Below, piece by piece: positions 1 to 34,607 of a DNA stretch of 34,607 bases. Where the stretch lies: the NCBI GenBank assembly GCA_004367505.1, contig SFCB01000126.1:1-34607 (forward strand). The letters are read 5' to 3'. The DNA is from Chloroflexi bacterium OHK40. GTDB taxonomy: Bacteria > Chloroflexota > Chloroflexia > Chloroflexales > Chloroflexaceae. The notes under the pieces were generated by a model. It was given only the letters and a program-made list of their open reading frames with translations, had not been told where the DNA came from and ran no database searches. Positions within the stretch are counted from its first letter, which is position 1. Every line of letters begins with the position of its first letter. Made by a program: the position numbers and the translations under genes.

Positions 1-24
1 CCACTCAGTGGCGGCCCGTGGCTG

Positions 25-1215
25 GTGCGGGAGCCGGCGACCGTGTTCGCCGCGCTCCCACCGTTGCCCGCCGTGCTCCCCGCCGCGCCACCGGCACCAC
101 CTGATCCCCAGCTACTGGAGGCCTGGCGCGATCCGGCCTCACGCTGGATGGAGCTTGAGCTGCGGGCCATCCGCGCCGAGTGGACCGACCCACCCCACGC
201 GGCGCGGGCGATCATGCTGCTCGCCGTGGCTATGCATGATGCCCTGGTAGTGTCGAGCGAGGCCCGCGCCGCCGGAATGGCCGTCAGCGACAGCACGGCC
301 CTCTCGACGGCCGCCGCGCGCGTGCTTGCCTACACCCACCCCTTGCTCAGCGGAATGGCGGCCACCGAGGAGGAAGCCGGCACCTGGGCCGCCTACTGGC
401 GCCAGGAGAGCAGCCTGGCCGGGGTGGCCCACGGCCGGCTGATCGGGGCCACCGTGGCCGACGCCGTGATCGCCTGGGCCACCGCCGATGGATCGGCCGA
501 TGCCACCGCCGTGCTTGAGCTTCCGGCGCCCGCCCCGGGCGTGTGGGCGCCCACGGCTCCCGACTTCGCGGCACCCCAGGAGCCGGCGTGGAGCCGGGTG
601 CGCACCGTGGCCATCGGCGCGCCAGAGCAGCTGCGCGCCCCCGCGCCGCCAGCCTGGGGGAGCCCGGAGATGGAGGCCCAGCTCGCGGCGTTCGTTCGCG
701 CTCAGGCCGGGCTCACCGCCGAGCAGCGTGCCCAGGCTGACCACTGGGCCGCCGGGGGCGGGACGGTCACACCGCCTGGCATGTGGGTGGAGCGGGCTCG
801 GGAACTGATCATCGCCCATGGGTTGGGCTACGGCGAGGCCGCCGCGATCTATGCAGCGCTCGGCGTCGCGCTCCACGATGCCGCCGTGGCCTGCTGGGAA
901 ACCAAGTATCACTACTGGTTCGCCCGACCGATCCAGGCCATGGCCGAGCGCGACCCCGCCTGGCGGCCCATGATCAAGACCCCGCCTCACCCGTCCTACC
1001 CCTCGGGCCACGCCGCCTTCAGCGGCGCTGCGGCGGAGGTGCTTGCCGTAGCTTTCCCCGACGCGGCCACCGATCTGCGGCAGGAAGCGCAAGACGCGGC
1101 GCGCTCACGGGTCTACGGTGGGATCCACTGGCCGATCGACGGCGAGGCCGGGCTCGAACTCGGTGCCCGGGTTGCCGCACGGGTCGTCGCACGAGCAACT
1201 GGCAACTCCGAGTGA
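25..1215 (+). CDS. Vanadium-dependent haloperoxidase-like PAP2 superfamily protein (possibly 5'-partial)
   Basis: The C-terminal third carries the complete vanadate/phosphate-binding set of the haloperoxidase/PAP2 fold. Counted from the GTG at 25, these are K294 and R301 in a KxxxxxxRP motif, S327-G328-H329 in PSGHAAFSG, and R362 and H368 in SRVYGGIHWPID. The K-to-R and R-to-H spacings (7 and 6) equal those of fungal vanadium chloroperoxidase. The N-terminal ~250 residues are helical and Ala-rich, as in bacterial vanadium-haloperoxidase-like proteins. The family either oxidises halides with H2O2 or acts as an acid phosphatase, and sequence alone does not separate the two. The frame is open to the left edge, so the true start may lie upstream; a Pro/Ala-rich stretch follows the GTG, and no clear Shine-Dalgarno sequence is visible. 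About 105 nt separate it from the next gene on the same strand. Confidence 0.82.
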   Translation: MREPATVFAALPPLPAVLPAAPPAPPDPQLLEAWRDPASRWMELELRAIRAEWTDPPHAARAIMLLAVAMHDALVVSSEARAAGMAVSDSTALSTAAARVLAYTHPLLSGMAATEEEAGTWAAYWRQESSLAGVAHGRLIGATVADAVIAWATADGSADATAVLELPAPAPGVWAPTAPDFAAPQEPAWSRVRTVAIGAPEQLRAPAPPAWGSPEMEAQLAAFVRAQAGLTAEQRAQADHWAAGGGTVTPPGMWVERARELIIAHGLGYGEAAAIYAALGVALHDAAVACWETKYHYWFARPIQAMAERDPAWRPMIKTPPHPSYPSGHAAFSGAAAEVLAVAFPDAATDLRQEAQDAARSRVYGGIHWPIDGEAGLELGARVAARVVARATGNSE

Positions 1216-1322
1216 GGCCACCCGCGCGCTTACCAGGGCTGACTCGACACGGTCGGCCCCGGCGCGCAGCCATCTCGCCCAACGCTTTTGACCCACATCT
1301 CCATCCATCGAAAGGAACCCCT

Positions 1323-1859
1323 GTGCTCTGCCGAGTGCTCTTTGCTGCCGTCGCGATCTGCCTGACCCTGGCTGCCCTGGCCACGACCACCGAGTCGCGG
1401 GCCGCCCGCCTTGAGGTTGTGAGCCAGCTCTACCTGCCGCTGCTGAACTGCCTCGACTGCGGCAGTACGCCCGAACCCACCCCGACCCCGGAGCCCTCAC
1501 CCAGGGAGTCCGCCCTCCAGGTGATCGAGCTCGTCAATGCCGCGCGCATCGCCGAGGGCTGCCCGGCCGCCGAGGCGCACCCCATCCTGATGCGGGCGGC
1601 TCAGGATTGGAGCGACGAGATGGCCAGGATCGGGCTCCAGCACTCGCCCCCTCAACACTACCAGTCGTATGGCTATCTTTCCCCTTATGTCGAAAACATC
1701 GCCAGCAATTCAGATCCGGTCAACACCGTGAATGACTGGCTTCGATCGCCTCCGCACCGCGCCAATATGCTGTTCTGCTCATCTGACTACTCGGCCTACG
1801 AGCTTGGCGCCGGAGTACGGAATGGCTTCTGGACCCTCATCGTTGGCACGCGCTACTGA
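1323..1859 (+). CDS. Secreted CAP (SCP/PR1-like) domain protein
   Basis: This is a 178-residue protein starting at GTG 1323, six bases after an AAAGGA ribosome-binding site (1311-1316). The frame is open much further upstream, but that part is antisense-like and overlaps the previous gene. Residues 1-25 form a signal peptide, followed by a Pro/Thr-rich linker (TPEPTPTPEPSP) and a CAP domain from about residue 60. Conserved CAP residues are visible: H107 in QHSPP, E124 in ENIASNS and H145 in PPHRANML. Bacterial CAP proteins are extracytoplasmic; functions vary and are mostly unknown. Four Cys (two in LNCLDCG, plus EGC and LFCS) could form disulfides outside the cell. It sits between the haloperoxidase-like gene and the giant repeat protein, all in the same direction. 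The family call is firm, the role open. Confidence 0.85.
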   Translation: MLCRVLFAAVAICLTLAALATTTESRAARLEVVSQLYLPLLNCLDCGSTPEPTPTPEPSPRESALQVIELVNAARIAEGCPAAEAHPILMRAAQDWSDEMARIGLQHSPPQHYQSYGYLSPYVENIASNSDPVNTVNDWLRSPPHRANMLFCSSDYSAYELGAGVRNGFWTLIVGTRY

Positions 1860-2061
1860 GGTGAGCAGAGCCAGGAGCCGATAGGGCCGCCCTTTGCATC
1901 GCCGCGTTGTCCACCATTTGTATGCCTGTCTCACTGGAAGGACAACGCCTGCTCGGCACCTCATCGGGCGACCGCGCACCGCGTCGCCGTGCGATCGCTC
2001 CTGGCTCCCACTTCGCGGTTCTGGATTCTCGGTTCGGCCCGGTTTTCTACAGGGAGCCGCT

Positions 2062-5000
2062 ATGCGTCACGTTGCACCATCACCGCGCCTGCTCCTCGCG
2101 GCCCTCTGCGCCCTGGTGCTGCTACCCATCGTGCCGGCTCGGGAGCCCGCCCCGGCCGATGCCCAGATCACTCAGGGCGGAGCCTTTGGCAGCGCGGTGC
2201 CCTGCCTGCTCGGGGAAGACACCTTCGCCACCACCTGTTTCGCCGACACCTTCGTGAACCCTGCCCCGGCGTCAGACCCGGCCCTGGCCCAGGTAGGGAT
2301 GACGACCAAAGCCCCCCTCGCCGCCCTGGGCGCCCGTGGGGGCGGCACCAACGCGCGGATCATCAACGGCGTCGGCGCCATCTACGGGCTGGCCTACGAC
2401 GATGGCGCCGTGAGCGGTAGACGCCGGCTCTACGCTGCGGCCTACACCAAACGGGGCACCAGCTTCGGCCCCGGCGGCCCCGGCGGCGTCTACGTCTACG
2501 ATTTCCTCGACCGGGCGTGGAGCCTGGCCTTCGTGGTGCCCGGCGCCGGCTGGGAGCGCACCCGGCGCAACGACGCCTACGACACCGATGTGATCCCCTT
2601 CGTCGGCTATTCGGGGCTCGGCGACATCGAGATCAGCCCCGATGGGCGCGAGCTCTTTCTCGTCAACCTCGGCGCCCGACGCATCGAGCGCTACGACATC
2701 ACCAGCTTCCCGCCGCTTCGCGGCACGCCGATCCCCTTCGACCAGGGGATCGGCGATAGGAACGATCCACTCGACCTGATCCTCGCCGCGAATCCGGCCT
2801 CCAACACTGCCGCGACGCGGAGCGACTTCATTCCCTTCGCGCTGGAGTTCGCCCCCTTCGAGGCGCCCGATGGCCCGCTTCTGGCGCTCGGCATCACCGA
2901 CACGGCCCGTCGCGCCGTGATGGCCGGTGGCGCTGCCCCGCCCGCATTCTACCCTGTGGTCTACGTTGCAACCTACACCGTCAACAAGGCCACCACCCAG
3001 AAGTGGGCGCTCTCGCTACGCCAGGAGTTAAACGACGCCCGGATCGCCGTCCGCATGCGCGACAGCCAGATCGATGGGATCTGGGCTTCGAACTACCACG
3101 ACCGGGGCATCCAGAGCTGGAACCCCTGGCACAGCAACCTGTCCGCCATGCCACGCACGTTTGTCGCCACCCTTGGCGACACGCTGATCTACCCCCAGCC
3201 CTTGCTGGCCGACATCGAGTTTACCCGGGATGGCCGGCGTATGTATCTTGGCCTCCGCGATCGGACCGGCGACCAGGCCTTTGTGGCCGCCGCGCCACCG
3301 GGGCACTTCGCGGCCGTTGCCCAGGGCGACACCCTGGTGTACGACCTGAATGGTGGCTCGTGGGCGCTGCAGACCAGCAGCCGCAGCTCCGATCCGGCCA
3401 ACACGCGCCCTGACGACGCCTTCGTGCGGCCCGCGCCGAGCGATCGCTTTGATGATAATCGCCACAGCTTTGACCCGGCCGCCAGCCCATTCCACGTCGA
3501 GAACCACCAGGGCAGCCTTGCGACCAGCCTGCAGGGCAGCGGGATGACGCCCACCGAGCGGCTTGCCACCACCACGCTGCTCGGCAGCCGGCAGAGTGGC
3601 CTCGCCTTTTACGAACAGGATGGTGGTTACTGGGCCGCCAATCCCAACACCCTTGTGAGCGCCTCGCCCTACGGCGGCGGCAAGGCGGCCAACCTGGGCG
3701 ACCTGGAGTTGCTCTGTACCTATGCCTTCGTGAGCGGGATGGTCTGGCGCGACCAGAACGGCGACGGCGTGCGCAACGGCGGCGATGGGCCCATCGCGGG
3801 TATAACGCTGGAGGCCTTCCAGGGCCAGGCGGCCACGGCCCCCACGCTCGCCAGCGCCACCACCGGGCCCGACGGGCGCTACCGCTTCGCCCTGCCGCCC
3901 AACACGCCGGTGAACATCCGCGTCGCCCGCGCCGAGTTCCTGGAGAGCGGCCAGGCCCATGGCATGTGGCTCACCCCACACAATCGTGGCGCGAGCGACG
4001 CCCTCGACAGCGATGCCCACCCGGCCTGGGGCTTCGTCGAGTTCGCAGGGAGCGCGACCAGCCCTACGACGGGCCTCAGTGGCGCGTCCCTGCCCATGCC
4101 ACTGCGCGAGAGCAATCGCGACGACGTGGACCTCGGGCTGAGCTCACGGCCAGTTCCGAGCGGTGCAATCGGCGATGTCGTTTGGAACGATCTCGACGCC
4201 GACGGGCGCCAGGACGCCGGCGAGCCTGGCGTGCCGGGTGTGCCGGTATCGCTCACCCCCGACCCGAGCAGCGCCGCGCCGCTTCCGATGGTCACCACCA
4301 CCACCGACGCCAGCGGCCATTACACCTTCAATGGCCTCCCGGCCGGGCGCTATATCGTGCGCTTCAGCCCCCCGGCGCCCTACACGCCCACCCGCCGCGA
4401 CGCAGCCGGCGACGACACACGCGACAGCGACGCCGACGCGGGCACCGGCTACGCGGCGCCCATCATCACCCTGATCGACCACGCAACCCGCGACGCGACC
4501 ATCGATCTGGGCCTCGTCGGCGGCGTGACCGATCTCGCTGTGGAGCTTGGGGGCAGCATCCAGACGCTCGTCGGTCGCTCGATCGACTATACGGTAACGG
4601 TGCGCAATCTGAGCCCGGGCGCCCAGGCCCAGAATGTCGTCCTCACCCACGATCTCCCTCCGGGAACCATCTTCGTGTCGGCCTCAGGCTCCCCCGCCCG
4701 CGCGGGCCAACGCCTCACCTGGAACCTCGGCCGCCTTGCGCCCCGCGCCGTGCGTAGCTTTACCGTCTGGCTCACCGCGCCGCCCACCCTGGAGCCGCCC
4801 GCACCGCCCGTTGAGCTGGTGACCAGGGCCCGTGTGGTGACCACCAGCCCCGAGGTGACGGTGAGCAATAATGCGGCTACCTGGAGGACCCAGCTCGTCA
4901 GGCCCGAGATCGGCATCACCAAAAGCGCCCCGGCCAGCGTGCTGGTGGGTGACGAGCTCATCTTCACGCTGGACTTTCATAACGCGGGGAGCGCCACCGC

Positions 5001-6750
5001 CAACAACGTGGCCATCAGCGATCCGCTCGCCCCGGGTCTCACCTTTACGCGCTTTGTGCGCAACCCGGGCGGCGCCTGCGGCTACGATACGGCGACACGT
5101 ACCGTCGGCTGTAGCCCTGGCGGGCTCCCACCAGGCACCTCAGGCAGCGTCGCCTTTGGGGCGCGGGTGGGGGTTGATGCGCCGGGCGCGGAGGTGCGCA
5201 ACAGCGCCACGATCAGCACCAGCACACCGGGCGACAGCCCCACCGGCAACAGTGCCAGCAGCTCCAGCACGCTCCTGCGCCCGAACCCCACCGTGAGTGT
5301 CGCGATCAACCCGAGCCCCTTCCCCGTTGGGGAGAACGGCGCGCTCACGGTGGCCTACCACAACGCCGGCGATGGCGATGCCCGGGATGCCAGCCTCACG
5401 ATCGAGCTCGCTCCCGATGAGGTTCAGCTCGGTCTCCTCCCCTCCACCTGCGCCCGGCAGACCCCCGACCAGACGATCCTCTGCGCGCTCGCCACGCTCC
5501 CGCCGGGTCGATCCGGCTCCGTTGTCCTGCCGGTGGCCCTGCCCGCCGACTTCCCCGCCGACCAGCTGAGCGCGACGGCCACGATCGCCAGCGCCACGCC
5601 TGAGCGGCCCGCCGACCAGGCCGACAACACTGCCACCGCCAGGGCCGACGTGCTGCGCCCCAACGTCTATGTCGATGCTGCCGGTCCAGCCAGCATCGTC
5701 GGTAGAGGCAGCGTCTTCTGGTACACCGTAGACTACGGCAACCTCTTCCGGCGCAGCCCGGCACTTACCCGCGCCGCCGACGATGCGCGGCTACAGGTCA
5801 CGCTCCCGCCCGAGGTGCAGCTCATCGAGGCCGCCATGCCGCCCACGTCGGCGAATGGGCAGACGCTCACCTGGGAACTGGGGACGCTGGCCGGGCAGGC
5901 GCATGGCCAGATCATCATCGTCGTCCAGACCGACGTCGACGCCGGGGCCACGCTACACCTGGATGCCACGATCAGCACCAGCACCCCCGGCGACGACCCG
6001 GGCGACAACCGCGACAGCGTGGAGACCGAGGTCGTGCAGCCGCCCACCAGCATCCCGCAGAGCGGCGGCGACATGCGCCTCGCGATCCGCTCCGAGCTCG
6101 ACCCGAACAGCCAGGATGGCGATCCGGCCAATGGCGTCTACCTCTCTTCCGGCCCGCAGATCGCGTGGCCCGCCGGCGAGGTGCTCGACTTCACGCCACG
6201 GCTCGCCGAACTGCAGATCCCCGGCGAGGACGAGTTGCCCTTCCCCTACGAGTATCGGGCTCGGGTCGTGGGTTGGAGCGTCGCGAGCATCACCATCGAT
6301 GGCGAGGAGCGCAGCCCCACCGACAGCGACGACCGGGGGCTCAGTGGCTGCCGCGCGGGGCGGCCAACGAACGCCCGGCCACGGCTGCTGCGCGGCTGCG
6401 CCTATGGCTACATCGGCGGCGACAACCTCGAGGCCATCCGCAGCGCCGAACTGCCTACCGAGACCCAGCTGAGCGACCAGGCGCACAGCTACTGGACTCA
6501 GCCGCCAGCCCCGCAGATGCGCGACGACGTCTACCTCTATCTGCTTGACCGGCTCGCCCCCGTCACGCTGGAGTTGCACGTCGAGGTGGAGCTGCAGATC
6601 GTCAACGCCTACCCCGGCAGCATTGGCGGCATCCCGCTGCCCGAGATCCCCGTGGTGCCGCTCCCCGATCCCGAGCGGCAGTTGATCGGACAGCGCTTCA
6701 CGGTGACCCTGCTCGCCCCGCGAAGCGTGGTGGGGCCGGGGAGCCGGTAG
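2062..6750 (+). CDS. Large secreted SdrD B-like / DUF11 repeat surface protein
   Basis: This is a 1562-residue protein. The ATG at 2062 is chosen because AGGGAG (2051-2056) precedes it by 5 nt and a signal peptide (RLLLAALCALVLLPIVPA) follows at once; the open frame extends upstream without such features. Residues ~50-550 look like a beta-propeller-like region with Tyr-Val-Tyr-Asp and Asp-rich loops. Two SdrD B-like (prealbumin-fold, Ca-binding) modules follow, starting near 558 (VWRDQNGDGVRNGGDGP) and 701 (GDVVWNDLDADGRQDAGEP). Four DUF11-type Ig-like repeats start near 823, 948, 1075 and 1201, with phrases such as YTVTVRN, FTLDFHNAG and ISTSTPGD. A unique ~225-residue C-terminal region closes the protein. 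No sortase motif, C-terminal membrane helix or sorting domain is seen. Its position directly upstream of the tad pilus genes suggests a surface or adhesion role, which is inference. Confidence 0.83.
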   Translation: MRHVAPSPRLLLAALCALVLLPIVPAREPAPADAQITQGGAFGSAVPCLLGEDTFATTCFADTFVNPAPASDPALAQVGMTTKAPLAALGARGGGTNARIINGVGAIYGLAYDDGAVSGRRRLYAAAYTKRGTSFGPGGPGGVYVYDFLDRAWSLAFVVPGAGWERTRRNDAYDTDVIPFVGYSGLGDIEISPDGRELFLVNLGARRIERYDITSFPPLRGTPIPFDQGIGDRNDPLDLILAANPASNTAATRSDFIPFALEFAPFEAPDGPLLALGITDTARRAVMAGGAAPPAFYPVVYVATYTVNKATTQKWALSLRQELNDARIAVRMRDSQIDGIWASNYHDRGIQSWNPWHSNLSAMPRTFVATLGDTLIYPQPLLADIEFTRDGRRMYLGLRDRTGDQAFVAAAPPGHFAAVAQGDTLVYDLNGGSWALQTSSRSSDPANTRPDDAFVRPAPSDRFDDNRHSFDPAASPFHVENHQGSLATSLQGSGMTPTERLATTTLLGSRQSGLAFYEQDGGYWAANPNTLVSASPYGGGKAANLGDLELLCTYAFVSGMVWRDQNGDGVRNGGDGPIAGITLEAFQGQAATAPTLASATTGPDGRYRFALPPNTPVNIRVARAEFLESGQAHGMWLTPHNRGASDALDSDAHPAWGFVEFAGSATSPTTGLSGASLPMPLRESNRDDVDLGLSSRPVPSGAIGDVVWNDLDADGRQDAGEPGVPGVPVSLTPDPSSAAPLPMVTTTTDASGHYTFNGLPAGRYIVRFSPPAPYTPTRRDAAGDDTRDSDADAGTGYAAPIITLIDHATRDATIDLGLVGGVTDLAVELGGSIQTLVGRSIDYTVTVRNLSPGAQAQNVVLTHDLPPGTIFVSASGSPARAGQRLTWNLGRLAPRAVRSFTVWLTAPPTLEPPAPPVELVTRARVVTTSPEVTVSNNAATWRTQLVRPEIGITKSAPASVLVGDELIFTLDFHNAGSATANNVAISDPLAPGLTFTRFVRNPGGACGYDTATRTVGCSPGGLPPGTSGSVAFGARVGVDAPGAEVRNSATISTSTPGDSPTGNSASSSSTLLRPNPTVSVAINPSPFPVGENGALTVAYHNAGDGDARDASLTIELAPDEVQLGLLPSTCARQTPDQTILCALATLPPGRSGSVVLPVALPADFPADQLSATATIASATPERPADQADNTATARADVLRPNVYVDAAGPASIVGRGSVFWYTVDYGNLFRRSPALTRAADDARLQVTLPPEVQLIEAAMPPTSANGQTLTWELGTLAGQAHGQIIIVVQTDVDAGATLHLDATISTSTPGDDPGDNRDSVETEVVQPPTSIPQSGGDMRLAIRSELDPNSQDGDPANGVYLSSGPQIAWPAGEVLDFTPRLAELQIPGEDELPFPYEYRARVVGWSVASITIDGEERSPTDSDDRGLSGCRAGRPTNARPRLLRGCAYGYIGGDNLEAIRSAELPTETQLSDQAHSYWTQPPAPQMRDDVYLYLLDRLAPVTLELHVEVELQIVNAYPGSIGGIPLPEIPVVPLPDPERQLIGQRFTVTLLAPRSVVGPGSR

Positions 6751-6917
6751 CGCCGCGCAGGGGCAGGCCGGCGGGAGCAGCCGGGGCAGACGCGGTGGGA
6801 GCGACGAGGCACGCTGTGTCCCTCCGATAGGAGGCCGGACGGCCAGCCTGGCGCCGACGGGGCTGGTCGGGGCCGGGGCTGATCACGCACACCAAACCAT
6901 TGAAAGGATGGGAGCCC

Positions 6918-7328
6918 ATGCAACCTTCAGCTCGCCGTGAACGCGGGCAGGCCCTGGTCGAGTTCATGTTCGTTCTCGGCCTGCTCCTCACCCTCATCCT
7001 CGGGCTGATCTGCGTCGGCCAGGTACTGCTGGCGAACTACACCGTGAGCCAGGCGGCGCGTGCCGCGGCGCACCAGGCCGCCATCGCCGGCGGCGAGTCA
7101 GAGGTGGCGCTCAGCACCGCCCGCGACGTCATCGACAGCGGCGTTGGCACTAGCGCCGACCAGGCCGAGGTGACGGTGGCGTGCCCCGATCCCTGCCGGC
7201 GCTACGCCCCCGTGACCGTCAGCGTAGCCTATACCGGCGGCTTCTGGACGCCGCTGCCGCCCATCTTCACCGAGTTTACCGTTCGCGCCTCGGCGACGCG
7301 GGCGGCCGAGCGGGATAGCCAGCCATGA
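6918..7328 (+). CDS. tadE: TadE-like minor pseudopilin
   Basis: This is a 136-residue protein. The ATG at 6918 follows AAAGGA (6903-6908) and GGAG (6911-6914); a TTG at 6900 is in frame but less likely. The N-terminus is RERG-QALVEFMFVLG followed by one hydrophobic helix (residues ~16-38). Gly10 followed by Glu at +5 is the pattern of a type IV prepilin cleavage site, and TadE proteins share it. The rest is a small extracytoplasmic domain with a Cys pair (VACPDPCRR). It opens the tad block and overlaps the next gene by 4 nt (ATGA), so the two are translationally coupled. TadE proteins are minor pilins or adaptors of type IVc pili. Confidence 0.85.
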   Translation: MQPSARRERGQALVEFMFVLGLLLTLILGLICVGQVLLANYTVSQAARAAAHQAAIAGGESEVALSTARDVIDSGVGTSADQAEVTVACPDPCRRYAPVTVSVAYTGGFWTPLPPIFTEFTVRASATRAAERDSQP

Positions 7329-7912
7329 GGCGGCGCACACGAAGCGGTGTACCGGCCTGTGAGCGGAGCGCCCGGCGGCGCCGGGCGCTCACGCGGGCCT
7401 CCGGCCAGTCCGCCGTGGTTGTCGCCCTGATCATGCCCTTCCTCGTCGCCTTCGCGCTCATGGTCGTTGAAGTTGCCGAGCGCTGGCTGGAGGTGGCAAT
7501 GGTTGAGGACGCCCTCCAGCAGGCTACGCGCTCGGCGGTGCAAACCCTCGATTACGCCGCCCTGGCCCACGGCGATCACAGCCTCCGCGCCGCCACGTGC
7601 CGCGCCGTCACCACTGGCTCACCCGGGGACTGCGCCGAGATCGTGGGGGTCGCTACACGCTTCCTGCTCATCAACCTGGGCGGCGTGCGCGGCCTCGACG
7701 AGGAGCCAGCCGAGCTCGCCGCACGCGTACGCTGGACCGTTCTGCCCCACGGCGGGACGTGCGCCTACAGCCTGGCCCCCGAGCGCTCCATCACCGAGGC
7801 CACACCGCTGATCTGTGCCGAGGTGCGCCCCCGGATGCGCGGCCTGGTGGGCTGGGGCAGCTTTCAGCCACTGATCATCGCCGCCGATACGCTCGATCCG
7901 GCCCGCCCGTAA
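7325..7912 (+). CDS. TadE/TadG-like pilus-assembly protein
   Basis: This is a 195-residue protein whose ATG overlaps the stop of the preceding tadE-like gene (ATGA, 7325-7328). An Arg-rich N-terminus is followed by SGQSAVVVALIMPFLVAFALMV, a GQSA-type start to a single transmembrane helix at about residues 34-57. That is the usual layout of the second TadE or TadG-type protein in tad clusters. Unlike its partner it has no Glu at +5 after the Gly. The extracytoplasmic part has four Cys (TCRAV, GDCAE, GTCAY, LICAE), which could form disulfides. It is shorter than classical TadG (which has a VWA domain) and lacks that domain. Its role is inferred from fold and position. Confidence 0.75.
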   Translation: MRRRTRSGVPACERSARRRRALTRASGQSAVVVALIMPFLVAFALMVVEVAERWLEVAMVEDALQQATRSAVQTLDYAALAHGDHSLRAATCRAVTTGSPGDCAEIVGVATRFLLINLGGVRGLDEEPAELAARVRWTVLPHGGTCAYSLAPERSITEATPLICAEVRPRMRGLVGWGSFQPLIIAADTLDPARP

Positions 7913-7936
7913 CCTCACTGCCAAGGAGAACACACC

Positions 7937-8752
7937 GTGGCCACCGTCACCCCAACCCGGAGCACCCTGGGACAGGCCCTCAGCCGCAGGCGCAGCAGCC
8001 CCCTGCCGGCGCTGCTCATCGGCCTCGGGCTCGTCATCACCGTCGCCTTCGCCATCCTGGGCTACCTGGAGAGCCAGCGTACCGAACCGGTAACGGTGCT
8101 GCTCCGCGACATCCCCTACGGCCAGCAGATCACCGCCGAGGACATCGGCACGATCACGCTGCCCTTGCACCGGCCCGCCCAACTCGCCGGGATTGGCGAC
8201 CCGGCGGCGGTGGTGGGCCGCTACGCCGCCCGCGATCTCGGCGCCAACGACGTGGTGCAGCCCGCCATGCTCCTCGATGAGCCGCCCGTGCAGCCCGTCT
8301 TCCCCAACGGGCAGGCGCTCACCCCGAATATGGTGCCTCTGCCTTTCCCGACCCTCTCGATCGGTCCGCTCACCCACCGTGACCGCGTGAATATTGGCTA
8401 CAGCGACGAGAGCGGCGCGCCGGATCTCTGCGACCGTGCCCGCAGTGCCGCTGCGGGCGAGCGGCCCACCGTCGCGGTGGCGGGCAGCCCGCTGTCCCAG
8501 CCACGCCCCTACGCCTGCCGCCTGATCAGCTCACTGCGGGTGCTCTACGTAGACGACGCAGCGGGTGTGGCCTACCTTGAAGTGAGCCCTTACCAGGCCC
8601 ACGCCATCCGCGCGTTGCAGGCGGCCGGCCTCGAGCTCTGGGGCGAGCGTTACGGCGCCTCCTCGGAGGAACTGCCCGCCCTCGACCGTCTCGACATCGG
8701 CCAGGTGACCCTCGACCGGCTCACTGTCCCCGTGGCCGTACCCTCGGAGTAG
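7937..8752 (+). CDS. cpaB: CpaB/RcpC-like Flp pilus assembly protein (SAF domain)
   Basis: This is a 271-residue protein with start GTG 7937, six nt after AAGGAGAA (7923-7930). Residues ~22-44 are a transmembrane anchor (LPALLIGLGLVITVAFAILGYL). A SAF-type domain follows (VTVLLRDIPYGQQITAEDIGTITLPLHRP, ~51-80; VVGRYAARDLGANDVV, ~93-108), as in CpaB/RcpC. The C-terminal half carries a RcpC-like beta domain. In diderms CpaB works with the secretin. No secretin is found here, so in a monoderm it may instead bind the cell wall or pilus base; this is inference. It lies between the minor pilins and the CpaF ATPase. Confidence 0.82.
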   Translation: MATVTPTRSTLGQALSRRRSSPLPALLIGLGLVITVAFAILGYLESQRTEPVTVLLRDIPYGQQITAEDIGTITLPLHRPAQLAGIGDPAAVVGRYAARDLGANDVVQPAMLLDEPPVQPVFPNGQALTPNMVPLPFPTLSIGPLTHRDRVNIGYSDESGAPDLCDRARSAAAGERPTVAVAGSPLSQPRPYACRLISSLRVLYVDDAAGVAYLEVSPYQAHAIRALQAAGLELWGERYGASSEELPALDRLDIGQVTLDRLTVPVAVPSE

Positions 8753-8846
8753 CTCCCGGATCGGCACCCGCGTGATGGTGGACTGCCGTGTGTGGCCGCC
8801 ACAGCAGAACGCCAACGGCTCGACCAGCTGGCCCGGGCCGTGCGTC

Positions 8847-8876
8847 CAGATCGGCGCAGGCTCTGGCGCCAATCTG
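8847..8876 (+). other. Intercistronic stem-loop between cpaB and cpaF
   Basis: The arms CAGAT-c-GGCGC (8847-8857) and GCGCC-a-ATCTG (8866-8876) pair as 5+5 bp with one mismatch around an 8-nt loop. There is no T-tract, so a classic terminator is unlikely; mRNA processing, pausing or partial termination inside the tad operon are options. It lies in the 196-nt spacer that separates cpaB from cpaF, the longest spacer within the tad block. No other element is recognised in that spacer. Confidence 0.4.
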
Positions 8877-8948
8877 CCTGGCGGCGGGCCACACGAAGAC
8901 CAGTCCGCCGCTGAAGCATGCGTTCGCACCACCCACCCGGAGATCGTG

Positions 8949-10181
8949 ATGTTCCCACACGACGACGACAACTTCGAGTTCCCGCCGTCCGGCGCGCCCC
9001 CCGACCGGACCCGCGACTACGCCGCGCTGACGGACGAGCTACGCATGCTGGTGCGCAGCGGCCGCATGCGCACCTGCTGGGATCTGCCACCCGATGAGGT
9101 GTTCGAGCTATTCGGCGTAGGCGGCGACCTCTTCCTCGAAGACTGGGCCGAGATCGATTGGTATGGCCCCCTGGAGATCTGGCGCGACCCGGAGCATCAG
9201 GTCTCCGACATCCTCTACAACGGCCCGGGCGATGAGCCGTTCTACATCGTCCAGCGGGGCGCGATGGTCTGTACTGGCGTCACCGCCCACCCCGAGTGGA
9301 TCACCTGGGTGCAACGACAGCTGCGGCTCCGCAGCGGCCGCCTCGACCCATACGAGGCCCTCTGGGAACCCATGGTGCAGGGCGTCGCCGACCGGCTGCG
9401 CTTCGCGATCACGGCCCCACCAATCTCGCGCCACGGCCCCAGCCTGGCCATCCGGCTCATTCCTGAGCACTGGCGTAGCCTGGACGATCTGGTGCAGGCC
9501 GGGACGATTACGCGCGAGGCGAGCGACCTGCTGATCGAGGCCCTTGCCGGAGGTGCCACACTGCTCGTGGCCGGAGCCACCGGGAGCGGCAAAACAACCC
9601 TCACGGCGGCGCTGACACAGACGATCGGCCGGCAGACCCGCCTGGTCTTCGTGGAGGACGGCGGCGAACTGCCACGTTCGCCGAATAGCCTGCACATCGA
9701 CGTACAGAGCGAGGGCTCCTTCAGCCAGGCGGTGCGCTTCGCACTGCGCCAGAAGCCGGGCTACATCATCGTTGGAGAGGTGCGGGGCGGTGAGGCGATC
9801 GCCATGCTCCAGGCCGCCGCCACGGGCCACCCCGGGATCGGCACCATCCACGCGGGGGCGGTACAGGGCGCCCTGCGCAACCTCGAGCGCATGGCGATGA
9901 TCGGGCTGAGCGCCGAGACCGGTGGCGGAGGACAGGCGGCCGCGCAGATCGTGCGTGGGCTGATCACCTCTGAGGTTGTCAGCCTGATCGTCGTGCAGAT
10001 CGGCGCCACCACCCGGGGCCGTCGCGCCGTGGTGGCGATCGAGGAGGTTCTGCGCCAGGGCGGGCTCGGCCAGAGCGGCGACGCCTTTCCAACCAACCCG
10101 CTCTTCCAGTACGACACCCAGCGCGGGCAGTTGGTCCGGGTCGGCAATGTGAACGGAGCCTGGGGTCTGGGCCGCCTCTAG
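8949..10181 (+). CDS. cpaF: CpaF/TadA-type secretion ATPase (first copy)
   Basis: This is a 410-residue GspE-superfamily ATPase that powers pilus assembly at the inner face of the membrane. The ATG at 8949 follows GGAG (8939-8942) by 6 nt; the longer open frame from 8772 has no ribosome-binding site and no family-like residues. The N-terminal domain contains the DILYNGPGDEPFYIVQRG segment. Walker A is GATGSGKT (209-216). The Asp box is FVEDGGEL, the Walker B region is YIIVGEVRGGEA, and the His box is TGHPGIGTIHAG. All catalytic motifs look intact. A second CpaF-like gene lies 1.6 kb downstream, so the cluster has two motors, which may correspond to assembly and retraction or to two substrates. 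Confidence 0.93.
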   Translation: MFPHDDDNFEFPPSGAPPDRTRDYAALTDELRMLVRSGRMRTCWDLPPDEVFELFGVGGDLFLEDWAEIDWYGPLEIWRDPEHQVSDILYNGPGDEPFYIVQRGAMVCTGVTAHPEWITWVQRQLRLRSGRLDPYEALWEPMVQGVADRLRFAITAPPISRHGPSLAIRLIPEHWRSLDDLVQAGTITREASDLLIEALAGGATLLVAGATGSGKTTLTAALTQTIGRQTRLVFVEDGGELPRSPNSLHIDVQSEGSFSQAVRFALRQKPGYIIVGEVRGGEAIAMLQAAATGHPGIGTIHAGAVQGALRNLERMAMIGLSAETGGGGQAAAQIVRGLITSEVVSLIVVQIGATTRGRRAVVAIEEVLRQGGLGQSGDAFPTNPLFQYDTQRGQLVRVGNVNGAWGLGRL

Positions 10182-10276
10182 CCCATCTCGCGGATACGGT
10201 TGAGCCGTCTGCCTGATGGCTGGAGGGTGTCAGGGCCATCCGCGTGTGGAGAGGCGCGAACAACGTCGTGCACCCG

Positions 10277-10293
10277 ATCAAACCGGGTTTGAT
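10277..10293. promoter_or_regulatory. 17-bp palindrome upstream of cpaE/tadZ
   Basis: ATCAAACC-G-GGTTTGAT is a perfect 8-bp inverted repeat about a single central base. It lies 40 nt upstream of the ATG at 10333, in a 151-nt spacer between cpaF and the ParA-like gene. Its size and symmetry fit an operator for a dimeric regulator. No convincing promoter hexamers flank it and no second copy was found in the window. Confidence 0.4.
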
Positions 10294-10332
10294 ATGAGAG
10301 GTTCTTGATCCAGGCAAACGAAGGAGAAGCAG

Positions 10333-11598
10333 ATGGAGCTGGTGATCTTCAGCGCGCTCGAGGGCCTGCCAGCGCCCCTCGAGCAATACCGCGACCTGGC
10401 CATCCTGGCGCCCTCACGCCTCGACCAGGTGGCCCGGCTGCTGGATGGCCCACAGGCCCCGGATGCGCTCTACCTCGACGATACGCGCGGCGCCTCACTA
10501 CCCGAACTGTGGCAGGCGATCACGGCCGCCCGCCGGATCGGGGTGCGCGTGCTGGTCAACTTCAGTGGCCCGGCACGCGGCGCCCTCAACGACGCCCTGG
10601 GCGCTGGCATCCCGGCAATCGCTGAGCGCGACCCGGCCGCCGTGGCCGCCTGGATTGGCGCCCAGCTCGGCCTACGCCACAGCGCTGGCTCCTCGCGGCT
10701 AGCCGTGGTGGCCGTAGGGGCGGCCAAGGGCGGTATCGGCAAGACCTTTGCCACCTGCGTGCTCGCCGAGGGGGCGCGCCGTCGTGGCTTGCGCGTACTC
10801 GTCTGGGACAGCGATATCTCGAACCCCGGTCTGGTGCCCGCCTTCCGCGTCCCCAGCAGCGCGCCATCGTACCTGCATCTGATCCAGCGCGGCCCGGCCC
10901 ATTGGAACGCCACCGGGATTCAACCCTTCATCTACCAGCCCGAGCACACCAGAGGCACCGCAACCGGCTGGGGCCCGATCGACTTCCTGATTGGCTCCCA
11001 CGCGGTGGCCCGTGCCGAGAACGACGTCCGGCTGCCCGACTGGCAGGGATTCTACCAGGGCGTGAGCGCCCTGGAGGGCTACGACCTTCTGCTGGTGGAC
11101 ACGCCGCCCGACTACCTGCGGCGCCCGTACGCCACACACGTGCTGCTGAGCGGCGGCACGGTCGTGCTGCCAGCCCCCCCTGGCGCCCGCGAGCGCATGG
11201 GCGTCGGCCACTTGCTTGAGCACCTGAGCGAGCATGCTCCCGAGCGGCTTGAGCATTGCGCGCTGCTCTTTATGGAACCCGAGCGCGGCGTGACGGCCAC
11301 GGTCGGCGAGGTGGCGGCACTCTTCGCCCGCCGCTATCCACGAGTGCCAACCCTGGGCATGCTCCCTCGGGCGCCCCGCCTCGCCAGCCTCGCCGACGAG
11401 CACGACGGCTACATCTCCATGCTCGATATCGGGCCCCACAGTCCCTTCGCCGCCGCAGTTCACCGCGCCGTCGATGCACTCTGCGCCCGCCTCGGGATCA
11501 GCCCTGCCCTGCCCATGCCGCGCTCCAGCATCCTGGCGCGTTTGCGATCCAGAATCAGCGAGGCCCGCCCCGGCCAGCCGATCGCCCAGGCGACGTAA
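10333..11598 (+). CDS. CpaE/TadZ-like ParA/MinD family ATPase
   Basis: This is a 421-residue protein whose ATG 10333 follows GAAGGAGAA (ends 10328). Residues 1-~115 look like the atypical receiver-like domain of CpaE/TadZ (LAILAPSRLDQVARLLDG; VLVNFSGPARGALNDAL). The ParA/MinD domain follows. Its deviant Walker A is KGGIGKT (132-138) with the signature lysine K132, then VLVWDSDISNPGL and a Walker B-like LLLVDTPPDYLRRPY. TadZ proteins mark the cell location where tad pilus machines assemble. Gene order cpaB-cpaF-cpaE-like differs from the Caulobacter order cpaB-cpaC-cpaD-cpaE-cpaF and fits a secretin-less version. It is followed after 166 nt by the second CpaF-like gene. Confidence 0.85.
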   Translation: MELVIFSALEGLPAPLEQYRDLAILAPSRLDQVARLLDGPQAPDALYLDDTRGASLPELWQAITAARRIGVRVLVNFSGPARGALNDALGAGIPAIAERDPAAVAAWIGAQLGLRHSAGSSRLAVVAVGAAKGGIGKTFATCVLAEGARRRGLRVLVWDSDISNPGLVPAFRVPSSAPSYLHLIQRGPAHWNATGIQPFIYQPEHTRGTATGWGPIDFLIGSHAVARAENDVRLPDWQGFYQGVSALEGYDLLLVDTPPDYLRRPYATHVLLSGGTVVLPAPPGARERMGVGHLLEHLSEHAPERLEHCALLFMEPERGVTATVGEVAALFARRYPRVPTLGMLPRAPRLASLADEHDGYISMLDIGPHSPFAAAVHRAVDALCARLGISPALPMPRSSILARLRSRISEARPGQPIAQAT

Positions 11599-11764
11599 GG
11601 GGCCAGACGCAGCGGTTCCCATCGTGAGCCGTAGCGGCGCAGCGCGCTGCGCCACCAGTAGCCCACCAGGCATGCCCCAACGCCACCCTCGGGCGCCCGG
11701 CCGCGCCATCGCGCCCATCGCCGTCCACCGAGCAACCCTCATGCGATTGGTTGGAACGAGCATC

Positions 11765-13780
11765 ATGACAGCCAGGCACACTCCCACCCGCGCCCTCAGC
11801 GTCATCGAGGATGGAGGGCTCACCGCCCTCCCGCCCTACCCCGCACGCCCCGCCACCACACCGCCGCCTGCCGACCCATCCATCCTCCAGGCGGTGCGCG
11901 ACGCTCTGCGCGACAGCATCGCTCCCACGCTGCTCGATCCCGTCGCCCCGGCCGCAACCCGCGACCCGGAGGTGCTGCGGGTACTGCGCGCCGAGATCGG
12001 CGCCCAGCTAGAGCGCGGCTATGGCCCCCTCCGGGGCCTGCCAACCGACGAGCGAAGCCTCCTGCAACTCTTTCAGGACGCCCTCGGCTGGGGCCCGGCC
12101 CAGCCCTACCTCGATGACGAGCGCGTCCAGGAAGTCAAGATCGTCGGTGACATGATCCTCGTGCAGGAGGAGGGTGCCGACTTCACCGTAGCCCCCGAGC
12201 GATTCCCCGACCCGCGCCAGGCCCTGGACCGGGCGCTGCTCCTCGCCGCCCGCCTCAACGTGCTCCTCAACCGCTCGCACCCCCAGGAAACGCTTCCCCT
12301 GGCCCACGGCACGCGCATGCACGTGACCATCCCGCCCTGCACGCCCGAGGGCACAGCCCTGATCTGCATCCGGCGCGGCCGGCGCCGTGGCTGGAGCCTC
12401 GACGACATCCTGAGCCGCGAAGCATGCTCACCGGCGGTGGCCGAAGTGCTGCGCCTGCTCGTACGCGCCCGCTGCTCCTTCCTGATCGCCGGCGAAACAG
12501 GCTGTGGCAAGACGGCCCTGCTTGAGGCGCTAGTCAATTCCTGGCCCGGCGAACCCCACGTCATCACGATCGAGGATAACACCCTCGAGATCAATGTACG
12601 CCACCGCGCCTGGACCCGCGAGCTCGTGCAGACGGCGGTAGAGCGGGGCGCCTATGGCCGCGCCGCCCGCGAGGTGCTCCGGCAGACCCCATCGCTCGTG
12701 GCGCCCGGCGAGACCCGCGCCGAGGAAGCTGGCGCCATCCTCGCCGTGGCCGTCAGCGGCCACGCCGTCGTCACCACCATTCACGCCCGCTCGGCCCTGC
12801 GCGCCGTGCAGCGCTTCGCCGACTGCGCCGCCATGCCCGGCGCCTACATCTACGAGGGCCGCCGCGACCACGCCCTCGAAGATGCCTGCGACAACTTCCA
12901 GGCGGTGATCCATCTTGAGAAGGCAGGCGGGCGGCGCTACATCAGCGAGGTATTGCTCCTCGACGGCGTCGAGGAGGTCGGCGAGCGCCTTCGCCCAAGG
13001 GCGGTGCGCCTGGCCTGGGCCGCGCCGGGCCCCGACGGCACCCCGGGCTGGCGCACCGCCGCCATAGCCCGTGGCGAAGCTCTCATCTGGGAGGGCGAGG
13101 GCGCCACCCCCGAGGGGCTGGCTCGGCGCCTGCGCTTGCTCACCCTCCAGGGCCAGGTGCGCGCCGCGACCACCAGGGCCGCCGTGGCCGAGAGTGTTGC
13201 CCGCGCCGAGAGCGCCGCCCGCGCTGGCGATGCCCCCCAGGCCCTCGCCATCCTGCGGCGGGCCTGGGCCGACCGCCCGGATGCGCGCCTGGTGGCCGCT
13301 GCCCGGCGGGCGATCGAGCTCGACCTCGAGCTCGCCCGGGAGCTCACCGCGCAGGCGCGGGCCGCCGAGGCCGAGTTGACCCGCGCGCTCGGCAACCGTC
13401 GCTGGGCCGACGCCCGCCGCGCCTACGCCCGCGTGCGGGCCGATGTGGCCCTCTACACAGCCCACGCCCCCACGGGTGGCTGGGAGGCCGCAGCCGAAGC
13501 GATCGCACAGGGCGAGCAGGCCGACCGCGAGGCCCAGGAGGGGATCACGCGGGCCCGCCTGGCCCTCAGCCAGGGGCGCGCCCGCGACGCCGCCGACATC
13601 CTGAGCCACCTCGACCACGCTCGTCTCTCGGCCACCGTGGCGCTCGACACGCTCTACGCCCGCCGCGAGGCCCTGGCCATGCTCCGTGCGGCCGGTGAGG
13701 TTGGCGGCTACGCCCTCGAACCCGTCGACGCCGCGATCAGCGCCCTGCATGAGGAGGGAGCAGGCTATGGAGATCGATAG
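11765..13780 (+). CDS. Second CpaF-like ATPase with a long helical C-terminal extension
   Basis: This protein has about 671 residues from ATG 11765; an in-frame ATG at 11741 is also possible because neither has a strong ribosome-binding site (GGAACGAG lies between them). A CpaF N-terminal domain (~90-225) is followed by an ATPase core. Walker A is GETGCGKT (243-250), the Asp box is TIEDNTLEI, the Walker B-like segment is APGETRAEEAGAIL, and the His box is SGHAVVTTIHA. The core ends near residue 420. The remaining ~250 residues are not part of normal CpaF: an Ala/Arg/Glu-rich, TPR-like run of helices (AGDAPQALAILRRAWADRPD; LSQGRARDAADILSHLDHA). Ordinary CpaF proteins have roughly 400-500 residues. 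The gene overlaps tadB by 14 nt. The tail may bind TadB/TadC or regulate the motor; that is inference. Confidence 0.85.
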   Translation: MTARHTPTRALSVIEDGGLTALPPYPARPATTPPPADPSILQAVRDALRDSIAPTLLDPVAPAATRDPEVLRVLRAEIGAQLERGYGPLRGLPTDERSLLQLFQDALGWGPAQPYLDDERVQEVKIVGDMILVQEEGADFTVAPERFPDPRQALDRALLLAARLNVLLNRSHPQETLPLAHGTRMHVTIPPCTPEGTALICIRRGRRRGWSLDDILSREACSPAVAEVLRLLVRARCSFLIAGETGCGKTALLEALVNSWPGEPHVITIEDNTLEINVRHRAWTRELVQTAVERGAYGRAAREVLRQTPSLVAPGETRAEEAGAILAVAVSGHAVVTTIHARSALRAVQRFADCAAMPGAYIYEGRRDHALEDACDNFQAVIHLEKAGGRRYISEVLLLDGVEEVGERLRPRAVRLAWAAPGPDGTPGWRTAAIARGEALIWEGEGATPEGLARRLRLLTLQGQVRAATTRAAVAESVARAESAARAGDAPQALAILRRAWADRPDARLVAAARRAIELDLELARELTAQARAAEAELTRALGNRRWADARRAYARVRADVALYTAHAPTGGWEAAAEAIAQGEQADREAQEGITRARLALSQGRARDAADILSHLDHARLSATVALDTLYARREALAMLRAAGEVGGYALEPVDAAISALHEEGAGYGDR

Positions 13781-14714
13781 CTTCCCCGTAACCCACCCGG
13801 AGACCGCCTGGCTCACCACCCTCGTCGCCCCGGCCCTCACCGCAGCCGCTGTGCTCGCGGTGGTCCTGCTGCTGCGTAGCCGCCTGGCGCTGCTGCTCGC
13901 CCTGCTGCAAGCCCGGCGCGCCGCCCGGCGCCTGCCCGCCGGCACGCACCCGGACCCGGCGCTGATCTGGGCGCCCCAGCCAGCCCCGCCGGAGCAACTG
14001 CTCAACCTCGCCCTACTCGTCGCGTTCGTGATCGCCGTCGGGCTCGCGCTCATCGCGCCGCCGGCCCTCGCATTGCTCCTCGGCGCGCCGCTGGCCGCCG
14101 CCACCGTCTGGGCACTCCTGACGCTGGCCGAGCAGCGTTACGTCGCCCGGCTCGACCGCGACCTCACGGCGGCTGTGGGCCGGCTCAGCGCCCTGCTCAA
14201 GGCCAGCAGCGGGCTGCGTCCTGCCCTGGAGCGCGTGATCGCCGACATGCAGGAAGGCCCGCTCCGGGCCGAGTGGTCCTTCCTGCTCACCCACCAGGGC
14301 GCGCCGCTGAGCGACGGCGGGATCGCCACCCCCCAGCAGGTGATCATCGCCCTGGCTGCCCAGAGCCCCTCGCGGCGCCATGCCACCTTCCTCAATCACC
14401 TCGGCGCCTCCGCTGGCCAGCCCCAGGACGTGCTGGCGCGGCGCTGTGAGGCCGCCTACGAGGCCCTCCAGACATCCGACCGCCGACGCGACGAGATCCG
14501 CACCGAGCTGGCTCAGGTGCGCTACAGCGGCATGGCCGTGGGCCTGGCGGGCGCAATGATGGCGCTCTACCTGGCATGGTCTCAGTGGGAGCGGGTCCAG
14601 ATCGCCTACCGCTCGCCGGCCGGCCCCTTTGTGGGCGTGATCGTGCTCGGCGCCCTGGCCCTACCAATCGTCGGCGGCGCGCTCCTGGCCCGCGTCGACG
14701 ACAGTGATTACTGA
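13767..14714 (+). CDS. tadB: TadB-like type II secretion F-domain membrane protein
   Basis: This is a 315-residue protein with start ATG 13767, six nt after GAGGAGGGAG (13751-13760) and overlapping the end of the ATPase gene. There is an N-terminal transmembrane helix (~20-45), a helix pair near residues 75-115, then a cytoplasmic T2SSF domain (LDRDLTAAVGRLSALLKASSGLRPALERV). Two C-terminal transmembrane helices follow (MAVGLAGAMMALYLAW; FVGVIVLGALALPIVGGAL). TadB and TadC form the inner-membrane platform on which the CpaF motor acts. Tight spacing (12 nt) to tadC supports co-translation. Confidence 0.82.
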   Translation: MEIDSFPVTHPETAWLTTLVAPALTAAAVLAVVLLLRSRLALLLALLQARRAARRLPAGTHPDPALIWAPQPAPPEQLLNLALLVAFVIAVGLALIAPPALALLLGAPLAAATVWALLTLAEQRYVARLDRDLTAAVGRLSALLKASSGLRPALERVIADMQEGPLRAEWSFLLTHQGAPLSDGGIATPQQVIIALAAQSPSRRHATFLNHLGASAGQPQDVLARRCEAAYEALQTSDRRRDEIRTELAQVRYSGMAVGLAGAMMALYLAWSQWERVQIAYRSPAGPFVGVIVLGALALPIVGGALLARVDDSDY

Positions 14715-14726
14715 GGGAGGAGCTCC

Positions 14727-15518
14727 ATGGACCTGCTGATCGCTCCTGGCGCCCCGGATCTGCTCATGGCCGCCGTTGGCGCCTTGCTCGCCCTGCTGGG
14801 GCTCGTGCTCGCCGGGCGCCCCCCGCTCACCACAAGCCTCTACGGCGCCGTGGCCCGCCTCGACGCGCCCGGCCGACTTGTCGCCGGCCAGGCAGCGGGC
14901 CTCGCGGGAGCTGCCCTGCTGCTCCTCACCGTCGTCGCCGGCGGGCTGCAGGGTGGCCCGCGCGCGCTGCTCGTTTGTGGCGCCCTCGCAGCCTACCTCG
15001 GCTTCGGCATCGTACTGCCGCGCCAGCCCGAGCGGCGCCGCGAGCGCGAAGCTGCTGCTCTGCGCCGGCTCACCCCCGGCCTGATCGCCTTTGTACGTGT
15101 GGCCCTCGGCAGCTTCGAGGCCCCGATCGAGATCCTGCGGCGCTACACCGCCCGGCCCCATCCGCGCCTGGCCCCCATGCAGGCGCTGGTGGCCGAGGCC
15201 CTGCAGACGGGGGCCGACCTCCGCCTGCGTCCCTTTGCCGCCTTGAGCGCGGTGGCCCGCACCCGGGGCTGCCGCGAGCTCTGCGACGTAGCCGAGGCCC
15301 TCGCCCAGGCCGAGGCCGAGGGCGGGCGGGTCGAGGCTGTGCTGGCCGCCCAGCAGGCGACGCTGGAGCTCATCCTCCAGGGCGAGTTCAAGCGCGCCGT
15401 GCGCCGCCGCACCATGTACCTGTTGCTCATGGTCGCGATCAGCCTCGTCGTCGGAATCCTCGGGAACCTGCTCTTCGTAATGACCGGAGGCGGCAGCGTC
15501 CTGGGGCAACTCGGGTGA
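14727..15518 (+). CDS. tadC: TadC-like type II secretion F-domain membrane protein
   Basis: This is a 263-residue protein with ATG 14727 preceded by GGGAGGAG (14715-14722). There is an N-terminal transmembrane helix (~8-30), two helices between about 50 and 95, a cytoplasmic helical T2SSF domain (LTPGLIAFVRVALGSFEAPIEILRRY; ELCDVAEALAQAEAEGGRVEAVL), and a C-terminal helix (MYLLLMVAISLVVGILGNLLFVM). It is the partner of TadB in the pilus platform and the last recognisable tad gene; a secreted VanW protein begins 52 nt later on the same strand. Confidence 0.82.
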   Translation: MDLLIAPGAPDLLMAAVGALLALLGLVLAGRPPLTTSLYGAVARLDAPGRLVAGQAAGLAGAALLLLTVVAGGLQGGPRALLVCGALAAYLGFGIVLPRQPERRREREAAALRRLTPGLIAFVRVALGSFEAPIEILRRYTARPHPRLAPMQALVAEALQTGADLRLRPFAALSAVARTRGCRELCDVAEALAQAEAEGGRVEAVLAAQQATLELILQGEFKRAVRRRTMYLLLMVAISLVVGILGNLLFVMTGGGSVLGQLG

Positions 15519-15570
15519 CCCGCGCCACCCATCGCAACCGTGACCAGAGGTGCCAAGGAGCAAGCTACCC

Positions 15571-16848
15571 ATGCGCCGCGTGCCCATCCTGCTTTGCGTC
15601 CTCGTCGGTGCGATGCTGCTGGCCCCGGCCGCCCCTGCGGTCGCTGCCCCGATAACGGGAGCGCCCGCCCCCTTCCTGGAGTCCGGCGGGTTTGTCGTTG
15701 CCGGCCCGTTCTACACCTTCACGATGGCCCACGGCGGTCTGGAGGCCCTCGGCCAGCCGATCACCGGCGAGCTACACGACGCCGAACTCGGTGTGCCGGT
15801 GCAGTACTTCACCTACGCCCGGCTGGAGCGCCATCTCGACGGCATACGGCTCACCCGCCTGGGCAGCCGCGCCGTGGCTGGTCGGGAGAGCGAGCCCGCC
15901 TTCCAGTGGCGCGGCCCTGACACAGCGCTGGAGGGTGGACGCCGCTACGTGCCCGAGTCCGGGCATACCCTGGGCGGGGCTTTCGGCTGGTACCATGCCC
16001 AGCACGGGGCGGTAGCGCTCCTCGGCCACCCGATCTCCGAGGAGTTCGCCGAACCCCGGCCCGGCGGCACACCGATCCTCGTCCAGTACTTCGAGCGGGC
16101 ACGGCTCGAATACGACCCGGAGGTTCATACGGTGCGCCGCGCGCCCCTCGGCGCATGGCTCGCCGCGCAACTCGTCCCTCCCGAGTTGCGCGCACCCGCT
16201 GGGACACCACAGCCCCTTGCCAGCGCCACACTCACCTACCGGCCCGGATTGGGGAGCAGCCACAACCTCGAGCTCGCGGCGGCGCGCCTGCACGGCGCCG
16301 TGGTCGAGCCAGGGCAGCAACTCGCTTTTCTTGGCTCCATCGGCCCGATCTCGGCGGCAGCCGGATACCGGCCAGGCCAGGCCGTGGTTGACGGCCAGAT
16401 AGTAGAGGGCGAAGTGGGCGGCGGGATCTGTAGCGTGGCGACGCTCCTCTACCGCGCGGCCTGGGTGGGCGGCCTGCCAGTAGTGGAGCGGCGCGGCCAC
16501 TCGCGCTGGCTAACGGCCTTCGCCGATGCGCCTGGCCTCGACGCCGCCGTCGCCTTGCCCGGCCCCGACCTGCGCATCCACAACGACACGGGTGCGCGGC
16601 TCTTCGTCGCTGCCGTGGCGGGCGGCGGGCGCGCTACCGTTACCCTCTGGGGCCTGCCCGACGGGCGCCGGGTGGAGCTCGCGCCTCCACTGATGGTGAC
16701 ACAGGGCGGTACGCTTACCGTGACCACCGCGCGCACGGTGCGCGGGGCCTCGGAGGCGCTGCAGCGCCTCGAGCGCGTCACGACGCGCTACCGGCTCGCC
16801 GGGCCATCTCCCGTTCGCATAACCCGGGTGGGGCGCCCAGGCTGGTGA
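15571..16848 (+). CDS. Secreted VanW family protein with N-terminal Chloroflexota-type repeats
   Basis: This is a 425-residue protein. ATG 15571 lies 10 nt after AAGGAG (15555-15560); a GTG at 15550 is in frame but overlaps that ribosome-binding site. The signal peptide is about residues 1-27 (VPILLCVLVGAMLLAPAAPAVAA). Two related repeats follow at ~39-90 (GPFYTFTMAHGGLEALGQPI, VQYFTYARLERH) and ~129-185 (GWYHAQHGAVALLGHPISEEF, VQYFERARLEYDPE). The VanW domain spans ~223-395 and shows its hallmark residues (SSHNLELAAARLHG, GEVGGGICSVATLLYRAA). VanW occurs in many envelope proteins of monoderms; its activity is not established. A beta-rich C-terminus ends the protein. The position after tadC may mean read-through from the tad operon. 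Confidence 0.88.
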   Translation: MRRVPILLCVLVGAMLLAPAAPAVAAPITGAPAPFLESGGFVVAGPFYTFTMAHGGLEALGQPITGELHDAELGVPVQYFTYARLERHLDGIRLTRLGSRAVAGRESEPAFQWRGPDTALEGGRRYVPESGHTLGGAFGWYHAQHGAVALLGHPISEEFAEPRPGGTPILVQYFERARLEYDPEVHTVRRAPLGAWLAAQLVPPELRAPAGTPQPLASATLTYRPGLGSSHNLELAAARLHGAVVEPGQQLAFLGSIGPISAAAGYRPGQAVVDGQIVEGEVGGGICSVATLLYRAAWVGGLPVVERRGHSRWLTAFADAPGLDAAVALPGPDLRIHNDTGARLFVAAVAGGGRATVTLWGLPDGRRVELAPPLMVTQGGTLTVTTARTVRGASEALQRLERVTTRYRLAGPSPVRITRVGRPGW

Positions 16849-17008
16849 GCAGCATCAGACAGGCCAGCCGAGCTCACTGAAACTACGATGCCTTGTCGGC
16901 ACCTCGGATGGACGCGGCGCGCTGCATTCCTCCGGGGTACGTCCCGACATCATGGCCTTCCGCAGCCCGCCGGGCCCGGCGCGTGCGACCAGACGATTAC
17001 GGTGACGC

Positions 17009-17434
17009 TCAGTCGCCACCCGCTTCGTCCAGCGCCCGCAGCGCATCAAGCTCGGGGCATAACACCACGCTCTCCTGCTCGTTCGGATCGGTACGAGCGA
17101 GCACCGCCACGGTCTCATCGGGGCCAGGGTTGTAGGGCAGGTGTGGGATGCCGGCGGGGATGTAGAGGTACTCGCCAGCCCGCACTTCCAGGTGCTGCTC
17201 CAGCCGCTCACCGTACCACATCCCGGCGCGACCGCTCAGCACATAAATCGCCGTCTCATGGGCCGCGTGCAGGTGTGCCCGCGCCCGCGCCCCCGGTGGC
17301 AGCCGCAGCATGTGCATGCAGATCCCCCGCGCGCCCACGCTCTCGGCCGAGATCCCGGCGGCGTACGTCAGTCCCTGCTTGCCAGCATAACTTCCCTCGC
17401 CCCGTACAACCTGGCACGTCGCCGCTTCGCCCAT
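17009..17434 (-). CDS. Cupin-domain protein
   Basis: This is a 141-residue single-domain cupin. The start at 17434 has AAGGAG 6-7 nt upstream on the - strand. Motif 1 is visible as ARAHLHAAHETAIYVLSGRAGMWYG, and motif 2 as GEYLYIPAGIPHLPYNP with the conserved PxxxPH. Three to four His/Glu residues are positioned to hold a metal. Small cupins of this kind include dioxygenases, isomerases and sugar-binding proteins, so no reaction is assigned. It is convergent with the VanW gene (160 nt apart, nothing clear in that gap) and divergent from the arsR-like gene. Confidence 0.82.
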   Translation of the reverse strand: MGEAATCQVVRGEGSYAGKQGLTYAAGISAESVGARGICMHMLRLPPGARARAHLHAAHETAIYVLSGRAGMWYGERLEQHLEVRAGEYLYIPAGIPHLPYNPGPDETVAVLARTDPNEQESVVLCPELDALRALDEAGGD

Positions 17435-17615
17435 GGCAGCTCTCCTTCCCAGCCTGGCGCGGGCCGCCCATCCCTCACCCGCAAGCCAGACGCTTGTCCA
17501 TCAAACTTCATGCCCCGTGGCGCCGAGTGTACCATCCCGGCGGCACACCGGAACACGAGGGCACAGGGCACAGGGAACGGGGGACGGCGGGCAGGCCGCC
17601 GCCAGCGGCCGAGGG

Positions 17616-17633
17616 AGCCCGCGCAGGCGGGCT
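17616..17633. repeat. Intergenic hairpin
   Basis: AGCCCGC (17616-17622) and GCGGGCT (17627-17633) form a perfect 7-bp stem around a 4-nt GCAG loop. There is no T-tract. It could be part of a REP-like dispersed repeat, since its surroundings are also repetitive. Confidence 0.45.
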
Positions 17634-17664
17634 TCGCCTCCTCATCGCCGCGCGCTTTAGTGCT

Positions 17665-17716
17665 ACGGCCCACGCCCGCCCTTCCGCGCCACGGCCCACG
17701 CCCGCCCTTCCGCGCC
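17665..17716. repeat. Exact 26-bp tandem duplication
   Basis: A 26-bp unit at 17665-17690 (beginning ACGGCCCACGCC) is repeated without change or spacer at 17691-17716. Two copies with no spacer rule out a CRISPR array. Identity points to a recent slippage or duplication event, or an assembly artefact. Confidence 0.9.
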
Positions 17717-17805
17717 TGGTGGAGCACTGTGCCCGCGCCCGCAAGCGGCTAAAGCCTCGCCTATGTGCAACCCGTTTCGTCACACCCGTGGTGGGATCAC
17801 CGGGC

Positions 17806-17834
17806 TTGACATTTCAACGCGCAGGAAGTATAGT
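17806..17834 (+). promoter_or_regulatory. Sigma-70-type promoter of the arsR-AHSA1 operon (leaderless)
   Basis: The -35 box TTGACA (17806-17811) is perfect, the spacer is 17 nt, and the -10 box is TATAGT (17829-17834). The expected transcription start about 7 nt downstream of the -10 box falls at 17841-17842, i.e. at the A of the ATG. The mRNA should therefore be leaderless or nearly so, and no Shine-Dalgarno sequence is present before the start codon. Confidence 0.8.
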
Positions 17835-17859
17835 TAGGCAGATGCCTAACTATACTTCC
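17824..17859. promoter_or_regulatory. Perfect 16-bp inverted-repeat operator over the arsR -10 box and start codon
   Basis: The left arm GGAAGTATAGTTAGGC (17824-17839) is the exact reverse complement of the right arm at 17844-17859, with AGAT between. The left arm covers the -10 box; the right arm encodes codons 2-6 of the repressor itself. Size and location fit an autoregulatory operator for the ArsR-family dimer: binding would block the promoter and the transcription start. Confidence 0.8.
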
Positions 17860-18177
17860 CAACTCGACACGGTATTCCAGGCCCTGGCCGACCCGACGCG
17901 GCGGGCGGTACTTGAGCGCCTGACGCGCGGCCCCGCCCCGGTGCGGGAGCTTGCCCAACCCTTCTCGATGGCCCTCCCGTCTTTCATGCAGCACCTGGAC
18001 GTGCTGGAAGCCAGCGGCCTCGTGCAATCCCGCAAACAGGGCCGCGTGCGCACCTGCTGGCTGGCACCGGAGCGGCTTGCGGAGGCGGAGCGCTGGCTGG
18101 CCATGCAGCGCGAACACTGGACACAGCGGCTCGATCAACTCGATCGATTCCTCACTGAGACAAAGGAGCAGTCATGA
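17842..18177 (+). CDS. ArsR-family winged-helix transcriptional regulator
   Basis: This is a 111-residue protein. The ATG at 17842 coincides with the predicted transcription start; the frame stays open far upstream but that part is intergenic. The N-terminus (QLDTVFQALADPTRRAVLERL) and the recognition region (PVRELAQPFSMALPSFMQHLDVLEASGLV) are typical ArsR winged-helix elements. No CxC metal-binding motif is present; the only Cys lies in VRTCWL, so metal sensing of the ArsR/SmtB type is unlikely. Pairing with an AHSA1/SRPBCC gene in an ATGA overlap (18174-18177) is a widespread arrangement. Probably autorepressed through the inverted repeat over its own promoter. Confidence 0.93.
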   Translation: MPNYTSQLDTVFQALADPTRRAVLERLTRGPAPVRELAQPFSMALPSFMQHLDVLEASGLVQSRKQGRVRTCWLAPERLAEAERWLAMQREHWTQRLDQLDRFLTETKEQS

Positions 18178-18668
18178 GGGAGCACGGCGGCTACCAGATC
18201 GACCCCCAGCGCGACCTGGTTCTTGAGCGCACGGTCGACGTTCCGCCCCACAAGGTATGGCAGGCCTGGACAGTCCCCGAGCAGCTCAAGCAGTGGTTTA
18301 CGCCCGCACCCTGGACGACGGTCGACTGCGAGATCGACCTGCGGCCCGGGGGTATCTTCCGCACCGTGATGCGCTCGCCAGAGGGGCAGGAAAACGAGGG
18401 CGTCGGCTGCTATCTCGACGTTGTCCCCAACCAGCGACTGATCTGGACGGGCGCATTGCTGCCGGGCTTCCGGCCGGCGCCTGTGGCGAATGGCGACCTC
18501 GTGTTTACGGCGATCATCCTGCTGGAGCCCCATGGCGAGGGAACGAAGTACACGGCGATCGTGATCCACCGCGACGCCGAGGACTGCGCGCAGCACACGG
18601 CAATGGGCTTCCACCAGGGCTGGGGCGCCGCGTTCGACCAACTCGTCGCCCTGGTGCAGCGCTCATAG
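18174..18668 (+). CDS. AHSA1-like SRPBCC domain protein
   Basis: This is a 164-residue protein overlapping the arsR-like stop by 4 nt. The fold is recognised from LVLERTVDVPPHKVWQAWTVPEQLKQWFTP at the N-terminus and from the C-terminal helix (GFHQGWGAAFDQLVALV). In between are DLRPGGIFRTVMRSPEG and LIWTGALLPGFRP. SRPBCC proteins have a hydrophobic cavity and bind small ligands; members encoded with ArsR regulators have no firmly known substrate. It is co-transcribed with the repressor and so expected to be made when that is released. It ends 121 nt before the convergent chrA pair; no clear terminator is seen in that gap. Confidence 0.9.
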   Translation: MREHGGYQIDPQRDLVLERTVDVPPHKVWQAWTVPEQLKQWFTPAPWTTVDCEIDLRPGGIFRTVMRSPEGQENEGVGCYLDVVPNQRLIWTGALLPGFRPAPVANGDLVFTAIILLEPHGEGTKYTAIVIHRDAEDCAQHTAMGFHQGWGAAFDQLVALVQRS

Positions 18669-18789
18669 CCTGACACCGGTGCGCAACGCGGCCGGCGTGC
18701 GTAGTGGGCGCTGGCACGGTCGCACCATCCTCCGGGGCCACGGGTCACAAGGGCATCGCCACACGCCCGCAACGCAGGCAGCCGCCTGG

Positions 18790-19299
18790 CTAGGGCACGA
18801 CCACGCCCGCAACCCCGGCCAGGCCAAGGAGCACGGGCACCGGAACCCGCTGGCTGAGGCTCAGCCCGATGCTTGCAAGCACTATCAGCAGGCTCCGCCC
18901 ATCAACGCCGGTCGTGAGCAGGAGTGTCACCATCACGATAAAGATATTCCCCGACACCGCCAGCCCGAGCCCACGCATAAACCCCTGCATCGCCGGGTGC
19001 GCGCCAACCCGGCGATGGAGTCGGGCAACGACGAGCACGAGCAGGGGCGGCAGGCTGATCGCGATCGCGGCCAGGACCGCGCCCCGCAGCCCATCAGTCA
19101 GGTAGCCCAGGGCGATCACCCACAGCCCGCTGGGGCCCGGGCTGATCTGACCGATCGCGAGGGCTTCGACAAACTGCTGGTCCCGCGCCCAGCCCCGCGC
19201 GAGCAGATCGGCGTGCAGGCTGGGGAGATTCCCCGTGCCACCGGTCGAGAAGAGCGAGGCCTTGAGGAGCAGCCAGAAGAAGACGAGCGGCTCGATCAT
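18790..19299 (-). CDS. chrA: ChrA-family transporter, second half-size subunit
   Basis: This is a 169-residue membrane protein with start ATG 19297-19299, overlapping the stop of the first half-size gene by 4 nt. It shows the ChrA pattern: FFWLLLKASLFSTGGTGNLP near the N-terminus, then ALAIGQISPGPSGLWVIALGY and GAVLAAIAISLPPLLVLVVA. About five to six hydrophobic segments follow. Half-size ChrA proteins work as pairs. Classic ChrA exports chromate; here the pair is the tail of an operon with a sugar-acid kinase and an aldolase, so a different organic anion as substrate is worth considering (inference). Confidence 0.85.
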   Translation of the reverse strand: MIEPLVFFWLLLKASLFSTGGTGNLPSLHADLLARGWARDQQFVEALAIGQISPGPSGLWVIALGYLTDGLRGAVLAAIAISLPPLLVLVVARLHRRVGAHPAMQGFMRGLGLAVSGNIFIVMVTLLLTTGVDGRSLLIVLASIGLSLSQRVPVPVLLGLAGVAGVVVP

Positions 19300-19955
19300 G
19301 GCTGGCCCGATCGGCGGGTGGCCCGCCACCACATTGCCAGAGCGCCACACGCGCCCGCACAGCACAGCACCAGCGCAACCGGCGGCCGCCACAGCGCCGC
19401 CACGACAATGCTTGCCGCGAGCAGGACGACGCTGATGCTCAGGCTCGCCCGCCCTTCGCGCCTGGCAGCGGCGAGCAGCGGGCGCGCCATATTCGCGGCG
19501 AGCATGAGCCCGAGCCCAACCGTCGCCGGGATGATCCCCTCCACGGCCGCCTGTACCGCGTCGATGCGTTGCAGGCTGCGGTAGCGCGCGGTCATAATAA
19601 TGGTGATGGTCACGCTCGGGAGCAGGAGCCCGGTGAGCGCAATGACCGCGCCGCGCAGACCACGGACGCGGTGCCCGACCAGCACCGTCATACACAGCAG
19701 GTTGATGCCGGGGGCAATGAAGCAGAGCGACCAGTCGCGCGTAAACTCTTCATCCGAGAGCCAGCGCTGCTGCTCTACCACCGCCCGGCGAATCAGAAAC
19801 AACGTGGCGGTGCCGCCACCGAACGACTGCACGCCCAGCATGAGCCAGATCTGGAGCAGCCGCCACGCCGATGGCGCTTGCCACGCTCCCGGGGCCTCGG
19901 GTGGCGCGGTGCGCTCGGCGATTCGCGCCGGGGTGGGCTCGGTGGTGTCAGCCAT
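19296..19955 (-). CDS. chrA: ChrA-family transporter, first half-size subunit
   Basis: This is a 219-residue protein; ATG at 19953-19955 lies 8 nt inside the 3' end of the aldolase gene. After a ~30-residue hydrophilic, Pro/Ala-rich N-terminus come the ChrA features LGVQSFGGGTATLFLIRRAVVEQQRWLSDEEF, CFIAPGINLLCMTVLVGHRVRG and ALTGLLLPSVTITIIM. Five to six membrane segments are visible. In the standard family signature the second motif reads PGPxx; here it is APGIN, while the partner keeps SPGPS. The gene overlaps genes on both sides, so kinase-aldolase-chrA-chrA very likely form one transcript. Confidence 0.87.
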   Translation of the reverse strand: MADTTEPTPARIAERTAPPEAPGAWQAPSAWRLLQIWLMLGVQSFGGGTATLFLIRRAVVEQQRWLSDEEFTRDWSLCFIAPGINLLCMTVLVGHRVRGLRGAVIALTGLLLPSVTITIIMTARYRSLQRIDAVQAAVEGIIPATVGLGLMLAANMARPLLAAARREGRASLSISVVLLAASIVVAALWRPPVALVLCCAGACGALAMWWRATRRSGQP

Positions 19956-20784
19956 CGTTGAATAGCCGGATCTTTGTTGCGACCACCGTTTGCATCGCCG
20001 CCACCGCCGCCCCGAGCAACTCCAGGAGTTCGGGAGCCACTCTGGCCGTCGATGCTGCGCGCAGGGCGTGAACGTAGGCGACGCGAAGCTCAGTGTTTAC
20101 ATTGATCTTGCGCACTCCCAGCGTGATCGCCGTACGGATCAGGGTGTCCGGCAAGCCAGAGGCGCCATGCAGGACGAGAGGCACCGGAACAGCCTCCCGT
20201 AACGCGGCCAGCCGTACGAAGTCCAATTGTGGCTCGCGGTGGTAGTGGCCGTGGACGTTGCCGATACAAACAGCCAGCGCGTCGATCCCGGTTCGGGCCA
20301 CGAACACGGCCGCCTGCTCCGGGTTGGTGTAATGGGCCTCTGCTTCGTGCAACGTCAGCCCATCTTCGGTGCCGGCCAGTCGCCCCAGCTCTGCCTCTAC
20401 CGTGGCGCCGTGAGCCCGGGCGAGTTCGACCATTTCGCGCGTGAAGCGCAGGTTGTCGGCGAAGGGCAGATGTGAACCGTCGGCCATGATCGACCTTACG
20501 CCCGCCTCCAGCGCCCTGCGCATATCGCTCGCTGCGGTGCTATGGTCGAGATGCACGGCAACCGGCACCTGGCTCTCCTGGGCGGCGGCCAGGCAAAGAG
20601 CGAGCAGAGCCTGACCGCCGTAGCGTAGCGCGCCAGGGTGAACCTGCAGGATGACCGGGCTCGCCTCCGCCTCCGCCGCATTGATAACGGCTCGCACCCC
20701 TTCCAGATTGTAAACGTTAAACGCGCCGATGGCCGCGCCTCTGGCCGCGGCGTCGTGCAGCAAGGCCGTCATCGGACTGAGCAT
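19948..20784 (-). CDS. Class II (zinc) fructose-bisphosphate/tagatose-bisphosphate-type aldolase
   Basis: This is a 278-residue protein. The start at 20784 is chosen for the GGAG seven nt upstream; the frame extends further but over the kinase gene. Family elements: FNVYNLEGVRAVINAAEAE, VHLDH with D80 (proton transfer) and H81 (zinc), E132 in VEAELG, H178 in CIGNVHGHY, and H206 in VLHGASGLP. Length and motifs fit the KbaY/GatY branch, which cleaves ketose bisphosphates to dihydroxyacetone phosphate plus an aldehyde. The kinase stops one base before this gene starts. Beside a four-carbon-acid-sugar kinase, the substrate may be a phosphorylated keto-acid or ketose rather than fructose bisphosphate; this is inference. 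Confidence 0.9.
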   Translation of the reverse strand: MLSPMTALLHDAAARGAAIGAFNVYNLEGVRAVINAAEAEASPVILQVHPGALRYGGQALLALCLAAAQESQVPVAVHLDHSTAASDMRRALEAGVRSIMADGSHLPFADNLRFTREMVELARAHGATVEAELGRLAGTEDGLTLHEAEAHYTNPEQAAVFVARTGIDALAVCIGNVHGHYHREPQLDFVRLAALREAVPVPLVLHGASGLPDTLIRTAITLGVRKINVNTELRVAYVHALRAASTARVAPELLELLGAAVAAMQTVVATKIRLFNDG

Positions 20785-20785
20785 C

Positions 20786-22219
20786 TCACGGCTCCGCAGA
20801 CTGAAGCATAGAGACAACCTCGACCAGCGCGTGCGGGCCGCCAACGTTGCCCGGAAAGACGACACAGGCCAGCCCCGGGAAGCGGCTCTCCGGCCCGAGT
20901 TGCCACACCGGTACACCCGGCAGGATCTGCCCCAGCACGATCGCGCGCCGGACGCCAAGCCCCGCGGTGGTGATATCACTGGAGGTGATGCCGCCCTTGG
21001 TGAGGATGTAGCGCGGCCGTCGCGTAACCGCACGGACAATGGCCACCAGGCTTTCGGAGACCCGTTGCCCGATCGCCAGGCTGCGCTCGGCGTCACCGCC
21101 GGTGATCAGCCGCCGGCTCGTATAGATGATCGCATCCTCCCCGCGTGCCAAACGTGTGTCGATCGCCCGGGCCGCCTGCCGGATCTCATCCGCCTGCTGT
21201 TCGTCGTCAAGCAGCGCCTCGACACGCACCTCAACCGCAACCACGCCCGGCTGATCAAGCAGCGCACTGATCTGGCCAGAGGTTGTTGGCACGTAGGAGC
21301 CAACGACCACCAGCCCTCCGTGGGGCCCTTGCAGCGCAAGCTCGGCAGCACGGAGCAGCGGGCGGGGCGTGATCCCGGCCCGTGATGCAACAAACGAAGC
21401 GGCGGTTCGATACAGGTAGCGCCGGCCCTGCGCCTCGGCCGCGAGCAGCCCGGCGGTGAAAACATCGAGGTCGTGCGTGCTGGCGGCGTTGACGATGCAG
21501 ACGCTCGCGGGTAGGAGCGCAAGCAGGCGCGCGGTGACGCCCTCCGGGCCACCTGTGCGGATGTCTTCCAGCGACACGCTGGCGACTGCTGCCGCCGGGA
21601 TCTGCCCGCCGGTCTTCTCCTCCACCCACGCACGCAGATTCGAGGCTCGGTAGCCAAATGAGGCGTCGCGCGCGAACGCCGTCGCGCCCGCTGGAACAAG
21701 CAGATCGCCTTCGGCCACATAGTGCACGTCGCCGACCGTATAACGGCCACCGGCCTCGAAGAAGGGTATGAGGAGGGTTGCGTCGAACGACTCCCCAAGC
21801 GCGCTGGCCAGGGCCGCCACCTCACCTGGATAATGCCCGCGCAGCGTCGAGTCGCTCCGGCTGATAACAACGAAGGGCCTCCCACTCGCCCGGCCCGCCG
21901 CGACAAGCGCGCGCCCGATCTCGGCGTTGAGCGCCTGCGCGGCGGCGGGCGGCATGCTACGCGAGTTCGTAAGCAGGTAAAAGGCCGGCAACTCGTTGCG
22001 CAGCTCGGCGGCAAGCGCTTCGATAGGCCACTCGGTGAGCACCGGGATCCCGTGGACGGTCTGGGTGCCGGTTGGATCATCATCAAGGACAACGATCTTG
22101 ACGCCGGAGGACTGGAGGGCCGCCCGGATCACTGGCGTCGGGTCCTGCGGCCAGGGTGGTGGAAGCTGAGCAAAGAAGGCTGCCTTCGCGAAACGAGCGG
22201 AAGGTTGTGGTTCGTGCAT
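20786..22219 (-). CDS. Four-carbon acid sugar kinase family protein (DUF1537)
   Basis: This is a 477-residue, full-length member. The start at 22219 has GGAG 8 nt upstream. The N-terminal substrate domain shows the signature DDDPTGTQ (46-53), LLTNSRSMPP and SRSDSTLRGHYPGE. The C-terminal nucleotide domain shows LTKGGITSSDI and FPGNVGGPHALVEVV. Characterised relatives (OtnK, DtnK, LtnK, and OiaK of apionate degradation) phosphorylate four-carbon or branched sugar acids or their 3-keto forms at the terminal hydroxyl using ATP. It starts 187 nt downstream of the ABC ATPase gene on the same strand and leads directly into the aldolase. The precise acid cannot be called from sequence. Confidence 0.92.
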   Translation of the reverse strand: MHEPQPSARFAKAAFFAQLPPPWPQDPTPVIRAALQSSGVKIVVLDDDPTGTQTVHGIPVLTEWPIEALAAELRNELPAFYLLTNSRSMPPAAAQALNAEIGRALVAAGRASGRPFVVISRSDSTLRGHYPGEVAALASALGESFDATLLIPFFEAGGRYTVGDVHYVAEGDLLVPAGATAFARDASFGYRASNLRAWVEEKTGGQIPAAAVASVSLEDIRTGGPEGVTARLLALLPASVCIVNAASTHDLDVFTAGLLAAEAQGRRYLYRTAASFVASRAGITPRPLLRAAELALQGPHGGLVVVGSYVPTTSGQISALLDQPGVVAVEVRVEALLDDEQQADEIRQAARAIDTRLARGEDAIIYTSRRLITGGDAERSLAIGQRVSESLVAIVRAVTRRPRYILTKGGITSSDITTAGLGVRRAIVLGQILPGVPVWQLGPESRFPGLACVVFPGNVGGPHALVEVVSMLQSAEP

Positions 22220-22320
22220 CGCGGCAGCTCCATATCAGAACCACAAGGTCATTGAGCCGTCTGTGGAGGGGCGGAGCCCATCAGAACACCGGTCGCTTGC
22301 GATGCCCTGGGGTGCGGTTC

Positions 22321-22378
22321 GTTCCCTGAAGGAACCATAACCATCGTTTGATCGCATCCGCAGGGACGCAACCTGCGG
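22321..22378 (-). terminator. Two adjacent stem-loops between the ABC ATPase and kinase genes
   Basis: CCGCAGG (22358-22364) and CCTGCGG (22372-22378) form a perfect 7-bp stem with a 7-nt loop; GTTCC/GGAAC (22321-22325, 22331-22335) forms a second small stem. They lie 29-86 nt after the ATPase stop on the - strand. No T-run follows, so termination would be partial or Rho-dependent, or the structures may protect the mRNA 3' end. No good promoter is seen before the kinase. Confidence 0.4.
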
Positions 22379-22406
22379 CGTTACCGCAAGCGCAACGTGG
22401 TTTCAT

Positions 22407-23501
22407 CTAGCATTCCGGCGCTAGAAAGAGTGCCTCGGGCGGCAGGTAGAGCCGCAACTTGCCGGCAGGGGCGGCATCGAGGGTCTCCAGATGCAGCGTA
22501 CCGGCGGGTGTTTTCACATGGTGGATCCAGCGCGCCCCCTCGTAGGCCGACCCGGTGACCGGCGCCTCGAAGGTGTTGTCGCACGGCCCATCGCCCCGCA
22601 CCACCTGCACCCGCTCCGAACGGATCGCCACCGTTACCGGTCGATCGTGTGCCCACTCACGAACCTTGCCACCAGGCTGGCGATCGGCGCGCAGCTTCAG
22701 CTCGCCGATCTCAGGCACCCAGACACGCACCCATTCGCCCTGGCGCTCCACGAGGCGCCCCTCCAGGAATGAAGTTGCCCCGATAAACTCGGCCACGAAG
22801 CGCGTCGCCGGGTACTCGTAGATCTCGGCAGGGGTCGCGTACTGGTGCAAACGCCCGTTCGCCATCACCGCGATCATGTCGGACATCGCCAGCGCTTCGG
22901 CCTGGTCGTGGGTGACGTAGATTGTCGTAATGCCAACGCGCTGCTGCATCGCGCGGATCCAGGTACGGGCCTGCTGGCGCACTTTGGCGTCGAGATTCGA
23001 GAGTGGCTCATCGAGCAAGAGCAAGCGCGGCTCGGTCACCACGGCCCGGGCCAGGGCAACCCGCTGCTGCTGCCCGCCGGAAAGCTGGAAAGGGTAGCGT
23101 TTCGCGAACTCGCCGAGCCCCACCAACTCCAGGATCGCGCTGATCCGGCGCTCAGCTTCGGCGCCAGTGACCTTCCGCAACTTGAGCACAAATGCAAGAT
23201 TGTCGTGCACGGTCATATGAGGCCAGAGGGCATAGGTCTGGAAGACCATTCCCAGACCGCGGTGCTCCGGCGCGAGCACCAGGTTGCGGGCCGTGTCCAC
23301 CATCACAAAGTCGCCCACCTGGATGCGGCCGCAGTCGGGATGCTCCAGGCCAGCAATACAGTTGAGCGTCGTGCTCTTCCCACAGCCGGATGGGCCCAGC
23401 AGCGAGATGAACTTGCCGCTGGGAACTGTGAGCGAGAGATCATCAACCGCGCGCGCCGCGCCGAACGCCCTGGTCAGATGCTGGATGACGAGATTACTCA
23501 T
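22407..23501 (-). CDS. ABC transporter ATP-binding protein (PotA/FbpC type)
   Basis: This is a 364-residue protein. Walker A is GPSGCGKST (36-44), the Q-loop is VFQTY (Q88), the signature is LSGGQQQR (140-147), and Walker B is LLLLDEP (160-166) followed by the H-loop [10 protein letters not shown]-terminal ~120-residue TOBE-type regulatory domain ([24 protein letters not shown]) identifies the importer class for iron(III), polyamines, 2-aminoethylphosphonate and similar ligands. It starts inside the permease 3' end (8-nt overlap). Placement in a sugar-acid locus suggests carboxylate import (inference). Confidence 0.94.
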
Positions 23502-25215
23502 GGAGCTTCACCCCGAAGAAGCGCCTGCTGATCACGACCACGACGGCGATCACGACGATCTGCACGGCTGCGAGCGCTGACACCGGGCCGGGATTGCCTT
23601 GCCGCCACAGCTCGATCATCGTTGTGCCGATGACCCGCGAGCCCGGCGCGAAGAGGAAGAGGGCCACCGAATACTCTTTGAGAAAGGTGATGAAGAGTAG
23701 CACATAGCCGGAGAGGAGCGCCGGGCGCAACATGGGCAGCAGAATGTGACGCAACGTGCCAAACCAGCTCGACCCTGCCACCCGGGCCGCCCGATCGAGC
23801 TCGGGCGAGATCTGCAGCACCGAAGGGCTGACCGTGCCAAACCCCATCGGCAGCGAGGTCACGATAAAGGCAATCGTGATCGCGATCAGGGTGTTCCGCA
23901 CCCCGCCGATCCCCGGGATCAGCAGATAGGTCCACAGGAACCCGATGCCCATGATCAGCGCCGGAAAGGCCCGCGGATAGAGTGCCAGGAAGCGGAGCCC
24001 GTCCCTCCAGCGAAAATCAGAGCGGTAGGTCGTGAGCGCGACAAGAGCCATGAAGAAGATCCCAACCGCACCGCCGAGCGTCGCGACCAAGAGGCTGTTG
24101 ACAATCGACTCGCGATAGGCTGGCTGCTCGAAGACGATCGCGAAGTTCTTGAGCGTCAGTACCGAAAGTGGGTTAATGAACGGGCTCAGCAGCGCTGTCG
24201 AGGCCTGCACAAAGATGCCGAGTAGCGGGGCGATGATCCCAAGTATGGTGATCATGCCCACCAGCGCCGCCAGAGGCCAGCGGAGCACACCGAGGCGCAA
24301 CCGCTGGGGCCGGACCGCCTTAGCGCCCACGGTGACGAAGCGTCGCTCCAGGCCAACCAGGCGCCCCTGGAGCAACACCAGGCCCGTGATCAGGAGCACC
24401 AGCACGATCGCCACCACCGCGAGCGCCCCATAGTCGATGGTGATGCCGGCCACGCCGAGTTGGTACACATAGGTAGCGAGCAGACTGATGCGCGCGGGCG
24501 TCCCAAGGACGAGCGGGATCGACAGCAACTCGATCGAGGAGACAAAGATCAGCAGCGCGCTGTAGATGATGGCCGGGCGGAGCAACGGCAACGTGATGCT
24601 CACAAGCGTGCGGACAGGGCCACAGCCGGCGATTCGCGCTGCGTGCTCGATCTGCGGATCGGCCAGGCGCAACGAGGCCACACAAGCAAGGAAGGTAAAG
24701 GGCATATAGTAGAGCGCCGCGACGACGATCATCCCTCCCATGCTGTACAGGTTCCAGTCCAGGCCGAGCCGGCTGCGCGCCAGCACGGTGAGCACGCCCT
24801 GCGGCCCAAAGACGACCGTCCAGCCAAAGGCGAGCACCAGCGGCGAGACAAAGTAGGGAATGGCGATCAGGCTGCTGAACAGGCCACGGCCCGGCATATC
24901 GGTGCGGACGATCAGCACCGCCATGAGTGTGCCGACGGCAAGCGCAAGGAGCGTGGTCAACCCGCTGAAGAGCATGGTGCGCCCCGTCACCTGCCAGAAG
25001 ACCGGGTCGCTCAGGACACGCGAGAAGTTGGCGAGGGTGAAGCTGCGGTCCGGATCGTAGAGCGGTCGGTCGAGGACACTTTGATACAGGATCGGCCAGA
25101 CTGGGAAGAGCACCAGCAGCCCGGTGAGCAGAAACACGCCCCATTGCAACAGGCGATCCCACGAGAGCGTCAGGCGAACCCGCGCCGGTGCAAGCTCAGA
25201 TGCGGTCGTCGTCAT
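23494..25215 (-). CDS. ABC transporter permease, fused two-domain (FbpB/SfuB type)
   Basis: This is a 573-residue protein with ATG at 25213-25215 preceded by GGAGGGAAG. Twelve or so transmembrane segments are arranged as two tandem BPD_transp_1 domains (about 70-290 and 340-560). Each contains an EAA-type loop: HAARIAGCGPVRTLVSITLPLLRPA in the first and RAARVAGSSWFGTLRHILLPMLRPA in the second. The fusion is typical for iron(III)- and phosphonate-type importers, so one polypeptide supplies both halves of the channel. The upstream open frame (to 25275) is discounted because it runs through an intercistronic hairpin and lacks a ribosome-binding site. Confidence 0.93.
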   Translation of the reverse strand: MTTTASELAPARVRLTLSWDRLLQWGVFLLTGLLVLFPVWPILYQSVLDRPLYDPDRSFTLANFSRVLSDPVFWQVTGRTMLFSGLTTLLALAVGTLMAVLIVRTDMPGRGLFSSLIAIPYFVSPLVLAFGWTVVFGPQGVLTVLARSRLGLDWNLYSMGGMIVVAALYYMPFTFLACVASLRLADPQIEHAARIAGCGPVRTLVSITLPLLRPAIIYSALLIFVSSIELLSIPLVLGTPARISLLATYVYQLGVAGITIDYGALAVVAIVLVLLITGLVLLQGRLVGLERRFVTVGAKAVRPQRLRLGVLRWPLAALVGMITILGIIAPLLGIFVQASTALLSPFINPLSVLTLKNFAIVFEQPAYRESIVNSLLVATLGGAVGIFFMALVALTTYRSDFRWRDGLRFLALYPRAFPALIMGIGFLWTYLLIPGIGGVRNTLIAITIAFIVTSLPMGFGTVSPSVLQISPELDRAARVAGSSWFGTLRHILLPMLRPALLSGYVLLFITFLKEYSVALFLFAPGSRVIGTTMIELWRQGNPGPVSALAAVQIVVIAVVVVISRRFFGVKLHE

Positions 25216-25232
25216 GCGACTTCTTCCCTCCG

Positions 25233-25260
25233 CGAGGCGGCGCGGCTCCACGCCGCCTCG
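25233..25260 (-). other. Intercistronic stem-loop between binding-protein and permease genes
   Basis: CGAGGCGGCG (25233-25242) and CGCCGCCTCG (25251-25260) are perfect 10-bp arms with an 8-nt loop. The hairpin begins 22 nt after the binding-protein stop and ends 18 nt before the permease start. There is no T-tract. Such stems between a binding-protein gene and its membrane genes commonly protect the upstream mRNA, so more binding protein than permease is made; that role is inferred here. Confidence 0.7.
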
Positions 25261-25281
25261 TTGATGGCCTTGCATGGGCGC

Positions 25282-26460
25282 CTACGGCTTACCGACGGCG
25301 GCCTTCCAACGGGCGAGGAACTCGTCCTTTGTGGCCTGGTCGGCGGCAGCGGGGTCAAGACGGGTGATGATCAGGTTGTCCGGGCTGATGCCGCTGGTTA
25401 GCTTCTCGAGGTGGATCGCCGCCGATTCGACCACATCCGAGCGGTAGGCTGTCAGGCCGCCGTTCGTCGCCGCGATCTGGCCTTCCGCCGACAGAATGTA
25501 GTCGAGCAGGAGCTTCGCCGAGTTCGGGCTGCTGGCCTGGCTCGTGATCGCCATGGCGCGTGTCATCACTGGCACGCCATCGCTGGGCAACGCGAAGCCC
25601 AGAACAGGCTCGGCCTCGGGGAAACGCGCCTGTACCGGGGCGGAGATCAGGAAGTAGCCGATCAGCCGCTCGCCCGAGATCACTGAGTCGATCATGTTGC
25701 CGGCCGAGGATTGCAACACTGGCGCCGAGGCGCCGAGCGCCTCGATCGTCTCCCAGCCCGCCTCACCCTTCGCGGCCAGCCACGACCAGTTGATCGCGAA
25801 GCCGGCCGAGTTCGTCTCGATGTCGTAGGTTGTCAACTTCCCCTTGTACATCTCCGGGTTCGCGGCAACCAGCTCGGCGATCGCGGCAAACGAGGTCAGC
25901 GGCTCGGTGACCAGGGCCTTGTTCCAGATGATGCCGACCGGGTCGGTGGCGACGGTGTAAATGCCGGGGCCCAGCTTGCCGTAGTCGGGTAGATTACCCT
26001 CCTCCGGCGAGGTGTAGTCCACCAGCGCTCCCGCCTCGATCAGCGCCGGCCAGACATCAATGGCCGACCCGATAATCATATCGGCGGTACGTGCATTGGA
26101 GGCCGCCTCGGCGTTGTAGCGCTCAGCCGCTTCGAAGGCCGTCAGATCGATCGACTCGACGGCAATCCAGGGATACTTGGCCTTAAACCCCTCCCGGATG
26201 CCGGAGAAATTTTGCTCGCTCATGTTGGAGTAGAGCAAGAGGCCCGACTCACTCTTCGACGCTTCGATAATCTGGGCATAGTCGTCAGTGGTAGCGGCTG
26301 CTGCTGCAGTCGGCGCGGTGGCCGGGGCGGGGGTGGGCGCCGCCGATGGCGTTGCGGCTGGCTGGCCGCAGGCCGCCAGAACCAGAGCGAACAACAACAG
26401 GGCCAGGCGCCCGCGGGCGCGGCGTAGCCCGTAACTGGCGAGCATGGGGGTGTGCCTCAT
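25282..26460 (-). CDS. ABC transporter substrate-binding lipoprotein (AfuA/FbpA-like family)
   Basis: This is a 392-residue protein. The signal peptide ends in the lipobox LAAC (28-31) with acylated C31, followed by a Pro/Ala/Thr-rich tether and a binding domain (SGLLLYSNMSEQNFSGIREGFKAKYP; VGIIWNKALV; YILSAEGQIA). This is the family of iron(III), 2-aminoethylphosphonate and similar binding proteins. The tyrosine pair typical of ferric-binding proteins is not evident near the C-terminal third, so an organic ligand is plausible (inference). ATG 26460 has GAGGAG about 10 nt upstream; ATG 26445 is an alternative. It begins 83 nt after the rraA-like stop and is likely in the same transcript. Confidence 0.9.
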   Translation of the reverse strand: MRHTPMLASYGLRRARGRLALLLFALVLAACGQPAATPSAAPTPAPATAPTAAAAATTDDYAQIIEASKSESGLLLYSNMSEQNFSGIREGFKAKYPWIAVESIDLTAFEAAERYNAEAASNARTADMIIGSAIDVWPALIEAGALVDYTSPEEGNLPDYGKLGPGIYTVATDPVGIIWNKALVTEPLTSFAAIAELVAANPEMYKGKLTTYDIETNSAGFAINWSWLAAKGEAGWETIEALGASAPVLQSSAGNMIDSVISGERLIGYFLISAPVQARFPEAEPVLGFALPSDGVPVMTRAMAITSQASSPNSAKLLLDYILSAEGQIAATNGGLTAYRSDVVESAAIHLEKLTSGISPDNLIITRLDPAAADQATKDEFLARWKAAVGKP

Positions 26461-26543
26461 AGCGCCGGACTCCTCTGTCGTAGGTTTGATGATCGGGCCT
26501 GCGAGCGAGCGCGTCGGTGGGGGACGATGGCGACACCGGCTTG

Positions 26544-27170
26544 CTAGGCCATGGAAGCGCCACCTCCTCGTGTGCGCCCCGCCGCAAGCGCACGGAGACG
26601 CGCCAGGCGGTCGTTGTCCGCAGCGAGCCTGGCCTGCGCCCGTACCAGCAGATCGGCGATCGCGTGCTGTGGCCAGATCACGACCCCGTCGTCGTCGGCG
26701 ATCACGAGGTCACCATCGTGGACGATGATGCCGCCGATCGTCACGCTGCCGCCGATCACCCCGGGGTGGCGCTTGCCGGAGGCCAGCGGCGTAGTGCCCC
26801 GGCACCACACCGGAAAGTGCAGCCGGCGAATCTCGCGGGCGTCGCGTACGAGCCCATCCGTGACGAGGCCGGCAACGCCCGCGAGCTGAAGCTCAAGCGC
26901 CATCAGGTCGCCGATCGTCGCGGTGCGAGAGCCGCTCTGGCCACCGACGACGAGCACGCAGCCCTGCGGGAGGGGGCCAGCAACGGCCCGGCGAAGTGCC
27001 TGGTTGTCGTCAGTACAACTGGTGATTACAAATGCCGGGCCGACCAGGCGGCTCTCGGGCTGTAAGGCTACCATCCAACCCGCCAGGACACCCGCCCCCT
27101 CCGCTGCGTCGGCGGCCAGGGTGGTGTTCAGCCATGCCGGATAGTCAGCCTGCTGGTGTTCCACGCCCAT
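26544..27170 (-). CDS. RraA-like family protein (HMG aldolase/oxaloacetate decarboxylase type)
   Basis: This is a 208-residue protein. The start at 27170 is preferred for its AGGAG five nt upstream; a second ATG at 27188 overlaps the previous stop as ATGA. The family core is clear: VVGGQSGSRTATIGDLMA (74-91) and VTDGLVRDAREI (103-114), with R109 and D110 in the position of the pyruvate- and metal-binding pair. Relatives are either 4-hydroxy-4-methyl-2-oxoglutarate aldolases/oxaloacetate decarboxylases or regulators of RNase E. In this catabolic setting a lyase or decarboxylase acting on a keto-acid is the better guess. It follows the tartrate-type dehydrogenase in the operon. Confidence 0.87.
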   Translation of the reverse strand: MGVEHQQADYPAWLNTTLAADAAEGAGVLAGWMVALQPESRLVGPAFVITSCTDDNQALRRAVAGPLPQGCVLVVGGQSGSRTATIGDLMALELQLAGVAGLVTDGLVRDAREIRRLHFPVWCRGTTPLASGKRHPGVIGGSVTIGGIIVHDGDLVIADDDGVVIWPQHAIADLLVRAQARLAADNDRLARLRALAAGRTRGGGASMA

Positions 27171-27184
27171 GGGTTCTCCTCGCG

Positions 27185-28258
27185 TCATGCGGAGCGAACC
27201 AGATCGGCGACACACGCGCCGAAGGCCCGACAGCCAAGGGTTCCCCCGAGGTCGGCAGTGCGGGTGGCCGGATTGGCCAGCACCGCGTCGACGGTGGTCT
27301 CCATCACTGCGGCGGCCCGCGTGAGGTCCGCACGCTGATGGTGCGCGCCGAGCCACTGGAGCAGCATGGCCACCGACAGGATCATCGACGTGGGGTTCGC
27401 CCGGTCCTGTCCTTGAATGTCGGGGGCTGAACCATGCTGGGCCTGAGCACAACAGTGGGTATCGCTGGCCATGATCGAGCCAGCAAGGCCCAGACTGCCC
27501 GACAGTTCGCTTGCCAGGTCGGAGAGGATATCACCGTAGAAGTTGCTGGTAAGCAGCACATCGAAGCGCTCCGGGCGACGCACCAGGTGGGCCGTAGCAG
27601 CGTCGATCAACAGCTCCTCGTAGGCGACTCCGGGGAACTCTCTGGCGACTGCGCGCGCACACTCGAGAAACAGCCCGTCGGTCATGTGGAAGCTGTTCAC
27701 CTTGTGGATGGCCGTCACCCGATTGCGGCGCCGCGCTGCCAACTCGAAGGCGCGCCGGGCGATGCGCTCACTGCAGTAGCGCGTGATCTTGCGGATTGAC
27801 AGGGCCATATCCGGGCTCGGCATCACCTCGCCCCAGCCACGGCTCATGTTGCGGTCGGGGTAAAAACCCTCCGTCGCCTCGCGCATAATCACCAGATCCA
27901 TCGTCTTGCCGGGAGCGAGGTTCGTGGGCAGAAACGGTCGGGTGCGTGCCGGGCGAATATTGGCGTATAGGTCGAGGCCGATCCGAAAGCCGGCCGACAC
28001 ATTACGCCCACCCCGCTCAGGAACGGGGTAGTCGGCGTGCGATTGTGGGCCCAGGATGATCCCGTCATAGCCCCTGGCCCGCTCCAGCAGCTCGTCGCGG
28101 AGGGTCGTTCCATACCGTTCCAGGCTGGCAAAGCCCACCTCGTCTTCATCGAAGATCAGCCCGAGGCGGTAAAGCTCGTTGAGGGCCGTGAGCACAGGCA
28201 TGGTCGCCGCAATGATCTCCGGCCCGATCCCGTCGCCTGGCAATACCAGTACGCGCAT
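27185..28258 (-). CDS. Isopropylmalate/isocitrate/tartrate dehydrogenase family enzyme
   Basis: This is a 357-residue protein; ATG 28258 follows GGAGGAG by ~6 nt. Family motifs in order: PGDGIGPE (7-14), ANIRPARTRP (99-108) with substrate-binding Arg, MREATEGFY (125-133), catalytic K186 in IHKVNSF, D219, SNFYGDILSD (238-247) with metal-binding Asp, HGSAPDIQGQ and NPTSMILSVAMLL. Members oxidatively decarboxylate 2-hydroxyacids that have a second carboxylate, using NAD(P). IAHKVNSFHMTDG and the REATEGFY variant differ from housekeeping LeuB, and no leu genes are nearby, so a tartrate/malate-like or C4-acid substrate is more likely (inference). It is first gene of the long - strand operon, with a strong promoter and an operator 5' of it. 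Confidence 0.9.
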   Translation of the reverse strand: MRVLVLPGDGIGPEIIAATMPVLTALNELYRLGLIFDEDEVGFASLERYGTTLRDELLERARGYDGIILGPQSHADYPVPERGGRNVSAGFRIGLDLYANIRPARTRPFLPTNLAPGKTMDLVIMREATEGFYPDRNMSRGWGEVMPSPDMALSIRKITRYCSERIARRAFELAARRRNRVTAIHKVNSFHMTDGLFLECARAVAREFPGVAYEELLIDAATAHLVRRPERFDVLLTSNFYGDILSDLASELSGSLGLAGSIMASDTHCCAQAQHGSAPDIQGQDRANPTSMILSVAMLLQWLGAHHQRADLTRAAAVMETTVDAVLANPATRTADLGGTLGCRAFGACVADLVRSA

Positions 28259-28337
28259 CCGGAGCTCCTCCTCAAGCTACCCGATCAACGTCCGACCGCT
28301 ACCGGATCAAGCCCTCAGAGTGCATGCATACCCTTAA

Positions 28338-28351
28338 TAATGTCGACACTT
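28338..28351 (-). promoter_or_regulatory. GntR-type operator, site 1
   Basis: TAATGTCGACACTT contains the palindromic core TGTCGACA. It starts 15 nt downstream of the -10 box of the leftward promoter, so a bound repressor would block initiation or early elongation of the dehydrogenase-ABC operon. Confidence 0.72.
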
Positions 28352-28366
28352 TTGGGGTTGCTCGAT

Positions 28367-28395
28367 ATTATGGCATACCGCTCCGCCTTTGTCAA
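28367..28395 (-). promoter_or_regulatory. Leftward promoter of the dehydrogenase-RraA-ABC operon
   Basis: On the - strand: TTGACA (28395-28390), a 17-nt spacer, then CATAAT (28372-28367). Only one -10 base deviates from consensus. The expected start is near 28360, giving a ~100-nt leader that begins just before operator site 1. Confidence 0.78.
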
Positions 28396-28464
28396 GAGCG
28401 AGCATAATCCAGGATGTGCAGCATTTTAAAGCTTTTTGGAGCACAAACAATCACCCTACAGGGC

Positions 28465-28493
28465 TTGACAAGCCTCCGGCCCCGTGCGATAAT
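28465..28493 (+). promoter_or_regulatory. Rightward promoter of the LDH2 operon
   Basis: TTGACA (28465-28470), a 17-nt spacer, GATAAT (28488-28493). The expected start is near 28500, about 214 nt upstream of the LDH2 ATG. Two operator copies lie just downstream. Confidence 0.8.
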
Positions 28494-28511
28494 CGTTCCC
28501 GCGCCTATTGG

Positions 28512-28525
28512 TTCTGTCGACACAA
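28512..28525 (+). promoter_or_regulatory. GntR-type operator, site 2
   Basis: TTCTGTCGACACAA shares the TGTCGACA core. It starts 18 nt after the -10 box of the rightward promoter. Its centre is 30 bp from that of site 3, i.e. close to three helical turns, so two dimers could sit on one DNA face. Confidence 0.74.
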
Positions 28526-28541
28526 ACGCATACGAACGGGT

Positions 28542-28555
28542 AAGTGCCGACACTT
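28542..28555 (+). promoter_or_regulatory. GntR-type operator, site 3
   Basis: AAGTGCCGACACTT matches the 14-bp palindrome AAGTGTCGACACTT at 13 of 14 positions, with both outer arms (AAGTG/CACTT) perfect. It is the second copy in the leader of the LDH2 operon. Confidence 0.68.
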
Positions 28556-28585
28556 TAGTCGTAGCGGGCCCTTCCCACGGTGGTG

Positions 28586-28653
28586 TGTGGTGGGGCTGCG
28601 CTGGAGTGCTGCAACTGCCCATCCACGGCAGACGAGGCGGCAAGCCCACCACA
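28586..28653 (+). other. Possible long stem in the LDH2 5' leader
   Basis: TGTGGT-g-GGGCT (28586-28597) can pair with AGCCC-ACCACA (28643-28653), giving 11 bp with one bulged G. The enclosed ~45 nt hold smaller complementary CTGC/GCAG pieces. It could be a structured leader element or chance pairing in GC-rich DNA. Confidence 0.25.
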
Positions 28654-28713
28654 GCCTGGCATGGGGAAGCGACGGGCAGCGCACGTCTGGTAGGAGAGCG
28701 AGGAGCATACGCG

Positions 28714-29817
28714 ATGGCACCACAGCCTATCGACCCACACGCGCTGAGGGCATTCACCGCAGCGGTGTTCATGGCGGTTGGCGTGCCAGCCCCGGATGCC
28801 CACCTGGTTGCAGATAGCCTGGTGCAGGCAGACCTATGGGGGCATCAGTCCCACGGGGTGCTCCGCGCAGGCTGGTATGTTGCCCGTCTGCGCAGCGGCG
28901 TCATGACGCCCGTAGCCGAGCCCGCCTTCGTCATCGATGCCGGTGCCATTGCCGTGCTCGATGGGCGCCACGGGATCGGCCAGGTGCTGACGGCCCGCGC
29001 CATGGATGAGGCGATCCGGCGGGCAAAACAGTACGGCGTTGGCGTCGTAGCGGTGCGTAACTCGAATCATTTCGGCACCGCGTTCTACTTTACCCGCACG
29101 GCGGCCGAGGAAGGCTGCATTGCGCTGCTGACGACTAACGGAAGCCCTGCGATGGCTCCGTGGGGCGGGCGCACGAAGACCGTCGGGGCGAACCCGTGGT
29201 CTGTAGCGGCACCCGCAGGGCGCTACGGCGTGATGGTGATGGATATCGCCAATACGGCGGTGGCCCGTGGCAAGATCTATGTCGCCCGTCAGCAAGGGGT
29301 GCCTATTCCCCTGGGCTGGGCCCTCGATGCGGCTGGCACTCCCACAACCGATCCACTCGCCGCACTCGAGGGTGTTGTCCTGCCCATGGCGGGCCATAAA
29401 GGCTACGCCATCGCGCTAATCATGGATGTGCTCTCTGGCGTGCTTACCGGCAGCGGCTTCGGCACGGCCGTGCACGGGCCATACCAGTCTGCCCAGCGCA
29501 GTCACTGTGGGCATTTGATCATCGCGCTCAACGTTGAGGCGTTCCAGCCACTCGCGGCGTTCCACGCACGCATGGAGCGCCTCATCACCGAGATCAAGGC
29601 GGCACCACTGGCCCAGGACGCCGAGGCGATCTTCTTCCCGGGTGAGCTCGAGGCTCGCAACGAGGTGCACAACCGCCGCGATGGCCTGGTGTTCCCCGAA
29701 CAGACCCTGACCGACCTCGCCGCGCTTGCCCGTGAGACGGGCCTGGAGGCGGCTCTACCATTCCCAGTGAGCTCAGCTTGTGATACTCCGGTTCCTGGTT
29801 GTCGGTTCTTGCGCTAA
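28714..29817 (+). CDS. LDH2 (malate/L-lactate/ureidoglycolate) family NAD(P)-dependent dehydrogenase
   Basis: This is a 367-residue protein. ATG 28714 follows AGGAG (28701-28705) by 8 nt; the frame extends upstream across the operators and is discounted. Family hallmarks: GHQSHGVLRAGWYVARLRSG, LDGRHGIGQVLTARAMDEAI, VAVRNSNHFGTAFYFTRTA (with active-site His), GANPWSVAAP, MDIANTAVARGKI and GHKGYAIALIMDVLSGVLTG. The LDH2 fold oxidises 2-hydroxyacids to 2-oxoacids (malate, lactate, ureidoglycolate, sulfolactate and others) with NAD(P). As first gene of an operon with an OtnI-like isomerase it could make the 2-oxo form of a four-carbon sugar acid, which is inference. It is 26 nt from the next gene. 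Confidence 0.92.
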   Translation: MAPQPIDPHALRAFTAAVFMAVGVPAPDAHLVADSLVQADLWGHQSHGVLRAGWYVARLRSGVMTPVAEPAFVIDAGAIAVLDGRHGIGQVLTARAMDEAIRRAKQYGVGVVAVRNSNHFGTAFYFTRTAAEEGCIALLTTNGSPAMAPWGGRTKTVGANPWSVAAPAGRYGVMVMDIANTAVARGKIYVARQQGVPIPLGWALDAAGTPTTDPLAALEGVVLPMAGHKGYAIALIMDVLSGVLTGSGFGTAVHGPYQSAQRSHCGHLIIALNVEAFQPLAAFHARMERLITEIKAAPLAQDAEAIFFPGELEARNEVHNRRDGLVFPEQTLTDLAALARETGLEAALPFPVSSACDTPVPGCRFLR

Positions 29818-29843
29818 CCGTCGTGCGCGCGCGAGGTCTCTGA

Positions 29844-30680
29844 GTGAAGCTTGCATTGACCATTTCCACGCCCAATCTTGAGGGGCAGATTCCCCTAACC
29901 CTCATGAGCGGATCATTCGAAGAGAAGTTGCAGCGGGCGGCCAGGCTTGGATACGACGGCGTGGAACTGCTCGTGCTCCGCCCCGATGCGATTGATCCGC
30001 GCGCCATTCGCGATCAGGTGGCTGGCCACGGTCTCGAGATCGCGGCCCTGGCCAGCGGCGGTATCGCCGCGATCGAGGGCCTCACGCTCCTAGCAGCCGA
30101 TACGGCGACTGGCCAACGAGCCCGCGCCCGACTGATGGCCCTGATCGACTGTGCGGCACAGCTTGGCGCGCCTCTCGTCACCCTTGGCAGCTTCCGTGGC
30201 CGGCGAGCCGCGATCACCGCTGGTGATGGCCGCGCGCAGCTCGTGGAGGTGCTCCACCAGGCTGCCGAGCACGCCGCGCGCCAGGGTGTGCGCATCGCGC
30301 TCGAACCCCTGAATCGCTACGAGACCGATCTCGTCACGACGGTTTCCGAGGGTTTGGCACTCCTCGACGAACTCGGTCACCAGCAGGTCGGCCTGCTTGT
30401 CGATACCTTCCACGCAAATATTGAGGAACCTTCGCTTGTTGGATGTTTGCAGGAAGCCGCCGCTGCCCACCGCCTCTGGCACGTCCATATTGGCGATAGC
30501 AACCGTCTCCCGCCCGGGGGAGGCCACCTCGACTTTGCCCAGATCACCACCACCCTCCGGTCCCTGCACTACGAAGGCTATCTGTCGGCCGAACTGCTGG
30601 CACGCCCCGATCCCAATACGGCGGCGATTGCGACGATCGAGGTCCTGCGCCCGCTGGTGCCGCGCCATCCACGCCTTTAG
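29844..30680 (+). CDS. TIM-barrel sugar phosphate isomerase/epimerase family protein (OtnI/hydroxypyruvate isomerase-like)
   Basis: This is a 278-residue AP-endonuclease-2-fold TIM barrel starting at GTG 29844 with a weak GAGG upstream. Likely metal ligands are E154 (IALEPLNRYE), D187 and H190 (LLVDTFHANIEE), H213/H215 (LWHVHIGDSNR), H228 and E250 (GYLSAELL), the E-D-H-E set of the family. Relatives include hydroxypyruvate isomerase, tagatose 3-epimerases and OtnI, which converts 2-oxo-tetronate to 3-oxo-tetronate, the substrate of DUF1537 kinases. That link to the kinase of this locus is the main argument for an OtnI-like role (inference). It lies 26 nt after the LDH2 gene, and a hairpin follows its stop codon. 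Confidence 0.87.
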   Translation: MKLALTISTPNLEGQIPLTLMSGSFEEKLQRAARLGYDGVELLVLRPDAIDPRAIRDQVAGHGLEIAALASGGIAAIEGLTLLAADTATGQRARARLMALIDCAAQLGAPLVTLGSFRGRRAAITAGDGRAQLVEVLHQAAEHAARQGVRIALEPLNRYETDLVTTVSEGLALLDELGHQQVGLLVDTFHANIEEPSLVGCLQEAAAAHRLWHVHIGDSNRLPPGGGHLDFAQITTTLRSLHYEGYLSAELLARPDPNTAAIATIEVLRPLVPRHPRL

Positions 30681-30688
30681 CCGTCACC

Positions 30689-30704
30689 GCGAGCGCTGGC
30701 TCGC
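30689..30704 (+). other. Intercistronic hairpin after the isomerase gene
   Basis: GCGAGC (30689-30694) and GCTCGC (30699-30704) form a perfect 6-bp stem with a GCTG loop, 8 nt after the isomerase stop. No T-run follows. A 117-nt spacer separates this gene from the next, so partial termination or mRNA processing here is possible. Confidence 0.4.
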
Positions 30705-30797
30705 GCACAACCGCTGCGATCCCACATCGACGTGGCTACCCCGCAGCGCACAGCCTCAGCCCCACAGCCCCCAACCTCCACACCGGTCCGTGGAGCG

Positions 30798-31541
30798 ATG
30801 AACGGTGAGTCTGAACTCGTGTGGAGCCATCCCATTGATGTGGTATGCGAGCATGCGATGCCAGAGCGACTGGTTCTGATCCACGCCGTGCCGGCGCTGA
30901 TCGGCACCTTTAACCAGCTGGGGTCCGAGCTGCTCCCCGGTGTGCAGCTCCTACACGTGCTGGACGAGATGATCCTAGAGCGCGTGCGGCAGCGCGGTTC
31001 GCTCGATGAGGCCGACGTCGAGCGCCTGCGGAATCACGTAGCCAGTGCCGAACGGGTGCACGCGAGCGGGGTACTGGTGACCTGCTCTATGCTCTCGCCC
31101 TGTGTCGATGAGGTCCAGCCGGAGCTCCGCATCCCGCTGATCAAAATCGACGATGCCATGGTCCAGCGCGCCGTTGCGCTCGGGGCGCGGATCGGCATGG
31201 TCGCGACGAACATCGACACCCTTGAGCCTTCCGCACAGCTCCTGTATGAGCACGCTGCCCGTATCGGGAAAGCCATTCTGGTTGTGCCGGGTTTTGTGCC
31301 CAACGCCTTCGCTGCACTCCGCAACGGTGATGGGGCAACCCATGATCGCCTGGTCAAGGCAAAGATCCTGGAGCTAGCGCCCTCCGTCGATCTGATTGTG
31401 CTCGCACAGGCCTCCATGGCCCGGGTGCTCGACGCCCTGGGAACGGATGAGGTCGTGGTGCCAATTCTATCGAGCCCGCATCTGGCACTGGAGCAGGTGC
31501 GCGTGGTGCTCGCGCAGCGCGGTGCGCCCACGGCCTGCTGA
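30798..31541 (+). CDS. Asp/Glu racemase superfamily protein
   Basis: The protein has 247 residues from ATG 30798, or 227 from ATG 30858, whose product begins MPERLVLIHAVPAL in the style of family members; neither has a good ribosome-binding site. Visible elements: LVLIHAVPALIGTF, GVLVTCSMLSPCVDEV with C96 in the position of the first catalytic Cys, IGMVATNIDTLEPS, and VDLIVLAQASMARVLDAL, where the second catalytic Cys would usually lie but Ala/Ser are found. The family includes racemases, arylmalonate decarboxylase and maleate isomerase. With a single active-site Cys a decarboxylase or cis-trans isomerase acting on a dicarboxylate fits better than a racemase (inference). It ends 6 nt before the convergent GntR gene. 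Confidence 0.78.
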   Translation: MNGESELVWSHPIDVVCEHAMPERLVLIHAVPALIGTFNQLGSELLPGVQLLHVLDEMILERVRQRGSLDEADVERLRNHVASAERVHASGVLVTCSMLSPCVDEVQPELRIPLIKIDDAMVQRAVALGARIGMVATNIDTLEPSAQLLYEHAARIGKAILVVPGFVPNAFAALRNGDGATHDRLVKAKILELAPSVDLIVLAQASMARVLDALGTDEVVVPILSSPHLALEQVRVVLAQRGAPTAC

Positions 31542-31547
31542 CACCGC

Positions 31548-32342
31548 TTACGTGCCCTCATCACCCGGCCACTCAGCGGTGGCGGGGTCGTCCTGGGATC
31601 CGCTCTCGCTCCGGGGTGTCGCGCCGGTCCATCCGGAACGCTCGATCGCGGCTAGACCGCGGAGCACAATCCCGCGCTTGAGCGCGATCGCCAGCGCGAC
31701 GTCACGCTCGTAGTAGGCCCGCAGGAGCCGCTCGTGGTCTACAAGCGACTCCTGCAAACGGCCCGGCTGGGACAGGCTGAGGTGGCGGAGCTGGAGCATC
31801 CGCAGCATCAGCGAGTCGAGGATGCGCCGCACCACCGCGTTCCCACAGATGGCTGTCTCCGTATCCTGAAAGGCCACATTCGGCCAGAAGTAGGCATCAA
31901 GGTCCCCCGCGCGCGCCGCCGTCTGCATCGCCTGGAGGTGGGGCCGGAGCGAATTGATCGCCTCATCCGAGGCATTCGCGACGATCAGCTCAGCGACGAG
32001 GCCGTAGAGATGGGCTCGCACCTGGTAGATCTCACGGACCTCGCCGATGCTCAAGCGCGCGACTCGCGGCCGCCGGCGCGGGGGAATCTCGACTAGCCCT
32101 TCTTTCTCAAGCAGCATCAACGCCTCGCGCACGGGGGTACGGCTCGTGTCGAACTGGTGGGAGAGCTCGACCGAGTTGAGGTCCGCTCCCGGCGCCAGGC
32201 GCCCTGCGATAATATCGCGCCCAACCTGTTCGGCGATCGTTCCCACCAGTGAGTCATGCTGGTGAGAGCGATTCAGCACGCGCGCGAGGATCGCGTGGCT
32301 ACTCATGGGCTTCTCGTCCAGCGTGATCGTGCTACCCGTCAT
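31548..32342 (-). CDS. GntR-family (FadR/FCD subfamily) transcriptional regulator
   Basis: This is a 264-residue protein. The winged helix (~30-97: GRDIIAGRLAPGADL, SHQFDTSRTPVREALMLLEKEGLVE) is followed by an FCD ligand domain (~103-245: YQVRAHLYGLVAELI, LVDHERLLRAYYERDVALAI). The usual D-xxx-H metal pair of FCD domains is replaced by N155 and Q159 in NVAFQDTE, and the C-terminal His is also not evident, so ligand binding without metal is likely. The last ~25 residues are a polar tail. It overlaps the upstream cupin by 11 nt and is driven from the same operator-controlled promoter. It is the best candidate to bind the five AAGTGTCGACACTT-like sites. Confidence 0.92.
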   Translation of the reverse strand: MTGSTITLDEKPMSSHAILARVLNRSHQHDSLVGTIAEQVGRDIIAGRLAPGADLNSVELSHQFDTSRTPVREALMLLEKEGLVEIPPRRRPRVARLSIGEVREIYQVRAHLYGLVAELIVANASDEAINSLRPHLQAMQTAARAGDLDAYFWPNVAFQDTETAICGNAVVRRILDSLMLRMLQLRHLSLSQPGRLQESLVDHERLLRAYYERDVALAIALKRGIVLRGLAAIERSGWTGATPRSESGSQDDPATAEWPGDEGT

Positions 32343-32808
32343 GCGTCTGCCTCTGCTCCGATGAGCGCTCCCCCGGCGACGAATCGGCGCAGTGCAACCC
32401 CTCCAGCGGTGAGCCGTCCGGGTTCACCGGGCAACGTTCAATCCGCGCAGTTGGGTAGCTCCAGTGAATGATGGCCGGCTGGTCGGTCGGATTGATGAAA
32501 CGATGCGGCGTATATGCCGGGATAAAGGTCGTATCAAGCGGTTGCAACGGATGCGCCTCGACGATACCGTCCACGCCGCCTACCTCACAGATCGGCGCCC
32601 CCTCAAGGACCGTCACCGACTCGTCGTGCGGGTGCATGTGCCAGAACAGGCCGGCGCCTGCCTCAAAGCGGGTGGTGCCCGTTGAAAGGTGCTGTGAGCC
32701 AACCTCTGCCCGCGTCAGGAAGGTCCGGCTCACCCCTGGCGTGCTCCGCACCTCCGGCGTGTCTGCTGCCCGCATCAGCACCCACCGGGCCCGCTGCTCG
32801 CTGCGCAT
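32332..32808 (-). CDS. Cupin-domain protein in the GntR operon
   Basis: This is a 158-residue cupin. The start at 32808 is preferred because AAGGA lies 5 nt upstream; the open frame reaches a GTG at 32880, but that falls inside the operator and has no ribosome-binding site. Motif 1: AGLFWHMHPHDESVTVLEGAPICEVGG, with HxH and Glu metal ligands. Motif 2: TTFIPAYTPHRFINP. It resembles small cupins with a roughly 110-residue barrel; function could be an isomerase, dioxygenase or ligand-sensing accessory. The C-terminus is rich in Ser, Glu and Gln. It is first gene of the operon with the regulator, and so presumably induced with the pathway. Confidence 0.85.
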   Translation of the reverse strand: MRSEQRARWVLMRAADTPEVRSTPGVSRTFLTRAEVGSQHLSTGTTRFEAGAGLFWHMHPHDESVTVLEGAPICEVGGVDGIVEAHPLQPLDTTFIPAYTPHRFINPTDQPAIIHWSYPTARIERCPVNPDGSPLEGLHCADSSPGERSSEQRQTHDG

Positions 32809-32868
32809 GGGTTCCTTACCGCTGCTGATCCACGCCTGATCGCCGCTGCTGTACCGAAGCCCTGGTTG

Positions 32869-32882
32869 ATGTGTCGACACTG
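32869..32882 (-). promoter_or_regulatory. GntR-type operator, site 4
   Basis: ATGTGTCGACACTG holds a perfect 10-bp palindrome GTGTCGACAC. It begins 15 nt after the -10 box of the leftward cupin-gntR promoter, the same spacing as site 1, which argues for autoregulation. Confidence 0.78.
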
Positions 32883-32897
32883 AAACGAAGTAATTGG

Positions 32898-32926
32898 ATT
32901 ATCACACAGAAGCTCTCCGCTGTCAA
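32898..32926 (-). promoter_or_regulatory. Leftward promoter of the cupin-gntR operon
   Basis: On the - strand: TTGACA (32926-32921), a 17-nt spacer, GATAAT (32903-32898). The expected start is near 32891, giving an ~80-nt leader that contains operator site 4. Confidence 0.8.
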
Positions 32927-32942
32927 ATTCGAAATGAACAGC

Positions 32943-32970
32943 TTGACACCGGGCACCAAAACTGTATAAT
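32943..32970 (+). promoter_or_regulatory. Rightward promoter of the VOC gene
   Basis: TTGACA (32943-32948) and TATAAT (32965-32970) are both perfect consensus boxes with a 16-nt spacer. The expected start is near 32977; operator site 5 lies just downstream. Confidence 0.87.
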
Positions 32971-32987
32971 TGCGGCACCCCACAAAC

Positions 32988-33001
32988 AAGTGTCGACACA
33001 A
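32988..33001 (+). promoter_or_regulatory. GntR-type operator, site 5
   Basis: AAGTGTCGACACAA has a perfect GTGTCGACAC core and is the closest copy to the derived consensus along with site 3. It starts 17 nt after the -10 box of the VOC promoter. Confidence 0.8.
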
Positions 33002-33053
33002 ACCCGTATACGGCACCCCGTTCGGACAGCGTATGGAACAGGGAGGAGCAGCC

Positions 33054-33449
33054 ATGCAGCTCAAGCGCATCGACCATATCGGGGTCATTGTGGATAACCT
33101 TGCCGATGCCAGCACGCTCCTTGAGCAAGGGTTTGGCTTGACGCCAGTTCCGGGAACCAGTCGCCCGGATCTGCGCACCGTCTTCTTTCGGTGCGGCGAC
33201 GTAAGCATCGAAGTGATCGAGATCAGTGATCCAGAGACACGCCAGGCACGCCTGGGTGAAGGCCAGCGTGCGCGGATTGAGCATATTGCGTTCGAGGTTG
33301 AAGACCTCAACCAGACCCTGGAGGCCCTCGCTGCGCTCGGCGTGCAACCCACCGCTCCACCCCGCATGTCCGGCAGCTATCTCACCTTCTGGACAAACCC
33401 CGACAGCAGTGATGGCGTGATGTACCAGTTTTTGCAGCGGGGGTTCTGA
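33054..33449 (+). CDS. VOC (glyoxalase/methylmalonyl-CoA epimerase-like) family protein
   Basis: This is a 131-residue protein; ATG 33054 follows GGGAGGAG (33041-33048) by 5 nt. It has two beta-alpha-beta-beta-beta modules: LKRIDHIGVIVDNLADASTLLEQGFGL and ARIEHIAFEVEDLNQTLEALAALGV. Potential metal ligands H8 (RIDHIGV), E55-E58 (SIEVIEI) and H79 (IEHIAFEV) follow the pattern of methylmalonyl-CoA epimerases and glyoxalases. Its perfect promoter and operator place it in the same regulon as the catabolic operons, so it may isomerise or epimerise a pathway intermediate. No gene is recognised in the 240 nt after it. Confidence 0.88.
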   Translation: MQLKRIDHIGVIVDNLADASTLLEQGFGLTPVPGTSRPDLRTVFFRCGDVSIEVIEISDPETRQARLGEGQRARIEHIAFEVEDLNQTLEALAALGVQPTAPPRMSGSYLTFWTNPDSSDGVMYQFLQRGF

Positions 33450-33692
33450 CCGGTTGCCCCGATTGTTTCGGCAGGCCTGTACGGCGGCGAGGCATCACTG
33501 CCATCGTCGACCCGCACGGCACCCGCCGTCAACAGCGCGTGTGGATGGCGCCTGCCGTGAAAGCGGATGTCACGAAGGACCTTCCATACGCTATACCGTC
33601 TGAACAGCGGACTGGATACGTCCGGGGGCGCCCGCACCATAAGGGCCACACGCATCCACAGCGTAAGCAGCAGTGATAGCGCCCTGGCATTG

Positions 33693-34151
33693 ATGCGCCG
33701 GCTGTTGAGGCCGTTGGAAGTGGCGCCAGCCTATATTCCTGTTGAGCTGCGGCGCCAGGTACACGAGGACGCCAGCAGCCGTTGCGGCTACTGCCACACG
33801 CCGAAGGCGTACATCGGTATGCCGCTAGAGTTCGACCACCTCCACCCCGAGGCGCTGGGCGGCTCGACAGAGCGCTAATCTCTGGCTCACCTGCACGCGC
33901 TGTAACGACTTCAAAGGTGATCGCATCGACGGCATTGACCCGGAGACAGGCGAGGGCGTCGCGCTCTTCAACCCGCGCACGCAGCGCTGGGCGAGCATTT
34001 CTCCTGGTCAACGAGCGGAACCCATATCCTCGGCCTCACTCCGATGGGCCGGGCCACCATCGTCACCCTGCGCCTCAACAACGAGTTTATCGTCGTTACC
34101 AGGCAGTTCTGGGTCGAGGCAGGCTGGTGGCCGCCAGCGGAAGGAAGATAG
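33693..34151 (+). pseudogene. HNH endonuclease pseudogene (two frameshifts)
   Basis: A recognisable HNH protein is spread over shifting frames. Frame A (from ATG 33693, or GTG 33720) reads YIPVELRRQVHEDASSRCGYC and EFDHLHPEALGGSTER, then meets TAA at 33876. A shift near 33872 restores NLWLTCTRCNDFKGDRIDG and LFNPRTQRW. A second shift near 33991 restores EHFSW, THILGLTPMGRATIV and RLNNEFIVV up to TAG 34149-34151. The parts match the order CxxC, DH, N, CxxCNxxK of HNH nucleases of this type. The intact protein would have ~150 residues. Either the gene is dead or the assembly has small indels. Confidence 0.8.
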
Positions 34152-34205
34152 GTGATGTGCTTTTTGGGAAGGCCGGTCAGCGGGTGCAGGAGCACCTAGA
34201 CTGGT

Positions 34206-34460
34206 TCAATCGGCGGTGGTGTAGGCGTGGGCGGGAATGAGTTGAGGTTGAACAACTCGGTTCTGGAGCACGATCCAGGCGCGCTGGTCGCGTTTGACAA
34301 AGGGAATGGGAGGCAGGCGCCGAACGTGTGATACGCGGGTGAGGGTACCGTACGCTGCGTGAGCCCGCTCAGACCAGAAATCTGGGTCGTCGATTCCGAG
34401 TTCAGCAGCATAGGTCGTTTGAATATCCGTAAGCACTGCCGGCGTAAGCTGATAAAACAT
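34206..34460 (-). CDS. Hypothetical protein, 84 residues
   Basis: I do not recognise this protein. From ATG 34460 it begins MFYQLTPAVLTDIQTTYAAELG and has a mixed hydrophilic composition (DDPDFWSERAHAAYGTL; RRLPPIPFVKRDQRAWIVLQN) that looks protein-like. There is no clear ribosome-binding site and its base composition is less GC-rich than the flanking genes. The frame continues open upstream to about 34529 without another start codon (translating to KRSGGPILGIGLVDEV), so it may be the remnant of a longer gene. Confidence 0.35.
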   Translation of the reverse strand: MFYQLTPAVLTDIQTTYAAELGIDDPDFWSERAHAAYGTLTRVSHVRRLPPIPFVKRDQRAWIVLQNRVVQPQLIPAHAYTTAD

Positions 34461-34571
34461 GACCTCATCGACGAGACCAATACCAAGAATAGGCCCACCT
34501 GAGCGCTTAGAGGTAGTATTTAATTACAGCGATGCCCTTGCGGGGCGCGGTACCATGAGAAGGGAGGAAGT

Positions 34572-34588
34572 CGAGCCAAGGAGGCTCG
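34572..34588 (+). promoter_or_regulatory. Hairpin with the Shine-Dalgarno sequence in its loop
   Basis: CGAGCC (34572-34577) and GGCTCG (34583-34588) pair perfectly around an AAGGA loop. The strong ribosome-binding site AAGGAGG (34578-34584) lies in the loop and stem edge, 5 nt before the ATG at 34590. The structure could modulate translation of the downstream gene. Confidence 0.45.
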
Positions 34589-34589
34589 T

Positions 34590-34607
34590 ATGAAGACGCA
34601 CTATCAG
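34590..34607 (+). CDS. Start of an unidentified gene, cut by the window edge
   Basis: ATG 34590 follows AAGGAGG by 5 nt. Only six codons (MKTHYQ) are in the window, too few to assign a family. The excellent ribosome-binding site is the sole support. Confidence 0.55.

Follow-up and report, generated by a model that had tools for sequence, protein, structure and literature searches.

The first codons of arsR appear to serve as one half of the operator that the encoded protein itself binds. We propose, with a probability of roughly 0.9, that the inverted repeat at the start of arsR in the window (the whole 34,607-nucleotide stretch of DNA analysed here) is the operator by which an ArsR-AHSA1 operon regulates itself. 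The regulator would repress its own leaderless gene, with its dimer lying over the -10 box, the transcription start and codons 1-4. This reading draws on the anatomy of the site, its conservation in relatives, the codon usage at the start of the gene and the match between operator bases and residues of the recognition helix.

Promoter, inverted repeat and genes in the window

The inverted repeat reads GGAAGTATAGTTAGGCA-GA-TGCCTAACTATACTTCC, i.e. two arms of 17 nt with 100% complementarity and a 2-nt spacer, and its dyad axis lies exactly between -1 and +1, i.e. between the base before the ATG and the A of the arsR ATG (Table 1). It is the longest perfect one among the inverted repeats reported in the 34.6-kb window, the longer ones all being imperfect. 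The first-pass annotation of this DNA had described a perfect repeat over the -10 box and codons 2-6, which is confirmed, but the arms are 17 bp long and not 16 bp as it gave them. It had also read TTGACA-17-TATAGT as a promoter placing the predicted start at or next to the ATG, and we find the hexamers, the spacing and the ATG at 17842 as described. The promoter matches 11 of the 12 consensus bases and is the sole promoter-like site in 16800-18800 (shuffles gave a mean of 0.2). Because the ATG is 8 nt past the -10 box, +1 would fall at or beside its A. The operator motif has a single occurrence in the 6.9-Mb genome, with no further site found elsewhere when up to 3 mismatches were allowed.

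Table 1. Features around the start of arsR, in window coordinates
Feature	Position	Strand	Remarks
Cupin-domain gene	17009-17434	minus	divergent, upstream of arsR
-35 hexamer TTGACA	17806..17811	+	
Left operator arm GGAAGTATAGTTAGGCA	17824..17840	.	
-10 hexamer TATAGT	17829..17834	+	within left operator arm
Conserved operator core, -12 to +12	17830..17853	.	axis between 17841 and 17842
arsR, 111 aa, HTH_20/HTH_5	17842..18177	+	predicted leaderless
Right operator arm TGCCTAACTATACTTCC	17843..17859	.	encodes ATG bases 2-3 and codons 2-6
Recognition helix, residues 45-58	17974..18015	+	AlphaFold2, mean pLDDT 92
AHSA1/SRPBCC-domain gene	18174..18668	+	presumed same operon as arsR

The arsR product has an ArsR-type wHTH, with matches to HTH_20 (5.3e-11), HTH_5 (5.1e-6) and NF033788 (1.5e-20) that are all above the cut-off. 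The CmtR and BigR equivalog models are far under their cut-offs on this protein, and inspection of its sequence revealed no CxC-type metal-site motif. Membership in the SdpR family of autorepressors (NF033789) was considered and rejected at 53.9 bits, the cut-off being 100. The closest solved structure is PDB 3f6o, RHA00566 of Rhodococcus, which matches the window ArsR in fold (61% identity across 92 columns, TM 0.79/0.90) and whose entry title names no DNA complex, operator or function. The AHSA1 gene (PF08327, 7.5e-32) starts in a 4-nt overlap with the end of arsR (ATGA), and an AHSA1 relative lies downstream of arsR in 76 of the 78 protein-selected loci.

Conservation of the operator axis at the start codon

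The start-codon-centred arrangement of the putative operator is conserved over several bacterial phyla. We took 80 relatives by protein similarity and further loci from genome searches, and picked their start codons blind to the operator; the loci were ranked by the full-length query protein including its N-terminus, which gives a mild bias toward similar first residues. Going by their record titles, the 80 relatives span Proteobacteria, Actinobacteria, Planctomycetes, Myxococcales, Nitrospira, Chloroflexi and others, and 73 of them keep an inverted repeat on the same start-codon axis, counted as at least 5 of 9 pairs. On the ATG axis, 79 relatives give a complementarity of 0.684 for k=4..12, versus 0.155-0.401 on the 20 neighbouring axes at shifts 1-10. 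The consensus is roughly TATA(G/C)TTAG(G/C)CAT to the left of the axis and ATG(C/G)CTAA(C/G)TAT to the right, and further operator classes among the relatives are TTAAG/CTTAA and TTAACC/GGTTAA. Among the 113 relatives with a start operator, the best -10 match starts at -13 in 82 relatives and at -14 in another 9; the leaderless transcript is predicted from this steady position together with the hexamer spacing in the window.

Conservation stops at about 12 bp from the axis on either side, and the family does not keep the outer 5 bp of each arm. In the window the outer positions 17824-17828 and 17855-17859 pair perfectly, while the pairing there in the family is only 0.25-0.39. The perfect arm length of 17 in the window is the longest of all loci, followed by 13.

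The two arms co-vary, although partially. At the pair +/-4 we counted 42 C.G and 28 G.C, i.e. 70 of 79 relatives paired versus 38.1 with permuted arms (0/2000 permutations), and the pair +/-9 is paired in 52 of the 79 relatives versus 34.4 expected. Of 39 contrasts that are independent on the tree, 10 show compensated changes in the right register, versus 0 of 156 in four wrong registers (Fisher p=3.7e-8). The left base changed without the right one in 26 of the 39. The alignment that the first-pass annotation had suggested, of codons 2-6 against the left arm, thus gives the co-variation it looked for, with incomplete compensation.

A second palindrome lies upstream in about half of the relatives (39 of 79 with at least 7 of 9 pairs). 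Its axis is mostly 33-36 bp upstream of the first, and the sequence is e.g. TTAGGTATTGACCTAA or TTAGC...GCTAA, over the -35 box. We observed this placement in L028, L039, L047, L055, L065, L048 and other loci; the window has no second copy over its -35 box. In many Lys50 relatives the -35 box is TTGCGC instead of TTGACC/TTGACA where the second operator covers it.

Several loci vary the arrangement. The same genome encodes a paralogue, L002 (G000:C148, reverse strand), that is 51% identical to the window ArsR and has a start-centred operator of the TTAAG/CTTAA class; this difference in operator class would limit crosstalk. In L168 the palindrome GACACTTAGGCA-GA-TGCCTAAGTGTC, with the core and the GA centre of the window, lies upstream of the likely start. 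L010 (reverse strand) carries a relic ATGCTTAACTATTGA, consisting of four codons and then a stop, with a partial left arm, ahead of a downstream ATG, as if the start codon had moved and the operator had been left behind in the leader. In a more distant ArsR-AHSA1 subfamily (the DQLSxTFAALADPTRR proteins; L107, L109, L110, L115, L118 and L121) the gene is leadered, and another conserved palindrome, about CTAACTAGCTAATTAG, is seen between the -10 box and the ATG.

Operator bases follow the recognition helix

Residue 50, within the helix that the AlphaFold2 model identifies as the recognition helix, has the highest mutual information with bases -5 and -4 of all protein columns. Gln50 goes with G(-4)/C(+4) and Lys50 with C(-4)/G(+4), and 111 of 112 loci agree at -4, a count that is mostly shared ancestry since residue 50 has switched independently few times (4). 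All 4 independent contrasts go in the same direction; on well-supported branches only, there are 2 usable residue-50 pairs, too few to reach significance. Base -5, which is G or A, goes with the presence or absence of Phe at residue 48 (the pairs at 47-48 being in practice Ser-Phe and Ala-Val). The two agree in 104 of 110 loci, and of the 8 independent contrasts 4 go the same way, 4 show no change and 0 go the opposite way. The window fits both rules: Ser47, Phe48 and Gln50 (Gln50 codon 17989-17991) match the operator bases +/-5 and +/-4, with G at -5 and G at -4 as the code predicts.

The same code reaches into the protein because +4 is the first base of codon 2, so that residue 50 all but predicts residue 2. 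Of the 46 proteins with Gln50, 43 have Pro or Leu as residue 2, and the 55 with Lys50 all have Glu, Ala, Asp, Val or Gly there. Gln50 with Ser47-Phe48 demands GG/CC at -5,-4/+4,+5 and hence CCT (Pro) as codon 2, while the Lys50 relatives would need G at +4, giving one of their five residues.

It is improbable that the palindrome acts mainly in RNA, by a hairpin in a read-through transcript that hides the start codon. Such folding is feasible in principle, as RNA containing the left arm forms a perfect hairpin (-33 kcal/mol, z -6.7) and a transcript starting at the ATG has none (z 0.0). But G.U makes up 5.2% of the non-Watson-Crick cells versus 10.1 +/- 0.7% in shuffles, a rarity more in line with a site read as DNA than with an RNA stem. 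The arms are imperfect in most relatives, and an RNA hairpin does not explain why base -4 tracks a residue of the recognition helix. In the window, the neighbour just upstream of arsR is divergent, and the closest ORF of gene size that runs in the direction of arsR ends near 16848. In the loci where arsR does lie right behind another gene (L144, L147, L148, L151 and L176), the start is ATGCTGCACGAT and the palindrome is absent. We thus find no support for a conserved function of an RNA hairpin, the second layer of control that the first-pass annotation had seen in the folding of read-through mRNA.

We regard it as highly improbable that the repeat is the site of some other regulator, or is kept only as a promoter element, with ArsR acting elsewhere. 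The conservation at -12 to -8 is indeed partly due to the -10 box, but conservation runs on into codons 2-4 at synonymous positions, the operator tracks the protein's own recognition helix in all but one of the loci compared at -4, and a footprinted relative, Rv2034, binds a half-site of the predicted class.

Codon usage at the start of arsR

Codon usage indicates that codons 2-4, and hence residues 2-4, are under selection mainly as operator DNA. In the 80 unconditioned loci, GC3 is 0.09, 0.91 and 0.04 at codons 2, 3 and 4 and 0.50 at codon 5, the mean over the gene being about 0.78; where the start operator is missing, relatives have 0.59, 0.59 and 0.44 at codons 2, 3 and 4. Codons ending in A or T number 73 versus 22.2 expected at codon 2 and 77 versus 27.5 at codon 4, and only 7 versus 27.7 at codon 3, with a mild excess at codons 5 and 6 (40 versus 17.8 and 38 versus 20.2). 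The choice among synonymous codons in the operator loci is nearly fixed when compared with the rest of the same genes: Pro2 is CCT in 27 of 27 (8% of Pro codons elsewhere), Leu2 is CTT in 16 of 16 (10%), Ala2 is GCT in 14 of 15 (7%), Tyr4 is TAT in 40 of 40 (36%) and Gln4 is CAA in 35 of 36 (27%).

GC3 alternates over codons 2-4 in step with the operator sequence, unlike what a general A/T bias after start codons would give. That such a general preference for A/T-ending codons after bacterial starts made the pattern, with the residues kept for protein function, is scarcely credible: codons 5 and 6 are likewise mildly enriched, but the strongly GC-ending codon 3 lies between two A/T-ending ones, the operator-less relatives lack the pattern, the chemistry of residue 2 switches with residue 50, and the model is least confident close to the N-terminus (mean pLDDT 68 over residues 1-10). 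The conservation, the constraint on codons 2-4, the co-variation of the arms and the match of -4 with residue 50 together support the earlier suggestion of a leaderless start with an operator that uses coding sequence.

Comparison with known systems

A close likeness is Rv2034 of Mycobacterium tuberculosis, an ArsR autorepressor in the operon Rv2034-Rv2036 with an SRPBCC/polyketide_cyc2 partner, which was not released by the metals tested (PMC3338718). Its DNase I footprint extends from -30 to +3 and covers CCGTAAGTCTAAACTTACGG adjoining the start codon, and its palindrome CCGTAAGT-N4-ACTTACGG is just upstream of the GTG start (PMC3338718). Both systems combine an ArsR and an SRPBCC-type partner in one operon with a palindromic operator at the gene start. 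In the Rv2034 orthologues, however, the operator ends a few bases before the start and leaves the codons outside, whereas in the window the right arm is coding and the axis lies between -1 and +1; the embedding in the start codon is thus the feature that differs.

The orthologues were searched with a sequence that we take to be Rv2034, and the mycobacterial ones found have 74-75% identity to it. They carry Ala47, Val48 and Gln50. Counted from the axis of their operator, base -5 is A and base -4 is G, as predicted by the code, which comes from a separate subfamily. The DNA upstream of one of them, L207, is near-identical to the published Rv2034 upstream region (GTAAGCCTAGACTTACGGTTCGTG versus GTAAGTCTAAACTTACGGTTCGTG), which supports its identification as an Rv2034 orthologue. 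The exact published operator had no match in 198 genomes of the genus of the close orthologue, so the link to Rv2034 rests on the orthologues and the near-identical upstream DNA.

Brucella ArsR6 is an ArsR-type regulator with binding and footprinting on its own promoter, as we propose for the window; it is likened here by regulator type and not by orthology, and the portion of the text searched mentions no palindrome, AHSA1 partner or start-codon operator (PMC8509827). For the LacI family, a recognition code was drawn from local regulation, with recognition residues matched to operator bases by comparative genomics (PMC2978694). The ArsR case differs from it in that one half-site is also protein-coding, so that the code reaches residue 2. 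Our literature search, which covered few subscription journals, found nothing on a start-codon operator in ArsR, a leaderless ArsR or an ArsR recognition code.

Proposed mechanism and implications

From the anatomy, the conservation, the codon constraint and the covariation that can be read in the DNA, we infer the start of transcription, the binding, the repression and the release. Transcription would most likely start at the A of the ATG and yield a leaderless mRNA. An ArsR homodimer would bind the palindrome and occupy -12 to +12, with the recognition helix (45-58) of each monomer reading one TTAGG/CCTAA half-site; of the two half-sites, one lies in the -10 region and its partner within codons 2-4. 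From there ArsR would cover codons 1-4 together with +1 and the -10 box, blocking RNA polymerase at its own promoter, and the AHSA1 gene would be co-repressed with arsR until some signal releases ArsR. AHSA1/SRPBCC domains generally bind small hydrophobic molecules, and our guess is that the releasing ligand is related to the AHSA1 partner gene.

Autorepressors with operators in their promoters are already common, and leaderless autoregulators such as lambda cI from PRM and Tn1721 TetR have mRNAs from the AUG and operators in the promoter. What sets the present case apart is that the axis stays on the start codon from phylum to phylum and that the coding half follows the recognition helix. The first residues of ArsR appear to be set largely by what ArsR itself must bind. 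This explains why residues 2-4 look conserved (e.g. MPNY, MPNQ, MEQY, MANY, MLNQ) where the predicted fold is least confident. We lean towards the broader view that regulators of a widespread class owe part of their own amino-acid sequence to their DNA specificity: with the axis fixed at the start codon, residue 50 and base -4 would determine codon 2, and the protein, the promoter arm and the first codons would co-evolve as a three-way code across phyla.

One stretch of DNA under protein-coding, promoter and binding-site selection together makes a clean natural case. The simple code, residue 50 with base +/-4 and residues 47-48 with base +/-5, predicts operators for many uncharacterised ArsR-AHSA1 regulators, and annotated start sites can be checked with it, as the operator axis should fall on the start codon.
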